Source of the DNA: Gammaproteobacteria bacterium
GTDB lineage: Bacteria; Pseudomonadota; Gammaproteobacteria; VBWC01
Direction: 5' to 3'
DNA length: 64,000 bases
Assembly (NCBI GenBank): GCA_006218035.1
Contig: VBWC01000018.1
Span: forward strand, 1-64,000
In this document: positions 1 through 64,000 of the stretch, piece by piece
Layout of the letters: every line of letters begins with the position of its first letter
Numbering within the stretch: position 1 is the first letter of the stretch
Notes under the pieces: model-generated
Databases searched by the model: none
Told to the model about the DNA's origin: nothing
Seen by the model: the letters and a program-made list of their open reading frames with translations, nothing else
Program-made: the position numbers and the translations under genes

Positions 1-84
1 GCAACACCTCCTGTTGTCAGCAATATCCATGGTGTTGCAACGACCAGTTGAACTCAAGGCAGCGTACTTTGCCAAGGAACTCAG

Positions 85-948
85 GTGAGATACGCCTTCA
101 TCAAACGGCATGAAGCCGAATTCAGCGTAATGCGGATGTGCGGGGTTATGCGGGTGTCGCGCCGCGGCTACTACGCGTGGCGTGGTCGTCCCGAAGGCCC
201 GAGAGAAACCCAGGACCGGGAACTGCTCACGCAGATCCGTCACCTACACGTGCGATCACGGCAGGCGTACGGTGCGAAGAAGACGTGGCTGGAGCTCAAT
301 GCCCAGGGCGTGGCGTGCAGCAAGCATCGGGTAGCGCGGTTACGCAAGAGCGCGGGAATCGAGGCCCGTCGCAAGCGTCGCTTCCGCCTGACGGTGGAAA
401 ACCATGCGACAGCGCCGGCGGCACCCAATCTGTTGCGGCGGCAATTTCAGGTCCTGCAGCCGAACCGTGTCTGGGTAGGTGACATGACATGTATCCGGAC
501 CCGTGCCGGGATTCTGTACTTGGCGGTACTCGTGGATCTCTATGCGCGCCGCGTGGTGGGCTGGTCAATGAGCGGCAAGCCCGACCTGGCATTGGTACTG
601 GGCGCACTGCGCATGGCCTTGGAGCAACGACAGCCCGACCGGAGATTAATCCACCATACCGATCAAGGATCGATCTATGCTGCCCGGGTTTATCGAGAGA
701 CCATGCACGCCCATGGATTGCGACCGAGCATGAGCGGCCGGGGTAATGCCTACGACAACGCGGTGGCAGAAAGCTTCTTTAGTAATCTGAAGAATGAGCT
801 GGTCCATCATTGTGACTTCCACAGCCATGAGGCGGCTCGCACAGCGATCTTCGATTACATCGAGCTATTCTACAATCGCCAGAGGCTGCATCAGACACTG
901 GGCTATGTTAGCCCAGTGCAATTCGAGGCCATGAAAGGTGTATCTTAA
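85..948 (+). CDS. IS3-family transposase OrfB (DDE integrase core)
   Basis: This 287-residue protein is the catalytic half of an IS3-family transposase, which cuts and joins DNA ends. An N-terminal helix-turn-helix-like HTH_21 segment (about residues 40-95) precedes the rve integrase core. The acidic triad is visible as Asp in WVGDMTCI, Asp in HHTDQGS and Glu in NAVAESFF. The C-terminus (RLHQTLGYVSPVQFE) is typical of the family and its length is normal. The GTG start overlaps the OrfA stop, so it is probably made by frameshifting or translational coupling from OrfA. The frame is intact and the enzyme may be active if the left end of the element is complete. Confidence 0.92.
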   Translation: MRYAFIKRHEAEFSVMRMCGVMRVSRRGYYAWRGRPEGPRETQDRELLTQIRHLHVRSRQAYGAKKTWLELNAQGVACSKHRVARLRKSAGIEARRKRRFRLTVENHATAPAAPNLLRRQFQVLQPNRVWVGDMTCIRTRAGILYLAVLVDLYARRVVGWSMSGKPDLALVLGALRMALEQRQPDRRLIHHTDQGSIYAARVYRETMHAHGLRPSMSGRGNAYDNAVAESFFSNLKNELVHHCDFHSHEAARTAIFDYIELFYNRQRLHQTLGYVSPVQFEAMKGVS

Positions 949-954
949 TCGGTG

Positions 955-979
955 TGTCCGAGAAACCCGGGTTAGCTCA
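955..979 (+). repeat. Right terminal inverted repeat of the IS3 element
   Basis: The sequence begins TGTCCGAGAAACCCGG and ends GTTAGCTCA a few bases after the OrfB stop, the expected place for the right IS end. A closely similar end sits alone at 13311-13335. From 980 to 1241 I see no gene. Confidence 0.7.
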
Positions 980-1241
980 GAATTGAATTTCCGGATACCT
1001 GTCCAATTCGGCCCTAACGAACCTACCAAGATCGACTCCGACCCTTCTTGCGTCAATGCACTTTCCTGAGACGCACAACTTTGAATAACCCCGAAGCGCC
1101 TACATAACAGAATCTTCGAGGGAACGCCGTCGTCAGGGCTACGCTTGCCAAGAAAATATCACAGGCCAGAGAGTTATGCGTTTGATAAGGTGACCGACGA
1201 ACGGAAAATGCAACTCTGCCATGTATTCGCGCTGGTATGGA

Positions 1242-1796
1242 TTAGGGCGGAAACTTCACCAGTATTTTTTGCACCAGTTCATTGATCTGTCGAGTTGTTT
1301 CGTCCGGATCGGCGTGTTCGGAGACGACATCCGTGCCCTTGCCCCGCCACAACAGCTTGCCACTTTTCGAATCCAGTACATCGATGAACAACATGCCCTG
1401 ATCGTAGGTTTCCACCGGACTGCCCGTGCCGATGCCAATGCCGCCGAACGAACCCCTGGCCCCGGTGCCGATCATGATCCCGCTTTGGGTGCCTTCGGAT
1501 TTGATCTTTTGCCGAATGGCCAGCTCGTAGGCAATCAGAAAGTCGGCGGATGCGCGCTCCGCTTTGGTATAGCGGCTCTCAAGATTATTATCGATCGCGG
1601 CTCGTATACGCTGATTGATCAGCGGATCATCGACGCGGATGTCATCGGTTTTGGGCTGACTATCATGCTGCCAGGCAAAGGTGCTCATGCCCGTGAAGTC
1701 TACGCCGGGTTCATAGTCCTGACTGACCTGTACCGTCGAACACCCCGTGCCGAGAATCAACACCAAAGACAATAGCCAATAATTCGTTTTCAACAT
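1242..1796 (-). CDS. DUF4136-family lipoprotein
   Basis: A lipoprotein of 184 residues, start chosen at the ATG at 1796 (MLKTNYW) because it gives a clean signal peptide ending in a lipobox (LILGTGC) and has GGAG just upstream; the open frame extends 24 codons further without a signal. After Cys-19 come a DUF4136-like domain with an alternating strand pattern, a glycine-rich loop (GTGARGSFGGIGIGTG) and a conserved C-terminal block (GKLLWRGKGTDVV). Members are periplasm-facing outer-membrane lipoproteins of unknown role. No obvious operon partner: the next gene, at 2406, is on the other strand. Confidence 0.8.
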   Translation of the reverse strand: MLKTNYWLLSLVLILGTGCSTVQVSQDYEPGVDFTGMSTFAWQHDSQPKTDDIRVDDPLINQRIRAAIDNNLESRYTKAERASADFLIAYELAIRQKIKSEGTQSGIMIGTGARGSFGGIGIGTGSPVETYDQGMLFIDVLDSKSGKLLWRGKGTDVVSEHADPDETTRQINELVQKILVKFPP

Positions 1797-2405
1797 GGGC
1801 TCCATCATATCAATATGAATGGCACCGGAGTAAACCTGCCCCGCCTTTCTGTCTTTCCGGCCAGGCAAGCACAGCGAGCGCGAGCCAGAATCCAGCTGTA
1901 GCGGCTACATCCGGCGGAAAATCGGCGCTGATCTCTCCCGAATAAAGCAGACGCCTGTCTATGGTACCGGGGAAGCCCACTCTGATTCCATTCCCCCAGT
2001 GCAAAACAGAAATGGTGTCATTCCCGCGCAGGCGCGAGGTCGAGTCCTGCCGGGAGCAAGAACCGGGAGCGGTGTCGGAAACGGTGCTGAGGGATCCAGT
2101 AACTTGCTGATTCGCGTGCGCACTAAAACTCCTGGATTCCCGTTTCCACAGGAATGACGTCTCGGTGGGACGGCCGTGACGTCGAGTCTGTTTTTCTCTC
2201 ATTGACGTAATCGCATTCCGCCAAATGCCGGACACCGCGGCCGTGATTAAAACGGGGCGGCTTTAAATAACATTTTCCCCTCGATTTCTTTTGTTCCCGG
2301 TCGATACCCGTGCAAACAAGCGTTGAAATGCGGCCGGACAGTGAGCGGGCCAGTATCAAGTATTTGTGACGCAATTTACTTTAACACCAGGGAGGGTCTC
2401 GAAAA
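1797..2405. other. Intergenic stretch with degenerate repeats
   Basis: No convincing gene. It holds two members of the CATTCC/GGAATG short repeat family: a degenerate one from 2016 and a palindromic one at 2131-2160. A ribosome site (GGAGG at 2391-2395) precedes the next gene. Confidence 0.5.
2131..2160. repeat. Short palindromic repeat (GGATTCC...GGAATGACG family)
   Basis: The sequence CCTGGATTCCC, a seven-base loop, then AGGAATGACGT forms a hairpin. A sister copy with the same orientation lies at 14688-14717. Dispersed intergenic repeats of this style are common in proteobacteria. Confidence 0.6.
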
Positions 2406-5084
2406 GTGTGGGGGCGAAGCACTGACACCGTTGTCAAAGGCCTTGAAGGCGAGATAGAGCGCCTGAGTGCCAAGCTGCGCACGGCCTACGATACTCATGC
2501 CGAGACAGTCGCGAAGTTCGAGCGCGATATGGCGCAACTCAAGCGCGAACTCGATTCCGCCTACCATCTCAGCGCCCAGCTGACCTCCGAAAAAGCGCAT
2601 CTTGCGGGCGCGGCCAACGACACTCCGGATTACGCCGCGCAGGTAGAAAACCAGCTCCGTGTGCTTACCATCGGACTGAAAAAGGCCAACGAGGAACGTT
2701 GTCGCGCAGAGGAACGCGTGGTGGAACTTGAGGCCGGCCTGGAGGCCTCGGAGCGCGTCGCGACCAATTATGTTTCGGCGCTGCATCAGACCGAGCAAGA
2801 ATGCGCCAGCGCCAGGGAAGACGTTCAGCGCCTGAGCCTGCAAATAGCGCATTTAACAACTGCGCGGGACACGTCGCCAGCCGATGGCACCCATAATCAA
2901 TCGGGCTATCAATCGAGCGATCCATCGGGTAGTTCGACCGGTAATGACAGGGAACTGCAAGAAATCATCGCTGCTGCCAAACATGCGGCGCAGGAATCTG
3001 AACATAGAATAAAAAAACTTGATGAGCGATATACCGCCTCCGCGAAACAGGTTGCCCAGCTCACCGCGGAGCTGGCGCAGGTCAAGGCGGCGGTCAACCG
3101 GGGGTCCGGGGATCAATTGAACACCGTTCAGGCGGACGCGACCCTGGCCCCTGATGCCGAAGACTTAACCGAATTAACCGAGCTGCGTTCACGTATCGAA
3201 GCCGCCGAGTACATCCTGGCGGACTACCAGGCAAAGCTCAAGCAAGCGGAAATTGACCGGGACGAGGCGCTACGTGAACTCAAGAAGGTGACGACGGCAC
3301 AACGGTCACCCAGAAACCTTGGCGGTCCCCGCGCGGATAGTTCGGAACCTGACACCCGTGAGCCTCGACTCAACGCACTGGCGCTGGAACTTGCGCTGGA
3401 AAAGCAACAACAAGTCGATCAGGAAAACGACAATAAACGGCTGAGAGCGAGACTCGCCTCCGCGGAAACACTGGCGTCCAAATCCATGGCGCGCGCCAAA
3501 GCGGCCGAGGCGGAACATACGAAGGTATTGGCGGAGATCGCCCGCGTAAACGCGCTTCTGGAAACATCCCGAAGCGAACATAACACTACCGACGTGACAA
3601 CCGACAACGCCTTTGCGGTGCGGCTGCATGACGCCGAGGCCGCCAGAGTGCGCGCTGAACAGGAGACCTTTGCGTTGCAGCAACAATTAGCCGTCGCCAG
3701 CGCCCAATGTGAGAGCCTCAAAAAGGCAATAGAGACGATCGAGACCGCCCGCGCTGCAGAGATTGCCGACGAGGCACGTGATGCGCAGCAACTAGCCGAG
3801 CTCCGAACGAACAAGGTCGCAGAAGATCGGCGGATTTTTGAGGAACATATCGCAACAATGCAGGCACGGATACGCGAGCTCGAGGAATGCTCTATTTCGG
3901 CAGAGGACCAGGCACGTATGGCCGCTGACCTGGAACAGGCGCGACAGGCGCTCGACGCACAGGAAACCGTTACCCGAGAGCTGGGAAATCGCCTGGCAGC
4001 ATTACAAGAAACAGCCAGTCAGGCCGAGAACGCCGCCAGGGAGTACCGTATGCAACGAGACCGCGCCAATGAAAAAGTACAGATGTACTCGGCGAAAATC
4101 ACGGAGCTGGAAAGCAATAATCGACAGGTGTTAGACGATAACGAAGCGTTAATAGATCAGCGTGGCCAACTCGAAACGAATCAGCAAAGCACACAAGAAG
4201 CGGTTGGCGAGCTTGTCGAGCAGCTGGCGGCAAAGGGAACGCAGGTTGCGCAGCTGGCCCGGGAACAGACCGCCCTGGTCACCGAACGCGGGCGATTGAT
4301 AAAGGAGCTGAATTTAATGAGTGAGCGCCTGGCCAGTGCGGAAAATAACGCGGCTGAAAAACAGTCGTCTCTTGATAAAAATGCTGTTTCGGCGGAAGAC
4401 CACGCGCGTATGGCCGCCGACTTGGAACAGGCGACAGAGGGTCTTCGCGCACAAGAAACAGTCACCCGAGACCTGGAACATCAACTCGCTGCATTACAGG
4501 AAACAACCAGTCAGGCAAAGCGCACTGCCGAACACTACCGTCTGCAAGGCGACCGGGCCAGCGAACAGGTACAGGTATTGTCGGCAAAAATCGCGGCGCT
4601 GGAAAACAGTAATCGCCAGATACTAGGCGAAAACGAAGCGCTAAAAGTTCAGCGTGGCCAGGTAGAGACGTATCTGCAACGGACACAACAGGAAGCAAGC
4701 GAGCTGGTCGAACAGCTGGCGGAAAAGGAAACGCAGGTCGCGCAGTTGACAGAACAACAGCGGCGACTGGCACAGGAGCTGGATCTAATGACTGAACGCC
4801 TGGCGAGTGCCGGAACTATCGTGGCTAAACAGCAGGCTATTATTGAAGCACTAAACCAGGAACGAATGGCCAACCAGAAAACCGACGGGTACGTCGAGAC
4901 CGAAATTACGTCAGTAAGCCATCAATTGACTGACGCGAACGAATTTCTCGCAGAGTCGGAACAAAACGAGCCGGTTCTCAAGCAATCTAACGGCGGGTTA
5001 AGCAATGGTAACAGTGAATCGCCGCCCCGGCGGTATTCCAGACGACGGCTCGCGGAACCCGCGGGGAACCCGTGGAAACGCTGA
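2406..5084 (+). CDS. Large coiled-coil protein with a 164-residue tandem repeat
   Basis: An 892-residue protein that is almost entirely heptad-patterned (runs of Glu, Ala, Leu, Gln, Arg), with no signal peptide or membrane helix, so probably cytoplasmic and elongated. The GTG start at 2406 is supported by GGAGG ten bases upstream. Residues about 498-660 and 662-815 are two copies of one unit: SAEDQARMAADLEQA recurs as SAEDHARMAADLEQA exactly 492 bases later. A flexible Ser/Asp/Gly region near residues 155-185 splits the N-terminal helix. The basic tail (PPRRYSRRRLAEP) could bind nucleic acid or membrane. SMC- or KfrA-like matches to such sequences would be composition-driven; there is no ATPase motif. 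I do not recognise a function. Confidence 0.75.
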   Translation: MWGRSTDTVVKGLEGEIERLSAKLRTAYDTHAETVAKFERDMAQLKRELDSAYHLSAQLTSEKAHLAGAANDTPDYAAQVENQLRVLTIGLKKANEERCRAEERVVELEAGLEASERVATNYVSALHQTEQECASAREDVQRLSLQIAHLTTARDTSPADGTHNQSGYQSSDPSGSSTGNDRELQEIIAAAKHAAQESEHRIKKLDERYTASAKQVAQLTAELAQVKAAVNRGSGDQLNTVQADATLAPDAEDLTELTELRSRIEAAEYILADYQAKLKQAEIDRDEALRELKKVTTAQRSPRNLGGPRADSSEPDTREPRLNALALELALEKQQQVDQENDNKRLRARLASAETLASKSMARAKAAEAEHTKVLAEIARVNALLETSRSEHNTTDVTTDNAFAVRLHDAEAARVRAEQETFALQQQLAVASAQCESLKKAIETIETARAAEIADEARDAQQLAELRTNKVAEDRRIFEEHIATMQARIRELEECSISAEDQARMAADLEQARQALDAQETVTRELGNRLAALQETASQAENAAREYRMQRDRANEKVQMYSAKITELESNNRQVLDDNEALIDQRGQLETNQQSTQEAVGELVEQLAAKGTQVAQLAREQTALVTERGRLIKELNLMSERLASAENNAAEKQSSLDKNAVSAEDHARMAADLEQATEGLRAQETVTRDLEHQLAALQETTSQAKRTAEHYRLQGDRASEQVQVLSAKIAALENSNRQILGENEALKVQRGQVETYLQRTQQEASELVEQLAEKETQVAQLTEQQRRLAQELDLMTERLASAGTIVAKQQAIIEALNQERMANQKTDGYVETEITSVSHQLTDANEFLAESEQNEPVLKQSNGGLSNGNSESPPRRYSRRRLAEPAGNPWKR
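3896..4850 (+). repeat. In-gene tandem duplication, period 492 bp
   Basis: Two diverged copies within the coiled-coil gene, about 3896-4387 and 4388-4850. GTATGGCC at 3916 pairs with the same word at 4408, giving a period of 492 bases (164 codons). Most differences are at third positions or conservative, so both copies look selected as protein. Confidence 0.85.
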
Positions 5085-5657
5085 CGCCGTAGCACCGCAA
5101 TAAGATATTCGTCTCCAAGCCCATTAATTCACTATTAAACCCCACGGACCACGCTCACCCGCCGACTATGAAGCCCGGGTAGAACATTTCGTCAGGCGTA
5201 CTCTCATTTATCCATTGATCCCTGGCGAAATTACGACAGCGATCTACAAGATTAATAGTGATCTGGCTCAATACCTGCGCCGGTATATTGTAGTAGCGTT
5301 GATTGATTATCAGCGTCAGTGCCAGCGCGTTTGGAAGAGAGGGTCGGTCCATATAGTGAGGTCATCCATGGCTTGGGCGATGGAGATGGCGTGAGATAGA
5401 TCCGCTCAAAATCCGACTGCGCCGAGTGTGTCAGTAAGACCAGTCGTTCCTTCGCTACAGGCGATTAAGCAGTATGCGACGGAATGATGCTGGTTTGGAG
5501 GGGCGAAAGTGGGCGGCTTGAAGTAGATTGTTACAGCCGTTGTCATATCGGAGTCGATTTCTGATCACCATGCTCCCGTAGAAACAAGCATCGCTACCGC
5601 CGAATCGACTCCGATCCTCAATTGTTCTGACCGGGGCTTGCGCCGCCGGCAAGGTCA
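5085..5657. other. Gap with an inverted repeat, no recognised gene
   Basis: Two minus-strand open frames (5155-5352, 65 codons; 5455-5664, 69 codons) have no recognisable domain or good ribosome site. A perfect 13-base inverted repeat (ATCGGAGTCGATT at 5547-5559, complement at 5603-5615) encloses a 43-base loop. Confidence 0.4.
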
Positions 5658-7742
5658 TCACCATCCCCTGTACATATTAAAGTTAGTGGAGGGAAAGACA
5701 GGCGGCGCGGGTGGCCGCGGTATCAGCGCCGGCGCGCTGCTCGGCGTAATCCGGAACCAGTCCAGATTCCCGATATCAGGCGTCCAGGACGGCACCCTGT
5801 CCGGCACTATTCTCATTTGCTGTACACCGCCATTCAGTTTGACACCACTGACCTTGATCACGTCCCAGTTCTGCGGATCGCCGGAAGGCAGCGGATAGAT
5901 CACGCCGGTCACATTGTCACCGTTAAAATCGAGATGAAACTGACCGCCGCCCAGTGGCTGGGAGGTACGGATATCAATGTCATAAAGCCCTGACGCAGGA
6001 ATGTCGACGGTATACCGCAGCCATTCACCCAGTTGCACCAATCCGACACTAAAGCCGTTGCTCGCCCCCCGACCGCTCTCGATATCCACGTCTTCGCCCG
6101 GACGATAGTCTCCGCCAAGCGAATTTCCGGGCGTCACGTCATAGTACGCCACCCCCTGCCCGCCCTCATCGAAATCTTCCGCCTCGATAATCTGATTGAT
6201 CGCGAACGGCCCCGTTGCCACAGCCAGTTGCACCACTGGAATTCCAGCGGCGGGAGTAATGCCCGCGGCCGGCGCGCCCGGCGCGGGGAAGTTCCGGTCC
6301 ACATCATCGAGCACCAAGACCCAGTCCTGCGCCGCATCGAACCCCGGCGGATCAAAAACCTGTGACGTTGACGCGGTACTGAAATTTCCAAATGGCGCAG
6401 CGGACGGCTGACCGCTGCCGTCGTATACCAAACCGTCTCGGGGGTTGTACCACCAGGCCCTGACGCTCGCGCCGGATAGACGGCTGAGGTCCAGACCTTG
6501 TGAAATATTTTCGCCGGGGAAATATATGAACGCGTAACTTCCATCGGAGGCACGTGTTGCCCGCACCCTCGACAATCCGGCGTAATCACCCGCAGGCCCG
6601 ACGATCATGCCCTGATCGGGTATCCGCACCAGAAACGGCCGCGACTCAACGAGCCCACGCAGATACTTCATATCGACGGCGCCCTCTGCATCCAGCGACG
6701 CCTGCCAGTTCGGGCTGAACTGCCATATATTCCAGTGCCCGTAGGTGTGGCCGAAAGCCCCCTGGAATACCGCCTGGTAGGCCTCATACCTCACCTTGCG
6801 CGCGGTCACCGGGTCATTGAGAAACTGCGCGTCCCGGTCTTCATACGCCGGCTCGGCATTCACCGTCGGTTTCGTCGGCACGCGCTGCCAGTCATTAAAA
6901 ACAATAGCATCGCCGGACTCGTCTATGGCGAACGTCTGAATCATGTTGAAATCCAGCCATGGCTCGCCGTGGAAATGGCCGGAAGACGACTGGCCACCGT
7001 CCGGATGCACGGTCATCAGCTGGGTTCCCTGGTGCACTGACGCCAGCCCCAGTGCCAGCTGTCTTATCAAGTCCAGCTCCTGCGCGCTGGGTTCTGTTCT
7101 GTCCCTGGCAACAGTTTCCCAGGCAATCTTCTGGTACTCACCGGCCACGATCCATATTACGTTATCCTGGTTATAGCGCTGGGCGAGGACCTGTCCGATG
7201 CGATAGGCGTCACCGGTATTATTCACCGAAAAGTAATGGTCGAACATAGCACCCCAGATAACCGGTAACGCGATATAGAGACCGTGCTCCCGCGCTGTAT
7301 TAACGATGTAATCAATATGGCGCAGATACGCCTCGTTTAACGTCACCGTACCGGGAGTCCAGTTCGACAGCGCCAGGTTCCCGTAGCAATCCGCCGTTAG
7401 CGACGGGGCAGAAAACGAATTCGTATTGATGATGATCGGCCCCTGAACGACGTTGTAGCCCTTGGCCGCCCGATCCTGTATATATTGCTCGATATCACCC
7501 GTACCGTCCCCGTCCCGGTCTTCCTCGCACACCGATGCCAGATTCCACGCGGTATCGGCCTGCCAGAAGAACGGAAGGCCTGCCGGGCTTCCGTCCAATT
7601 GCATAAGGTAATGTCCGTTACTACTCACGGCGAGACGTGGCAACGCCTCGGCGTAAGCGGCGAACAATAACGTACCGAATAAAAGGCCAGCCGATAATGT
7701 CAGCCTGGATATGAACCTGGATTTCGTTGAGCCGATTTTCAT
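5658..7742 (-). CDS. Secreted DUF4038 (apiosidase-like TIM barrel) protein with CBM6-like C-terminal domain
   Basis: About 694 residues from the ATG at 7742, chosen because MKIGSTKSRF leads directly into a signal peptide ending near AAYAEA. The barrel (about residues 35-380) carries DUF4038 features: FFWQADTAWNL, a calcium-like DRDGDGTGD loop, NVIWIVAGEY and TYGHWNIWQF. A small beta domain follows (about 380-490; YAFIYFPGE, ARAWWYNPRDG), as in the putative collagen-binding domain paired with DUF4038. Residues about 520-680 (IIEAEDFDEGG, WLRYTVDIPASGLYDI) look like a carbohydrate-binding module of family 6. It is probably exported to act on a plant or microbial polysaccharide; the substrate cannot be told from sequence. 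It may share a transcript with the small gene upstream at 7900-8250. Confidence 0.85.
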   Translation of the reverse strand: MKIGSTKSRFISRLTLSAGLLFGTLLFAAYAEALPRLAVSSNGHYLMQLDGSPAGLPFFWQADTAWNLASVCEEDRDGDGTGDIEQYIQDRAAKGYNVVQGPIIINTNSFSAPSLTADCYGNLALSNWTPGTVTLNEAYLRHIDYIVNTAREHGLYIALPVIWGAMFDHYFSVNNTGDAYRIGQVLAQRYNQDNVIWIVAGEYQKIAWETVARDRTEPSAQELDLIRQLALGLASVHQGTQLMTVHPDGGQSSSGHFHGEPWLDFNMIQTFAIDESGDAIVFNDWQRVPTKPTVNAEPAYEDRDAQFLNDPVTARKVRYEAYQAVFQGAFGHTYGHWNIWQFSPNWQASLDAEGAVDMKYLRGLVESRPFLVRIPDQGMIVGPAGDYAGLSRVRATRASDGSYAFIYFPGENISQGLDLSRLSGASVRAWWYNPRDGLVYDGSGQPSAAPFGNFSTASTSQVFDPPGFDAAQDWVLVLDDVDRNFPAPGAPAAGITPAAGIPVVQLAVATGPFAINQIIEAEDFDEGGQGVAYYDVTPGNSLGGDYRPGEDVDIESGRGASNGFSVGLVQLGEWLRYTVDIPASGLYDIDIRTSQPLGGGQFHLDFNGDNVTGVIYPLPSGDPQNWDVIKVSGVKLNGGVQQMRIVPDRVPSWTPDIGNLDWFRITPSSAPALIPRPPAPPVFPSTNFNMYRGW

Positions 7743-7899
7743 GATGGGTATTCCCCGCCTCCGTGTTAGGGTCAAAAAAACCGGGAACTACATCCCGCAT
7801 ACGCGCAATGAAGCATCGCTATCCCCGGGCGTCAACAAAGATTCTGCAATCCCGCTGCATTCGACAAGCGTCGGGACACCTGCATTCCCTCGAAAAACT

Positions 7900-8250
7900 C
7901 TAATAGTAATAGGAGACAGGTTTCGACCGGATCATGTCGTCAACAACCTTCGTCCGCTCCCATTCAGAAAGGCCGAAGACAACTGTATAGTAACTTGTCG
8001 GCCCCCCTCTTCTTTCCGACCTCATTTCCGGTGCCCTGCCGACTGTGTCGAGCCCGCTGGCTGCATCACGATCATGTGATACCTCAGATATCTTGACGGT
8101 TTGATTGGTTACAGCCGCGTGCGGGGAGGACGATATCGTGATCCATCCCTTGAACGCGCCGATACCGTAATGCGCTGTTATGGCGGTAATGATAACGATA
8201 ATGGCGGGCCACATGAGTGGCGCCCTGTATCTAACACACAGCATCTTCAT
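7900..8250 (-). CDS. Small single-pass membrane protein, unknown
   Basis: A 116-residue open frame with a good ribosome site (AAGGA, eight bases before the ATG). Residues 12-32 form one hydrophobic helix (LMWPAIIVIITAITAHYGI); the rest is polar and ends in Tyr-Tyr-Tyr. It precedes the secreted DUF4038 gene on the same strand by about 160 bases. No domain recognised; the ribosome site and membrane segment are the only evidence that it is real. Confidence 0.4.
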   Translation of the reverse strand: MKMLCVRYRAPLMWPAIIVIITAITAHYGIGAFKGWITISSSPHAAVTNQTVKISEVSHDRDAASGLDTVGRAPEMRSERRGGPTSYYTVVFGLSEWERTKVVDDMIRSKPVSYYY

Positions 8251-8534
8251 ACCATTTTCCTTCGACCGGTTCTATCTGGAATGACTTGTCATCTTGATGT
8301 CATACCGATAGATAACCACGATTCGCGACAGGCATCCGTTCGTCGTTCTGAAACAATAAACGCAATTTAGCCGTGGCACTGAGCGGGGTCTGTACGGTGT
8401 CACACATAAGACATCCCGCGAAAACTCCCGGTATTTACCGCAACGGGGGATAGACGAAAGGAAATAAACAGGATCAGCGACGTTGAGGTTCAGTCAGAAC
8501 CCTATTATTCCTGGCTGTGAATGATGCGGGCGTA

Positions 8535-10196
8535 CTAGAACGTTGACTGAACGCCGACGAGAAGCTGGAACGGATCAATCGAGGGATCGCCATCGAGCGG
8601 GAAGGCAAAATCAATATGCCCCACCGATCCCAGACCGGAGCGCGTCAGACTCAGACGGAGACCAAACCCCACGTCACGCAGCCAGCCAAGGTTCTGGCTA
8701 TTAAAGGCATCACGATCCCAGACGCGGCCACCATCAAAAAAAACCGCCGCGCCGACACGTGCCAGACGCAACGGATACCAGTTCGTGTAATAGCGTTGCT
8801 CCAGGGTTACCAGGGCCCGTTCCTCGCCACTCTGGTACCGTAAGGGATAGCCCCGCAACCCGCTGTCGCCCCCAAGTAGCAACTGATTTTCGAGATCAAG
8901 CCTGTAGACGGCGGTCGCATCGACGCTGGCGTAGAACATATGGTGACCGAAGGTGGTTTGGTAGAATTGCAGCCCGGTATCAAGGCGGGCATTATGCCAC
9001 GCGCTTGCCGCCCGCTGAGCGCACCGCCCAGAAACAGTAAACGCCCGTCGGACAATTCGAATCCCTCGCCGGCGTCCCCGTTCCCAATAAGGCTCTGACG
9101 ATCAGCACCGATAACCGGGTTCGCATATCCCAATTTCAGGTGCAGCTGTTGACCCAGCGCGATGTCCTCGGTCCGGCCCATGATATTCTGGTTAATCGTT
9201 GTCTTGTAGCGGTCCGAAATCCGCTCGAACCCGACCCAGAGATACGACAACCGGCGATTATCCGGCAACAGTGCCGGTACAAGCCGGTTTTCTGCCGGTG
9301 CGAACTCATCGACTTCGTAACGATAGCCGACGCTCCAGCGCCGTGTGGCATCGTCGACCAGACCGGGCGACCAGCCACCGCTGACTTCGAACTCGTCCTC
9401 ACGATGCTGAAACTCCTCGATGATATCGCCAAGATCGTAGATCGGATCGACGCGATCATCCTGCTTGCCGCTTACCCCTGCGCTCCAGGTTGAATCAAGC
9501 GCATAAAACGGTCTTAGTAGTGAAAATCCATGGGTAGTACCATCGGTATTTTCGGAAAAATCCAGTGCCACACGGGTCCGTGTGGTAAAGAGCAGCGGAT
9601 CGAGATACTCCAGTTGCGAGGTCGTGCGGTCAACAGTCGTGTGCTGAATGAATGACAGCGCTCTTCCGGTGCCGCCGATATTGGCATCACGCAACCCGAT
9701 CCGTCTGCTCTGGGTACCGCCTTTCTGGCTGACGCTCACTGTCGACGTGAGCACACACATCATGTACCGCAACGACAATGTCGACCGTATTGTTCTCATA
9801 CCGCACCGCGCGAATACGCGCATCGGAAACATATTCGTTGCCGCGCAGGATGCGTTCGCTCTCAGGGAGTAAACGGGCGGAAAACGGGTCACCGGATTTA
9901 AACGACAACTGACGCTCAACCACCGATTGATGGGTCTTGAAATGCAGGGCGTTGGTCAGACGGTATACGGCGTTATCTTCCCCGCGGTCATCCGGATTAA
10001 AGACATTGTCGACACGAATCGTGATGATACCGATCACGGCACCGTTTGCTTCCAGCACCTCGTCGGCGGGCACCTCTGCCGCGATGGGAATCTGCAGATC
10101 CGGCTGCATGGGCGGAGCTGCACTGGCGACGGCAGGTGGCAGTGCCAGGCAAAGCAGGATGATCGCTACTTGAAAAACTCTCGCAACAACGCGCAT
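8535..10196 (-). pseudogene. Omp85/TamA-like outer-membrane protein broken by two frameshifts
   Basis: Three overlapping frames join into one outer-membrane assembly-type protein of about 550 residues. The first frame (from 10196) has a signal peptide (ending VASAAPP) and a POTRA-like domain (VVERQLSFKSGDPFS, DIVVAVHDV). Near 9755 the reading moves one frame to a surface-antigen barrel (VSVSQKGGTQSRRIGLRDAN). Near 8998 it moves again to WHNARLDTGLQFYQTT and the barrel end (GGDSGLRGYPLRY, AVFFDGGRVWD). It finishes with Phe, as barrel proteins do. Both shifts occur within otherwise coherent coding sequence, so they are either recent mutations or base-call errors. Intact relatives insert or transport proteins or lipids at the outer membrane. 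Confidence 0.8.
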
Positions 10197-10327
10197 AGAA
10201 TCCCGCGAATACGCCTGACCAGACCCATTCCTGACAACCGCTGCCAGTCACACTATCTTGGAATTCCATGAGCAAATAGGGCCAGAGTGATCTGCCCCTT
10301 CTTAAACTCCGTGCGTCCTGCCAGAGG

Positions 10328-10681
10328 CTAGACCAATACCTGGCGTGTGTTCGCGTTAAATAAGTAGACCTGTTGCTCTATTGCCGGTTCGACCATCCGT
10401 TCAGGTCGACAGCCGTTGGGACAGGCCAGTTGCGGCGTGGTGCCGAACAGGCGACAGATCAACGGGCGCTCGTCGTAGACTTCGCAGCCATTCTCACCAA
10501 GGTGAGGGCAGCTCAGCTCGTTAAGCGCTGCCGCATGTTCCGCCTCGCTTTTGACCGGCAGCCTTGCCATCTCGTCACTGGAGGTCGTCACCGGCCCGCA
10601 ACAGTCGTGACATCCGGGCTTGCATTCGAACGATGGAATACGCGCCCTCAATAATCGTATGGTCCGATCGTTTCTGGTCAT
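10328..10681 (-). CDS. YkgJ-family cysteine-cluster protein
   Basis: A 117-residue protein with the zinc- or iron-chelating cysteine pattern of the YkgJ (PF03692) family: CKPGCHDCCGPV near residue 20, then CPHLGENGCEVYDERPLICRLF with conserved RP..CR, and a last pair in LACPNGC. Family members are small metal-binding proteins of unclear role. ATG start at 10681; no strong ribosome site is evident. It stands alone between the broken Omp85 gene and a repeat element. Confidence 0.85.
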   Translation of the reverse strand: MTRNDRTIRLLRARIPSFECKPGCHDCCGPVTTSSDEMARLPVKSEAEHAAALNELSCPHLGENGCEVYDERPLICRLFGTTPQLACPNGCRPERMVEPAIEQQVYLFNANTRQVLV

Positions 10682-10733
10682 GGGCCGATTATTTCAGGAA
10701 ACATGTCGTGTTCACCAGGGTATTCACCCAGGC

Positions 10734-10769
10734 AAAGGGCTCTGCCCCCTTTACCCTGGCCCCTTTACC
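10734..10769. repeat. AAAGGGCTCTGCCCCCTTTA-type repeat element
   Basis: AAAGGGCTCTGCCCCCTTTA followed by a second CCCCTTTACC unit. The same words recur at 13205-13277, 13336-13381 and 14490-14505. They resemble the palindromes that accompany REP-associated tyrosine transposases in proteobacteria. This copy supplies the stop codon of the truncated Tat-signal gene. Confidence 0.6.
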
Positions 10770-10848
10770 CGCTGCCGCCGAGCAATGCAGAGGCGGCGCC
10801 CGCCACCCCTGCCTTCAATATGTCCCGTCGTTTCCATTTCACTTCCAT
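10765..10848 (-). pseudogene. Truncated gene: Tat signal peptide only
   Basis: A 27-codon frame with a ribosome site (GAGAGG before the ATG at 10848) encodes a textbook twin-arginine leader (KRRDILKAGVAGAASALLGG), then stops inside the repeat at 10734-10769. The mature protein is missing, so insertion of the repeat or an associated deletion has cut the gene. It is the last cistron after the SnoaL-like, SDR and FMN-reductase genes, about 80 bases below the reductase, so the lost protein was probably an exported cofactor enzyme of that operon. Confidence 0.6.
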
Positions 10849-10928
10849 GGCAGATCCTCTCGGCGGGACGCGTGCATGGAGTTCCCCTTTTTGGAAATTG
10901 CGCTTTCTAAAGTGATCACGTGCCGTCA

Positions 10929-11480
10929 TCAGCCGGCATGTTTCTTCACCCACGCAACGTAGCGGTCCATCCAATCCTGCAGGAACTTCCTGCTGTCCGC
11001 GCCGAGGTTGCCGGACGGGTCGAACAATCCTTCCTTGGCATGTATGAATGCTTCGGCCTGCCCCAGCGTCGGCACATCCAGATACGCGAGGATGGTACGC
11101 AGATGCTGCTGCGCCACCGCCGTGCCGATGGCGCCGACCGAGACGCCCAGGACGCCGGCTGGTTTTCCCGCCCAGACGCTCTTGCCATACGGCCGCGAGG
11201 CGTGGTCGATCGCATTCTTGAGCACGCCCGGGATCGAGCGGTTGTATTCGGCCGTGACGAACAGTAGCCCACGGGCGGCCGTGATTTCGCCTTTCAGGCG
11301 CTTGACGGATTCGGCCGGGCTCGCGTCGTCGTCCTGGTTGTAGAGTGGCAGGTCGTTTATCCCGACTTGCTTGAACGAGAACTCCGGCGGCGCAAGTTTC
11401 GCGATTGCGGTCGCGAGCTTGCGGTTGAACGAATCACGGCGAAGGCTGCCGACCACTACGGCAATGGGATACTGGCTCAT
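10929..11480 (-). CDS. NADPH-dependent FMN reductase (ChrR/SsuE-like flavodoxin fold)
   Basis: 183 residues from the ATG at 11480, preferred over one 15 bases upstream because GGAG sits at good spacing before it. The FMN phosphate loop GSLRRDSFNRKLA (about residues 12-24), the ribityl-contact motif TAEYNRSIPGVLKNAIDHASR (about 80-100) and GVLGVSVGAIGT mark the NAD(P)H:FMN/quinone reductase family that includes chromate reductases. Cytoplasmic; reduces flavin, quinones or similar acceptors. It follows the SDR gene by about 40 bases and precedes the truncated Tat gene. The physiological substrate cannot be assigned. Confidence 0.88.
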   Translation of the reverse strand: MSQYPIAVVVGSLRRDSFNRKLATAIAKLAPPEFSFKQVGINDLPLYNQDDDASPAESVKRLKGEITAARGLLFVTAEYNRSIPGVLKNAIDHASRPYGKSVWAGKPAGVLGVSVGAIGTAVAQQHLRTILAYLDVPTLGQAEAFIHAKEGLFDPSGNLGADSRKFLQDWMDRYVAWVKKHAG

Positions 11481-11517
11481 ATCGATCTCCTGCAAGAATT
11501 AAATTGCTGCAATCGGC

Positions 11518-12304
<787 letters not shown>

Positions 12305-12490
12305 AATCCTTTCGTTAGTCCGAGTCCGTTGGCAACGCCACGCCCGTATCCGCATCGCAGCGCGTGAAGCGGGCTACCTGCTGCTTGTAGATTTCCCCGG
12401 GCACGCCCCGCATCGCCGCGACAATGTTGCCGATGATCTGCTTGCCCTGAGCGGCGCAACCGGCGTCGGGCGGGGACTCGCCCCTCCTGC

Positions 12491-13051
12491 CTACTTGGCC
12501 AGGCCAAGCTGCGTCATGAAATCCTGGTTGTCCCAGAACAACCATTCGTGATCCATCGTGCCATTCTTCCAGTGCCCGATGGTCGCCATTCCGATGGCAA
12601 ACCGTTTTCCAGTCGGCTGGATCACCTTGCCGTCCGCAGTGGGCATCGGCCTGGTGAATGTGCCGGTCATCACGCCGGTAACCGCCATCCAGCTCCCGGA
12701 ACCGAAGCGGATCGGATGGACCTTGATCGCGATGTCGGGCGCGAAGACGAACATCGCCTTCAGGTCTTCGATGTGCTTGTCGATGCCTTTGGTCTCGTGG
12801 CCGTCGGGCCACGTGACCACAATGTCTTTGGCATGACTCTCATGGAGCCGATCCCACTTCTGGTTGCTGAATACTTCGAAATCGAGGGTATCGAAGACCT
12901 TGAGGTTTTCTTCAACGCCTGGATCCTGCCGCTCGTGCGCGGGCGCAGGCGTTGCAGGGTTCTCCGCCGTTGATTGCGCAAGAACAGGCGTGCTGAGAGC
13001 GCCCACGACAGCCAAAACGATGAGACTGTATGCGGAACGCGTATTGAACAT
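12491..13051 (-). CDS. Secreted SnoaL-like polyketide-cyclase-fold protein
   Basis: 186 residues with a signal peptide (cleavage after STPVLA, about residue 25), a Pro/Ala-rich linker and a SnoaL-type alpha+beta barrel (about 50-185): WDRLHESHAKDIVVTWPDG, KGIDKHIEDLKAMF and the C-terminal GMATIGHWKNGTMDHEWLFWDN. Members are NTF2-like small-molecule binding or ester-cyclase proteins; here it is periplasmic. It heads an operon with the SDR, FMN reductase and truncated Tat-signal gene. Bases 12305-12490 between it and the SDR hold no recognised gene. Confidence 0.82.
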   Translation of the reverse strand: MFNTRSAYSLIVLAVVGALSTPVLAQSTAENPATPAPAHERQDPGVEENLKVFDTLDFEVFSNQKWDRLHESHAKDIVVTWPDGHETKGIDKHIEDLKAMFVFAPDIAIKVHPIRFGSGSWMAVTGVMTGTFTRPMPTADGKVIQPTGKRFAIGMATIGHWKNGTMDHEWLFWDNQDFMTQLGLAK

Positions 13052-13204
13052 GAGTCGACTCCTTCACGAGGGGGGATCGCCGAATTGAGAGCACTGGATG
13101 GCGGAGATCGGCAAGAACAATAATTTTGCGCGCATTTGGATCTTCCGTATGTACGCTGACGAACATACGCTCAAAATCCTGAGCTTGAGGCGGGGAACTG
13201 AGTG

Positions 13205-13277
13205 TAAAAGGGCTCTGACCCCTTTAATCCTACCCCTTTAATCCTTACCCCTTTAATCCTTGACCCCTTTAATCCTG
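13205..13277. repeat. Tandem array of (T)GACCCCTTTAATCC units
   Basis: AAAAGGGCTCTGACCCCTTT opens a palindrome, after which units of about 14-16 bases (TACCCCTTTAATCC, TTACCCCTTTAATCC, TGACCCCTTTAATCC) follow in tandem, four in all. Confidence 0.7.
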
Positions 13278-13310
13278 CTTCGAGGCGATGGCCTGTGTGG
13301 CTTAATCATG

Positions 13311-13335
13311 TGTCCGGAAAATCGGGGGTGGCTCA
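13311..13335. repeat. Solo IS3-type terminal repeat
   Basis: TGTCCGGAAAATCGGGG followed by TGGCTCA matches the IS end at 955-979 at most positions. No transposase lies next to it, but a transposase tail on the minus strand is at 14398-14475. It is probably the scar of a lost element. Confidence 0.5.
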
Positions 13336-13381
13336 GAGTGACCCCTTTAACGCTACCTTTAACGCTACCCCTTTAACGCTC
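13336..13381. repeat. Second tandem array, CCCCTTTAACGCT units
   Basis: Three units (GACCCCTTTAACGCT, ACCTTTAACGCT, ACCCCTTTAACGCT) directly follow the solo IS end. The unit differs from the first array in its spacer (AACGCT against AATCCT). Confidence 0.65.
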
Positions 13382-13443
13382 TTCGCTGGCAAGGAGCGGG
13401 AGGAACAGCAGGGCCAGAAACGGAATCTTCCGGTAAGCCCGGT

Positions 13444-14310
13444 TCATGGATGTTCTCCCATCCATTCGCGGGCCAGTCGTTCTGCTTCCGCGATTTTATC
13501 TGCCGTCATTGCGGTTATAAGCTGATCTCTCAACTTTCCTGCCATTACATGCCCGCTGGCTGCGCTTATGCTAGCCCACATGTGAGCTGCGACGTCATTC
13601 TTTGGAGTACCTTGTCCATGGAGAAAAATCACCCCGAGGTTATATTGTGCCGAGGTATTCCCCTGTTCGGCAGCTTTAGTGAACCAGTGACGGGCCTGCT
13701 TGTAAGAGTGCGGGACACCGTTGCCGTTGTAATACATCACCCCGAGGTTGTACTGGGCGCCGCTTTCACCGTGTTCGGCAGCTGTAGTAATCCAGTGGAC
13801 TGCCTCCTCGTAATTCTGCGGCGCGCCTCGACCAGCGAGGTACATCACTCCGAGATTGTACTGTGCGGATGAATCTCCCTGTTTGGCAGCTTTAGTGAAC
13901 CAATCGAGCGCCGTCTTGTAGTCTTGCGGGACATCCTTGCCGTCGTGGTACATTACCCCGAGGTTGTACTGCGCTTCGGCAACGCCCTGTTCGGCGGCCC
14001 TAAAGTACCAGCTGAGCGCACGCTCCTTATCCTCTGGGCCGCCTCGCCCAAGCGAATACATATTTCCAAGGTTGAGCTGCGCGATGGCATCCCCCTGCTC
14101 AGCAGCTTTGGTATACCAGTAAAGCGATTGCTTGTCGTCCTGTGGGGTGCCTTCGCCTTTTTCGTACATTCGTCCGAGCATGAACTGCGCGTCGGCGTCG
14201 CCCTGTTCGGCTAAACCAAGCGTTTTGGAAAATACTGATTTATCATCACCAACGGCTGTGGATAGGCACAACACCACGGCGAATACCGCGCACAGTAGTT
14301 TATTGAGCAT
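13444..14310 (-). CDS. Sel1-repeat (TPR-like) exported protein
   Basis: 288 residues from the ATG at 14310 (MLNKLLCAVFAVVLCLSTAVG gives a signal peptide). The open frame continues upstream to 14466, but that part is an IS3 transposase remnant, not part of this protein. Six Sel1 repeats of 36 residues follow (about 35-250), each near A-Q-Y-N-L-G-V-M-Y-x-x-G-x-G with a closing WFTKAAEQG; the C-terminal helices carry MTADKIAEAERLAREW. Sel1 proteins are solenoids that bind partner proteins, usually in the periplasm in Gram-negative bacteria. The target is not evident from neighbours. Confidence 0.88.
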   Translation of the reverse strand: MLNKLLCAVFAVVLCLSTAVGDDKSVFSKTLGLAEQGDADAQFMLGRMYEKGEGTPQDDKQSLYWYTKAAEQGDAIAQLNLGNMYSLGRGGPEDKERALSWYFRAAEQGVAEAQYNLGVMYHDGKDVPQDYKTALDWFTKAAKQGDSSAQYNLGVMYLAGRGAPQNYEEAVHWITTAAEHGESGAQYNLGVMYYNGNGVPHSYKQARHWFTKAAEQGNTSAQYNLGVIFLHGQGTPKNDVAAHMWASISAASGHVMAGKLRDQLITAMTADKIAEAERLAREWMGEHP

Positions 14311-14397
14311 GACTGTCCATCCCGTTATTCGGCGAGCCCGCCACAGCTGGAATCGTTGAGTCGTGGCTGGCCTGCCCCTAGTTCCGCGTACACCCAC

Positions 14398-14475
14398 CCA
14401 AGCTAATACAGTTTGTTTCTCATAGTCCACCGGGCTCAGATAGCCGAGCGACGGCTCATACTGCACGCGATACCG
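14398..14475 (-). mobile_element. IS3-family transposase C-terminal fragment
   Basis: In the minus frame this encodes RYRVQYEPSLGYLSPVDYE, the conserved end of IS3 OrfB (compare HQTLGYVSPVQFE in the element at 85-948), followed by KQTVLAW. The rest of the transposase is gone. The frame runs without a stop into the Sel1 gene, so automatic start calling would fuse them. Confidence 0.65.
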
Positions 14476-14506
14476 TATTAGGGACCTCAGGGTCAGAGCC
14501 CTTTAA

Positions 14507-14544
14507 ACGCATTAATCGTTGACTCCAGTCAACGATTAATGCGT
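14507..14544. repeat. Perfect 18-bp palindrome with a 2-base centre
   Basis: ACGCATTAATCGTTGACT, then CC, then its exact reverse complement. No T-run on either side, so it is not a standard terminator. It directly abuts a CAGAGCCCTTTAA word of the repeat family. Confidence 0.7.
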
Positions 14545-14687
14545 CATTATCCAATACACAAGCCCCATCCCTGAAATCGATATTTCTCCATTATTACTGC
14601 ACGATGGAACGATACACAAGCCGGTTTCTCGGCAGTATCTTGCGTGAGCGCTGGCGGACTGATGCGCTGGCGCAGCTTTATCCGGGA

Positions 14688-14717
14688 CTGGATTCCTGCT
14701 TTCGCAGGAATGACGGG
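14688..14717. repeat. Short palindromic repeat, sister of 2131-2160
   Basis: CTGGATTCCTGC, TTTC, GCAGGAATGACGGG: a hairpin of the same family and orientation as the copy at 2131-2160. It lies about 65 bases beyond the end of urtE and may help end that transcript. Confidence 0.6.
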
Positions 14718-14779
14718 AAATCAGCGCAACAGGAAAACATGCTACCTTGATACAACAATCATGCTACTGCGCCGGTCAA

Positions 14780-15475
14780 CTACACCGTCAAATACTTTTT
14801 AATCAACCCGTCACTCAACTCCGCAATCCCACCTCCCGCCACGATCCGCCCCCTGTCCATCAGACAAAAGTGTTTCGCGACGCGGCGGGTGAACGGGAGT
14901 TTTTGTTCGACGAGCAGGACGGTGATGCTTTCCTGTTCGTTGAGCGTTTTGATGATGTCGCCGATCTCGTGCACGATATTCGGCTGAATGCCTTCGGCGG
15001 GTTCGTCGAGGATCAGCAGTGTAGGATCGATCGCGAGCGCGCGGCCGATCGCGAGTTGTTGTTGCTGGCCGCCGGACAGGTCGCCGCCGCGGCGGCGCAG
15101 CATTTGTTTGAGTACCGGGAACAGCTCGAAGATACGTTCGGGTATCTCTCTCACCTTGTCGCGGCGCGCGGCCAGGCCGACGCGCAGGTTTTCCTCTACC
15201 GTCAGCAGCGGAAAGATGTCGCGGCCCTGCGGCACGTAGCCGATGCCAACGCGCGCGCGCCGGTCGGCCGGGCGGTTGGCGAGTTCCTGGCCATCGAACC
15301 GGATACTGCCGGACTTGACCGGCAACAGGCCCATAATGCTTTTCAGCAGTGTCGTCTTGCCTACGCCATTCCGGCCCATCAGGCACAGACATGAACCCTG
15401 CGGCACGCTCAGATTAACGTCCCACAACGTATGGCTTTCGCCGTAATACTGGTTCAGTTGTTTGATCTCGAGCAT
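14780..15475 (-). CDS. urtE: Urea ABC transporter ATP-binding protein UrtE
   Basis: 231 residues. One of two ATPase subunits that drive urea import through UrtB/UrtC. Walker A GRNGVGKTT (about residue 36-44), Q-loop YVPQGRD, signature LSGGQQQQLAIGRAL, Walker B LLILDEPAEGIQP and switch His region VEQKLPF are all present. UrtE is told from UrtD by GIQPNIVHEIGDII and the short C-terminus typical of LivF-type subunits. ATG at 15475 lies two bases after the urtD stop; a GTG at 15481 overlapping that stop is the alternative. Last gene of the porin-urtABCDE unit. Confidence 0.95.
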   Translation of the reverse strand: MLEIKQLNQYYGESHTLWDVNLSVPQGSCLCLMGRNGVGKTTLLKSIMGLLPVKSGSIRFDGQELANRPADRRARVGIGYVPQGRDIFPLLTVEENLRVGLAARRDKVREIPERIFELFPVLKQMLRRRGGDLSGGQQQQLAIGRALAIDPTLLILDEPAEGIQPNIVHEIGDIIKTLNEQESITVLLVEQKLPFTRRVAKHFCLMDRGRIVAGGGIAELSDGLIKKYLTV

Positions 15476-15477
15476 CG

Positions 15478-16305
15478 TCACGCCCCGAGGTAGACGTCGA
15501 TAACGCGCGGATCATTCTGCACGTCGTCCATGCTGCCCTCGGCGAGCACACTGCCTTCGTGCAGCACGGTGACCTTGCGCGCGATGGAGCGTACGAACTC
15601 CATATCATGCTCGACGACGACAACCGAATGCTTGCCGGCCAGCGATACCAGCAGCTCGGCGGTGCGGTCCATCTCCTGATGCGTCATGCCGGCGACCGGC
15701 TCGTCGACCAACAAGAGCCGCGGGTTTTGCATCAGCAGCATGCCGATCTCCAGCCATTGCTTCTGGCCGTGCGACAACAGCGCCGCGCGGCCCCTGCTGA
15801 GCGCTTGCAGTCCGACTATCGTCATCACCTCGTCGATACGGTCGCGCTGCTCGCCGCTCAGCTCGGCAAACAGCGTCGACCAGACGCGCTTGTCGGCCTG
15901 CATCGCCAGCTCCAGGTTTTCGAACACGGAATGATACGGGAACACCGTCGGCTTCTGGAACTTGCGACCGATGCCGGCGGCAGCGATCGCGGTCTCGCTC
16001 ATCTGCGTCAGGTCAAGCGTCTGGCCGAAGTAGACCGTGCCCTTGTCGGGCCGCGTCTTGCCGGTGATCACGTCCATCATCGTCGTCTTGCCCGCACCGT
16101 TGGGGCCGATGATGCAGCGCAGCTCGCCGTCGTCTATATACAAGGTCAGCTTGTTGAGCGCCTTGAAGCCATCGAAACTGACCGAGACGCCTTCTATGTA
16201 AAGAATGGGCCCGTGCGACACATCGAGGTGCCCGGCGGTAACCGGCGGCACGTCGAGCGCGCGGCGGCGGTTCATCATGCCGCGCAGGCGATGGAGCGGC
16301 TTCAT
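15478..16305 (-). CDS. urtD: Urea ABC transporter ATP-binding protein UrtD
   Basis: 275 residues from the ATG at 16305, which overlaps the urtC stop as ATGA; the open frame upstream is only the shadow of urtC. It has about 45 extra N-terminal residues before the first strand, as UrtD often does, then Walker A GPNGAGKTTMMD, Q-loop region IGRKFQKPTVF, signature LSHGQKQWLEIGMLL and Walker B LLLVDEPVAGM, with switch His in VVVVEHDMEFV. The LSHGQ form of the signature is usual in UrtD/LivG proteins. It pairs with UrtE on the cytoplasmic face of the permease. Confidence 0.95.
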   Translation of the reverse strand: MKPLHRLRGMMNRRRALDVPPVTAGHLDVSHGPILYIEGVSVSFDGFKALNKLTLYIDDGELRCIIGPNGAGKTTMMDVITGKTRPDKGTVYFGQTLDLTQMSETAIAAAGIGRKFQKPTVFPYHSVFENLELAMQADKRVWSTLFAELSGEQRDRIDEVMTIVGLQALSRGRAALLSHGQKQWLEIGMLLMQNPRLLLVDEPVAGMTHQEMDRTAELLVSLAGKHSVVVVEHDMEFVRSIARKVTVLHEGSVLAEGSMDDVQNDPRVIDVYLGA

Positions 16306-17438
16306 GTCAGCGCCCCGGATTGTTTGCCGGCCTTGGCCTGGCGGTGTGTCTTGATCTGCCCGGCCAGCCCGATGATGCCGCGCGGCAGCAACACGGTAAC
16401 CACAACAAACAAGCCGCCCAGCGCGAACAGCCAGACCTCGGGCAGCGCGCCGGTAAAGAAGGTCTTGGCGTAATTCACCAGCACCGCGCCGATCACCGCG
16501 CCGTAAAGCGTGCCGCGCCCGCCGACCGCGACCCAGACCACCAGCTCGATGGAATTCAATGGCGAGAATTCGCCCGGGTTGATGATGCCGACCTGCGGCA
16601 CATACAGCGCGCCGGCGATACCGGCCAGCACGGCCGCGAACACGAACACCCACAGCTTGTACAGCTCGACGCGGTAGCCGATGAAGCGCGCGCGGTCCTC
16701 GGCATCACGGATCGCGACAACGACGCGGCCGAGTTTTGAGCTGACGATGTAACGCGACAGCAAATAGGCCAGCGCCAGCATCGCGCCCGTGATCACGAAC
16801 AGTCCCAGCCGCGTGGTATCGGATTGCAGGTCGAAGCCGAGGATGTCCTTGAAGTCGGTCAGGCCGTTGTTGCCGCCAAAACCCATCTCGTTACGAAAAA
16901 ACGCCAGCATCAGCGCAAACGTCAACGCCTGCGTGATGATGGACAGGTAGACGCCAGTGACACGCGAGCGAAACGCCAGCCAGCCGAACACGAACGCGAG
17001 CAGCCCCGGCACCAGCACCACCATCAGCATCGCGAACAGGAAACTATCGAAGCCATGCCAGTACCACGGCAGCTCCTGCCAGTTGAGAAACACCATGAAG
17101 TCCGGCAGATCGAGGTTGCCATAGACGCCCCGGTCGCCGATTCTTCGCATCAGATACATACCCATCGCATAACCGCCCAGCGCGAAGAACGCCGCATGGC
17201 CGAGGCTTAATATGCCGCAGTAACCCCACACCAGATCGAGCGCGATCGCGAGCAATGCATAGCACAGGTACTTGCCGAGCAGCGTGACGGTGTAGGTGGA
17301 GACATGCAGTGCCGAGGATTCCGGCACGGCGAGGTTCAGTACCGGCACGGCGACGATGACGGCGGCGAGCACTGCGAGGAACACGCGGCCACCGCGGTCG
17401 TTGGTGAGCATTTGCGTGATGAGGCTGGTGCGGCTCAT
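16302..17438 (-). CDS. urtC: Urea ABC transporter permease UrtC
   Basis: 378 residues of LivM-type permease with about nine to ten hydrophobic helices. Diagnostic stretches are LVWGYCGILSLGHAAFFALGGY, LNWQELPWYWHGFDSF, EMGFGGNNGLTDFKDILGF (the UrtC-specific loop) and GVWVAVGGRGTLYGAVIGA-like sequence (VVWVAVGGRGTLYG). It forms the inner-membrane channel with UrtB. It is separated from urtB by about 350 bases of repeat-bearing DNA, unlike its tight overlap with urtD, so it may be less coupled to the front of the operon. Confidence 0.95.
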   Translation of the reverse strand: MSRTSLITQMLTNDRGGRVFLAVLAAVIVAVPVLNLAVPESSALHVSTYTVTLLGKYLCYALLAIALDLVWGYCGILSLGHAAFFALGGYAMGMYLMRRIGDRGVYGNLDLPDFMVFLNWQELPWYWHGFDSFLFAMLMVVLVPGLLAFVFGWLAFRSRVTGVYLSIITQALTFALMLAFFRNEMGFGGNNGLTDFKDILGFDLQSDTTRLGLFVITGAMLALAYLLSRYIVSSKLGRVVVAIRDAEDRARFIGYRVELYKLWVFVFAAVLAGIAGALYVPQVGIINPGEFSPLNSIELVVWVAVGGRGTLYGAVIGAVLVNYAKTFFTGALPEVWLFALGGLFVVVTVLLPRGIIGLAGQIKTHRQAKAGKQSGALT

Positions 17439-17787
17439 GGTTGGACCAGCGACGCAGTGTGAATGATGTTGTACGATTCGATCCCCTCGGCAACCGCTCC
17501 ATGCGTTGCCCTACCTCCTGCATCCGTGCAGTCGTCACAACTCGTATGCTCGCGCGAGCGTCCCTTCTCCCTCTGGGAGACGGACAGGATGAGGGAGTGA
17601 GATAGGCTTTTTCATCCCCTCGGCAACCGCCCCATGCGTTGATCCGGTCGTTGCTCCCGGCACGACTCTACCTCGCCCATCCATGGGCTCGTACCTCCTG
17701 CATATATGCAGCCGTCACCCCAGCCCTCTTCCGGAGCGAGAGGGGGCAGGATTCGGGGAGCATTGGCAATTTCATTTCGTCGCATCA
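17439..17787. repeat. urtB-urtC spacer with imperfect direct repeats
   Basis: About 350 bases without a gene. CCCCTCGGCAACCG(C/T)(T/C)CCATGCGTTG occurs near 17484 and again near 17616, and ACCTCCTGCAT..GCAG(T/C)CGTCAC occurs near 17513 and 17694. The words resemble those inside the MITE-like element at 49142-49350. They look like insertions of short dispersed repeats into the operon. Confidence 0.55.
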
Positions 17788-19482
17788 TCAATGCTCCACC
17801 GCCCGGCCCTTTTGCGGGAACAGCCCGCGGGGTTTTTTCTGGATGAACAAGATGATGAACACCAGCACCAGTATCTTGGCCAGCACGGCGCCGGCCCAGG
17901 GCTCGAGAAACTTGTTGACCACGCCCAGCGACAGCGCGCCGACCAGCGTGCCCCACAGGTTACCGACACCACCAAAGACAACGACCATGAACGAATCGAT
18001 GATGTAGGACTGGCCGAGGTTCGGCCCGACATTTGTCAACTGGCTCAGCGCCACGCCGGCCACGCCGGCGATGCCGGAGCCGAGCCCGAACGTCAGCGCG
18101 TCGACCCAGCCGGTGCGCACACCCATTGCACGCGCCATCGCGCGGTTCTGCGCGACCGCGCGCACCTGCAAGCCGAGCCGGGTTTTTTTCAGTATCGCCA
18201 GCAGCATGAAGAACACGATCAGGCTGAAGATCACGATATACAGCCGGTTGTAGGTCAAACTCAATACGCTGTTGATCTCCAGCGAGCCGCTCATCCACTG
18301 CGGCGTTTCGACCGAGCGGTTCAGCGGCGAGAAGATGGTGCGCACCGTCTGTTGCAGGATCAGGCTGATACCAAACGTTGCCAGCAATGTTTCCAGCGGC
18401 CGGCCGTACAGAAAGCGGATCACGCCGCGCTCGATGGCGATACCGACCAGCCCGGCGACCAGAAATGCCGCCGGCACGGCGACCAGCAGCGACCACTCGA
18501 TATGATGCGGCATTAGCAGTTGCACGACATAGGTGGTGTAGGCGCCGAGCATAATCAGCTCGCCGTGCGCCATGTTGATCACGCCCATCACACCGAAGGT
18601 GATCGCCAGGCCAATGGCCGCGAGCAGCAGCACCGAGCCCAGGCTCAGGCCGAAGAACACGGTTTCGACCGTACTGTAAAACTCGCGCTTGCCATCGATG
18701 ATCCTGATCGCACCGGCGACGGCCTTGCGTATTTCGGCATCCGGCTCAACGAACTCGCCGTCCGCGCCTTTGGCCGCCAGCGGCACCAGTACGTTACGCG
18801 CCTCCGGGTAAAGGCTCGCGCTGAGTTCATCGATCGCCGCGAGCCGTGCGCGTTTGTTGTCGGCATTGACGTCGGCAATGGCCAGCGCGGTGTCGAGCGC
18901 CTCGCGCACGCGGCGGTTTTGTTCGTCTTCTCGCGCGGTGCGCAGCAGCGCGACGGCCTCGGGCGTCAGGTCTTTCAGGATCTCCAGCACGGCGCTCAGG
19001 CGCGCGTCGGTGTTGTCGCTCGCCAGGCTCAGACGCGCGATGGCGGCGCGCAACTGGTTGCGCATGGTGTTATTGATGACGATTTTCTTGAGATCGCGCT
19101 TGACGGCCTCGCCGAGCGCCGCGCCGCTCTCGGCGTCGGTCATCAGCACGCCGCCGGAAGCGTCCTTCGCGATAACAACACGCTCGTCGTCCTGGGTGTA
19201 ATACAGGTCGCCGTCGACCAGCGCCTTGAGCGCCGCCAGCGCCAGTGGATTACCGCTTTGTACCAGCGCGTCCACCGCCTGCGCCTTGAGATCGAAGCTG
19301 CGGTCTTTCAGAGCCGCGATCGCGTCGGCGTAGGGCATGTGCACAACCGGCGGCGCATCGTCGGCCAGCGCGTTATGGCCGCTCAGCAACGCCAGCAGCG
19401 TGCATACAATCAGGGTGAGACGGAAATGCGGGAACAGGTGGTTTAACGTAAAGCGCCGTTGCCTGGTCGTCGTGAAACCCAA
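17788..19482 (-). CDS. urtB: Urea ABC transporter permease UrtB
   Basis: 564 residues. A signal peptide (cleavage near NALADDAPP) and an alpha-helical HEAT-like periplasmic domain of about 240 residues precede the LivH-type permease (about residues 280-560: GLSLGSVLLLAAIGLAITFGVMGVINMAHGELIMLGAY, MGVRTGWVDALTFGLGSGIAGVAG). The long N-terminal domain is characteristic of UrtB. The start is TTG at 19482 behind GGAGAGGGGG; no ATG or GTG would keep the signal peptide. It lies about 220 bases below urtA, beyond a strong hairpin, so it is probably made in smaller amounts than UrtA. Confidence 0.93.
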   Translation of the reverse strand: MGFTTTRQRRFTLNHLFPHFRLTLIVCTLLALLSGHNALADDAPPVVHMPYADAIAALKDRSFDLKAQAVDALVQSGNPLALAALKALVDGDLYYTQDDERVVIAKDASGGVLMTDAESGAALGEAVKRDLKKIVINNTMRNQLRAAIARLSLASDNTDARLSAVLEILKDLTPEAVALLRTAREDEQNRRVREALDTALAIADVNADNKRARLAAIDELSASLYPEARNVLVPLAAKGADGEFVEPDAEIRKAVAGAIRIIDGKREFYSTVETVFFGLSLGSVLLLAAIGLAITFGVMGVINMAHGELIMLGAYTTYVVQLLMPHHIEWSLLVAVPAAFLVAGLVGIAIERGVIRFLYGRPLETLLATFGISLILQQTVRTIFSPLNRSVETPQWMSGSLEINSVLSLTYNRLYIVIFSLIVFFMLLAILKKTRLGLQVRAVAQNRAMARAMGVRTGWVDALTFGLGSGIAGVAGVALSQLTNVGPNLGQSYIIDSFMVVVFGGVGNLWGTLVGALSLGVVNKFLEPWAGAVLAKILVLVFIILFIQKKPRGLFPQKGRAVEH

Positions 19483-19526
19483 GGTACTGCCCCCTCTCCG
19501 TTCTGTGCGCCGACCTTCCAGCTAAT

Positions 19527-19566
19527 CGTCATTCCGGGCGCAGCGCAGCGGAGACCCGGAATCCGG
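19527..19566. repeat. CGTCATTCCGGGC...GGAATCC dispersed repeat
   Basis: CGTCATTCCGGGCGCAGCGC followed by AGCGGAGACCCGGAATCCGG. Same family as 23974-24016, 26590-26632 and 27158-27199, all inside the urea locus and all in the same orientation. Confidence 0.7.
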
Positions 19567-19653
19567 CAACACGCTATATCGAAAGCACTGGATTGCCGCC
19601 TGTGCGGAAATCACAGCATACTAAATCAATAAAAACCTCTGTACCTATAAAAT

Positions 19654-19677
19654 GACGGGCGCCGCGCGGCGCCCGTC
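19654..19677 (-). terminator. Strong hairpin between urtA and urtB
   Basis: GACGGGCGCC, GCGC, GGCGCCCGTC: a ten-base perfect stem, followed in the minus direction by ATTTTATAGG. It lies 24 bases after the urtA stop. It could end part of the transcripts or protect the 3' end of porin-urtA mRNA; both would favour the abundant binding protein. Confidence 0.6.
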
Positions 19678-19700
19678 CGGTTTTGCTGCTCAGACTGCGA

Positions 19701-21023
19701 TCAGAAATTCTGACCCGAGCACTTCTTGGTCTTGGTGTTGTAGTTGCCGCATTTTATCGGCGCGGTCCAGTCAGCGATGATGTCCTTGCTGCCGGGCAGG
19801 AAGTCCGACCACGCATCGCCTTCAACCAGGCCCTTGGTCTCCCAGACCACGGCGAACTGGCCGTTGTCCTGGATTTCACCGATCAGCACCGGCTTGGACA
19901 AGTGATGGTTCTTGTTCATCACGGCCATGCCGCCGGTCAGGTTCGGGAAGGTCAACCCGATCATTGCCTGCTCGACCTTGTCGGTATCGGTGCTGCCGGC
20001 CTTCTCGACCGCCTTCACCCACATGTTGAAGCCGATGTAATGCGCCTCCATCGGATCGTTGGTGACGCGCTTCGGGTTCTTGATGTAGGCGTGCCAGTCC
20101 TTGATGAACTTTTCGTTGGCCTTGCTATCGACGCTCATGAAGTAGTTCCATGCGGCGAGATGCCCGACCAGCGGCTTGGTGTCGATGCCGGACAGTTCTT
20201 CCTCGCCGACCGAGAACGCGACGACCGGGATGTTTTCCGCGGACACGCCCTGGTTGCCGAGCTCTTTATAGAACGGCACGTTGGCATCGCCGTTGATCGT
20301 CGAGACGACCGCGGTCTTCTTGCCGGTCGAGCCGAACTTCTTGATATCGGCGACGATGCTCTGCCAGTCGGAATGGCCGAACGGCGTGTAGTTGATCATG
20401 ATGTCCGCATCGGCGACACCCTTGGCCTTTAAATACGCCTCGAGGATCTTGTTGGTCGTGCGCGGATAAACATAATCCGTGCCAGCCAGCACCCAGCGCT
20501 TCACCCCCAGGTCTTTCATCAGATAATCCACGGCCGGTATCGCCTGCTGGTTGGGCGCGGCGCCGGTGTAGAACACGTTCTTCGACGACTCCTCGCCTTC
20601 GTACTGCACCGGGTAGAACAACAGCCCGTTCAGCTCCTCGAACACCGGCAGCACCGACTTGCGCGATACCGACGTCCAGCAACCGAACGTGACGGCGACC
20701 TTGTCCTTCTGGATCAGCTCGCGCGCCTTCTCGGCGAACAGCGGCCAGTTGGACGCCGGGTCAACGACGACGGCCTCCAGTTTCTTGCCGAGCACGCCGC
20801 CCTTCTTGTTCTGCTCGTCGATCAGCATCAGCACCGTGTCTTTCAGTGTGGTTTCGCTGATCGCCATCGTGCCGGACAGCGAGTGCAACACGCCGACCTT
20901 GATGGTGTCGGCGGCCTGCGCCGGCAACACCATGGACGCCAGGCCCAGGACTCCGACAGTGACAACACCGGTCGCGCGCGCGAACATGCCTGCGCGGCTG
21001 GTGTGTTTGGTTTTAACGCTCAT
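19701..21023 (-). CDS. urtA: Urea ABC transporter substrate-binding protein UrtA
   Basis: 440 residues, periplasmic. A long leader (cleavage near LPAQAADTI, about residue 38) precedes the type I periplasmic binding fold: IKVGVLHSLSGTMAISET, VAVTFGCWTSVSRKSVLPVFEE, GLLFYPVQYEGEESS, NVFYTGAAPNQQAIPAV and TNDPMEAHYIGFNMW. These are hallmark UrtA sequences, not general branched-chain amino-acid binding proteins. The C-terminal CGNYNTKTKKCSGQNF has a likely disulfide pair. AAGGAG at good spacing supports the ATG at 21023. It lies 29 bases below the porin and shares its sigma-54 promoter. Confidence 0.97.
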   Translation of the reverse strand: MSVKTKHTSRAGMFARATGVVTVGVLGLASMVLPAQAADTIKVGVLHSLSGTMAISETTLKDTVLMLIDEQNKKGGVLGKKLEAVVVDPASNWPLFAEKARELIQKDKVAVTFGCWTSVSRKSVLPVFEELNGLLFYPVQYEGEESSKNVFYTGAAPNQQAIPAVDYLMKDLGVKRWVLAGTDYVYPRTTNKILEAYLKAKGVADADIMINYTPFGHSDWQSIVADIKKFGSTGKKTAVVSTINGDANVPFYKELGNQGVSAENIPVVAFSVGEEELSGIDTKPLVGHLAAWNYFMSVDSKANEKFIKDWHAYIKNPKRVTNDPMEAHYIGFNMWVKAVEKAGSTDTDKVEQAMIGLTFPNLTGGMAVMNKNHHLSKPVLIGEIQDNGQFAVVWETKGLVEGDAWSDFLPGSKDIIADWTAPIKCGNYNTKTKKCSGQNF

Positions 21024-21052
21024 GATTTCGTCTCTCCTTGTGTATGGGTCGG

Positions 21053-22150
21053 TTAGATCTGCAACTGCGCGCCGATCTGGAACGAGTTCGCGTCGGTTCC
21101 CGGTGTCGTTTCGGTGTTGCCGATAACGAACGAGATACGCGCGTTGTGGCCGTCGATGATGTAGTTCAGGCCGAGCTCGGTGATATCGGTATCCACACCG
21201 GCGCCGCTGACGTCGATGTTCTGCACCCGCACCATCGGCTGCAACTGGCCGATGCCGACCTTCTGCGGAAACAGATAGCTGCCGAGCACGAAGTAGGCGT
21301 CGGAATCGGAACCGGTGGCGCCGCGGTCGTAGTCGTAGTAGGCCGCTTCCACCGTCGCAACACCACTGTTGCCAAGTTTCTTCTCGAACAGGCCGTCGAC
21401 GCTGACGCCGGTGAAATCACGCGGCGCGGCGGTCGTGCCAAGCGCATCGGACTGGGTCATCATCGCGACACCGATGGCAAGGATGTCTTTCTCGCCGTAA
21501 TAGGTGCTGCTGTTGTAGTAACCCGGCTCTGGGTCCCATGCGTTGTAGGTCAGGCGCAATGCCAGTTCCGTTTCGTCCTTCTGGTTGGGCGGTGTCGCGC
21601 CAGTCTCGCCGGTGCCATTAAAAAGGCCGGCCTGGTATTTAAACTGGCCGCCGCCGGTCTGGCCCCACACCGCGATGCCGTTGTCACGGCCGGCGAAGAT
21701 TGCCGGATAGGCCTGCGCGGACGGGAAGTTCCACGCGTTCAGGTAGTAGGGGCCGTCGAGGTTGGAGCGATCGCTAGGCGGCAGGAAGCGACCGAACCAG
21801 ACGTTGGCCATCTCCGAGAACTCGAACTGGGCGATCGCATCGAGCACCCGCATGTCGCCATCGACGCCGGACGAGCCGTCGCGCTCGGTGTTGAACGTGA
21901 ACTTGATGTTCTCATGGATATTTCCGTTGACGTAGAGGCGCACACTGTCCACCAGAAAGTCCGACGAGTCGTCCGTGCCATTGAGCGCGCCCTTCTCGAC
22001 GCTGTTCATGCTGGTGCGCAACCCGGCGCCGACGCTGACCGACTTGCCGCCGCCAAATTCGATCGTACCGCCCGCATTGGCGGGCAACGGCAACAGCACC
22101 GCCGTACCCAATGCAGCCGCAACAGCAAAACTGATCTTGTTATTGTTCAT
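21053..22150 (-). CDS. Outer-membrane porin of the urea uptake operon
   Basis: 365 residues from the ATG at 22150 (GGGGAGAT upstream). Signal peptide MNNNKISFAVAAALG...ANA, then a beta-barrel with alternating aromatic and polar strands, VRLYVNGNIHENIKFTFNTE, VWFGRFLPPSDRSNLDGPYY and a last strand ending QIGAQLQI. It resembles phosphate-selective (OprO/P-like) or short-chain amide porins that accompany urea and amide transporters. Its position as first gene before urtA implies it lets urea across the outer membrane. That substrate is inferred from context, not from the sequence. Confidence 0.85.
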   Translation of the reverse strand: MNNNKISFAVAAALGTAVLLPLPANAGGTIEFGGGKSVSVGAGLRTSMNSVEKGALNGTDDSSDFLVDSVRLYVNGNIHENIKFTFNTERDGSSGVDGDMRVLDAIAQFEFSEMANVWFGRFLPPSDRSNLDGPYYLNAWNFPSAQAYPAIFAGRDNGIAVWGQTGGGQFKYQAGLFNGTGETGATPPNQKDETELALRLTYNAWDPEPGYYNSSTYYGEKDILAIGVAMMTQSDALGTTAAPRDFTGVSVDGLFEKKLGNSGVATVEAAYYDYDRGATGSDSDAYFVLGSYLFPQKVGIGQLQPMVRVQNIDVSGAGVDTDITELGLNYIIDGHNARISFVIGNTETTPGTDANSFQIGAQLQI

Positions 22151-22213
22151 TATTGATATCTCCCCCTGCTGAACTACGGTTGACACCAACCCACTGGCTG
22201 GATACCACGGCAG

Positions 22214-22229
22214 AGCAGATTGCATGCCA
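22214..22229 (-). promoter_or_regulatory. Sigma-54 promoter of the porin-urtABCDE operon
   Basis: Minus strand TGGCATGCAATCTGCT against the consensus TGGCACGNNNNTTGCW: only two positions differ and the GG/GC spacing is exact. The start would be near 22203, about 53 bases before the porin ATG. NtrC-like dyads upstream support it. Confidence 0.7.
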
Positions 22230-22277
22230 CCGCAGTCAGGTATTGCTAACTGACTGTTTGCAAGATGTTTCGCGCAT

Positions 22278-22296
22278 CATCACCCACTTATCCACA
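22278..22296. promoter_or_regulatory. Possible IHF site and a DnaA-box-like word
   Basis: CATCACCCACTTA at 22278-22290 fits the IHF core with two mismatches and lies midway between the NtrC dyads and the sigma-54 promoter, where a bending site is expected. TTATCCACA (22288-22296) is a perfect DnaA-box word but single, so chance is likely. Confidence 0.3.
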
Positions 22297-22305
22297 GCGA
22301 ACATT

Positions 22306-22322
22306 GGCCCACGCTTGGTGCG
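22306..22322. promoter_or_regulatory. NtrC-like dyad, promoter-proximal
   Basis: GGCCCACGCTTGGTGCG: GC(A>C)C, seven bases, GTGC, so one base off the GCAC-N7-GTGC core. Centre is about 111 bases upstream of the predicted start. Confidence 0.45.
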
Positions 22323-22335
22323 CCACATGTTTTTG

Positions 22336-22352
22336 TGCATCATCGCAGTGCA
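22336..22352. promoter_or_regulatory. NtrC-like dyad, promoter-distal
   Basis: TGCATCATCGCAGTGCA: arms TGCAT and GTGCA, one base from perfect for the TGCAC-N7-GTGCA consensus. Centre is 30 bases from the proximal dyad, about 141 bases upstream of the start. The two-site spacing copies the arrangement known at enterobacterial glnA. Confidence 0.6.
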
Positions 22353-22379
22353 TCTGACATGAAAATATCTGACCTCTGG

Positions 22380-22446
22380 TTATTCCCGCGCAAGCGTAGT
22401 CCAGTGCTGCAATGGTCTCGCTGGATTTCCGCTTGCGCGGGAATAA
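22380..22446. terminator. Long hairpin after ureG (palindromic repeat)
   Basis: Perfect 17-base arms (TTATTCCCGCGCAAGCG and its complement) enclose a 33-base loop about 50 bases beyond the ureG stop. There is no T-run, so it could be a repeat element that only incidentally ends ure transcripts. Confidence 0.5.
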
Positions 22447-22497
22447 CAACATAAAACCTTGTCATGATTTCCGATATCGCCAGGCAATTCCCGGTAA

Positions 22498-23151
22498 TCA
22501 CACGCCTTCCCGCGTTGTCAGCATCCCTGCGCTGATAACAAACGCGGCAATATCTTCTAGACCCGCGCCGGTCTTCAGGTTCGAGAACACGAACGGCCGC
22601 TCGCCGCGCATCTGCTTCGCATCGCGGTCCATCACGTCGAGTGACGCACCAACGTGAGGCGCGAGATCGGTCTTGTTGATCACCAGCAGATCGGATTTGG
22701 TGATGCCCGGACCGCCCTTGCGCGGTATCTTGTCGCCGGCCGCGACGTCGATGACATAAATAGTCAAGTCCGACAACTCCGGGCTGAAGGTCGCGCTGAG
22801 GTTGTCGCCGCCGCTTTCGATCATCACTAGATCGAGATCCGGAAAGCGCGCGCACAGCTCATCGACCGCCGCGAGATTCATCGACGCGTCCTCGCGTATC
22901 GCCGTATGCGGACAGCCGCCGGTCTCGACACCGATGATGCGCTCCGCCGCCAGCGCCTCGTTACGCACCAGAAACTGCGCGTCTTCCCTGGTATAGATGT
23001 CATTGGTGACCACCGCGATCCGGTATCGGTCGCGAAGTAAACGGCATAACGCGGCGACCAGCGCGGTCTTGCCCGAACCGACCGGGCCGCCGATGCCGAC
23101 GCGCAGCGCGGGTTTGGCGGGGGCAGGTTTCGTGACAACGTTTACATGCAT
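22498..23151 (-). CDS. ureG: Urease accessory GTPase UreG
   Basis: 217 residues. SIMIBI-class GTPase that delivers nickel to apo-urease with UreD/UreF. P-loop GPVGSGKTA (about 22-30), the nickel-binding Cys-Pro-His in [28 protein letters not shown] and base-recognition [10 protein letters not shown] are all intact. No His-rich N-terminus, so it depends on UreE for nickel storage. Last gene of ureDABCEFG. It is also the nearest relative in the window of the hydrogenase GTPase HypB, which is missing from the hyp cluster. Confidence 0.97.
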
Positions 23152-23273
23152 GGATATGCTCCTCTCCCGATACAGTTTCCTGATCCCAAACCTCGACTCA
23201 TGCCAAAAACGTCCCTTCTCCCGCAGGGAGAGAGTGGTAGCTTCGATCAGCAGCGACCGCTGGACACGCCACG

Positions 23274-23948
23274 CTAAGACCTGAACAGCCGTGAATACTG
23301 CGTCTCATGCAGCGCGCTGCCGATAGCTAGCGCCGGCGCGAGAAAACCGATGTCGTCATCGGCGAGCGATATCGCATGCTCGACGACCGGCGGAATCGCC
23401 GCGACCGCGCGCGACAGAATGCGTTGCCCGGCGGTCTGGCCAAGTGGCACCAGCTTGATCGCCGCGGCGACCTGGTTTTCGCTCCAGCTCCACAGAAATC
23501 CGTTGACGGTATCGCGGCACGGGATTGCCCAGCGCGCTGCCGCCAGCGCGAACATCGTCGCGAAGCTCGGGGCACTGCCCCGCTTCCATTCGATGGCCTC
23601 GCCTACATCAAGATCGGCGAGCAATCGTGCCAGCGCACCGCCGAGGTGGCGGTCCTCCGCCAGCAGCTCGGCGGATTCGCGGCTGGCCTGCAGGTAGCGG
23701 TTCCAGTAACGGACCGCCTCTGCATCGTTCGCCTGCCATGCCGCGTGCAACCGTACAAGCACCGGCGCGTCGAGATTCGCCAGCGCGTTTGCCAGCAGAC
23801 CGATGATCCAGTCCGCGGCACTCTGTTCGTCGGCAACCCAACGCTCCGCGACTGCATGTTCCAGGCCTTGCGAATAGGCATAGGCGCCGACCGGCAGCGC
23901 CGGGCTCACGAGCTGCATCAGTCTTAACAGTGCCGCGGAATTGTGCAT
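23274..23948 (-). CDS. ureF: Urease accessory protein UreF
   Basis: 224 residues from the ATG at 23948, which has AGGA just upstream; an ATG 24 bases earlier lies in a repeat and has no ribosome site. All-helical protein acting as a checkpoint in the UreD-UreF-UreG complex. Family blocks visible: [51 protein letters not shown] and the C-terminal [11 protein letters not shown]. Separated from ureE by a repeat and from ureG by about 120 bases. Confidence 0.95.
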
Positions 23949-23973
23949 GTTCCTAAGATCCCGCTGAATCATT

Positions 23974-24016
23974 CGTCATTGCGTGCGGTGTGCAGCACCG
24001 ACCCGGAATCCAGTGG
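23974..24016. repeat. Dispersed repeat between ureE and ureF
   Basis: CGTCATTGCGTGCGGTGTGC followed by AGCACCGACCCGGAATCCAG, a slightly diverged member of the family at 26590 and 27158. Confidence 0.65.
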
Positions 24017-24088
24017 TTGTCAGCGCGATGTAACTTCGGGGTCCGCAACCCCGGCGACAACGCGACCGGTTTTCTTCGCTCAACTCCC

Positions 24089-24523
24089 TCACCCATGACT
24101 GTGATACGCCCCCGCCTCCGGTTCGAACGGCGTGAGTTCATTGACTACTTGCAGCCCGAGTTCGCGTACCATCGCATCGAGCACATGATCCCGCTGGTAA
24201 CGCAGCCAGCCGTTGCCGATCTGCAACGCGACATGGCGATTGCCGAGGTGATACGCGGCGCGCGCCAGCAACAGCGGGTCGGCGGCCAGTACCGTTGACA
24301 CCGGTTCCGGCGCGGCGATCACGCCGACAACGCTGTCGTCAGCGTCATCGCCCTGTAACAGATCGCCGTCGCGCAACACCGTACCGCGCGGCAACAGCCA
24401 CGCCGCCTCGGTGCCGTCGTCGAGGCACACGCGCGCGCGGCTTTTCTGCCGCAGCTCGAACGGCGCGGTCAGGCTCAGCGTCGGCCGGACCGGTTCGGAC
24501 AAGCGGTGCGTCAGCTGCAACAT
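24089..24523 (-). CDS. ureE: Urease accessory nickel chaperone UreE
   Basis: 144 residues from the ATG at 24523, two bases after the ureC stop. Two domains: an N-terminal peptide-binding beta domain (LTLTAPFELRQKSRARVCL-like sequence, GTEAAWLLPRGTVLRDGDLL) and a ferredoxin-like metal domain with LARAAYHLGNRHVALQIG and the conserved dimer-interface His. The C-terminal tail is short (YHSHG) where some UreE proteins carry long His runs, so storage capacity is probably small. Confidence 0.94.
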   Translation of the reverse strand: MLQLTHRLSEPVRPTLSLTAPFELRQKSRARVCLDDGTEAAWLLPRGTVLRDGDLLQGDDADDSVVGVIAAPEPVSTVLAADPLLLARAAYHLGNRHVALQIGNGWLRYQRDHVLDAMVRELGLQVVNELTPFEPEAGAYHSHG

Positions 24524-24525
24524 CG

Positions 24526-26229
24526 TCAAAACAGAAAATAGCGCTGCGTCAACGGCAGCTCGCGCGCCGGATCGCAGCTCAGCAGCTGGCCGTCGGCGCG
24601 TACTTCGTAGGTCTGTGGATCAACCTCCATGCGCGGCCGGTAGTGGTTCAGGATCATGTCGGCCTTGGTGACGCTGCGGGTGTTCTTCACCGCGACCAGG
24701 CGTTTGTGCAGGCCAAGCCGCGCAGCGATGTCGCTGTTGAGCGCGGCGTTCGAGACGAACGTGACGGCAGTCGCCGCTGTCGCGCCGCCGAACGCGCCGA
24801 ACATCGGCCGGTAATGCACCGGCTGCGGCGTCGGGATGGACGCATTCGGATCGCCCATAGGCGCGGCGGCGATCATGCCGCCCTTGACCACCATGGCAGG
24901 TTTGGCACCGAAGAACGCCGGCCGCCACAGCACGATGTCGGCGAGCTTGCCCGCTTCGATCGAGCCAACCTCGTGCGCCAGCCCGTGCGTCAGCGCCGGG
25001 TTGATCGTGTACTTGGCGACATAGCGGCGTGCGCGATAGTTGTCGTGGCGCGCGTTGTCCTCGGGCAGCGCGCCGCGCTGCACCTTCATCTTGTGCGCGG
25101 TCTGCCAGGTGCGTGTGATGACCTCACCGACGCGGCCCATCGCCTGCGAGTCGGATGCAATCATGCTGAACGCGCCGAGGTCGTGCAGGATGTCTTCGGC
25201 AGCAATGGTCTCGCGGCGGATGCGCGATTCGGCGAACGCGACGTCTTCGGCAATGCCGGCATCGAGATGGTGGCAGACCATCAGCATGTCGAGATGCTCA
25301 TCGACCGTGTTGACCGTGTAGGGGCGCGTCGGGTTGGTCGACGACGGCAGTACGTTATTCTCGCCGCAGGCCTTGATGATGTCCGGCGCATGGCCGCCGC
25401 CGGCGCCCTCAGTGTGATAGGTGTGTATGGTGCGTCCCTTGAACGCGGCCAGCGTGTTCTCGACGAAGCCGGATTCGTTCAGCGTGTCGGTGTGGATCGC
25501 AACCTGCACGTCGTGTCGCTCGGCGACGTTCAGGCAGTTGTCGATCGCGGCCGGCGTGGTGCCCCAGTCCTCATGCAGCTTCAGGCCCATTGCGCCGGCG
25601 ACGACCTGCTCATCCAGCGCCTCCGGCAGGCTGGCGTTGCCCTTGCCGAGGAAGCCGAGATTCATCGGGAACGCCTCGGCCGCCTGCAGCATGCGTGCGA
25701 TATGCCATGGCCCCGGCGTACAGGTCGTCGCGTTGGTGCCGGCCGCCGGGCCGGTGCCGCCGCCGAGCATCGTCGTCACGCCGGACATCAGCGCCTCTTC
25801 GATCTGCTGCGGACAAATGAAATGGATATGCGCGTCGATACCGCCGGGTGTGGCGATCAGCCCTTCGCCGGCGATCACCTCGGTGCCGGGACCGATGATG
25901 ATGTCGACGCCGGGTTGCACGTCCGGGTTGCCGGCCTTGCCGATCGCGGCGATGCGGCCGTTCTTGATACCGATATCCGCCTTGACGATGCCCCAGTGGT
26001 CGAGGATCAACGCATTGGTGATAACGGTGTCGACGGCCGTTTTCGAGCTGCGCTGGCTCTGACCCATGCCGTCGCGGATGACCTTGCCGCCGCCGAACTT
26101 GACCTCTTCGCCGTAGACGGTGCAGTCGCGCTCGACGGCTATCCAGAGTTCCGTGTCACCGAGACGCACCCGGTCGCCAACGGTCGGGCCGTACATCTCG
26201 GCATAGGCGCGTCGTCCGATGGTGGCCAT
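24526..26229 (-). CDS. ureC: Urease alpha subunit UreC
   Basis: 567 residues, catalytic subunit of the nickel urease (urea to ammonia and carbamate) in the cytoplasm. Every active-site residue falls at the same number as in the Klebsiella enzyme: nickel ligands His134 and His136 (DAHIHF), carbamylated Lys217 and His219 (GLKLHEDWG), His246, His272, catalytic His320 (MVCHHLD) and Asp360 (ASDSQAMGR). Length is normal and the frame is intact. It overlaps ureB by a few bases (TGATG), so the two are translationally coupled. Confidence 0.98.
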
Positions 26230-26546
26230 CAGGTTTTCTCCAGCGCGCCGGCGATCTGGTTGTTGAAGCCATGTACGCGCCGGTAACCGGCGTATTCGAC
26301 CAGCTCGACATCGCGCTGCTGGCCCGGCTCGAAGCGCACCGCGGTACCGGCCGCGATGTTCAAACGGCAGCCGCGCGCGGCAGCGCGGTCGAATACCAGC
26401 GCGTCGTTGGTTTCATAAAAGTGGTAATGCGAGCCGACCTGGATCGGTCGGTCGCCACGGTTGGCCACCGACACGCGCACGGTGCGCCGCCCGACGTTCA
26501 GTTCGATATCGCCCGCCACTGTCTCGATCTCGCCCGGTATCATCAC
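26229..26546 (-). CDS. ureB: Urease beta subunit UreB
   Basis: 105 residues with the typical MIPGEI start, [31 protein letters not shown] and [19 protein letters not shown]. Structural subunit that packs against UreC in the (abc)3 assembly. Two adjacent ATGs (26546 and 26543) are possible; the family usually begins at the second. GGGGG lies just upstream. It is separated from ureA by 267 bases that include a dispersed repeat, an unusual gap for these normally adjoining genes. Confidence 0.97.
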
Positions 26547-26589
26547 CGCCCCCTCTGTTCTTCTATTTTGTCGATGGAACGCAGGACTT

Positions 26590-26632
26590 CGTCATTCCGG
26601 GCGGCGCGCAGCGCCGACCCGGAATCCAGTGG
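26590..26632. repeat. Dispersed repeat between ureA and ureB
   Basis: CGTCATTCCGGGCGGCGCGC then AGCGCCGACCCGGAATCCAG. Near identical to the copy at 27158-27199, including orientation. Confidence 0.75.
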
Positions 26633-26813
26633 ACTGCTCAAAAAACTTCCTCACCCCTGTTCGTCTGCCTCGGGTATTTAAACCTTTGGGTAGAAGGGAC
26701 GGATGAGGGGCCATTTAACACTGCCCTTCAGCTTCCTGACCCAGTCTCTCTGTTCGCGCGATACAACGTCGTACCGGAGACAACGATAGCGATGGCGATA
26801 ACGACATGCCAAC

Positions 26814-27116
26814 CTACGGAATCGGGTTATGCACCGTCACCAGCTTGGTGCCGTCGGGAAACGTCGCCTCGACCTGCACCTCCGAAATCATCTCGGCGAT
26901 GCCGTCCATCACGTCGTCGCGCGTCAGCAGCGTGGCCCCAAAGCTCATCAGCTCGGCGACCGTGCGCCCGTCGCGCGCGCCTTCGAGTATCGCCGCCGAG
27001 ATAAAGGCGATGGCCTCGGGATAATTCAGCTTGACGCCCCGCGCCTTGCGGCGCTCGGCCAGTAACCCGGCGGTGAACAGCAACAGCTTGTCTTTCTCGC
27101 GTGGCGATAATTCCAT
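26814..27116 (-). CDS. ureA: Urease gamma subunit UreA
   Basis: 100 residues from the ATG at 27116 behind GGAGG; the frame extends 30 codons upstream through a dispersed repeat and should not be used. Family sequence is clear: [62 protein letters not shown] and the C-terminal VTVHNPIP. Smallest structural subunit of urease; it follows ureD. Confidence 0.97.
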
Positions 27117-27157
27117 GCGCCCTCCAAAAGATTTTCCTGACGCAACCCGGTTGGTTG

Positions 27158-27199
27158 CGTCATTCCGGGCGGCGCGCAGCGCAGACCCGGAATCCAGCG
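27158..27199. repeat. Dispersed repeat between ureD and ureA
   Basis: CGTCATTCCGGGCGGCGCGC then AGCGCAGACCCGGAATCCAG. A further GGATTCCCGCGAAG half-site follows near 27222. Confidence 0.75.
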
Positions 27200-27335
27200 A
27201 CTTCAATCAGACCGGATACTGGATTCCCGCGAAGTTTATGCCCGGAGGGTACGGGAACGACAAATCATCTTTCAACACGACCTGCCCGGTTAGTGATATG
27301 GAAACCTTACCGACGTTGCCCGCACCTCTGATGCA

Positions 27336-28190
27336 TCAAGTGTTCCAGATGCGCGGCGCGCAAACCGGGCGCCCTGACGCCTGTTGCCGCAGCACCTCCC
27401 ACGCGCGAACAAACAAACTCCGCGCCCGTTCGGCGTGATGGCCGAGGTACCGGCAGACAACAACGTCATCCATTTTTGTCACGCTGAACAGTTCGTTATC
27501 GCGATCGCTTGATGTTGCTTCACGTATCACGTCGAGGCCGTCATGCTCAGTGCCGACATGAACCAGTGTGCCTGTCACCGAGTAACCCGCCATTCCCCAC
27601 CGGGTATCGAGTACCGCGGAATTGCCTGTCAACAGTGCGCGTTCTATCCACAATGCTTCATCGTGGCGCAAAATCTCGAAACGCTGGCGGTATTCCCCGG
27701 TGTGGAATCCCTCACCGGCGGCACGACGACCGAGACAGGTGATTTCCCAGCCGGTGAATTGCGCGCCCGCGGCGAGTTCCACCACGGTATGCGATGCGCC
27801 TGAGGCGCCATTGAAGACGATCGTTTCCAGCGGAAACCATTCCAGCGACGCGCCCTCGGCCACCTGCAGATGTTGATGCAGTTGTGCCGGTAAGCCATTA
27901 GTGCGATAGAACTTCTGTGCGGCGGGTGAGGTGAGCAATACCTCGGCACCCGCTCCTGCGTCGACGTGCACATGCAACCGATCACCGCCAACCAGACCGC
28001 CGGGCGGGTGTAACAGATAGACGTGACAGGTACCGTCGCGATCGGCCTCCGGATAGAACGGCCGTTGCACATGCAGCGGCCCGTAATGCGAACGTCGCGC
28101 CAGAACGGTGCGGCCACCGCGACGGACAAAGCCGAGCGTCAGTCCGGCCATCCAGCCGGGCGCGTCTGGTGCGGCGGCACTGTGTGACAT
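27336..28190 (-). CDS. ureD: Urease accessory protein UreD
   Basis: 284 residues if started at the ATG at 28190 (MSHSAAAP), which lies about 20 bases after the start predicted for the sigma-54-like promoter; ATGs at 28208 and 28241 in the same frame are alternatives and none has a strong ribosome site. Scaffold protein of the UreD-UreF-UreG complex with a beta-helix-like fold: GFVRRGGRTVLARRSHYGPLHVQRPFYPE, LLHPPGGLVGGDRLHV, LTSPAAQKFYRTNG and VRAWEVLR. First gene of the urease operon. Confidence 0.95.
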   Translation of the reverse strand: MSHSAAAPDAPGWMAGLTLGFVRRGGRTVLARRSHYGPLHVQRPFYPEADRDGTCHVYLLHPPGGLVGGDRLHVHVDAGAGAEVLLTSPAAQKFYRTNGLPAQLHQHLQVAEGASLEWFPLETIVFNGASGASHTVVELAAGAQFTGWEITCLGRRAAGEGFHTGEYRQRFEILRHDEALWIERALLTGNSAVLDTRWGMAGYSVTGTLVHVGTEHDGLDVIREATSSDRDNELFSVTKMDDVVVCRYLGHHAERARSLFVRAWEVLRQQASGRPVCAPRIWNT

Positions 28191-28220
28191 CGCGGATGGC
28201 TGCAACATGTCACGGCGGTG

Positions 28221-28236
28221 GGCAGGTATTGTGCCA
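28221..28236 (-). promoter_or_regulatory. Candidate sigma-54 promoter before ureD
   Basis: Minus strand TGGCACAATACCTGCC keeps TGGCAC and TGC with correct spacing but misses three consensus positions. It overlaps the longest ureD start candidates, so it requires a shorter ureD. No good NtrC dyad was seen upstream. Confidence 0.4.
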
Positions 28237-28377
28237 GTCATGAATTCGGCTACGAGCCTCCGGTCGGGATAGCGCAACTGCGCGAGCGATGCTCAGGTGG
28301 AGCGCCACGATCCGGCCCCGGATCCCGGGTAACGGTACGGCGCGCCCGGCTCCGGCGTATCAGGCACCCTCGCGTGG

Positions 28378-28902
28378 CTACTTCACGACGTCCTGTCCCG
28401 CCACCGGAACGGAATTGTGTATCTGCACAAACACCCATTGGCCGTTCCTTTTTTCGAGAACCCCGCTCAGGCGCTGGCCCGGGCTGACCACCGGGTTGCC
28501 CTCGTACACGAACTCCCAGTCCCACACCTCGGAAACCCAGGCGACGTTACCGGACGGATGGACCTTGATGTGCTGCTCCTTGACGGTAATGCGGACGTCT
28601 TTGAGCGCGGCCAGCATATTCATGACGGACTCCTGCAGCGGCTCCCACCCGATCCAGTGCTCGGGCGCATCCGATCCGTAAACGACCATGTCGGCATCGT
28701 GTGCCATGATCTTCGAGAACAGCGCAAAATCATTCTTCGTCCAGACTTCCGTAAATTCGTTCACGACCCGCTGGACCTGCGCCTGCTCCGCCGCGATATC
28801 CACCGGCGGCGCGGACAACTGGGCCTTGGGCGCACAACCGCACAGTAGCATGACGGCGAGCGCCATGCCGGTTCCACCGATCAATCTAACGTTATTCGCC
28901 AT
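28378..28902 (-). CDS. SnoaL_3/NTF2-like lipoprotein
   Basis: 174 residues from the ATG at 28902, chosen because GGGAGAG precedes it and a lipoprotein signal follows (VMLLCGCAP, Cys about residue 23). The mature part is an NTF2-like fold of the SnoaL_3 (ketosteroid-isomerase-related) type: VVNEFTEVWTKNDFALFSKIMAHD, MLAALKDVRITVKEQHIKVH and LEKRNGQWVFVQIHNS. Such proteins bind small molecules or partner proteins; function unknown. It lies upstream of ureD on the same strand by about 190 bases, with the sigma-54 candidate in between. Confidence 0.85.
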   Translation of the reverse strand: MANNVRLIGGTGMALAVMLLCGCAPKAQLSAPPVDIAAEQAQVQRVVNEFTEVWTKNDFALFSKIMAHDADMVVYGSDAPEHWIGWEPLQESVMNMLAALKDVRITVKEQHIKVHPSGNVAWVSEVWDWEFVYEGNPVVSPGQRLSGVLEKRNGQWVFVQIHNSVPVAGQDVVK

Positions 28903-29179
28903 ACCAAACTCTCCCTGGTTCCGATGTGTTCGACCAGTAATGCCAACGATAGACAACGCGGCTGCAACGGTCACTGACGGTTACAGCACCCCCGAGGCGA
29001 GATAGCGTAGGCACATTCCGAAAAATAATCCAGCCACACCCGGCGCCGGTATTTCACTACCGCGACCCAAAATACCGTTGCTTCGCCGCTGGGCGAGGCC
29101 CGGAACCGCCTGGTCATTGCTCCCGTGGATTGCCGGATTCCGGCGATGGAAACGATCCGCGCACGTTTGGCGGATTACC

Positions 29180-29668
29180 TCAGGCGGCCTGGGTCTGTTT
29201 GCCTATCCAGCGCTGGATGGCGTCGATCTCCGCCTTTACCAGCACCCGCTGCTGCGCCGCCACTTGCTGTCGATAACGGTCGATCTCGTGATGACCGTCG
29301 GCAACGTCCACAAGTTCTTCCGGCGTCGCCTCGGTCAACCCGACGATGACGGCATCGAGTTTCTTGCGGGGTTTCTCGATCTTCTTGATGTGCAGATGGT
29401 TGCCGAAGACAAATAACGGCAGGATCAGGTAGGGCGTGAAATAGGTGACGACAAACACCAGGTCCTGACTCGACTCCGGCTTGTCGATCGCCGGCAGGAT
29501 GCCGAGCAATGCAGTACTGACCAGAGATGCGACAGTCAATACAAAGTAAACGAGGAAACGCTTGTTTTTCTTTTTCAGGATGGCGCGCTCGTTCTCGGCC
29601 TGTTCCCGTTCAACCGTGATCTCGGCCAGCGTCGGCGCAGCAGCAGTTACGTCGAACTCAAGGGCCAT
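29180..29668 (-). CDS. Membrane protein with two helices and cytoplasmic helical arms, unknown
   Basis: 162 residues, ATG at 29668 with GGAGAAAGG just upstream. A charged N-terminal helix (EREQAENERAILKKKNKR, about 20-37), two membrane segments (about 38-60 and 72-92, VFVVTYFTPYLILPLFVFG), then a long amphipathic C-terminal region (KKLDAVIVGLTEATPEEL, then a coiled coil to the end). No domain recognised. The neighbours on both sides are separate units, so context does not help. Confidence 0.6.
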   Translation of the reverse strand: MALEFDVTAAAPTLAEITVEREQAENERAILKKKNKRFLVYFVLTVASLVSTALLGILPAIDKPESSQDLVFVVTYFTPYLILPLFVFGNHLHIKKIEKPRKKLDAVIVGLTEATPEELVDVADGHHEIDRYRQQVAAQQRVLVKAEIDAIQRWIGKQTQAA

Positions 29669-29892
29669 ACCTTTCTCCGGATGCCAACTGGATGAGAATC
29701 GATAAACATTTTTCGCCAGATAATGGTTGAGGCGGCTGCCGCCACTGTATCAGATCAGGTTATGGATCAGCCTGGAAAATCGCGACCGAGTCCACCGGGA
29801 GTCACAAGCGGCGTGGCAGATTCGCCAAACTGGACCGCCGTGCTCCGCCGAATCCGATGTCGTCATGGCCACGAACGGGTACCCGCCAATCG

Positions 29893-30597
29893 TTAACGCC
29901 GCCCCACCCAGACCCCCAGCTCGCCCAATGCGGTCGACGACGTCAGGTAGCCCACGCCTTCCTGCATTGCAAGTCTCCTGATCTCCCGTAGCAGTCTCGC
30001 CGACGACCACGCATCGATATTCGATACGTTGCCGTCATAGTAGTCCGCTACGTAACCCCACATATGCTGCAACGCATTGCGGAGGCCGCCTGGGTCCGGC
30101 GGGGTTCTCAATAATTCGGTCAACTCCCGCGCGATCCGCTCGAGTTCGCGGTCAGACGTACGCGCCGAGAGGCGGCGACCCAACTGCCGGTACGCTCCGG
30201 TATCGCGCGCCAGCACGGAATATTTGTGTTGCGCCCAGAGTTGCTGCGCATTTCGTGGTAACGCAATGCGCCCTTGTTCAATGGTTCGATATTTGCCATG
30301 CAGTATATCGAACTGCCGGCCGGGCACATCGACATAGGTCTGCGGCCATGCCCCGTGGTTTGACCGGGTACGCACCGGGGACTTGTCCGTGTAACCCCGC
30401 AGCGCCATCTCCGCCGCCAACAGACGATGACGTTGCCGCAGTGCCCAGCCATAACCCGCCCAGCGTAATGTTTCCGGATGACGGGCGTAGCCTTGCTTGT
30501 TTTTCGTGACGATGGCAACGATGCCGTGCAGTTCCCGGTGTTCACCGAGCAGGCTCTGGCGATTCAGATAGCCGGGATCGATATCCCAGATTCTCAT
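29893..30597 (-). CDS. Pyrimidine-dimer DNA glycosylase fused to DUF1722
   Basis: 234 residues from the ATG at 30597 (MRIWDIDPGYLNRQSLLGEHRELHG), the canonical start of the T4 endonuclease V-like family PF03013; a GTG nine bases earlier is possible. Residues 1-110 form the glycosylase domain, which would remove UV-induced dimers by base excision. Residues about 115-160 (QLWAQHKYSVLARDTGAYRQLGRRL) match the helical DUF1722 (YbgA) signature, also associated with photoproduct repair proteins. The rest (ALQHMWGYVADYYD) continues that domain. DNA repair is therefore likely on both halves. Confidence 0.8.
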   Translation of the reverse strand: MRIWDIDPGYLNRQSLLGEHRELHGIVAIVTKNKQGYARHPETLRWAGYGWALRQRHRLLAAEMALRGYTDKSPVRTRSNHGAWPQTYVDVPGRQFDILHGKYRTIEQGRIALPRNAQQLWAQHKYSVLARDTGAYRQLGRRLSARTSDRELERIARELTELLRTPPDPGGLRNALQHMWGYVADYYDGNVSNIDAWSSARLLREIRRLAMQEGVGYLTSSTALGELGVWVGRR

Positions 30598-30735
30598 GCG
30601 ACTCACCCCGGCGCGGCACGGTTACGAAATGGCAGCGAGCCCGGCAGCGCTCCCTGCCGGCAGGCGCTCCATGAACAATTCACGCGGATATCGCAACGCT
30701 ATTGAACTGTCCATGGTGACGCTACGCGCGCAGGA

Positions 30736-31050
30736 CTACATTTTCACTTCGCTGATCTGGATCGTCGGCGGAATGCTCGTGTAGTTCGGAATGTCTCCCA
30801 GAATCGATGCGGCGTGGGGCTCAAAGGCGGTTTGAAATGCTTCCACCGAATCGAAATACAGATGGCTCATCGCAACATAAATTGGCTGGGATCCGGGCGT
30901 TGCACCACCCAGCCCCTGCTCGACGGTAATCCATTTGCACGCATCCCCCAGCTTTTTCTCGACCATGGGGATGTGCCTGGTGCAGTAATACGTCATATCA
31001 AAATGGCCGCCTTCCTGTTTTGGATAAAGCGAGCTGACCTTAATCATCAT
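30736..31050 (-). CDS. EthD-domain protein
   Basis: 104 residues with GAGGAG directly before the double ATG. The dimeric alpha/beta-barrel EthD signature is visible: MIKVSSLYPKQEGGHFDMTYYCTRHIPMVEKKLG near the N-terminus, then VAMSHLYFDSVEAFQTAFEPHA and a final beta strand (TIQISEVKM). Family members are small oxygenase-like or degradative accessory proteins with no bound metal. Apparently monocistronic. Confidence 0.88.
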   Translation of the reverse strand: MMIKVSSLYPKQEGGHFDMTYYCTRHIPMVEKKLGDACKWITVEQGLGGATPGSQPIYVAMSHLYFDSVEAFQTAFEPHAASILGDIPNYTSIPPTIQISEVKM

Positions 31051-31298
31051 TTTTCTCCTCGTGTTCCATTGGACCGGCTCGTGGCCCGACTGCTGTTTTA
31101 ACGTGCCATAAGCACGTTCAGGCGCGTAATCGCTATCGCAGCATATGACAGCGCCGGACTTGCTGGTCTACCTCCGGCTTGTCATCCGTTGCAAGCACAA
31201 TAGTACAATGACTTGTTGCCACAAACTCCAGACATTATATAGCGGAAAACAACGGTGGCGACGCGTTATAGGCAGCCCACCAGTATTTTGGCGCCTGG

Positions 31299-33953
31299 TT
31301 ACCGGGTACGCACTACCGCCTTACGCGCCTCCTCAAGCACAAACATTAACAGGGTGAAAGGAAGCATATAAAGCCACACACCGGCATCGAGCGGTGCAGT
31401 TCCGAACAGGTATTGACCAATGGGCGTATAGACTATCAAGAGGATCAGTATCAGCTCCACCGTAATACCCGAGAGGATGATCCGGTTATCGAGCAACGGT
31501 ATATGGAATAGAGACACTCTGGAATCACGGCAAAGAAAGACATTGACGACCTGCGTGACAACAATCGCTGCAAGACAAGCCGTTGTAGCGGTGAGATACA
31601 GCGGGTCATGCGCGCTCAGTTTGTCGCCATATGTCCAGCCACCGCGATCGAGTACGAAAAAGAACGCGCCCATTGCCACAGCCGCCTCCAGCGGACCAAG
31701 GAATAAATACGCGCGGGCGAGCAGACGAGCATTCAGCAGCCGTTCGTCACGCCGACGCGGCGGGCGTCGCATGGCATCAGGATTTGGCCGTTCTGCACCG
31801 AGCCCCAATGCCGGCAGCACGTCTGTTCCCAGATCGACGGCAAGAATTTGAATGACGGTAAGGGGCAATGGAATTTTAAACAGCACAAATGCCAGATAAG
31901 GCACGATCTCCGGGATGTTCGACGTCAGGATATACGTGAGGAACTTGCGAATATTTTCATAAACCCCGCGTCCCTCTTCGATGGCGCTGACAATGCTCGC
32001 GAAGTTGTCATCCATGAGCACCATATCCGCCGCTTCGCGTGCGACATCTGTACCGCTGATGCCCATTGCTATACCGATATCCGCGAGCTTGAGTGCCGGC
32101 GCATCATTGACGCCGTCACCCGTCACTGCGACAGTTTCGCCCTTATTTTTGAGCGCCCGCACGATACGCAATTTCTGATCGGCGGCAACACGAGCAAACA
32201 ATACCTCCGGTGTATCCAACGCAAGCTGTAATTGGCTGTCGGTCAGACGCCGGAGTTCTTCCCCTCTGATGACGGACGGTTCTTCGCCAGTGACGAGCCC
32301 GATTTGCCGGGCCACGGCCACGGCCGTTCTGGGGTGGTCGCCCGTTACCATGATCACTCTGATCCCGGCCATTTGACACTTTTTCACCGCCTCCGGTACT
32401 TCCGGCCGGGGCGGATCGTAGAGACCAACGAGTCCCAGTAACGTCAATGATTGTTCGAGCCTGCCACAGGATGATCGTTGCTCCACATTGCGTGCAGCGA
32501 GCGCCAACACACGCAGGCCGTCATCCGCCATCTTGTCCTGTGCCTGAAGGTATTTCTCGCGGAGTTGATCGCTGAGGGAAACGCAATCGTCTTTCAATTG
32601 CACGGAGTCGCAGAGCGGCAGCAGTGATTCAAGCGCACCCTTGACGTAAAGCACATACCGATCTGCCACGCGGTGCAGTGTAGACAGCCGCCGCCTTTCA
32701 GAATCAAAAGGAAACTCATCGACGCGTGGCGGTACGGATACGGCGGGCCGACGAGTATCTGCAAGGTTCACCAGTGCCACTTCATCGGAATCTCCGTACC
32801 AGGTTTCTTCGACGCGTTTCAGACTGTGGCACGCAGCAGCCACTTCAAAAAACCGCTGATGCGCATTCCCGACGTTCTGAAATCCACTCGCCACGTCGAC
32901 GTATGCTCCGCCGAGAAACAGACGTGTCGCTGTCATGCGATTTTGTGTCAACGTACCGGTTTTGTCAGAGCAAATGACAGAAACGGCACCCAGGGTTTCA
33001 ACGGCGGGCAGGTGGCGAATTAACACATTGCGACGGGCTAAACGCCTGGCGCCCATTGCGAGAGAAAGCGTAACGGTGGGTAGCAAACCTTCAGGGACAT
33101 TCGCCACAATGATGCCTATCGCGAAGACGACGTTCTCCCAAAACGACAGACCCAGCGCGCTGCCGATGAAGTAGAAAACAATCCCCAGCCCGCTGGCAAG
33201 AACCGCGATCCAACGGCTTAGACGGCGAATTTCCTTTTGCAATGGCGATTCGACAGCAACGACACTTTGCGTAAGATGCGCGATCTGACCAAACAAGGTT
33301 TGCATGCCGGTAGCAAATACCACCGCGCGCGCTTCGCCCGCCACCAGCGAGGTACCGGCCAGCAATACGTTTTGCGCGCTTTGCAAGTCACCACTGCTTG
33401 ATAATTTGTCGTTGCGAATTTGTGATACTGACTCTCCCGTGATGGTTGCGTTATTGACACGCACCTCGTAAGACTCGATGAGGCGACAGTCGGCCGGTAT
33501 TTCATCGCCAGCCGCGAGCAGGACTATGTCACCCGGCACCAGCGCGTGCGCATCGATGATGGCGACCTCGCCGTCGCGCAGTGTTTTTACCTGGCGAGGT
33601 AATAACTTCTGCAACTCGAGAATGGCCCGCTCCGCACGATTCTCCTGCCAGAACGAAAAAAACGCATTGATAAATATGACACCGAGGATGGCATAACCAA
33701 GTGTCGCCATACCGGAGCCTGGCTGCCGGGACTCCGCAACGAAGGCAAGCAGCGCGGCAAGCCACAAAATGAGTGCAAAGAATTGCGTGAACTTCCTGGC
33801 GAATCGGCGCAGCCAGAATTCGCCCGCAACAGGTTCGATGCGGTTGGCGCCAAATTCCGCCAGCCGACGCACAGCCTCAGCAGCGCTCAGCCCGGCCGTT
33901 CCGCTGTGCAAATCAGCGAGTGCGCCGGCCGCTTCTTCTAAATATACCTTCAC
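31299..33953 (-). CDS. P-type cation ATPase of the Na,K-ATPase-like P2C group
   Basis: 884 residues, GTG start at 33953 behind GGAAGG. All P-type landmarks are intact: actuator TGES, phosphorylated Asp in CSDKTGTLTQNRM, KGALE nucleotide loop and TGDGVNDAPAL hinge. The M4 motif VANVPEGLLPTVTLSL and the M6 motif VDLGTDVLPAL follow the animal Na,K-/H,K-ATPase alpha pattern (PEGLL, DLGTD) and not the Ca2+ pump pattern (PEGLP, NLVTD). No beta subunit gene is nearby. Likely an inner-membrane Na+ or other monovalent cation pump; the ion itself is inferred. Confidence 0.92.
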   Translation of the reverse strand: MKVYLEEAAGALADLHSGTAGLSAAEAVRRLAEFGANRIEPVAGEFWLRRFARKFTQFFALILWLAALLAFVAESRQPGSGMATLGYAILGVIFINAFFSFWQENRAERAILELQKLLPRQVKTLRDGEVAIIDAHALVPGDIVLLAAGDEIPADCRLIESYEVRVNNATITGESVSQIRNDKLSSSGDLQSAQNVLLAGTSLVAGEARAVVFATGMQTLFGQIAHLTQSVVAVESPLQKEIRRLSRWIAVLASGLGIVFYFIGSALGLSFWENVVFAIGIIVANVPEGLLPTVTLSLAMGARRLARRNVLIRHLPAVETLGAVSVICSDKTGTLTQNRMTATRLFLGGAYVDVASGFQNVGNAHQRFFEVAAACHSLKRVEETWYGDSDEVALVNLADTRRPAVSVPPRVDEFPFDSERRRLSTLHRVADRYVLYVKGALESLLPLCDSVQLKDDCVSLSDQLREKYLQAQDKMADDGLRVLALAARNVEQRSSCGRLEQSLTLLGLVGLYDPPRPEVPEAVKKCQMAGIRVIMVTGDHPRTAVAVARQIGLVTGEEPSVIRGEELRRLTDSQLQLALDTPEVLFARVAADQKLRIVRALKNKGETVAVTGDGVNDAPALKLADIGIAMGISGTDVAREAADMVLMDDNFASIVSAIEEGRGVYENIRKFLTYILTSNIPEIVPYLAFVLFKIPLPLTVIQILAVDLGTDVLPALGLGAERPNPDAMRRPPRRRDERLLNARLLARAYLFLGPLEAAVAMGAFFFVLDRGGWTYGDKLSAHDPLYLTATTACLAAIVVTQVVNVFLCRDSRVSLFHIPLLDNRIILSGITVELILILLIVYTPIGQYLFGTAPLDAGVWLYMLPFTLLMFVLEEARKAVVRTR

Positions 33954-34257
33954 AACCTTCCGTGTTTCCCTTGCCAGTTGTTAACGTAACGAACCAAGCA
34001 TACGAGTTCGTGCGCGCGGTCGGAATAGCCCGTCCCATCCAAATTATGAGCCCGCAACTGCAGCCGTAACTAATTGGCACCACAGCGGCATAACCGGGTC
34101 GTTATAGTCAGCACCACAGGGAAATTGTTACTGAAAGACATGCCGTTGGCAAAACGGTTTGTCTTGCTCCGCCACAACACGCATTCCGCGCGGCAGAGAC
34201 ACCGGTGCTCTCATGCGTTATATTTGCGTAACCGGTACATTCGCCAGCGGAAAACCC
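33954..34257. other. Divergent intergenic region
   Basis: About 300 bases between the ATPase (leftward) and the diguanylate cyclase (rightward). It must hold both promoters; no clear -10/-35 pair or operator stands out. Confidence 0.3.
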
Positions 34258-35346
34258 ATGACCACCAGACCAACGCCTCAACCCGGCGGACTTTGCGACC
34301 AGCTTGGAATTGATGAAGCGATTCGCCGGGAGCGTCTGGCATTTCTGGATCTCCTGGATGGCGATCACGCGCTCGCCGACGAACTGGTGAAGGTGGTGAT
34401 CACACCGAATGTCGATGACATCATCGATCGCTTCTATGCCAGGCTGCAGACTGATCCGGTCGCGCGCTCGTTCATCGCGGATGCCGATATCCTGCCCCGG
34501 CTGAAGACGACACAAAAGGCCTATCTGCTGTCGCTCGGCATTGGCTTCGACAGCGCACAGTACTTCGAGGAACGTCTGCGGGTCGGTCACGCGCATGCCT
34601 GGGTCGGCCTGCCGCTGATGATCTATCAATGCGCCTACGCTATTCTTCAGCAGATCATTATTGATTGCATTGCACAGTCAGCGGCGCCGGCCAGCCACGC
34701 GCCGTTAACCGCCTTTCTGCTTAAAATCACCGCGCTGGACATGTCGCTGGCGATAGAGGCCTATCATGGCATGCAGGTACAGGGCCTGAACCGCTCCATC
34801 GACCGGCTGCAACACCGGCAGCAGTCGCTGCAGTTGCGGGCGAGCGTAGACGCATTGACCGAAACGCTGAACCGGGCCGAGATACTGCGCCTGCTCGAAC
34901 AGCTGCTGCGGCGGTCACTGCCGAACCAGGAGCCCGTATCGATCATCATGCTCGATCTCGATTTCTTCAAAAAGGTTAACGACGAGCTCGGCCACCCGAC
35001 GGGCGACCGCGTACTGCAACAGGTGGCGGCGCGTATCAAATCGGCGGTGCGCAACGTCGACTCGGTCGGCCGCTACGGCGGCGAGGAATTTCTCGTCGTA
35101 TTGCCCGGAGCGTCAGAGGAGATGGCCATGCGTATCGGCGAACGTATCCGCAAAAACGTGGCGGCCTCGCCGATCAAGTGTGACGACAGGCTGATCGACA
35201 TGACGGTCAGCGAAGGGGTGACCGTCCTCGGCAACGGCGATACGCATGAAGCGATGATCGCGCGCGCCGACCGGGCACTTTATCGGGCGAAACACGGTGG
35301 ACGGGACAGGGTGACCTATGCCGCGCCGGAAACCTCACGCGGATAA
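34258..35346 (+). CDS. Globin-coupled sensor diguanylate cyclase
   Basis: 362 residues from the ATG at 34258 (weak GCGGAA site); the frame is open 33 codons further up. Residues 20-175 form a protoglobin sensor domain with proximal haem His about 111 (LRVGHAHAWVGLPL). A helical linker leads to a GGDEF domain (about 200-355) with intact GGEEF near residue 274, so it should make c-di-GMP from GTP. The inhibitory I-site RxxD (RNVD) is present five residues before GGEEF, predicting product inhibition. It is an oxygen- or gas-responsive enzyme of the DosC/HemDGC kind. A PilZ receptor lies at 58229, a plausible but unlinked effector. Confidence 0.93.
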   Translation: MTTRPTPQPGGLCDQLGIDEAIRRERLAFLDLLDGDHALADELVKVVITPNVDDIIDRFYARLQTDPVARSFIADADILPRLKTTQKAYLLSLGIGFDSAQYFEERLRVGHAHAWVGLPLMIYQCAYAILQQIIIDCIAQSAAPASHAPLTAFLLKITALDMSLAIEAYHGMQVQGLNRSIDRLQHRQQSLQLRASVDALTETLNRAEILRLLEQLLRRSLPNQEPVSIIMLDLDFFKKVNDELGHPTGDRVLQQVAARIKSAVRNVDSVGRYGGEEFLVVLPGASEEMAMRIGERIRKNVAASPIKCDDRLIDMTVSEGVTVLGNGDTHEAMIARADRALYRAKHGGRDRVTYAAPETSRG

Positions 35347-35476
35347 CGTTGAAATCAGCCGCCGCGCAAGCGGCGGTCCCTCTGCAGCGCGGTTCCTGTG
35401 GTCACCGGAAGTCCGGGAACCACAGGCCCAACGCCACAACAGGGAATCAGGCCAGAAAATCTGGCATGATCGATTA

Positions 35477-35749
35477 TTAATATCGCGGACGGCGCGCCGG
35501 ACGATCGCCCTTGGGCTTGGCAGGATTCACCTTGATGTTGCGCCCTTTCACCGCGGTTTCATTCAAGGCCTTGATGGCCGCATCTGCCTCGGAATTGTTC
35601 GGCATTTCGACAAAGCCGAAGCCCTTCGACTGACCGGAAAATTTGTCGGTAATGATAGTGACTTCCGCTACTTCGCCAAATGCGCCAAAGGCTTCCTTCA
35701 GGTCTTCTTCGGTAACGCCATAGGCCAGATTGCCCGCATAAAGTTTCAT
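35477..35749 (-). CDS. RRM-type RNA-binding protein
   Basis: 90 residues with one RNA-recognition motif: RNP2 KLYAGNL at the start and RNP1 KGFGFVEM near residue 43, then a basic tail (KPKGDRPARRPRY). Small single-RRM proteins of this kind are found in cyanobacteria and many proteobacteria and are often cold- or stress-induced. GAGGGGAA precedes the ATG. The gene converges with the diguanylate cyclase; GC-rich dyads around 35355-35440 lie between them. Confidence 0.93.
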   Translation of the reverse strand: MKLYAGNLAYGVTEEDLKEAFGAFGEVAEVTIITDKFSGQSKGFGFVEMPNNSEADAAIKALNETAVKGRNIKVNPAKPKGDRPARRPRY

Positions 35750-36199
35750 TTATTCGTTCCCCTCGAAATGTGCGCCGATCCTGTAAGCGCTATTCCGCAA
35801 CCAGACGCACAGGTTACCGGAAAGCGTCCAGCCGTCAGGTGGCTGGCCCTTGTTCGCTCTGCTATACCACCCCGTGCCGGAACAAAGTCGCGAGTTGGTT
35901 GTCTCAAAGCGATAAGGTAGGTCAAGAGTACGCGGTATTGAGGGTGGGTTTCAACCCATACCTCACCTATCGAATACCGGAAGCGTCCTGATTAAGGCGA
36001 TGATTGCTACCAGCGTTCAAGGTTTCCGGCGGCTGCACGCTAATATATTGACGGCAGACAGGCTGGCATCCCAAGTACAGGGCCGTGGAAAAAGTCCATC
36101 GATCGGTGTAGTGTTAACGGGTGCCGGGAATGTGTAATTTTTGCAGTTCTGTCCATGCCTTAGCGGGTCTTTCCTCCATCATCTTTCGCAGGTGTCACC
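35750..36199. other. Intergenic region, nothing recognised
   Basis: About 450 bases upstream of two divergent genes. Short dyads around 35925-35990 (GGTGGGTTTCAACCCATACC) are seen, but no gene or standard promoter pair. Confidence 0.3.
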
Positions 36200-37315
36200 A
36201 TGAATTTTGATCGACGCGAGGGCGGCGTCATGTCCGCCATGGCTCATTGTGTCCGGAGTATGGGAACTATCGGTAATTCCGGCGCCCTTTCCCGATTATT
36301 CCAGGTGTTGTTGACTGCGATTGTAGTCACCACGCCGTTCATTGCTGCGGCACAGGGCGAGTTGCGCGTCGTCGGGGACACTGATCCTGTACAGGTATAT
36401 GTGTCGGTTACCGCCAACGATGGCAGTCCAATCGGCGGCCTGTCGGCGGGTGCATTCCAGCTTGGCGAGGACGGCGCCTCACAGGCCATCACCACTACTA
36501 TCTCTACCACCAATCTGCCAGTCACCACGGTATTTGTGATGGACTACAGCATCAGCCTGAGGACTTCATCGGCGATTGCCCCGATGGAGCAGGCGGTAAA
36601 AGGCTTCATCGACCTGATGGGCGCCGGTGACGAGGCCGCGGTTATCAAATTCAACGGGGATATCGGCGTCGTCGTATCGCAAGACCTGACCGCGGACAAA
36701 ACGTTGCTGAAAACCGCCGTCGATACAGACCCGGGTGGCCAATATTATACGAACCTGTACGACGCGATCAATAAAGCAAACGATATCGTCAACCTGTCCA
36801 CCAATACCACAGGTACTCGCTCGATCGTCGTGCTGACCGATGGTGACGATAACTACTCGACGATTTCGTTAGACGCCCTGTCAACCAATCTGGATACCGG
36901 TAACGCTGCTGTATTTACCGTCGGATTCGGCGACCCGGTTAATACCAGTCGGCTGCAAGGTCTGGCGGATGGCACGGGCGGTACGTTTACCTCGACCAAC
37001 AACGATACAAACCAATTCGCTGCCGTATATACACAGATCAGCGACCGCCTGAACAATGAATATCTGCTTACCTACCCGTCGGCGACCAGCGACTGCAATG
37101 TCCATCGTCTGCAGGTACAGGTCGCGACGAGCGAAGGCACCAAGACCTACGATGCCAACTTCAGGCGTTGTTTTTCAACCGATCCGTTGCCGGTAGTCGC
37201 GACTGGAAGCAGCGGCGGCGGGATCGGCCTGTGGGAAGTTGCCGCGTTTTTGTTGCTTGGCCTTTTATCCGGCTTTGCGCCCCGCGCCAGGCGACCTGGA
37301 ATGACACCGGCGTAA
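36200..37315 (+). CDS. Secreted von Willebrand A protein with a GlyGly-CTERM-like tail
   Basis: 371 residues. An N-terminal signal (hydrophobic about 34-52, FIAAAQGE) leads to a small beta domain and a VWA domain (about 108-310) with a complete MIDAS: DYSIS at 115-119, Thr184 and Asp214 in VVLTDGDDN, so it should bind a divalent cation and a protein ligand. At the C-terminus, SSGGGIGLWEVAAFLLLGLL is followed by an Arg-rich end, the Gly-motif, membrane helix and basic cluster layout of GlyGly-CTERM sorting signals cut by rhombosortase. Probably surface displayed; the ligand is unknown. CAGGTG precedes the ATG; an internal ATG at 36230 is possible. Confidence 0.82.
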   Translation: MNFDRREGGVMSAMAHCVRSMGTIGNSGALSRLFQVLLTAIVVTTPFIAAAQGELRVVGDTDPVQVYVSVTANDGSPIGGLSAGAFQLGEDGASQAITTTISTTNLPVTTVFVMDYSISLRTSSAIAPMEQAVKGFIDLMGAGDEAAVIKFNGDIGVVVSQDLTADKTLLKTAVDTDPGGQYYTNLYDAINKANDIVNLSTNTTGTRSIVVLTDGDDNYSTISLDALSTNLDTGNAAVFTVGFGDPVNTSRLQGLADGTGGTFTSTNNDTNQFAAVYTQISDRLNNEYLLTYPSATSDCNVHRLQVQVATSEGTKTYDANFRRCFSTDPLPVVATGSSGGGIGLWEVAAFLLLGLLSGFAPRARRPGMTPA

Positions 37316-37416
37316 CAGTGCCGGTTTCGAAGCGTTGCGGGGAAACTCCCTGGCAACGTAATTCCGGACGACGCAACGAATTGAACAGTTTGTCGTGGCA
37401 ATTCGCCGCCGATCAA

Positions 37417-37454
37417 AATAAAAAAGCCTCGCTCTTTGAGTGAGGCTTTTTTAT
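37417..37454. terminator. Bidirectional terminator hairpin
   Basis: AATAAAAAAGCCTCGCTC, TTT, GAGTGAGGCTTTTTTATT: a long stem with one mismatch and A/T tracts on both sides. It serves the VWA gene on the plus strand and resembles the terminator of the tRNA locus at 40078-40120. Confidence 0.85.
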
Positions 37455-37456
37455 TT

Positions 37457-37588
37457 TGGCGTTCCCAGGGGAATTACTCGGCGCATCCATGCGCGCCGCC
37501 CTCCGGGCCGGCTTGCGGCCGTTCCGATTTGTTCCTGACAAATCGGTCGAACTCCTGTTGCCGCCGTGAAAGAACGATGTCCTCGGCC
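37457..37588 (-). pseudogene. tRNA-Glu-derived remnant, interrupted
   Basis: On the minus strand, bases 37588 to 37547 read GGCCGAGGACATCGTTCTTTC and then ACGGCGGCAACAGGAGTTCGA, which matches the anticodon to T-arm part of tRNA-Glu(TTC) with few changes. About 70 bases of unrelated GC-rich sequence follow, then AATTCCCCTGGGAACGCCA, the tRNA 3' end, and the terminator at 37417-37454. The 5' half is not tRNA-like. It cannot fold as a tRNA. Confidence 0.55.
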
Positions 37589-37760
37589 GGCAAGCCGGCC
37601 CTGGCGGAATAACCGGGCGAAAATAGTGTAATGCCTGGACCATCGCCCTGACCGCCGCATCGGCTTTTCATCGATTATCGACGCATCCGGATCGGCTCAC
37701 TGGGACTGCGCGCGGACAACGCGCTGGGCACATCGTTGGTCAACCGATGTATCACAACCG

Positions 37761-38726
37761 TCAGACAGTCGCACCGTCGTCCCAGATACCGCTCAGCAAC
37801 GCGATGCCATGGGCACCGTGGCGCATCGCGGTATCGAGGTGACCCAGGCGCATGCCGCCCAGGGCAAACACCGGTAACGAGCTGTTGCCCGCCAGCTCAG
37901 CAAACTTTTCCCAGCCGATACCGGACACCCCCGGGTGTGTCGCTGTCGGCAGCACCGGCGACAGCACGACGAAATCGGCATGCAGTTCGGCCGCACGCGC
38001 CAGCTCGTCGGCATCGTGACACGACGCCGCCCACAGACGCATCGCCGGCGGCTGCGCGAGAGTCATCAGCCGACGACCGGTCAGATGTACACCATCGGCG
38101 CCGCTGCGCCGCGCCAGCGTTTCATCGCCATTGACGAGCACGATTGCATCGTATTGATGCGCCAGCGTCACCACGCGCTGCGCGAACTGCGCCAGTTGCT
38201 CCGGCGGCATCTCCGGTTCGCGCACCTGAATCAGCCGCACACCGCGTTCGAGCGCGGCTTTCAGGCGCACAATGAATTCCGCCACACCATAGCGACCGGC
38301 ACTGGTAATGGCATAAATCGGCGGCACATTGAGCGCGCGCAACACCTTGTCATTGGCCGGCAACAGCGGACCCACGGTCACTGCCGACGGGTCTTCCCAG
38401 GACACGCGCTGGCCTTCACGACCATGCGGCGTACCGTGCCAGCCGCGTACACGGTAAAAATGCAGCCGGACGATCTTGCCTGGATAGGTATATTCGTAGG
38501 TCACCCACGGATAGGCAGCATCGAGTTCCACACCGAGTTCCTCGTGCAGCTCGCGCGCCAGCGCCTGCTCGGGTCGTTCGCCAGCCTCTACCTTGCCGCC
38601 GGGAAATTCCCAGTAGCCGGCATATTCTTTATCATTCGGACGCTCCGCAAGCAACACGCGGCCGTCGTCGCGCTGCACTACGGCGACGGCGACATTAACC
38701 ACAGGCGGGGTGGCAATCATGGACAT
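37761..38726 (-). CDS. Nudix hydrolase fused to a thiamine-phosphate-synthase-like domain
   Basis: 321 residues from the ATG at 38726 (MSMIATPPVVNVAVAVV); the upstream open frame is antisense shadow of its neighbour. Residues 8-135 are a MutT-type Nudix domain with an intact box (GGKVEAGERPEQALARELHEELGV), expected to cleave 8-oxo-dGTP and prevent A:T to C:G mutations. Residues about 140-315 form a ThiE-like TIM barrel (IYAITSAGRYG, RLIQVREPEMPP, VNGDETLARRSGADGVHL, GIGWEKFAELAG). This Nudix/ThiE-like fusion is widespread in gammaproteobacteria; the role of the second domain is unsettled. The ABM gene is 31 bases upstream, so they are probably co-transcribed. Confidence 0.9.
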   Translation of the reverse strand: MSMIATPPVVNVAVAVVQRDDGRVLLAERPNDKEYAGYWEFPGGKVEAGERPEQALARELHEELGVELDAAYPWVTYEYTYPGKIVRLHFYRVRGWHGTPHGREGQRVSWEDPSAVTVGPLLPANDKVLRALNVPPIYAITSAGRYGVAEFIVRLKAALERGVRLIQVREPEMPPEQLAQFAQRVVTLAHQYDAIVLVNGDETLARRSGADGVHLTGRRLMTLAQPPAMRLWAASCHDADELARAAELHADFVVLSPVLPTATHPGVSGIGWEKFAELAGNSSLPVFALGGMRLGHLDTAMRHGAHGIALLSGIWDDGATV

Positions 38727-38757
38727 CGGATTGCTGGCGCTTGTCAGACGGTCGCGA

Positions 38758-39060
38758 CTACAAAACGACATCAAAGCCCTCGAACTGCGGCGGCCCGAGA
38801 TAAATCTGCCTGGCCGTTCCGGCCTGGGCATGCGCCTTGCGGAACGCCTCGGAACGGGTCCATGCGTCGAAGGCCTCGCGGGAATCCCAGACTGAATGCG
38901 AGGCAAACAACGTCGCGTCATCACCGGACGGACCACGCAGCAGATGGAATTCGCGGAAACCGGGCACGGTGTCGAGGTAGGTCTCGCGTTGCCGCCAGAT
39001 GTCGACGAAATCGTCTTCGCGGCCCAGGGTAATACGAAATCGGTTCATTGCGATGAACAT
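38758..39060 (-). CDS. Antibiotic-biosynthesis-monooxygenase (ABM) domain protein
   Basis: 100 residues from the ATG at 39060 with AGGAG at good spacing; the extra upstream codons in frame lack a start signal. The ferredoxin-like ABM fold is seen in MFIAMNRFRITLGREDDFVDIWRQRE, TVPGFREFHLLRG, FASHSVWDSREAFDAWTRSEAFRKAHA and a final strand. Relatives include haem-degrading HmoA-type proteins and small cofactor-free monooxygenases. Residues are insufficient to choose between these. Confidence 0.88.
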   Translation of the reverse strand: MFIAMNRFRITLGREDDFVDIWRQRETYLDTVPGFREFHLLRGPSGDDATLFASHSVWDSREAFDAWTRSEAFRKAHAQAGTARQIYLGPPQFEGFDVVL

Positions 39061-39134
39061 GTCAGCTCCTGAAATATCCGGCAGCAATACCAACCCGCCC
39101 GAAATATAACTGCGGTAATTACCCAACGTATACC

Positions 39135-39884
39135 TTAACCCGACGGCCCGTCCTCGCATACCTTGAACGACAGGCCTTCGTAACTGTCCAGCTCCCGATT
39201 TTCTGCCTCAACCAGAGCGCCGTACTCCTCTTCCGTGATAAACATTTGCGGCATCAGGTAATTGCTTTGCCGGTATAGCTGACACACGGTCGGTTTTTCC
39301 GGGTCACGATTGACAAACGTCGTTATCACCTGTCTTTTGACGTTAAAGTCGTGGGATATTTTGTTCAGGACGTTCTTGTGAACAATGAGCGCCTTGCCAG
39401 GATTGTCATAGATAATGACCTTGCGCAAATCCTTTTTCGCCAGTTCCCGTAACTCTTGTGCGTGCTGTCGATCCACCGGCCTCTCCTCGGTTATACGCAG
39501 GTTGTCATGATCAACTTGCAGTTTCAGCCATTTTATCACCAGCGCGCCCAACCTGGCGAAAAGTGCCTTTTTCGAAAACGGTTTCACAAGAAAATCGTCG
39601 ATGCCGATCTTCGCGCATGCAACGCGGTAGGCGGGATTCGACGAGCACGCCAGTATCGGTAAGTACGTCCCCTGCCGCCGGATAATGGCAGCGGCCTCCA
39701 GGCCGTTCATGACCGGCATTTCAATATCCATTAAACAGACATCATAGTCACCGCGATTCCGCCACGCGTAATCGACGGCCTCACGACCATTCCTGGCGAG
39801 ATCGTAGACGTGACCCCGCGACGCAACACGCCGACCATGCAGGGCCTGAAGATCAGGATCGTCTTCGACAATAAGTATCTTCAT
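39135..39884 (-). CDS. Response regulator with an unrecognised C-terminal domain
   Basis: 249 residues from the ATG at 39884. Residues 1-120 are a receiver domain: acidic pocket VEDDPDL (Asp8, Asp9), phosphoacceptor Asp53 in CLMDIEMPVMNG and Lys near 104 in FLVKPFSKK. After a helix (VIKWLKLQVDHDN) the remaining about 115 residues contain a charged helical part (RQHAQELRELAKKDLRKVIIYD) and a segment I do not recognise (RQVITTFVNRDPEKPTVCQLYRQ). It is not HTH, GGDEF, EAL, HD or ANTAR. No histidine kinase is adjacent, so it is an orphan regulator. Confidence 0.8.
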   Translation of the reverse strand: MKILIVEDDPDLQALHGRRVASRGHVYDLARNGREAVDYAWRNRGDYDVCLMDIEMPVMNGLEAAAIIRRQGTYLPILACSSNPAYRVACAKIGIDDFLVKPFSKKALFARLGALVIKWLKLQVDHDNLRITEERPVDRQHAQELRELAKKDLRKVIIYDNPGKALIVHKNVLNKISHDFNVKRQVITTFVNRDPEKPTVCQLYRQSNYLMPQMFITEEEYGALVEAENRELDSYEGLSFKVCEDGPSG

Positions 39885-40077
39885 GGCGTGCACCGAGAGT
39901 CTGTGTATGGTCAACAGCGTTCAGACCGAGTCTACTCGCGGAACGCCTGAGAGAGAATCCTCCCGGTGCATGCGATGGACAGATTCCGGTGCAGGATATG
40001 TCGACAAGAAAAACCGTCGGAAAGAAGTGCGCCAGGGGCATACCAATCCCGGTCTTCACGTCAGATTACGACATGTA

Positions 40078-40120
40078 AAAATTAAAAAGGCCACACTCTC
40101 CGAGTGCAGCCTTTTTAATT
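40078..40120 (-). terminator. Terminator after the tRNA locus
   Basis: AATTAAAAAGGCCACACTC, TCC, GAGTGCAGCCTTTTTAATT: a stem with two mismatches directly downstream of the tRNA CCA end, with A/T runs on both sides. Confidence 0.85.
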
Positions 40121-40121
40121 T

Positions 40122-40210
40122 TGGCGTCCCCAAGGGGATTCGAACCCCTGTTACCGCCGTGAAAGGGCGATGTCCTAGGCCAAGCGCTCTCCCAGCTGAG
40201 CTATAGCCCC
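40122..40210 (-). tRNA. tRNA-Ala/tRNA-Glu chimera (Glu TTC anticodon half), probably non-functional
   Basis: The 89-base sequence starts GGGGCTATAGCTCAGCTGGG and AGAGCGCTT, the acceptor and D-arm of a tRNA-Ala, then continues GGCCTAGGACATCGCCCTTT with CACGGCGGTAACAGG and a tRNA-Glu T-arm ending GGGGACGCCA. A normal tRNA-Glu has 76 bases with a GTCCCC 5' end to pair with GGGGAC; here the 5' end is GGGGCTA and the acceptor stem cannot form. Its place just after gltX suggests that an original tRNA-Ala - tRNA-Glu pair lost the DNA in between, or that the assembly joined them. Confidence 0.65.
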
Positions 40211-40260
40211 GGAAAACGAAACGCACTCTACGACAGGGCACCAAACCTGTCAAGGCAAGC

Positions 40261-41673
40261 TCAGGCGGCCGAATCGAGACGGCGTATATACTCAAGCGCA
40301 CGATCGAGACGCTCCATGGTACGTATGCAGCCGATCAATTCCAGCGTGATATCAATCGGCGGCGATACGGTGCCGCCGGTCACGGCGACACGTAACGGCT
40401 GGGCGATCTTGCCGAGCTTCAGATCATGGGATTCGGCAACAGCGTTGATCGTCTGATGGATCAGATCCGCCCGCCAGTCCGGCAACAGCGCCAAACGCTC
40501 GCGCAGGTTCTGCAGCGGTTCGAGTATATCGCCCTTGAGATGTTTCGCGGCCTTGTCGTCATAGCCATCAATGTCCCGGTAGAAATAGACGCTGTTCTGC
40601 GCCATTTCGGCCAGCGTCTTCGCCCGCTCACACTGCGCCACGACGACCTTCTCCAGTTCCGGCCCGTTTGCCGGGTCGATACCGAGCTGACCGACATGCC
40701 AGCTCAAATGGCGGGCGACATGCTCCGGGTGACTACTCTTTATATAGTGCTGGTTCAGCCACAGCAGTTTTTCAGTATTGAACGTCGATGCCGAGCTGTT
40801 GATATCGGCGATGTCGAACAGTTCGATCATCTCGTCCTTGCTGAAAATTTCCTGATCGCCGTGCGACCAGCCGAGCCGCACCAGATAATTGAGCAGGGCC
40901 TCCGGCAGCAGTCCCTGTTCGCGATACTGCATGACGCTGACAGCGCCGTGGCGCTTGGACAGTCGCTTGCTGTCCGGACCGAGGATCATCGGCACGTGGG
41001 CATAGACAGGCGATTCCTTGCCGAGCGCCTTGAATATATTGATCTGGCGGGGCGTGTTGTTCAGGTGATCGTCACCGCGGATGACATGCGTGATGCGCAT
41101 ATCGATATCGTCGACCACCACCGTCAGGTTGTAGGTCGGCGTTCCATCGGAGCGCGCAATAATCAGATCGTCCAGTTCGCTGTTCTGGAACACGACGTTG
41201 CCACGCACCTTGTCGTCCACCACCACCGCGCCGAGCTGCGGGTTCCTGAAGCGCACGACAAACGGCTGATCAGCCGCAGGGGCATGCTTCAGGCTGCGGC
41301 ATTTGCCGTCGTAGCGCGGCTTCTGCTTCGCCGCCGACTGTTGCTCGCGCAGTATTTCGAGGCGTTCCTTCGAGCAGTAGCAACGGTACGCGTGCCCCGC
41401 CTCCACCAGTTGCGCAATCACTTCGTAATAGCGATCCATGCGTTCGGTCTGGGCGAACGGGCCCTCGTCGTACTCAAGCCCGAGCCACGTCATGCCTTCG
41501 AGAATCGCGTTGACGGATTCCGCCGTCGAACGCTCGATATCGGTATCCTCGATACGCAAAATAAACGTGCCGCCGTGCCTGCGCGCATACAGCCACGAAT
41601 ACAATGCAGTACGGGCGCCGCCGACGTGCAGATAACCGGTGGGACTCGGCGCAAAACGGGTACGAACAGTCAT
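40261..41673 (-). CDS. gltX: Glutamyl-tRNA synthetase GltX
   Basis: 470 residues from the ATG at 41673 ([19 protein letters not shown]), the standard start. Class I synthetase that charges tRNA-Glu: HIGH-type motif in [19 protein letters not shown]-type loop [10 protein letters not shown], and discriminating-type stem-contact domain before an alpha-helical anticodon-binding end. Zinc-site-like cysteines occur in [10 protein letters not shown] and CRSL. Length is normal. It reads toward the tRNA-Ala/Glu locus 50 bases downstream, an arrangement also known in pseudomonads. Confidence 0.97.
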
Positions 41674-41750
41674 GGCGTCGCTGATAATTCCTGGGTTGGT
41701 TTTAAGGGGCAGGATTCTAGCAGGCCGGACGCGCTCACTGACAGCAAAAA

Positions 41751-41780
41751 TTGACGCTCCGCGGTGGGACAACGTAGAAT
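41751..41780 (+). promoter_or_regulatory. Sigma-70 promoter of tRNA-Val
   Basis: TTGACG (41751-41756), an 18-base spacer and TAGAAT (41775-41780). The predicted start falls about six bases before the tRNA. It overlaps the leader region of gltX on the other strand. Confidence 0.65.
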
Positions 41781-41792
41781 TCCGCGCTCATC

Positions 41793-41867
41793 GGGCGATT
41801 AGCTCAGCGGGAGAGCACTGCCTTCACACGGCAGGGGTCGCTGGTTCAATCCCAGCATCGCCCACCA
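41793..41867 (+). tRNA. tRNA-Val (anticodon CAC)
   Basis: 75 bases including an encoded CCA. Acceptor GGGCGAT pairs with ATCGCCC, the D-arm TAGCTCAGCGGGAGAGCA is regular, the anticodon stem CTGCC/GGCAG holds TTCACAC with CAC at 34-36, and the T-arm CTGGTTCAATCCCAG is standard. Fully foldable, unlike the neighbouring Ala/Glu chimera. Confidence 0.96.
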
Positions 41868-42365
41868 ATGACACTACTGACCGATTGCACGCCGCTCGCA
41901 ACGTCAACCTCGTTCTCGCACTGGTCCCGGGCGATCATCACCAACACGATTTCCGGCCACTGCATTGCGTCGTTGATGCCGACCCTGTCGGACCTGAGCG
42001 CGCGACGCTTGATCGAAACCATCGATCGAAGCGCCATCGGGCATGGTTATCGCCGCTCGCACACCACCATTTACGTTCGTGAAGGTGCCAATGCGCCGCG
42101 CCACCAATAGTCGCCTGCGCCGAAGCGATGATTATCGTCGGATCTGCTTCGATAACAGCGATCGCGCCGGCCGCGTCGAGGTTCGCATTCAAGCCAACTG
42201 CGAACCGATAGTTGACTGATTCTATAAATTATCGCAGCAGTCAACTTTTACCTTACCTATTGTAAGGTTATAGGGAAGTTATTAGGATTGGCGCTGTAGC
42301 TGGATACGGCTCGTTGCAGTTAGCCGCTGACACTTAAAGTACGACCCCTAATAAGGAGACTACCA
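41868..42365. other. Region between tRNA-Val and a microprotein gene
   Basis: Several overlapping frames of 60-84 codons on both strands, none with a recognisable domain. An A/T-rich dyad (ACCTTACCTATTGTAAGGTT, about 42250-42270) lies upstream of the small gene and may be part of its promoter region. Confidence 0.35.
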
Positions 42366-42470
42366 ATGGCAAATCAATCCTCAATTAACGAAAACGATAT
42401 AGCAATCGTCCTTACCATGGCAGCCATATGCGCGTTTTTGTTGTGGCTGGGGATGTCGATGGCGGGATAG
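42366..42470 (+). CDS. 34-residue single-pass membrane microprotein
   Basis: Too short for usual gene calling. ATG at 42366 is preceded by AAGGAG at ideal spacing. A polar start (MANQSSINENDIA) is followed by one hydrophobic helix (IVLTMAAICAFLLWLGMSM) and a stop. A strong GC hairpin follows at 42482-42513. The arrangement of A/T-rich leader, ribosome site, membrane helix and hairpin is that of a real small gene. Similar tiny helices act as subunits of respiratory or transport complexes, but no partner is adjacent. Confidence 0.55.
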   Translation: MANQSSINENDIAIVLTMAAICAFLLWLGMSMAG

Positions 42471-42481
42471 CAGGGCGTGAC

Positions 42482-42513
42482 GACGGCGAGAGTGGTTGTC
42501 CGCTCTCGCCGTC
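42482..42513. terminator. GC-rich hairpin after the microprotein
   Basis: GACGGCGAGAG, ten-base loop, CTCTCGCCGTC: an 11-base perfect stem. There is no T-run, so termination would be weak or factor-assisted. Confidence 0.5.
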
Positions 42514-42639
42514 AGCGTTGATCGACGCGCCGCAACAGGGAACCGTTGCCCCGCTCTTACTGCCACCCCAACGAGAATCAGCAACGTGCGGCACAGAATG
42601 CCCTCGCAGATGGTTTCCCCCGCCGCACCCCGCTTACAA

Positions 42640-45063
42640 TCATCCCGTGCCGACCGGCCCAGGATCTTGCCCTGCATCGGGCGCCAAACCGGGCGGAAGA
42701 TGCTTGACGTGAATGTCCCGTTGCGGGAACGGGATCTCGATGCCTTCGCGGCGAAACGCGTCGTCAATGGCAAAATGCAGATCGCTGACCACCTGCAAAC
42801 GCTTGTCGATATTGCGTATATGCGCGCGCAGTTCGAAATTCAGCGAGCTCTCGCCGAACTGCAGAAACAACACGCGTAACGGGCATTCATCATTGTCCTT
42901 GATGATCTCCGGATGCGCCCCCGCCACTTCCTCGAGTATCCGTTTCACCTTCTGCGTGTCGCTGCCATAGGCAACACCGACAGGCACCTTCAGGCGGCCG
43001 GTAGTGTCATATAGCATCCAGTTGGTCACCTGATTCGATATCAGGTCCGAATTCGGCACGATGACATCGGCACGATCAAACGTCTGGATATGGGTTGAGC
43101 GGATACGAATGCGCCGCACGTAGCCCTCGGTATTGCCGACAACGATCCAGTCGCCAGTCTTGACCGGCCGCTCGAACAACAGGATCAGACCGGAAACGAA
43201 ATTGTTGACGATATTCTGCAATCCGAAACCGATACCAACCGACAGCGCACCGGCGACGATGGCCAGGTTCGTGAAAGTAAAGCCGGAAATACTGAGCGCC
43301 ACGACAATCGCCAGTACGCCGCCGACATAGCCAATAATAGTGACCATCGCTTCACGCGCGCCGCGCTCCATGCCCGTGCGCGGCAACCACTTCCGCTCGA
43401 ACTGGATGCGCAACCAGCCACTGACGACAATCAGCAAGGCGAAGGCCGCGATGGCCAACAGAATTCGCGACGGCATGACCGTCAGCGATCCGACCGTGAA
43501 GCCGTCCACGGCGTAGGTGCGCACCTGCTGCATGGCCGGTTCCGACAGACCGAACGCCTGCAGCACGATCACCGCAAACCCCAGCCAGATGACGATCGTC
43601 GTGACGACGCGCATCCAGATCAGGCCGGTGATATGATCACTGGCCTTGAGATTCATCGACTGTTTCAGGCGGCGCTGCCACCGGTAACGGCCGTCATCGA
43701 GACTGTCGGCCAGGTCGCTGAATATACGTACCGCCAGTGTCGCCGATCCGAACGCAATCAAGATCGTCGCTACCGTGCGAATCACGGCGTCCGATAGCAC
43801 GCGATAGCCGAGCAACTCCGTCACCAGCGTGACCGCAAGCACCAGGAACAGGCCTGCACGCAACCACCGCGACCCCATCGCCACGCGCGGAATACGTCCA
43901 AGCAGCCACATCACCCACACCACGTTAACGACGAACAACACCGTGAACACGAGGCGCCCCGCAAGAATTACGGACTCGGGAAACGCCTGCTCCACCAGCG
44001 TGGAAAAGAACAGGTAGGCAACAAGGCCGAGCAGCACGAGCACCTGCAATCGCTGCGCCATCGGCCGGGCAACATCGTCGGCCAGTGACAAAAACGGGCG
44101 CGCCGGCGCCTGCGGCCGCAGAAACAATTCGATGACCGCAACAGCCAGAAAATACAATGGCAGTCCGTATGCCACGATATTGATAAACGGCACCGGCCTG
44201 ATCTTCGCGTACAACAGATAGAAAACCACTGCGACGAACAAACTGGATAACAGGTGCGGCGCGTAACGACCGGTGGTGACCGTCAGTGCCGTACCGAATT
44301 TATTGGCAAGCTTATCGTCAGCGCGAAATCCGCCGGCCCAGCGTATGACGCGGGAACGTATCCGGAATCCGACCGCAAGTGCGACGGCGATTCCGAACGC
44401 CAGCACCAGCACGCCTGAACCGCTGACTATCTCCAGCCCACTATGTTCGGTAACGAACTGCGTCAACGCGCCCGCCCACAGACGCCATTCGGTCACGCTC
44501 TCGCGCAGCAGGTCACCGGCATGCGGACCTCGCGCGAGCAGCTGCGTGGCCAGCGCCTGTGTCCGCAGCCGCGTCAGGCCCGTGAGTAATGCATCGGTTC
44601 GCAGCATCAGCAGCGCCGCCTGGGCGCGGAGTTGCTCGTCGACGTTTTTCTGTCGTACCAGCTCTGATCGCCTCAGACTGACGTCACCCGGTTCGTGGGA
44701 CACTTTTTCGCCGAGTTGCTCCAGACCCCGATCCACATCGCGGATATCCTGCTCGGCAGCAGCCAGAATGGCGGCAACATCGCTTTTGACCACAATCAAG
44801 GCGCGCCAGCGCGTCGTGATTTCGTCCTCACCGATCGGCCGCGCATCCATGGCCTTCTGCAAATCATCGAGCTGCCGCTCATATTGCGCGATATCGCGAT
44901 GATGCTCCGCCGCAGTTTGCGCGAACACCGGGGAAGCCCACATCAACAGATGGACCACCAGCGACACGGCGGCCGCGAACCACATGGTACGACCACGCGT
45001 AACCGGCATAAGGTTGATTCGCGAATCCGCGCCTGTGGCCGGAACCTGCTGCGTTGCTTTCAT
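42640..45063 (-). CDS. Large MscS/MscK-family mechanosensitive channel with DUF3772
   Basis: 807 residues. A signal or first helix (about 25-48, ending PVFAQ) precedes a periplasmic coiled-coil DUF3772-type domain (about 50-190), then about ten hydrophobic helices. The MscS core is at about 575-790: pore-lining helix VAGALSVGIGFGLQNIVNNFVSGLILLFERPVKTGDW, beta domain VRRIRIRSTHIQTFDRADVIVPNSDLISN and the C-terminal cap (FAIDDAFRREGIEIPFPQRDIH). It opens on membrane tension to release solutes after osmotic downshock. The long N-terminus is MscK-like. ATG at 45063, no close neighbours on its strand. Confidence 0.93.
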   Translation of the reverse strand: MKATQQVPATGADSRINLMPVTRGRTMWFAAAVSLVVHLLMWASPVFAQTAAEHHRDIAQYERQLDDLQKAMDARPIGEDEITTRWRALIVVKSDVAAILAAAEQDIRDVDRGLEQLGEKVSHEPGDVSLRRSELVRQKNVDEQLRAQAALLMLRTDALLTGLTRLRTQALATQLLARGPHAGDLLRESVTEWRLWAGALTQFVTEHSGLEIVSGSGVLVLAFGIAVALAVGFRIRSRVIRWAGGFRADDKLANKFGTALTVTTGRYAPHLLSSLFVAVVFYLLYAKIRPVPFINIVAYGLPLYFLAVAVIELFLRPQAPARPFLSLADDVARPMAQRLQVLVLLGLVAYLFFSTLVEQAFPESVILAGRLVFTVLFVVNVVWVMWLLGRIPRVAMGSRWLRAGLFLVLAVTLVTELLGYRVLSDAVIRTVATILIAFGSATLAVRIFSDLADSLDDGRYRWQRRLKQSMNLKASDHITGLIWMRVVTTIVIWLGFAVIVLQAFGLSEPAMQQVRTYAVDGFTVGSLTVMPSRILLAIAAFALLIVVSGWLRIQFERKWLPRTGMERGAREAMVTIIGYVGGVLAIVVALSISGFTFTNLAIVAGALSVGIGFGLQNIVNNFVSGLILLFERPVKTGDWIVVGNTEGYVRRIRIRSTHIQTFDRADVIVPNSDLISNQVTNWMLYDTTGRLKVPVGVAYGSDTQKVKRILEEVAGAHPEIIKDNDECPLRVLFLQFGESSLNFELRAHIRNIDKRLQVVSDLHFAIDDAFRREGIEIPFPQRDIHVKHLPPGLAPDAGQDPGPVGTG

Positions 45064-45178
45064 GGTATGAGCGCCTGTTGTTCGACGGAATGGACTGCTT
45101 GTTGAGCCGCGCTATGATAGTACGAGACCGGTGAACCTGACATGCCCGCGACCGCGTGGCGGCCAGCGCACCGGCACG

Positions 45179-46114
45179 CTAGCCGTCGCGCTGCCGATCG
45201 GTCCGGTCGAACCCGCCTGGCTCGGACGAATCCGCGCCGAACACCCGGCCAAACCACCGGTCGCCCCAGTGATAGCTGACGAGTGCCGTCAGTATCAGCG
45301 ATGTGCCGACGACAATGTCGCGCGTCAGCGGCTCGTTATTGAACCCGTGCCCGATCCATAACGCGCTCACCGGCGCGATCAGCGTGATCAACGCAGTACC
45401 GCCAGCGGAAATGCGCCGCAACACATAGAAATAGAGAACAAATCCGATCACCGAGCCAAATACGCCGAGATACACGATAGACGCCGCCGCCCTGAGCGGC
45501 ACATCCGCCGGCAGCGTACCATCAAATATCAGCCACGTAGCGAGGAACAACGGCACCGCCAGCATCAGCGCGCCGGTGGTGACCTCCAGCGCCGACACGC
45601 TGGCGTCAATGCGCTTGATCAGCACCGTGCCCAGCGCATGTAAAGTAACGCCAACGAGTACTGCCCCGATACCATAGGCGGCATGTTCCCCGAGCGTCAC
45701 GCTGGAGCCGAAAATGACGGCAAGGCCGGTGACTCCAAGCAACATCGCCGTAACCCTGCCCATGGTAAAGCTGCGCTCCGCCAGCAGCGGCGCCGCGATA
45801 ATGCCGGTGAGGACCGGCATCAGCCCGTACACGACCGAGATCAGCCCCGACGGAATAAATTGCGCGCCCCAGTAGATGCACAGCATCGTACCGAATATGC
45901 CCAGTGTCGCCGCCAGATAGGTATTGCGAGCCGCACGATGCCACGGCAGCCGGCCGCGAAATACGACGACCAGCAGCAGGCACACCAGCATGCCGATCAC
46001 CATCCGTCCGAGCACGGCAAATAGAAACCCGGCCCCCACACTGCTCCACTGAATAGCGAGCGGCGTCGTCGACCAGATAATGATCACCCCGATATACGCT
46101 GCCGGCACCGACAC
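45179..46114 (-). CDS. EamA-family (DMT superfamily) transporter
   Basis: 311 residues with ten hydrophobic helices in two EamA repeats (about 5-130 and 150-275): IIWSTTPLAIQWSS, GLMPVLTGIIAAPLLAE, and in the second half LGVFGSVIGFVLYFYVLRR and LIAPVSALWIGHGFNNE. Members export amino acids or other metabolites; the substrate is unknown. Start is GTG at 46114 with AGGAG upstream. A leftward terminator from the hydrogenase side sits about 30 bases before it, so it has its own promoter within a very small space. Confidence 0.92.
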   Translation of the reverse strand: MSVPAAYIGVIIIWSTTPLAIQWSSVGAGFLFAVLGRMVIGMLVCLLLVVVFRGRLPWHRAARNTYLAATLGIFGTMLCIYWGAQFIPSGLISVVYGLMPVLTGIIAAPLLAERSFTMGRVTAMLLGVTGLAVIFGSSVTLGEHAAYGIGAVLVGVTLHALGTVLIKRIDASVSALEVTTGALMLAVPLFLATWLIFDGTLPADVPLRAAASIVYLGVFGSVIGFVLYFYVLRRISAGGTALITLIAPVSALWIGHGFNNEPLTRDIVVGTSLILTALVSYHWGDRWFGRVFGADSSEPGGFDRTDRQRDG

Positions 46115-46141
46115 GATTTGACTCCTGGAACGTAAAAAAAC

Positions 46142-46174
46142 AAAAAGGCCACAGAACTCGCGCTCTGTGGCCTT
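46142..46174 (-). terminator. Leftward terminator below the hydrogenase operon
   Basis: On the minus strand GGCCACAGA, eight bases, TCTGTGGCC and then TTTTTGTTTTTTT, a classical intrinsic terminator. It would end transcripts from the hydrogenase genes. Confidence 0.85.
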
Positions 46175-46552
46175 TGTCAGAAAAACAGTCAGATGACAGC
46201 GTTACCGCACTAACATGTTTCACTCACCCGGCGCACAGGCGCATGCGCCATCAGCCATGCCGGCCGATGGCATCGCTTTACCAGAATATGCGCGGAGACT
46301 TTTAACATGGCGCGAAGTGTGCGCCGAGGCGGCATGGCTGTCAAGCCGGCTCACGCGGGAACGGAACCGGCTATCGTTGATCAAGCGGATACAACGATGC
46401 CGCGTCAGTCGCGCACAACGGTCCGACCGGACAATTTAGGGAATCTCTGAAACGATGCGCCCGGGGGAAATCGGTGGAATACCGCTTTCTTGCGCTAGCG
46501 AAGAAACGGTTACGATCGGCCACTTGCGCAGCGCGGAACCGCGTGATGCGCG
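46175..46552. other. Gap after the hydrogenase protease gene
   Basis: About 380 bases. A plus-strand frame at 46215-46439 (74 codons) is Arg/Ala-rich without a domain or ribosome site and is probably chance. Confidence 0.4.
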
Positions 46553-47026
46553 CTACTCGTTGGCACGTGCCGCGAGAAATTCCTGGATTTCGTTGACGAT
46601 GACATCGACGAGTTTGTTCTTCTGTATCTGCGTCGGCGTCCAGTCAGTATCCTGCCCCATCTCCAGACCGAAGATATTGAGCCGCGGCGGCAGGTCGCCG
46701 GTCTTGTCCGCCAGCATGATGACGTCGGCGACACCAAAGCCGTGCACAGATACCTGATGCGGGGCGTTGTGAATATCATCCTGATTCAATCGAACAACCG
46801 TGCCGGCCTCCATGCCGGACTGTACAACGTCGATGATGATGGCCAACTCCGCACCCTTCATCATCGCGACGAGCCGGGTACCCGGCCTGTCAGCAGATTC
46901 CAGCGTCAGCGTATCGGGAACAAGAGGCTTAAGTACGCCATGCTTCTGCAACAGCCGGACGATGTCCCAGCCGAGCCGGTCAATGCCGAATGGTGAACCG
47001 ACGCCGATGACGATGATCGGGCTCAT
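46553..47026 (-). CDS. [NiFe]-hydrogenase maturation protease
   Basis: 157 residues from the ATG at 47026, overlapping the large-subunit stop as ATGA. HycI/HyaD-type endopeptidase that removes the C-terminal tail of the large subunit after nickel insertion. Seen: IVIGVGSPFGIDRLGWDIV (first metal ligand Asp at about residue 14), AIIIDVVQSGMEAGTVVRL with the second Asp, and HQVSVHGFGVADVIMLA with the His ligand. Last gene of hydBGDA, so enzyme and protease are made together. Confidence 0.92.
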   Translation of the reverse strand: MSPIIVIGVGSPFGIDRLGWDIVRLLQKHGVLKPLVPDTLTLESADRPGTRLVAMMKGAELAIIIDVVQSGMEAGTVVRLNQDDIHNAPHQVSVHGFGVADVIMLADKTGDLPPRLNIFGLEMGQDTDWTPTQIQKNKLVDVIVNEIQEFLAARANE

Positions 47027-48321
47027 TGCCGGTCTACGTGGATACGCAGGAAATGCGTCGAGCAGGAAATGCACGGATCGTAGTTACGTATCACGGTCTC
47101 ACCTCTCAGTCGCAACTCCTGTTCGTTTCGTTCGAGCCCATAGGCTTCGAGCGACACCCTGAGGTCTTCTTCGATGCGCGCCTGATTCTGACTCGTCGGC
47201 GGTACGATGCGCGCGGACCGGATGAATCCCTCGCCATTCAGCGTGTAGCGGTGCCAGAGGATACCACGCGGTGCTTCGGTGCAACCAGTGCCGCTGCCGG
47301 CGCGCGGCGTGACGGGAACAAACGGTCGTTTGGGCAACGCATAATTCTGGAGCAGGCGGATCGCCTCGATGAGCGCATAAAGGACCTCGACAGCCCGCGC
47401 GATGACACTATGAAACATGTTGCGGCTGGGGAACCGGACCCCGGTCGCAGCGATAACCCGCCGGACAGACTCCGGCAAGCGGTCACAATTCAGGTTGATG
47501 CGCGCCAATGGCCCGACCAGATACGGCCGGCCGTCCAGCAGCGCATGCAACGCCGTCGAATGCGGTACATGCAGCTCGATAAAATGGCTGTCGAAGTTTT
47601 CGATATCGATATCCAGACCACCGCTCGAAACCAGCCGACCTTGATTCATCGGATATTCGCCCGGATGACGCAGCGCCACGCAAGTGAAGGATTGCTCATC
47701 ATCGGGAAGATCGAGCGACGCGGTCCAGTACACCAGCGCTTCTGCCTCCGGCAGCGCGGCGCGCAGCTCATTGACGACCGTAGCGACTTCCTCCGGTGAC
47801 GGCGCATGATGAAACCCGCCGACGCGCACGCCGACCGGATGCACCGAGCGCCCGCCGAACAGATGCATCAGCCGATTGCCCAGCGCCTGGAGGCGCAAGC
47901 CGCGGCGCACGATATCGGCATGTTGCTCCGCCATCGCAATCGCGTTCGGAAACCCCAGAAAATCCGGCGCGGCCAACAGATGGATATGCAGCGCGTGGCT
48001 CTCGATCCACTCGCCGCAATACAGCACGCGGCGCATGTCCCGTACCCAGCCGTCGATCGGAATACCGAAAACACTCTCCAGCGCATGCACGGCGCTCATC
48101 TGATAGGCAACCGGACAGATGCCGCAGATACGCGCGACGATATCCGGCACCTCTTCGTAGTCGCGCCCTTCGAGAAATTTCTCGAACAGCCGCGGCGGCT
48201 CGAATATCTGCAGCTTGAGCGTATCGATCCGGCCATCGCGTATCGTCAGCGCCAGCGCGCCCTCGCCTTCGACCCGCGCCATTACCGGCACATTGATGTG
48301 TACCTCGCGGGAATCAGTCAT
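47023..48321 (-). CDS. hydA: Group 3b-type [NiFe] hydrogenase large (alpha) subunit
   Basis: 432 residues from the ATG at 48321, overlapping the end of the small-subunit gene; the longer open frame is shadow. Binds the NiFe(CN)2CO centre through two CxxC pairs: RICGICP near residue 64 and DPCISCSTH at the C-terminus, followed by a nine-residue tail (FLRIHVDRQ) for the protease to remove. VMARVEGEGALALTIRDG at the start and the short length fit the cytoplasmic bidirectional NADP-linked group 3b (sulfhydrogenase-like) enzymes. Frame intact. Confidence 0.95.
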   Translation of the reverse strand: MTDSREVHINVPVMARVEGEGALALTIRDGRIDTLKLQIFEPPRLFEKFLEGRDYEEVPDIVARICGICPVAYQMSAVHALESVFGIPIDGWVRDMRRVLYCGEWIESHALHIHLLAAPDFLGFPNAIAMAEQHADIVRRGLRLQALGNRLMHLFGGRSVHPVGVRVGGFHHAPSPEEVATVVNELRAALPEAEALVYWTASLDLPDDEQSFTCVALRHPGEYPMNQGRLVSSGGLDIDIENFDSHFIELHVPHSTALHALLDGRPYLVGPLARINLNCDRLPESVRRVIAATGVRFPSRNMFHSVIARAVEVLYALIEAIRLLQNYALPKRPFVPVTPRAGSGTGCTEAPRGILWHRYTLNGEGFIRSARIVPPTSQNQARIEEDLRVSLEAYGLERNEQELRLRGETVIRNYDPCISCSTHFLRIHVDRQ

Positions 48322-49096
48322 CGGCACCGCTCCAGCGGCGGCCAGCCTCGGCAAATACCGGCGCGGCATTATTAATAAACAGAAAACGCCGCGCGACGGC
48401 ATCGGGCATCAGGCCGAGACCCTCGAACCGCCGGCCCAGCGCCAGACTGTTGGCGTTTTCCGCCGGGCCGTAACAGGCGTAGCAGTCGCGACCGAAACGC
48501 GGACAGATCGCGCCGCAACCGGTGCGCGTCACCGGCCCCATGCACGGCACGCCCTGCGTCACCATCACGCAAACGGTCTGCGATCGCTTGCAGTCCATAC
48601 ATACCTTGTCGTGCTCGTCCACCGGCATTACGCCAAACAGCAGCTGCCGGATCGCCGCCATTACCTGGGGCGTGTTGACGGGACAGCCCCATAGTTCGAA
48701 GTCGACCTTGACATGATGCGATACCGGCGTCGATGTGGCGAGACTGCGGATATAGCGCGGTTGTGCATACACGCCCGCGATCCATTCATCGGCGTCGGCC
48801 AGATTGCGCAACGCCTGAATACCGCCGGCGGTCGCGCATGCGCCTATCGTGACGAGAAAGCGGCTGTGGCCGCGTATGGCGCGGATATGATCGAGATGCT
48901 CCGGCGTGGAAATACTGCCTTCGATAAAGGCAATATCGACTGGCCGATCCGGCGCCACCATGCCGGCCTCGACAAAATGCACGATCTCGACCAGCTGAGC
49001 CAGCTCCAGAAATTTTTCACCCGCATTTAAAAACGCCAGCTGACAGCCGTCGCAGGAGGCGAATTTGTGGACGGCGATTTTGGGTTTCGGATTCAA
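48314..49096 (-). CDS. hydD: Group 3b-type [NiFe] hydrogenase small (delta) subunit
   Basis: 260 residues carrying three iron-sulfur clusters that pass electrons from the NiFe site: proximal-cluster motif FASCDGCQLAFLN near residue 13, TIGACATAGGI, ELWGCPVNTPQ, then CMDCKRSQTVC, GVPCMGPVTRTGCGAICP and DCYACYGP. There is no Tat leader, so it is cytoplasmic as group 3 requires. Start appears to be TTG at 49096; a stop four codons upstream leaves no better choice. A MITE-like element 45 bases upstream separates it from hydG, so the original coupled start may have been lost. Confidence 0.92.
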   Translation of the reverse strand: MNPKPKIAVHKFASCDGCQLAFLNAGEKFLELAQLVEIVHFVEAGMVAPDRPVDIAFIEGSISTPEHLDHIRAIRGHSRFLVTIGACATAGGIQALRNLADADEWIAGVYAQPRYIRSLATSTPVSHHVKVDFELWGCPVNTPQVMAAIRQLLFGVMPVDEHDKVCMDCKRSQTVCVMVTQGVPCMGPVTRTGCGAICPRFGRDCYACYGPAENANSLALGRRFEGLGLMPDAVARRFLFINNAAPVFAEAGRRWSGADD

Positions 49097-49141
49097 AGTT
49101 ATGTGTTACATGGTGAGAGTGGCATATTCAATCTCAAATGC

Positions 49142-49350
49142 AGGATGGGTGCAGCGTAGCGGAACCCATCGTTAATACCAAGGAACCTCTGATTAAGTGT
49201 CATTTCGAGCAAAGCGAGAAATCCTGGTGGTAAACACTTCGAGGCGATTCCACCACATCAGGATTTCTCCCGGCAACTGCTCCTGCGTTGCTCTACCTTC
49301 CGCCATCCATGGCGTATTTCGATGGGTTCCGCTACGCTGCACCCATCCTA
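49142..49350. mobile_element. MITE-like element with perfect 30-bp inverted repeats
   Basis: AGGATGGGTGCAGCGTAGCG plus GAACCCATCG at 49142-49171 returns as its exact reverse complement at 49321-49350. The 209-base element has no coding frame; inside it are other repeat words (AAGGAACCTCTGATTAA, GTCATTTCGAGCAAAGCGAG) suggesting nesting. It lies between hydG and hydD in the hydrogenase operon. No clear target duplication was seen. Confidence 0.8.
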
Positions 49351-49381
49351 CAAATTCGACCTCCTGCCTTGAACTTGTTTA

Positions 49382-50218
49382 TCAGAACCCGCTCACCCCG
49401 AACAACGCCTTCACCTCCGGATAACAGAACACCGGCCCGTCCTTGCAGACAAACTGCGGGCCGTACTGGCAGTGTCCGCAATGTCCGACCGCGCATTGCA
49501 TATTGCGCTCCATGCTGAGCCAGATATCCTGTTCGCGGATACCGCGCTGCAACAGGATGTCGATCGTCAGGCGCATCATGATCTCCGGGCCACACATCAT
49601 CACAATCGTATTCGCCGGATTCAGCGTCGCCTGATCGAGCAACGCGGTGACACGGCCCTGATGCCACGGCCAGCCGGGCCCCGCGACATCGGCTGCCAGC
49701 AGCACCTGCGTGTCCGGCAGCGTCGCCCACTGTTCATAGCGGCCGCGCCAGATCAGGTCGGCGGAGTGTTTGACGCCCTGGATGATCGTGACATGGCCAA
49801 ACAGATCGCGACGCCGCACAATGTAATTGATAACACCGACCACCGGCGCGCAGCCCAACCCGCCGGTGATCAGCACAACGTCCCTGCCTTGCGCCTCTTC
49901 GACCGGCCAGCCGCGGCCGTAAGGCCCGCGGATGCCGAGGCAATCGCCTTTCCTGAGCTTGGCGATGCCGTTGGTCACGCGCCCGACACGGCGTATCGTG
50001 TGGCCCAGCGCGTGTTCGTCATCGGGGTCCGACACAATCGAGATGGCCACCTCGCCGACACCGTACAGATACACCATGTTGAATTGGCCCGGCTCGAACC
50101 GGTAAGCGGCGCGTGCAATCGCATCGGTCAACTCGAGATCCAGCGTAAAGACCGTGTCGGATTCCTGGTGCCGGTCGGCAATACGCGCCTCAAGAGGAAG
50201 GTACGGAGACGCAGTCAT
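49382..50218 (-). CDS. hydG: Group 3b-type hydrogenase gamma subunit (FAD/NAD(P) reductase)
   Basis: 278 residues from the ATG at 50218, overlapping the hydB stop (ATGA). A ferredoxin-reductase-like flavoprotein that exchanges electrons with NAD(P)H: FAD-binding beta barrel (YRFEPGQFNMVYLYGVGEVAISI), NAD(P)-binding fold (VVLITGGLGCAPVVGVINYI, MCGPEIMMRLTIDILL) and a C-terminal 2Fe-2S cluster (MQCAVGHCGHCQYGPQFVCKDG). Together with HydB it forms the diaphorase part of the enzyme. Confidence 0.94.
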   Translation of the reverse strand: MTASPYLPLEARIADRHQESDTVFTLDLELTDAIARAAYRFEPGQFNMVYLYGVGEVAISIVSDPDDEHALGHTIRRVGRVTNGIAKLRKGDCLGIRGPYGRGWPVEEAQGRDVVLITGGLGCAPVVGVINYIVRRRDLFGHVTIIQGVKHSADLIWRGRYEQWATLPDTQVLLAADVAGPGWPWHQGRVTALLDQATLNPANTIVMMCGPEIMMRLTIDILLQRGIREQDIWLSMERNMQCAVGHCGHCQYGPQFVCKDGPVFCYPEVKALFGVSGF

Positions 50219-51330
50219 TTGCCGCCCCCATGCAGCGCCGTCGCTTCTTCGGCGATATCGATGCCGACCGGGCACCAGGCGATGCAACGACCGCAGCCGA
50301 CGCAACCGCTGCGCCCGTACTGGTCGTGCCAGCTGCCCAGCTTGTGCGTCAGCCACTGCCGGTAACGTTCGCGCGTCGCGGCGCGCACGGTCAGCCCGTG
50401 GATATAGCTGTGACCCTGTGTGAAACAGGAGTCCCACTCGCGCAGATGCCCGCTGGCGGTGCCGTCGAGCTGCGGCTCCTCGGTTTCTCGATGACAAAAA
50501 CAGGTTGGACAGACCGAGGTACAGTTGCCACAGGACAGGCAGCGCGCCGCGACGTCGTCCCAGCGCGGGTGATCGAGATTGTCAAACAGCACGTCACGCA
50601 GGTTTCGCGATGGCAGTGACCGGACCTGCTGCTGTGCACCCTGCGCTATCGCCTCGTCCGCGTCTTTGACCTGAACGCGGCTCGCAGCATCGAACACCAG
50701 TGTGCCGAGGATCTCGCCGCCGACAGGACTGCCGGCCTCCGCGACAAAACCGTCATCAAGCTCCGTCAGCGCAATATCAAAGCCGCTGGCCGCGCGCGGC
50801 CCGTCGCCGGTCGACACACAGAAGCAGGTACTCGCCGGACGGGTACAATTGACAGCAACGACCAGCAGGTTACGGCGACGCGCGGCGTACGCCTCGTCGA
50901 CATAGGCACCCTCGAGAAAATGCTGATCCTGCAGGCGCAGCGCGGCGAGATCACAGGCGCGCGCACCGATCAACGCGATCTTCGCCGGCCTTTCAGCCGC
51001 CGGCGTGAAGCTCAACCGCCCCTGCGCATCACGTGCAACGCGCCACAACGATTCGCGTGGCGCGAACAGCAGTGGCTTCAAGGCCTGTGGTCCATTGGCC
51101 CAGTCGAACCATCGCCCGCCTTCGCTATGGGTCAGCCGGTAACTACCCGGTTGCTGAGCATCGGTGACACCGCGTGGCAGTTCACCGGATGAGGTGATTC
51201 GGGCATAGACGATGGCATGATCACGTACCTGCGGCCCGTAGCAGGTGTAGCCAAGAGCGGACAGCGCGCCAAACAATTCATCGAAGCGCTCGCGCGGCAT
51301 CCAGCCCTGGATTTTCTCGTTGCTATTCAT
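50215..51330 (-). CDS. hydB: Group 3b-type hydrogenase beta subunit (4Fe-4S protein)
   Basis: 371 residues from the ATG at 51330; the frame is open nine codons further. The N-terminal 220 residues form a domain typical of sulfhydrogenase beta and anaerobic sulfite reductase A (KIALIGARACDLAALRLQDQ, NCTRPASTCFCVSTGDGP). The C-terminal half has two 4Fe-4S clusters: CLSCGNCTSVCPTCFC and CVGCGRCIAWCPVGIDI. It wires the small subunit to the flavoprotein. First gene of the operon and divergent from hypC across 156 bases that must hold both promoters. Confidence 0.93.
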   Translation of the reverse strand: MNSNEKIQGWMPRERFDELFGALSALGYTCYGPQVRDHAIVYARITSSGELPRGVTDAQQPGSYRLTHSEGGRWFDWANGPQALKPLLFAPRESLWRVARDAQGRLSFTPAAERPAKIALIGARACDLAALRLQDQHFLEGAYVDEAYAARRRNLLVVAVNCTRPASTCFCVSTGDGPRAASGFDIALTELDDGFVAEAGSPVGGEILGTLVFDAASRVQVKDADEAIAQGAQQQVRSLPSRNLRDVLFDNLDHPRWDDVAARCLSCGNCTSVCPTCFCHRETEEPQLDGTASGHLREWDSCFTQGHSYIHGLTVRAATRERYRQWLTHKLGSWHDQYGRSGCVGCGRCIAWCPVGIDIAEEATALHGGGK

Positions 51331-51486
51331 GCACTCCGGACCAAGGATAGTATCCATCTTCCCAGTGCCTGTTGTCAGTGTGCTACGGCGCTATACTGGA
51401 GTCAAATCCATCGGTCTCCGCGCGATAATTTTTGGTAATATCGCTGCATAGTCTTCAACGGAAGCGTAGCGCGTTATTCAACCATC

Positions 51487-51711
51487 ATGTGCCTCGCGAT
51501 ACCGATGCAGATCCGCACGATCGATGGATATATCGCGATTGCGTATGCCAAAGGCATAGAACGCGAGATCAGTCTGTATCTGTTGCAGGACCGTGCGCTG
51601 GCGCCGGGCGATTTCGTACTGGTGCATGTTGGCTACGCGATCCAGAAGGTCAGCACGGCAGACGCCGAGGCGTCGTGGAATCTCTACGACGAGATGCAGA
51701 TGTTGCGCTGA
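51487..51711 (+). CDS. hypC: Hydrogenase maturation chaperone HypC
   Basis: 74 residues. Family start MCLAIPMQI with the essential Cys2, which carries the Fe(CN)2CO unit together with HypD, then GDFVLVHVGYAIQKVS, the second family signature. Small beta-barrel chaperone that docks on the hydrogenase large subunit. First gene of hypCADFE. Confidence 0.95.
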   Translation: MCLAIPMQIRTIDGYIAIAYAKGIEREISLYLLQDRALAPGDFVLVHVGYAIQKVSTADAEASWNLYDEMQMLR

Positions 51712-51721
51712 GGAGTATCCC

Positions 51722-52066
51722 ATGCACGAATTCTCGATATGCCGGTCGATACTGCGCCAGGTGACACTGGCGGCCGAACAGCAGGGTAACGGTCGCGTAC
51801 GCGTGATACGCCTGCGGCTCGGTCCGCTGGCCGCCGTCAGCGCTACTGAGCTGGAACGGGCCATGCCGCTCGTCAGCCAGGGCAGCATTGCCGACGGCGC
51901 CGCGATCGTCACGGAGCTGGTGCCGCTGCGGGTCGCCTGCGAAGTTTGCGGCGCTGAGTCGACGGCGGATCCGGCACGTCTCGCCTGCGGCGCATGCGGC
52001 AACCATAAGGTGCGGCCGTTGAACGGCGACGAATTGTTACTGGTCGGCATAGAACTGGTGCAGTAA
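51722..52066 (+). CDS. hypA: Hydrogenase nickel chaperone HypA
   Basis: 114 residues from the ATG at 51722, ten bases after hypC. The nickel site is at the N-terminus (MHEFSICRSIL, His2), and the zinc site has cysteine pairs CEVC and CGACG near residues 73-95. Delivers nickel to the large subunit, normally with the GTPase HypB, which is not encoded in the cluster. The frame is open upstream, but only this start gives the required His2. Confidence 0.95.
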   Translation: MHEFSICRSILRQVTLAAEQQGNGRVRVIRLRLGPLAAVSATELERAMPLVSQGSIADGAAIVTELVPLRVACEVCGAESTADPARLACGACGNHKVRPLNGDELLLVGIELVQ

Positions 52067-52078
52067 CCGATAACCACG

Positions 52079-53239
52079 ATGCCCGGGCCACACGATCACG
52101 CAAAGAGCTGGCTGACGCGTATCGCGGCATTACCGCGTACCGGCAAGGTGCGCATTCTGAACGTCTGCGGCGGTCACGAACGGACCATCACCCACAGCGG
52201 CATGCGTACCGCCCTGCCTGACGATATCGAGCTGATACCCGGGCCGGGTTGTCCGGTCTGCATCTGCCCGGAAGAGGATATCTACGACGCGATCCAACTG
52301 GCGCTGAACGAGGACGTGATGCTGGTCGCGTTCGGTGACATGCTGCGCGTACCCGTTAACGTGCCGAAGCGCGAGCCGCGCTCGCTCGAACAAGCGAAGG
52401 CCGCCGGCGCCGGGATTCAGCCGATCGCCACACCGGCGGCCGCCGCTGCCATTGCCCGCGCGCATCCTGACCGGCAAGTGGTGTTCTTCGCCGCCGGTTT
52501 TGAGACAACCATGGCGCCGGTCGCCGCAATGCTGGCCGAAGGCGTGCCCGACAATCTTTCCGTTCTGTTATCGGGTCGACTCACCTGGCCGGCGGTCGCG
52601 ATGTTGCTCGACAGCGGCGAGGCGGCGTTTGATGCGCTGGTTGCCCCCGGTCATGTGGCGACCGTGATGGGCGCCGACGAATGGCAGTTTGTACCGCAAC
52701 AACATGGCCTTCCCTGCGCCGTTGCCGGATTTACTCCGGCAAGCCTGCTCGCGGCCTTTCATTCGATACTTGGGCAATTGCACCGCCGGCAGCCGGCACT
52801 CGACAACTGCTATCCGGAATCCGTGACGGCGGGCGGCAACTCGCTGGCAAAGTCGGTACTCGCTCGCGTTATGCGTGTCACCGACGCGAAGTGGCGCGGC
52901 ATCGGCATGATACCGGCATCCGGATTTACACTGCAGCCGGCGTACTCCGCGCACGATGCACGTCGCCGGTTTATTAGCAAAACGACAGCCGCGAATAACC
53001 CCGCGAAAGAAGCGCGTAAACGCATCGGTGAGATGCCGCCGGGCTGCGACTGCGCGGCGGTCGTGCTCGGGAAAATATCCCCGACACAGTGTGCACTGTA
53101 TGGCCGCGCATGCACACCGCGCGATCCGGTGGGCCCGTGCATGGTTTCTGATGAGGGCGCCTGCCGTATCTGGTGGGCCAATGGCATGCGTGCCGACGCT
53201 ACCGGCAGAAAACCAGACATCGATGCAGCGCGCGCTTGA
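52079..53239 (+). CDS. hypD: Hydrogenase maturation protein HypD
   Basis: 386 residues. Scaffold for building the Fe(CN)2CO group. Conserved motifs: VRILNVCGGHERTITHSGMR with the iron-binding Cys, IPGPGCPVCICPEEDI, FFAAGFETTMAP, and the C-terminal 4Fe-4S region (PGCDCAAVVLGKISPTQCALYGRACTP, VGPCMVSDEGAC). Length normal. It overlaps the hypF start by 17 bases. Confidence 0.96.
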   Translation: MPGPHDHAKSWLTRIAALPRTGKVRILNVCGGHERTITHSGMRTALPDDIELIPGPGCPVCICPEEDIYDAIQLALNEDVMLVAFGDMLRVPVNVPKREPRSLEQAKAAGAGIQPIATPAAAAAIARAHPDRQVVFFAAGFETTMAPVAAMLAEGVPDNLSVLLSGRLTWPAVAMLLDSGEAAFDALVAPGHVATVMGADEWQFVPQQHGLPCAVAGFTPASLLAAFHSILGQLHRRQPALDNCYPESVTAGGNSLAKSVLARVMRVTDAKWRGIGMIPASGFTLQPAYSAHDARRRFISKTTAANNPAKEARKRIGEMPPGCDCAAVVLGKISPTQCALYGRACTPRDPVGPCMVSDEGACRIWWANGMRADATGRKPDIDAARA

Positions 53240-55526
53240 TCTCGGCAAGAACGAATTTCCGCGTAGCGGTACCGTCGCCGCCGTACGCCTCATCATCGGT
53301 GGCCGCGTACAGGGCGTCGGCTTCCGGCCGTTCGTGTATCGCACCGCGGTGCGCTGCGGAATCTCCGGCCACGTCTGCAATCATCATGGCAGTGTCGAGA
53401 TTCTCGCCCAGGGAGATGCCGATCGCCTCGACGGGTTTATCGACGAACTGCTGAACAACGCGCCGCCGCTGGCCATACCGCGACTGATCCTGCGCGAGGC
53501 TGCCCTGCCGGTAGCGTCAGAGATATTCCGTATCAAGCGCAGTGCGGATAAACGTGGCCACGATGTATATATTCCGCCGGACTATTTCGTGTGCGATGAC
53601 TGCCTGGGCGAGCTGCATGATCCGGCCGACCGGCGTTTCCGTCACCCGTTCATCAACTGTACGCAGTGCGGGCCGCGCTACACGCTGATAGATTCGCTAC
53701 CCTATGACCGTCCCAACACATCGATGCGGCCATTCGAACTATGCGCTGACTGTGCGGCGGAATATCGCGATCCACTGGACCGGCGTTTTCATGCGGAACC
53801 GATCGCTTGCACCCGCTGCGGGCCCCGCCTGTGGTTTCTGGAAGGCGGTTTCACGACCGGCGGCGACGAGGCGGCATTGGCGGCGGCGATAACGGCGTTA
53901 CGCCGCGGCGCAATCGTCGCCGTCAAAGGGGTGGGCGGCTATCATTTGCTCTGCGATGCCACGAACGCGGCGGCGGTCGCGCGGTTACGGCAGCGAAAGC
54001 AGCGCCCGGACAAACCGCTGGCAGTCATGTTTCCGATGCGCGGCGCGGACGGACTGGACGGGGTACGCCATGCCGCGATATTCGACGATGTTCAGGCGAC
54101 ACATACACTGCGCCCGGCCAGGCCTGTCGTACTGATGAAACAAAAGGAACGCGGGCCGCTTGCCGACAACATCGCGCCGGGACTGCATGAAATCGGCGTG
54201 ATGTTGCCCTACAGCCCGCTGCATCATCTTTTACTGAATGACTTCGGCGGACCACTCGTCGCCACGTCCGCGAATATCAGCGGTGAACCGGTGCTGACGG
54301 TGAACGTAGACGCCCAGACACGGCTCGCCGGCATCGCCGATGCGTTCCTGCACCACGACCGCGAGATTGTCCGACCTGCCGATGATCCGGTGTACCGCGT
54401 CATCAACGCGAAAGTACGCCCGCTGCGGCTGGGGCGCGGCAACGCGCCACTGGAACTTTTGCTTGCCACCCCGATCCGGCAAGCGGTGCTCGCCGTCGGC
54501 GGGCACATGAAGAATACCGTGGCGCTGGCATGGGACAACCGGGTTGTTATCTCGCCGCACATCGGCGATCTCGGCTCGCTACGCTCCCAGCAGGTGTTTG
54601 AGCAGACGATTAACGACCTGCAGCGGCTGTACGATATCGATGCGTCACGAATCGTCTGCGACGCGCATCCCGGCTATGCGAGCACACGCTGGGCGAAGCG
54701 CTCCGGTAAACCGTGCATCGAGGTATTTCACCATCAAGCCCATGCGTCGGCCGTTGCCGGTGAGTTTTGCAATGAACCACGCTGGCTGGTGTTTACCTGG
54801 GACGGCACCGGCTATGGCGAGGACGGCACGCTGTGGGGCGGCGAGGCCTTGCTCGGCAGGCCCGGCACCTGGCGGCGGGTCGCCAGCATGCGTCGCTTCG
54901 AGCTGCCCGGTGGCGACAAGGCCGGCATCGAACCATGGCGCACCGCGGCGTCACTGTGCCGGGAGACCGGCCTGCACTGGCCGGATGCGCCGGAAAACAG
55001 CGCGGCGCTGAACGCGGCGTTTGCGCAAGGGTTCAACTCACCGCTGAGCAGCGCCGTTGGCCGATTGTTCGACGCGTCGGCGGCGCTGACCGGCCTGGTT
55101 CTATGCAACAGTCATGACGCCCACGCGCCGATGCGGCTCGAAGCGGCGGCCACCGGTGTCGAGGCGGCGCCGATTCATCTGGCAGATACCATGGATGACG
55201 ACGGTATCATGCGCACTGACTGGTCGGCACTCGTTCCGATGCTGCTCGATCCGCATCGAGTCAGCGGCGAACGCGCGGCCTGTTTTCACGCCACGCTCGC
55301 GCAAACGATCCTGCGGCAGGCGCGGGCGATTCGCGACCGTCACGGCGATTTCGCCGTCGGATTCGCCGGCGGCGTGTTCCAGAACCGTATCCTGACGGAA
55401 CAGGCAATGCACTTGCTCGACCGACATGACTTTCGTACGTATTTTCCGGAGCGCATACCGGTGAACGACGGCGGCCTGTGCTTCGGGCAGGTTATCGAGG
55501 CACAGGCCATGCTGAACTTGCCATGA
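53223..55526 (+). CDS. hypF: Carbamoyltransferase HypF
   Basis: 767 residues from the ATG at 53223; the open frame begins about 90 codons earlier inside hypD and is shadow. Domains in order: acylphosphatase (GRVQGVGFRPFVYRTAV), two zinc fingers (CDDCLGEL..CTQCGP, CADCAAEY..CTRCGP), YrdC-like (VAVKGVGGYHLLCDATN, RPADDPVYRVI) and Kae1-like (VFHHQAHASAVAGE, FTWDGTGYGEDGTLWGGE, FAGGVFQNRIL). It makes the cyanide precursor by carbamoylating HypE from carbamoyl phosphate and ATP. Intact. Confidence 0.95.
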   Translation: MQRALDLGKNEFPRSGTVAAVRLIIGGRVQGVGFRPFVYRTAVRCGISGHVCNHHGSVEILAQGDADRLDGFIDELLNNAPPLAIPRLILREAALPVASEIFRIKRSADKRGHDVYIPPDYFVCDDCLGELHDPADRRFRHPFINCTQCGPRYTLIDSLPYDRPNTSMRPFELCADCAAEYRDPLDRRFHAEPIACTRCGPRLWFLEGGFTTGGDEAALAAAITALRRGAIVAVKGVGGYHLLCDATNAAAVARLRQRKQRPDKPLAVMFPMRGADGLDGVRHAAIFDDVQATHTLRPARPVVLMKQKERGPLADNIAPGLHEIGVMLPYSPLHHLLLNDFGGPLVATSANISGEPVLTVNVDAQTRLAGIADAFLHHDREIVRPADDPVYRVINAKVRPLRLGRGNAPLELLLATPIRQAVLAVGGHMKNTVALAWDNRVVISPHIGDLGSLRSQQVFEQTINDLQRLYDIDASRIVCDAHPGYASTRWAKRSGKPCIEVFHHQAHASAVAGEFCNEPRWLVFTWDGTGYGEDGTLWGGEALLGRPGTWRRVASMRRFELPGGDKAGIEPWRTAASLCRETGLHWPDAPENSAALNAAFAQGFNSPLSSAVGRLFDASAALTGLVLCNSHDAHAPMRLEAAATGVEAAPIHLADTMDDDGIMRTDWSALVPMLLDPHRVSGERAACFHATLAQTILRQARAIRDRHGDFAVGFAGGVFQNRILTEQAMHLLDRHDFRTYFPERIPVNDGGLCFGQVIEAQAMLNLP

Positions 55527-55539
55527 TATAGACTGGACC

Positions 55540-56544
55540 ATGTCTTACATCACACTTGCCCATGGTAACGGCGGCCGCCTGATGCGCGAGTTGATCGACG
55601 AGGTGTTCGCCCCCCCGCTGAACAGTCCGCTACTGGATACCGGCGCCGACGCTGTCGCATTGCCGATCGATACCGCCAACCACGAGATCATGCTGACAAC
55701 CGACGGATTCACGGTCTCGCCGCTCGAATTCCCAGGCGGCGATATCGGCTCGCTGGCGGTCAACGGCACGGTCAACGATCTAGCGGTTGCCGGCGCGACG
55801 CCCCTGTATCTGTCGCTGGCGGTGATTATCGAAGAGGGCTTCGCGCTGGAGACCTTACGGCGTATCGTGCAGAGCATTGCAAACGCGGCAGCGGCAGCCG
55901 GCGTGCAGGTGGTCTGTGGCGACACCAAGGTGGTGCCGCGCGGCCAGGGCGGCGGCATTTACATCACGACCACCGGTATCGGACAACGGTCGGCGTCACT
56001 GGCTCCCGCTATTCACAATATTCGCGACGGCGACGCGATTCTCGTCAGCGGACCGGTCGGCGATCACGGTATCGCAGTCATGCTGGCGCGCGAGCAGTTC
56101 GGGCTGCGCGGCGACGTGCGGTCGGATTGCCGCAGCGTGTTAACGCTCGCACAGGCATTGTTACCGCTGTTCGGCCTGCGCTTCATGCGTGACCCGACAC
56201 GCGGCGGGCTGGCCACGGTGCTGAACGAGATAAGTCTTGCGACCGGTTTCGGTGCCGTAATTGACGAAAGCGCTGTTCCCGTCAGGGAATCGGTACGTTC
56301 TGTCTGCGAGATACTCGGATACGATCCGCTGTACCTCGCGTGCGAGGGACAGATCGTCGCCGTGGTTGCGCCGGAGAGCGCGACCGAGGCATTGCGGATC
56401 TGGCGGTCGACAGATCGTGGACACGATGCGCGGATCATTGGCCGGGTGACCAGTGCGCATCGCCAGGTTATCCAGACCACCGGGATTGGTGGTCAACGTG
56501 TCATTGAAGAGCTTGAGGACGATCCGCTGCCGAGAATCTGTTGA
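55540..56544 (+). CDS. hypE: Hydrogenase maturation protein HypE
   Basis: 334 residues. PurM-like ATPase that dehydrates the carbamoyl group to thiocyanate on its C-terminal Cys. Seen: LAHGNGGRLMRELI, DGFTVSPLEFPGGDIGSLAVNGTVNDLAV, CGDTKVVPRG, FMRDPTRGGLATVLNEI and the obligatory ending PRIC. Follows hypF by 13 bases and closes the hyp operon. Confidence 0.96.
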   Translation: MSYITLAHGNGGRLMRELIDEVFAPPLNSPLLDTGADAVALPIDTANHEIMLTTDGFTVSPLEFPGGDIGSLAVNGTVNDLAVAGATPLYLSLAVIIEEGFALETLRRIVQSIANAAAAAGVQVVCGDTKVVPRGQGGGIYITTTGIGQRSASLAPAIHNIRDGDAILVSGPVGDHGIAVMLAREQFGLRGDVRSDCRSVLTLAQALLPLFGLRFMRDPTRGGLATVLNEISLATGFGAVIDESAVPVRESVRSVCEILGYDPLYLACEGQIVAVVAPESATEALRIWRSTDRGHDARIIGRVTSAHRQVIQTTGIGGQRVIEELEDDPLPRIC

Positions 56545-56721
56545 GAAATTGTTACGAGGCTGGTATTCAACAATCAGCGGCCGCCGCGGATTGACTCGGC
56601 ATGTATCCTGTAGCTGACCTGCCAACCGGAGATTTATTGCCGCATCGCGGCGCCTGGACCACACGGGTTCATCGTGGGAGAATGCGTTCCCTCGTGCCAT
56701 CGACAAAAAGAAACTGACTTT

Positions 56722-58188
56722 ATGCCGCCACTTGTCCTTCTGACGATAACGATCGCGCTATCTTTTTTTGCAACCCCGAATCTTTCCTATGCCCAAACCG
56801 GTTCCGGTGCTCAGATAAATCTCACCGATACCTGGAACGGCGTTGTCGCCATCGTAATTTTCGTCATCGCGTATGCGACGGTAATCAGCGAAGAGTTTCT
56901 GCACCTGCGTAAATCCAAGCCTGTCATCGTCGCAGCGGGCGCGATCTGGTTGCTGGTGGCGATGGCGTACACGGCCCATGGCGACCAGGAGACGGCAGGC
57001 GAACTCGCCCGGCACAATATTCTGGAGTTCGGCGAGGTGATGTTGTTTCTGCTCTCCGCGATGACCTATATCAATACGATGCAGGAACGTAATGTCTTCA
57101 ATGCGCTACGAGGCTGGCTGGTGTCGTCGGGCTTCTCGCTGCGCACGATCTTCTGGCTGTCCGGAATCCTGGCCTTTTTCATTTCGGCAGTCGCCGATAA
57201 CCTCACCACAGCCCTGATCATGGGCGCGGTTGTCATGGCGGTCGGCGCGGGGAATCCTGCCTTTGTTTCGTTAGCTTGCATCAATATTGTCGTAGCGGCG
57301 AATGCTGGCGGGGCGTTCAGTCCATTCGGCGATATCACGACATTGATGGTGTGGCAAAAGGGCGTGGTTCAATTCTGGGAATTCCTGGATCTTTTTATTC
57401 CGTCCGTCGTTAACTGGTTTGTCCCGGCATTTCTGATGTCGCTGGCATTGCCGAAAGGTAAGCCGACAGCGATCGCCGATGAATTCCCCATTAAACACGG
57501 CGGTCTGGTCGTAGTCGGGCTGTTTATCGCGACGATCGGGATCACGGTTTCTTTCCACAGCTTCTATCATTTACCGCCGGCACTCGGCATGATGACCGGG
57601 CTCGGCCTGTTAAAAATATTCGGCTTCTATCTTAGAAAGCAGGAAAGCTCGGCTTGGGAATCAAACCCGGTGGCGGAATTCGAGGCCGATGCTGTCGATC
57701 CCGAGACGCAGAAGCTATACAAGCCGCGCCAACGCCCTTTCGATATCTATATTTCAATGAAACGTGTTGAGTGGGATACGCTGATGTTCTTCTACGGCGT
57801 CGTGCTTTGCGTCGGCGGACTGGCGGCGCTGGGTTATCTCGCCGTGCTCTCTGAAACGATGTACACGGGCTTTGGTCCGACGCAGACCAATATCGCCGTC
57901 GGCCTGTTGTCGGCGATTGTCGATAACATTCCGGTGATGTTCGCTGTGCTGACGATGAATCCGGATATGGCGCTGGGTCAGTGGCTGCTGGTTACGCTGA
58001 CCGCCGGCGTCGGCGGCTCGCTGCTTTCGATAGGATCGGCTGCCGGCGTGGCGCTGATGGGCCAGGCGCGCGGCGTCTACACCTTCTTTGCTCACCTGAA
58101 GTGGACATGGGCCATTGCGCTCGGCTACGCAGCAAGCATCTGGGTGCATCTGCTGCTGAACGCCGACATCATGCAAAAACCGCTGTGA
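56722..58188 (+). CDS. nhaD: Na+/H+ antiporter NhaD
   Basis: 488 residues from the ATG at 56722 (MPPLVLLTIT, a cleavable or first helix ending SYAQT). About twelve hydrophobic helices of the ion-transporter superfamily; family motifs are ISEEFLHLRKSKPV, SAVADNLTTALIMGAVVMAVG, NIVVAANAGGAFSPFGDITTLMVWQKG and, late, GLLSAIVDNIPVMFAVLTM with the second conserved Asp-Asn pair. Exports Na+ or Li+ against protons. It would work with the P2C ATPase (31299) in sodium homeostasis, though they are not linked. It follows hypE by about 180 bases, so a separate promoter is likely. Confidence 0.95.
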   Translation: MPPLVLLTITIALSFFATPNLSYAQTGSGAQINLTDTWNGVVAIVIFVIAYATVISEEFLHLRKSKPVIVAAGAIWLLVAMAYTAHGDQETAGELARHNILEFGEVMLFLLSAMTYINTMQERNVFNALRGWLVSSGFSLRTIFWLSGILAFFISAVADNLTTALIMGAVVMAVGAGNPAFVSLACINIVVAANAGGAFSPFGDITTLMVWQKGVVQFWEFLDLFIPSVVNWFVPAFLMSLALPKGKPTAIADEFPIKHGGLVVVGLFIATIGITVSFHSFYHLPPALGMMTGLGLLKIFGFYLRKQESSAWESNPVAEFEADAVDPETQKLYKPRQRPFDIYISMKRVEWDTLMFFYGVVLCVGGLAALGYLAVLSETMYTGFGPTQTNIAVGLLSAIVDNIPVMFAVLTMNPDMALGQWLLVTLTAGVGGSLLSIGSAAGVALMGQARGVYTFFAHLKWTWAIALGYAASIWVHLLLNADIMQKPL

Positions 58189-58228
58189 TGCGGCGTCGAC
58201 AGATAACAACGGAACGACGGGAGCCGGC

Positions 58229-58609
58229 TCAGTTCAGGTAACAGTAACGGCTCAGCACTGCAAAAAACATCATGTTGCTCGACATGTCATTCGGATCGAA
58301 TGACAGCCCGACGTGATACATAGATTCGTGACCGCTACTTGATCCTGAATCCGTCCGGCACCAGCGGATATGACCACTGACCGCATGCTGCTCGTTATCG
58401 ATATGCATGACGAGGCGCGCCGGAGTACCGTTTTCCAATGCCTCCGCAATCCTCAGGCCGGCACCAAAGTGGGATACATCAGTTACTTGCACCAGCCGGT
58501 GCTCGCGATTGCTGGCTTCCAGCCTGAATGTCACTTCGTTTTCGATCCCTTCGCGCGGCCGTACACGTTCGAACTGCCGCCAGTCGGATGTTTTCTTGAG
58601 GCCTGACAT
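58229..58609 (-). CDS. PilZ-domain c-di-GMP-binding protein
   Basis: 126 residues, single PilZ domain. The ligand motifs are present: RxxxR-like RVRPRE at about residues 15-20 and DVSHFGAG at about 44-51 (D/NxSxxG). The C-terminal helix (NMMFFAVLSRYCYLN) is hydrophobic and may mediate dimerisation. Expected to sense c-di-GMP, for instance from the globin-coupled cyclase at 34258. It converges with nhaD. Confidence 0.85.
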   Translation of the reverse strand: MSGLKKTSDWRQFERVRPREGIENEVTFRLEASNREHRLVQVTDVSHFGAGLRIAEALENGTPARLVMHIDNEQHAVSGHIRWCRTDSGSSSGHESMYHVGLSFDPNDMSSNMMFFAVLSRYCYLN

Positions 58610-58745
58610 TGACTTGCACCCCTGAATTGTCGTCTATAAAAATGTCCGGATACTGTATCGGATCGTATTGAGGAAGTATTTGATCCGCCTCACGTTATCG
58701 GCGAGTGCCGCAACAACTTGATACGACTCGCGAAAATTCCTGATT

Positions 58746-59453
58746 CTAGTGCAATTTCCAGACGCAGACACCACCACTCTCACGGGCGATCCTGTCGAGA
58801 TAGTGCCGGTGGGCTTCCTCTTCCTCCGCGGATGCCGGAATCACCGGCAGGCGCGCCCGTTCCGCCGTGACACGACGAACCCCGGATTGCGCGACACCGG
58901 CGGAGGTGAGCCTGCCATCCAGCGAGAGGGTAGCCTGGCCACCGGTCATCGCCAGATACACGTCGGAGAGAATCTCGGCGTCCAGCAGTGCACCGTGCAA
59001 TTCACGCTGCGAATTGTCGACCTGATAGCGTTTGCACAACGCGTCAAGACTGTTCCGTTGCCCGGGGTGCAGTTGCCGCGCCAGCGCCAGAGAATCAAGC
59101 ACCGTGCAATAGTCGGTGAACGGCTTGCGCCCCTGCTTGAGCAAGGCCAGTTCGTGATTGATAAACCCGATATCAAACGGGGCGTTGTGAATGATCACTT
59201 CGGCGTCCTTGATGAACTCCAGAAGATCATCAACGATATCGCCAAAACGCGGCTTGTCCGCGAGAAAAGCATCAGTGATGCCATGCACCTCCAGCGCGCC
59301 TTCGTCGATCTCGCGATCGGGTTGCAGATATTGCTGAAAACGCCGCGTTGTCACACGACGGTCGACGATCTCAATCGCGCCAATTTCGATGATGCGATGA
59401 CCCTGGGCCGGGTCCAGACCCGTGGTCTCAGTGTCTAGAACAATCTGTCTCAT
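58746..59453 (-). CDS. dnaQ: DNA polymerase III epsilon subunit (proofreading exonuclease)
   Basis: 235 residues. Exo I motif LDTETTGLD (Asp7, Glu9), Exo II VIIHNAPFDIGFIN and Exo III HGALLDAEILSDVYL give the complete 3'-5' exonuclease site. The C-terminal tail (about 180-235) includes the alpha-subunit-binding region. Located 15 bases below rnhA on the same strand, here co-directional, whereas in E. coli the two genes are divergent. Confidence 0.96.
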   Translation of the reverse strand: MRQIVLDTETTGLDPAQGHRIIEIGAIEIVDRRVTTRRFQQYLQPDREIDEGALEVHGITDAFLADKPRFGDIVDDLLEFIKDAEVIIHNAPFDIGFINHELALLKQGRKPFTDYCTVLDSLALARQLHPGQRNSLDALCKRYQVDNSQRELHGALLDAEILSDVYLAMTGGQATLSLDGRLTSAGVAQSGVRRVTAERARLPVIPASAEEEEAHRHYLDRIARESGGVCVWKLH

Positions 59454-59468
59454 CTGTATTCCCGATAG

Positions 59469-59918
59469 TTACCGGCTGTTCGACCGCTGCTGCATCTCGT
59501 CAATCGCCCGGTTGGCAAGCGCGTCCGCCTGTTCATTGCCCTCATGCCCGGTATGACCGCGCACCCAATGCCATTCGATATCATGCCGTGATGCAGCCGC
59601 CTCGAGTCGCCGCCAGAGATCGGCATTCTTGACCGGCTTGCGCGCGGCGGTCTTCCATCCCCGGAGCTTCCAGTTCGGCAGCCATTCGGTTAGCCCCTTC
59701 TTGACGTACTCCGAATCGGTCGTGATACGCGCGGCGCAGCCTCTCTTGAGCGATTCCAGCGCACAAATCGCCGCCATCAACTCCATGCGATTGTTCGTCG
59801 TATCCGGCTCGGCACCGGACAAGGTTTTTTCATGCCCGCTATACCGTAGCACAGCGCCCCAGCCACCGGGCCCCGGATTGCCGCGACACGCGCCATCGGT
59901 GAAAATTTCAACCCTCAT
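59469..59918 (-). CDS. rnhA: Ribonuclease HI
   Basis: 149 residues from the ATG at 59918 ([20 protein letters not shown]), the usual family start; two ATGs slightly upstream are in frame. Catalytic residues are seen in FTDGACRGN (Asp), NRMELMA (Glu), TTDSEYV (Asp) and GNEQADALA (Asp). Degrades RNA in RNA-DNA hybrids. Its start overlaps the end of the methyltransferase gene. Confidence 0.97.
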
Positions 59919-60705
59919 CGGCATCCAAACAGGATCCATTACGCGTGGTCGGCTCAGGCATTTCGGCGCCGATCAGGCTCCGGCGCGGACGCCAGCGTGG
60001 CTGGATCGGTGTCAGCGTCGATGTCCGCTTTTTGGCAACCAGCAGATAGGCGCCGGAGAGCATCGAAAACCATCGCGCCCCGGCGGTTTCGATAAACCGC
60101 AGACGTCGCATCACCGCGTCGTGCTGAATCGGCGGCCGAAAGAAATACCCACTCGTCATGACGATATCGAAACCCAGCAGCGACAGCCAATCCTTGATGC
60201 GCGGCAGGCTGCGAAACCGTCCGCACCACGGATAAGTATTGTAGCGACGCCGTCGGAACAGCCGTCTCAGACCCCAAAAGCTCCACGGATTGAAGCCGAG
60301 GATGACAACGTGCCCTTCCGGTATGAGGATACGGTCAACCTCTCGCAATGCCTGGTGAGGATCCGCCTCGTACTCAAGCGTATGCGGCAACACCACCACA
60401 TCGACGCTGTCCGAGGCGACCGGCAGGCGCTCCGGTTGTCCCTGCATGCTGATGGAAGCAACCGGCTTGCCGTCGATGACATCGACCACTATACGGTGCG
60501 ATATCCGGCTGGCACCCAACAGATCTTCGTCGACCATGCACCCGACCTGAAGCAGGTGATAGCCAAACAAATTCGGCAGGATCGCATCGAGCTTGCGCTG
60601 CTCGATTTCGAGCAGGCGACGACCCAGCGGCTCGCCATACCAGAAGCGTAATCCGGCACGACCGGTGCAGAAATGGCTGTTTTTGAACCAGCGTCTTATG
60701 TCCAC
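59908..60705 (-). CDS. SAM-dependent methyltransferase (rnhA-linked)
   Basis: 265 residues. Class I methyltransferase fold: [16 protein letters not shown] at the SAM loop (a divergent glycine motif), [24 protein letters not shown] for the central strand and [30 protein letters not shown]. The target is unknown. Its position between gloB and rnhA matches E. coli yafS and relatives in most gammaproteobacteria. The divergent gloB lies 76 bases away. Confidence 0.9.
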
Positions 60706-60742
60706 AATCGCAATTTTCGCCTCTCGGCCCGTAGCACGCTGA

Positions 60743-60748
60743 TATAAT
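60743..60748 (+). promoter_or_regulatory. -10 element of gloB
   Basis: A perfect TATAAT 34 bases before the gloB ATG. No good -35 is visible at 16-18 bases, so the pairing is uncertain. Confidence 0.4.
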
Positions 60749-60781
60749 GCCCCCCGTCACGAGGACTCCCGGTCACCCACC

Positions 60782-61549
60782 ATGATCAACGCCATTGCTG
60801 TTCCGGCCTTTCGCGATAATTATATATGGTTGGTACACGATGCGGCTAACCGGACCGTAATTGTCGACCCCGGCGATGCGCAACCGGTGCTGGCCGCGCT
60901 GGCACACCATGCGCTGACGCCGGTCGCCGTTCTGATCACACATCATCATCATGACCATACCGGCGGTATTGGCGACATACTCGCCCGATACCCGGTCCCC
61001 GTACTGGGCCCGGCTCGGGAAAGCATTCCCGCGGTCACCCGGCGATTGAGCGACGGCGAGCGAATTTGCGTTCCATCGACCTCAATGGAATTCACCGTAC
61101 TCGATGTGCCAGGCCATACCGCAGGGCATATCGCTTTTTTTGGGCACAACACGCTGTTGTGCGGAGATACCTTGTTCGCCGGTGGCTGCGGACGCCTGTT
61201 CGAAGGAACACCGGAACAGATGTACTGTTCTCTACAAAAAATCGCCCGTCTGCCGGAGACAACCCAGGTTTACTGCGCGCACGAATACACCGAGGACAAC
61301 TTGCGCTTCGCGGCTGCCGTAGAACCGGACAATGCTGACCTGCGGACCCGCATCGCCGCGGTCAACCGGTTACGCCGCAATAATCTCCCGACGATACCTT
61401 CAACGATAGGCGAGGAAAAACGCACCAATCCGTTCCTGCGCTGTGACGAGCCTGATGTCCGAGCGGCGGCAAGAGCCTTCGCCGACACACCCCCGGAGTC
61501 GGCCGACCAGGTATTCGCTGCACTTCGCAGCAGAAAAGACTGGTTCTGA
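60782..61549 (+). CDS. gloB: Hydroxyacylglutathione hydrolase (glyoxalase II)
   Basis: 255 residues. Metallo-beta-lactamase fold with the binuclear site THHHHDHTGG (about 53-62), then His in PGHTAGHIAF, Asp in LLCGDTLFAGGCGRLFEGT and His in YCAHEYTEDNLRFA. The C-terminal helical domain (TIGEEKRTNPFLR) binds glutathione. Completes methylglyoxal detoxification by hydrolysing lactoylglutathione. Length and residues are normal. Confidence 0.97.
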   Translation: MINAIAVPAFRDNYIWLVHDAANRTVIVDPGDAQPVLAALAHHALTPVAVLITHHHHDHTGGIGDILARYPVPVLGPARESIPAVTRRLSDGERICVPSTSMEFTVLDVPGHTAGHIAFFGHNTLLCGDTLFAGGCGRLFEGTPEQMYCSLQKIARLPETTQVYCAHEYTEDNLRFAAAVEPDNADLRTRIAAVNRLRRNNLPTIPSTIGEEKRTNPFLRCDEPDVRAAARAFADTPPESADQVFAALRSRKDWF

Positions 61550-61711
61550 ATTTTCTTTTGTTTTTAGTGCCCTAGCTCCCGACGCCCGGGCCCGCAATGT
61601 GCTCAGACTCGTTCAAATCCGGATCGATGGCGCCGATAAGAACGTGTCGCGCGATACAAAAACGTCCAGCGGGCCACTTTGTCGTTGACCACCTATGGGG
61701 TAATCCATACC

Positions 61712-63412
61712 ATGATCGCCATGAAAAAGAGCCGTCATCACCGTCTGGCCGGGACAATCCTACTGGGCTTGGTCTGCACCGTCATCGGCAGTTGCGCCGC
61801 CCCCGGACACCGGGCCGCGACACCACCGGCTGAATCGACCAGCAAACCCGCGCATGGGTCCCCTTCAAGTGACGACGTTACCACGCTCGGCGATGCCGGT
61901 CCGTCACCGACGACGGGCGCTGACACGATTGCCGCGGCTGCGGCGATACCCGCGGATGAACTCCTTCAATACGACGCCACCGAACCGGTACCTACCCTTA
62001 TCGAGGTCGATCTGTGGCAACGCATTCGTGGCGGATACGCGCTGGTCGATTATGGGAATCCGCGTGTCGAAGCAGAACGTCAATGGTTCACCAAACACGT
62101 CGCGTATCTTGACAGGGTCGCGGAGCGCGCCGAACCCTACCTTTACCATATTGTCGAGGAAGTCGAAAAACGCGGCATGCCGATGGAAATCGCGCTGCTG
62201 CCGATCATCGAAAGCGCTTTCCAGCCGTTGGCCTATTCACACGGCCGCGCCGCGGGAATCTGGCAGTTTATTCCAAGCACCGGTGAACTCTACGGCCTGA
62301 AGCAAAACTGGTGGTACGACGGACGCCGCGACATTATCGCTTCAACGGATGCTGCGTTGCGCTATTTGCAGAAACTGAGCGAAACCTTCGATGGTGACTG
62401 GCTGCTGGCACTTGCCGCGTACAATTCCGGCGCCGGAACCGTCACGAATGCGATCAAGGCCAATATCGCGAAAAACAAGCCTACGGATTTCTGGTCGCTG
62501 AGCCTGCCTGCGGAAACCAGCACTTATGTGCCGAGACTGCTTGCCGTGTCTTCCATCATCGAACAACCGGAGCACTACGGAATCACGTTGCGGTCGATAG
62601 CGAACGAGGCGTCCATCATGACAGTCGATACAGGCAGACAAATCGATCTCGCGCTCGCGGCCGATCTATCCGGCATATCGCTCGAAAATATGTATCGCCT
62701 GAATCCGGGATTTAATCGCTGGGCAACTGATCCGGATGGGCCACACATGCTGGTTCTGCCGGTCGAAAAAGGCGAGCGATTCAGATCCGCGCTGGCGCAG
62801 CTACCGCCGGAAAAACGCATCCGATGGGAGCTGCACCGGATCCGCGGCGGCGAGACGTTAAACCAGATTGCGCAGAAGTACAGCACTACCGTGCAGGTGC
62901 TGAAGGACGTAAACAAACTGGACGGCCATGTCATTCACGCCGACCAGAACCTGGTCATTCCGGTCGCGACACGCAGCCTGGCGAGCTACAGTCTCAGCGA
63001 ACGCCAGCGACTGGTAACCCGGCAGAATACGTCCAGCAGAACCGGCCTGAAGGTGGCCTATGTGGTAAAGCCGGGGGATACGTTCTGGGATATCGCGCGC
63101 AAACACAAGGTCGAGGTCAACCAGTTGGCGTCATGGAACAACATCGCACCGCGTGACACGTTGCGTATCGGCCAGAAACTGGTCGTCTGGTCCAGCGTCA
63201 AAACGGCGGCGGCGCCGGGCATGCCGTCAACCCAGCAGCGGATTAATTACACGGTGCGGCGCGGTGACTCGCTGGCCGGTATATCACAGAAATTCAACGT
63301 CAATCTCAATGATCTGGTGCGCTGGAACTCGCTCGACAAAACCAAACACCTGCAGCCGGGCCAGAAGCTGGTTCTGGTGGTAGATGTCACCCGCCAGGCG
63401 GAAAACACCTAA
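61712..63412 (+). CDS. mltD: Membrane-bound lytic murein transglycosylase D
   Basis: About 566 residues from the ATG at 61712 (another ATG nine bases later is equally possible). Lipoprotein signal with lipobox TVIGSC. A linker rich in Pro/Thr/Ala leads to an SLT family 1E-type domain with catalytic Glu about 167 (LPIIESAFQPLAYSHG), AAGIWQFIPSTGELYGL and ALAAYNSGAGTV. Three LysM repeats follow (RIRGGETLNQIAQKYS, VVKPGDTFWDIARKHK, TVRRGDSLAGISQKFN) that bind peptidoglycan. It cleaves glycan strands to 1,6-anhydro ends during wall turnover. Confidence 0.95.
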   Translation: MIAMKKSRHHRLAGTILLGLVCTVIGSCAAPGHRAATPPAESTSKPAHGSPSSDDVTTLGDAGPSPTTGADTIAAAAAIPADELLQYDATEPVPTLIEVDLWQRIRGGYALVDYGNPRVEAERQWFTKHVAYLDRVAERAEPYLYHIVEEVEKRGMPMEIALLPIIESAFQPLAYSHGRAAGIWQFIPSTGELYGLKQNWWYDGRRDIIASTDAALRYLQKLSETFDGDWLLALAAYNSGAGTVTNAIKANIAKNKPTDFWSLSLPAETSTYVPRLLAVSSIIEQPEHYGITLRSIANEASIMTVDTGRQIDLALAADLSGISLENMYRLNPGFNRWATDPDGPHMLVLPVEKGERFRSALAQLPPEKRIRWELHRIRGGETLNQIAQKYSTTVQVLKDVNKLDGHVIHADQNLVIPVATRSLASYSLSERQRLVTRQNTSSRTGLKVAYVVKPGDTFWDIARKHKVEVNQLASWNNIAPRDTLRIGQKLVVWSSVKTAAAPGMPSTQQRINYTVRRGDSLAGISQKFNVNLNDLVRWNSLDKTKHLQPGQKLVLVVDVTRQAENT

Positions 63413-63464
63413 CCGTAACCACACACCTGCCCACCGTCGCGGTCTTATCATCTCGCGATGGTAA

Positions 63465-64000
63465 CTACGCGGTATACAACATCTTTGCGCCGGCGATGAC
63501 GAGAACTACCCCCAGCACCTTGCGCAACATCATCGGCGAGAACCGCCGAACGGCAAACTCCGAACCGATCACGGCGCCGGCGACAGCCGCGCCGACATAC
63601 CACGTCAGCCCCGGCGGCCAGGTCGCGCCGGTTACTGCATGGCCGGCCAGGCCGGCAAGCGAGTTAACGAGGATAAAAGCGGCCGCAATCGCCGCGTTGG
63701 TGCGCATGGTCGTCCAGCGCAACAGCAACAACAGCGGGCTGAGGTAGATCCCGCCACCAACGCCGGTCAGGCCGGACACAAAACCGAGCAGCCCGCCGAC
63801 CGGTAGCGATACCCATAGCGCCGGCGAACGGACCTCACCGTCGTATTCAATTTTGACCAGGAATCTTAGTGCGGCGACGAGCAACGCGACACCGACGACA
63901 GCGCGATAGGAAGTGTCAGTGATGGTCCATGCGCCGCCCAGGTACGCCAGCGGCGTCGACGCAAGCGCAAACGGCAAAAAAAGTCGCCAGTTAAAATGGC
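63465..64000 (-). CDS. TauE/SafE-family permease, 5' end beyond the window
   Basis: C-terminal about 178 residues; the frame stays open to base 64000 (HFNWRLFLPFALAS), so the start is outside. Hydrophobic helices with the family motifs GLLGFVSGLTGVGGGIYLSPLLLL and GAVIGSEFAVRRFSPMMLRKVLGVVLVIAGAKML. Family members move sulfonates, sulfite or other small anions, or have unknown substrates. It converges with mltD. Confidence 0.88.
   Translation of the reverse strand, partial: HFNWRLFLPFALASTPLAYLGGAWTITDTSYRAVVGVALLVAALRFLVKIEYDGEVRSPALWVSLPVGGLLGFVSGLTGVGGGIYLSPLLLLLRWTTMRTNAAIAAAFILVNSLAGLAGHAVTGATWPPGLTWYVGAAVAGAVIGSEFAVRRFSPMMLRKVLGVVLVIAGAKMLYTA

Follow-up and report, generated by a model that had tools for sequence, protein, structure and literature searches.

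Across many Gammaproteobacteria, gltX is followed by tRNA-Ala(GGC) and then by tRNA-Glu(TTC), and this arrangement is one close known counterpart of the locus studied here. A chimeric tRNA gene has been described at a tra-cluster junction in Rickettsia peacockii (PMC2791219). The other relevant comparison is technical: when k-mer (de Bruijn) metagenome assemblies fail at common repeats, breakpoints fall k-1 bases inside the repeat, repeat sequence is lost and the ends share k-1 bases. A brief literature search for published reports of such an assembly error returned nothing directly on point.

We analysed a stretch of 64,000 nucleotides (the window) from a draft genome of a gammaproteobacterium (G000), using a sister genome of the same genus (G001) as the reference for alignments. 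In gene order, strand and terminator the window matches the gammaproteobacterial gltX - tRNA-Ala(GGC) - tRNA-Glu(TTC) locus, but it lacks tRNA-Ala nt 31-76, the spacer and tRNA-Glu nt 1-18. The remaining Ala/Glu chimera is present in the letters of the window, and its parts and neighbors are as follows.

40078..40121, minus strand: intrinsic terminator after tRNA-Glu, a hairpin with a T run, kept in G001
40122..40180, minus strand: 3' part of tRNA-Glu(TTC), its final 59 nt with the CCA, reading GCCTAGGACATCGCC...GGGGACGCCA from 40180 to 40122; identical to nt 19-77 of the G001 gene; the right-hand assembled piece probably begins with these k-1 nt
40180..40181, no strand: almost certainly a false join, with about 126 bp missing by alignment with G001 (tRNA-Ala nt 31-76, a 62-bp spacer and tRNA-Glu nt 1-18)
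40181..40210, minus strand: 5' fragment of tRNA-Ala(GGC), nt 1-30, reading GGGGCTATAGCTCAGCTGGGAGAGCGCTTG from 40210 to 40181; identical to the intact G001 gene; probable end of the left-hand assembled piece
40261..41772, minus strand: gltX (glutamyl-tRNA synthetase), upstream of the tRNA pair, from the ORF and its homologues; the ORF as listed has an N-terminal extension, homology beginning near residue 34
41793..41867, plus strand: intact tRNA-Val(CAC), upstream of gltX, called by ARAGORN; order the same as in relatives

A single G common to both sides leaves the junction position ambiguous by 1 nt, so that the 29 + 60 nt split given in the first-pass annotation denotes the same junction as our 30 + 59; the CCA end and the terminator that it placed after the Glu part are both found in the letters. 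In G001, intact tRNA-Ala(GGC) (C28:99073-99148) and tRNA-Glu(TTC) (C28:99211-99287) genes follow gltX, and alignment places the missing sequence (46 + 62 + 18 = 126 bp) between Ala nt 30 and Glu nt 19. This 126-bp piece was not found in the readable assembly, and scans of genome and viral contigs for further Ala/Glu chimeras returned none.

The chimera shows neither a paired acceptor stem nor a cloverleaf. ARAGORN calls no tRNA at 40122-40210, and the Rfam tRNA model gives the locus 27.6 bits, short of the gathering score of 29, and places a 20-nt insertion within the D region. Folded as RNA, the chimeric 89-mer lacks the cloverleaf (z -0.01) that the intact G001 tRNA-Glu adopts in the same comparison. 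The acceptor mismatch noted in the first reading is real, and its judgment that this is not a working tRNA is borne out: according to these models, the chimeric molecule could not be a normal tRNA.

The chimera is one of several damaged tRNA genes in the draft. Roughly 40 tRNA genes were found, most of them intact, with damage limited to some. A whole-genome tRNA scan gave two weak matches, which alignment with G001 resolved as tRNA-Arg(TCT) and tRNA-Gly(GCC), each without its 5' part and some upstream sequence. A tRNA-Val(GAC), present in G001 and seemingly absent here, was picked afterwards as a test of the 59-nt rule, and exactly 59 nt of it are kept. The damaged genes outside the window are listed below.

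G000:C2 near 71640: tRNA-Arg(TCT), joined internally, by alignment with G001
G000:C44 near 319988: tRNA-Gly(GCC), joined internally, by alignment with G001
G000:C32 near 12000: tRNA-Val(GAC), joined internally, 26 bp lost relative to G001
G000:C60 base 1: tRNA-Trp, the contig beginning inside the gene, no join made

Glu, Arg, Val and Trp each keep 59 bases from breakpoint to CCA end. Gly keeps 59 or 60, the lower value requiring that one base be read as a substitution relative to G001, a point that we counted against an assembly origin. Two further tRNA genes were observed along the way. A tRNA-Val(GAC)-like gene without an encoded CCA (G000:C53:14809-14881, L068) is unrelated to the genus's own tRNA-Val(GAC) and is perhaps carried on a mobile element. 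In a relative (G032:C101:9581-9907), about 246 bp interrupt the anticodon loop of tRNA-Arg(TCT) and form a candidate self-splicing intron.

We took the two ends of each of the 62 contigs, set aside short contigs masked with N, and recorded exact overlaps of at least 50 bp. All 13 such overlaps among readable contig ends (13/13) were exactly 59 bp long, and where contig ends have a common prefix the next base differs. The window itself provides a case: its positions 1-59, with which contig C35 opens, match the first 59 bases of contig C27 letter for letter and form a k-1 graph overlap. The uniform length of the overlaps identifies 59 as k-1 in a de Bruijn graph whose k is 60, a value among the steps of IDBA-type assemblers. 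For Glu, Arg, Val and Trp the tRNA length kept is thus the same as the contig-end overlap, and for Gly it is the same or one base longer. The 59-mers of Glu, Gly and Trp recur letter for letter in other families of the class and are followed there by different bases after CCA, which is the pattern of a block common to other genomes that then diverges; the Arg 59-mer was found in one other family only, with the same next base, which we counted against an assembly origin. A search for 16S in the genome of the window and in G001 found none in either, and its absence from the former would fit a short-read metagenome draft.

Taken together, these observations make it almost certain, as far as sequence comparison can tell, that the chimera is an assembly artefact and no biological feature; the real genome most likely carries an ordinary gltX - tRNA-Ala(GGC) - spacer - tRNA-Glu(TTC) locus. 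On this reading the draft came from a de Bruijn graph whose k was 60, in which tRNA 3' blocks identical across unrelated community members would form common nodes. A unique contig downstream of such a tRNA would then begin with exactly k-1 = 59 nt of it. Such contig starts would have been joined to an upstream contig without N, at a loss of 26 to 126 bp, giving the false Ala/Glu chimera and headless Arg(TCT), Gly(GCC) and Val(GAC) genes; at tRNA-Trp, contig C60 starts inside the gene, unjoined. The joins probably arose during scaffolding or gap closing. On the left-hand side the breakpoints lie at nt 30 of Ala, 21 bp beyond tRNA-Pro, 42 bp short of tRNA-Gly and a few bp short of tRNA-Val; these positions obey no k rule, which we counted against an assembly origin; a scaffolder trimming a wrongly estimated overlap may account for such variable left ends. 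The site resembles the known type of k-mer misassembly in its k-1 breakpoint, lost repeat sequence and shared ends, but the join here has no N and looks like a clean deletion.

The first-pass annotation had instead proposed a deletion in the organism between an ancestral Ala-Glu pair, while allowing that the junction might be an assembly error. Its ancestral order and the absence of the intervening sequence both hold up. A real event would have been an end-joining deletion of about 126 bp at a 1-bp homology, tRNA-Glu(UUC) and tRNA-Ala(GGC) being supplied from unassembled copies, for which the incomplete assembly (no 16S, short contigs masked) leaves room. The Rickettsia peacockii gene (PMC2791219), likewise described as a chimeric tRNA, makes the idea reasonable, but that gene borders an integrated gene cluster, whereas the site in the window has no mobile element and its breakpoint follows the k of the assembly. 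The breakpoint lies exactly 59 nt before the CCA end, at k-1, a position it shares with three other tRNA genes, or with four if Gly, at 59 or 60, is counted, and for this reason the deletion proposal is very probably wrong and an assembly error the better account of the junction. A genuine deletion pseudogene would also sit poorly with the tRNA supply, since several essential tRNAs would have been lost simultaneously and the sister genome has only one tRNA-Glu(TTC). The genome-wide search for other tRNA-Glu(TTC) and tRNA-Ala(GGC) genes that the first reading had proposed, extended to tRNA-Ala(TGC), found none in the assembly, itself incomplete; nor was a second copy of Glu(TTC), Arg(TCT) or Trp found there. 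The flanks of the G001 tRNA-Ala(TGC) locus have no match in the genome of the window. A tRNA-Glu(CTC) is present on C44; under standard wobble rules it should not read GAA. A count over 25 long window ORFs, chosen for their composition, gave 310 GAA, 30 AGA and 165 TGG codons, and real losses would deprive the cell of the only tRNAs found for these codons. We regard a real deletion at this locus as very unlikely, and a real lineage that lost several tRNA 5' parts at a fixed 3' distance and draws Glu(UUC), Arg(UCU) and Trp from an unassembled replicon as extremely unlikely.

The headless tRNA genes might also be the work of an agent attacking the D-loop, for example a recombinase or a transposon leaving deletions, as every right-hand breakpoint falls at D-loop positions 17-19, beside the conserved GG. 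The constant, however, is the 59 nt to the 3' end: the first nucleotide kept is 19 in 77-nt tRNAs and 18 in the 76-nt tRNA-Trp, and 59 recurs where contigs end away from any tRNA gene. Neither an element nor a target duplication was seen at the sites, and here too the losses would take out essential tRNAs, so such an agent is vanishingly improbable. Two further candidates were rejected. Divergence of the D-loop between species could not have set the right-hand breakpoints, because Gly and Trp are identical over their full length in other families and a break set by divergence should then fall at nt 1. Recombination between short repeats was ruled out by the 0-1 bp common to both sides at the joins examined.

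A degenerate second tRNA-Glu lies about 2.6 kb downstream of the chimera (window 37457-37601, minus strand) and also in G001 (C28:102114-102245, L064); because it occurs in both genomes of the genus, it is not a k = 60 artefact. Its TTC anticodon arm and T-arm are recognisable and it has its own terminator, a matching 5' acceptor is absent, and the T-loop carries a palindromic insertion, 71 bp in the window. It may be either a pseudogene or a reused structured RNA. Elsewhere, the site at window 63408-63412 is empty; in G001 it is occupied by a MITE-like element, about 140 bp long, whose inverted ends read GGAAGCTCTGAT/ATCAGAGCTTCC and which is accompanied by a duplicated CTAA. The window carries a related copy at 27158-27263.

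As a feature, the Ala/Glu chimera would have no biological significance, and its value is as a caution. A draft can be estimated as 100% complete, show no N in the stretches read here, and still hold gapless false joins in tRNA genes, which would be mistaken for lost tRNAs, chimeric tRNAs or anomalies of codon decoding. Comparing the tRNA length kept to the CCA end with the contig-end overlap of the assembly itself is a simple test that would expose them.
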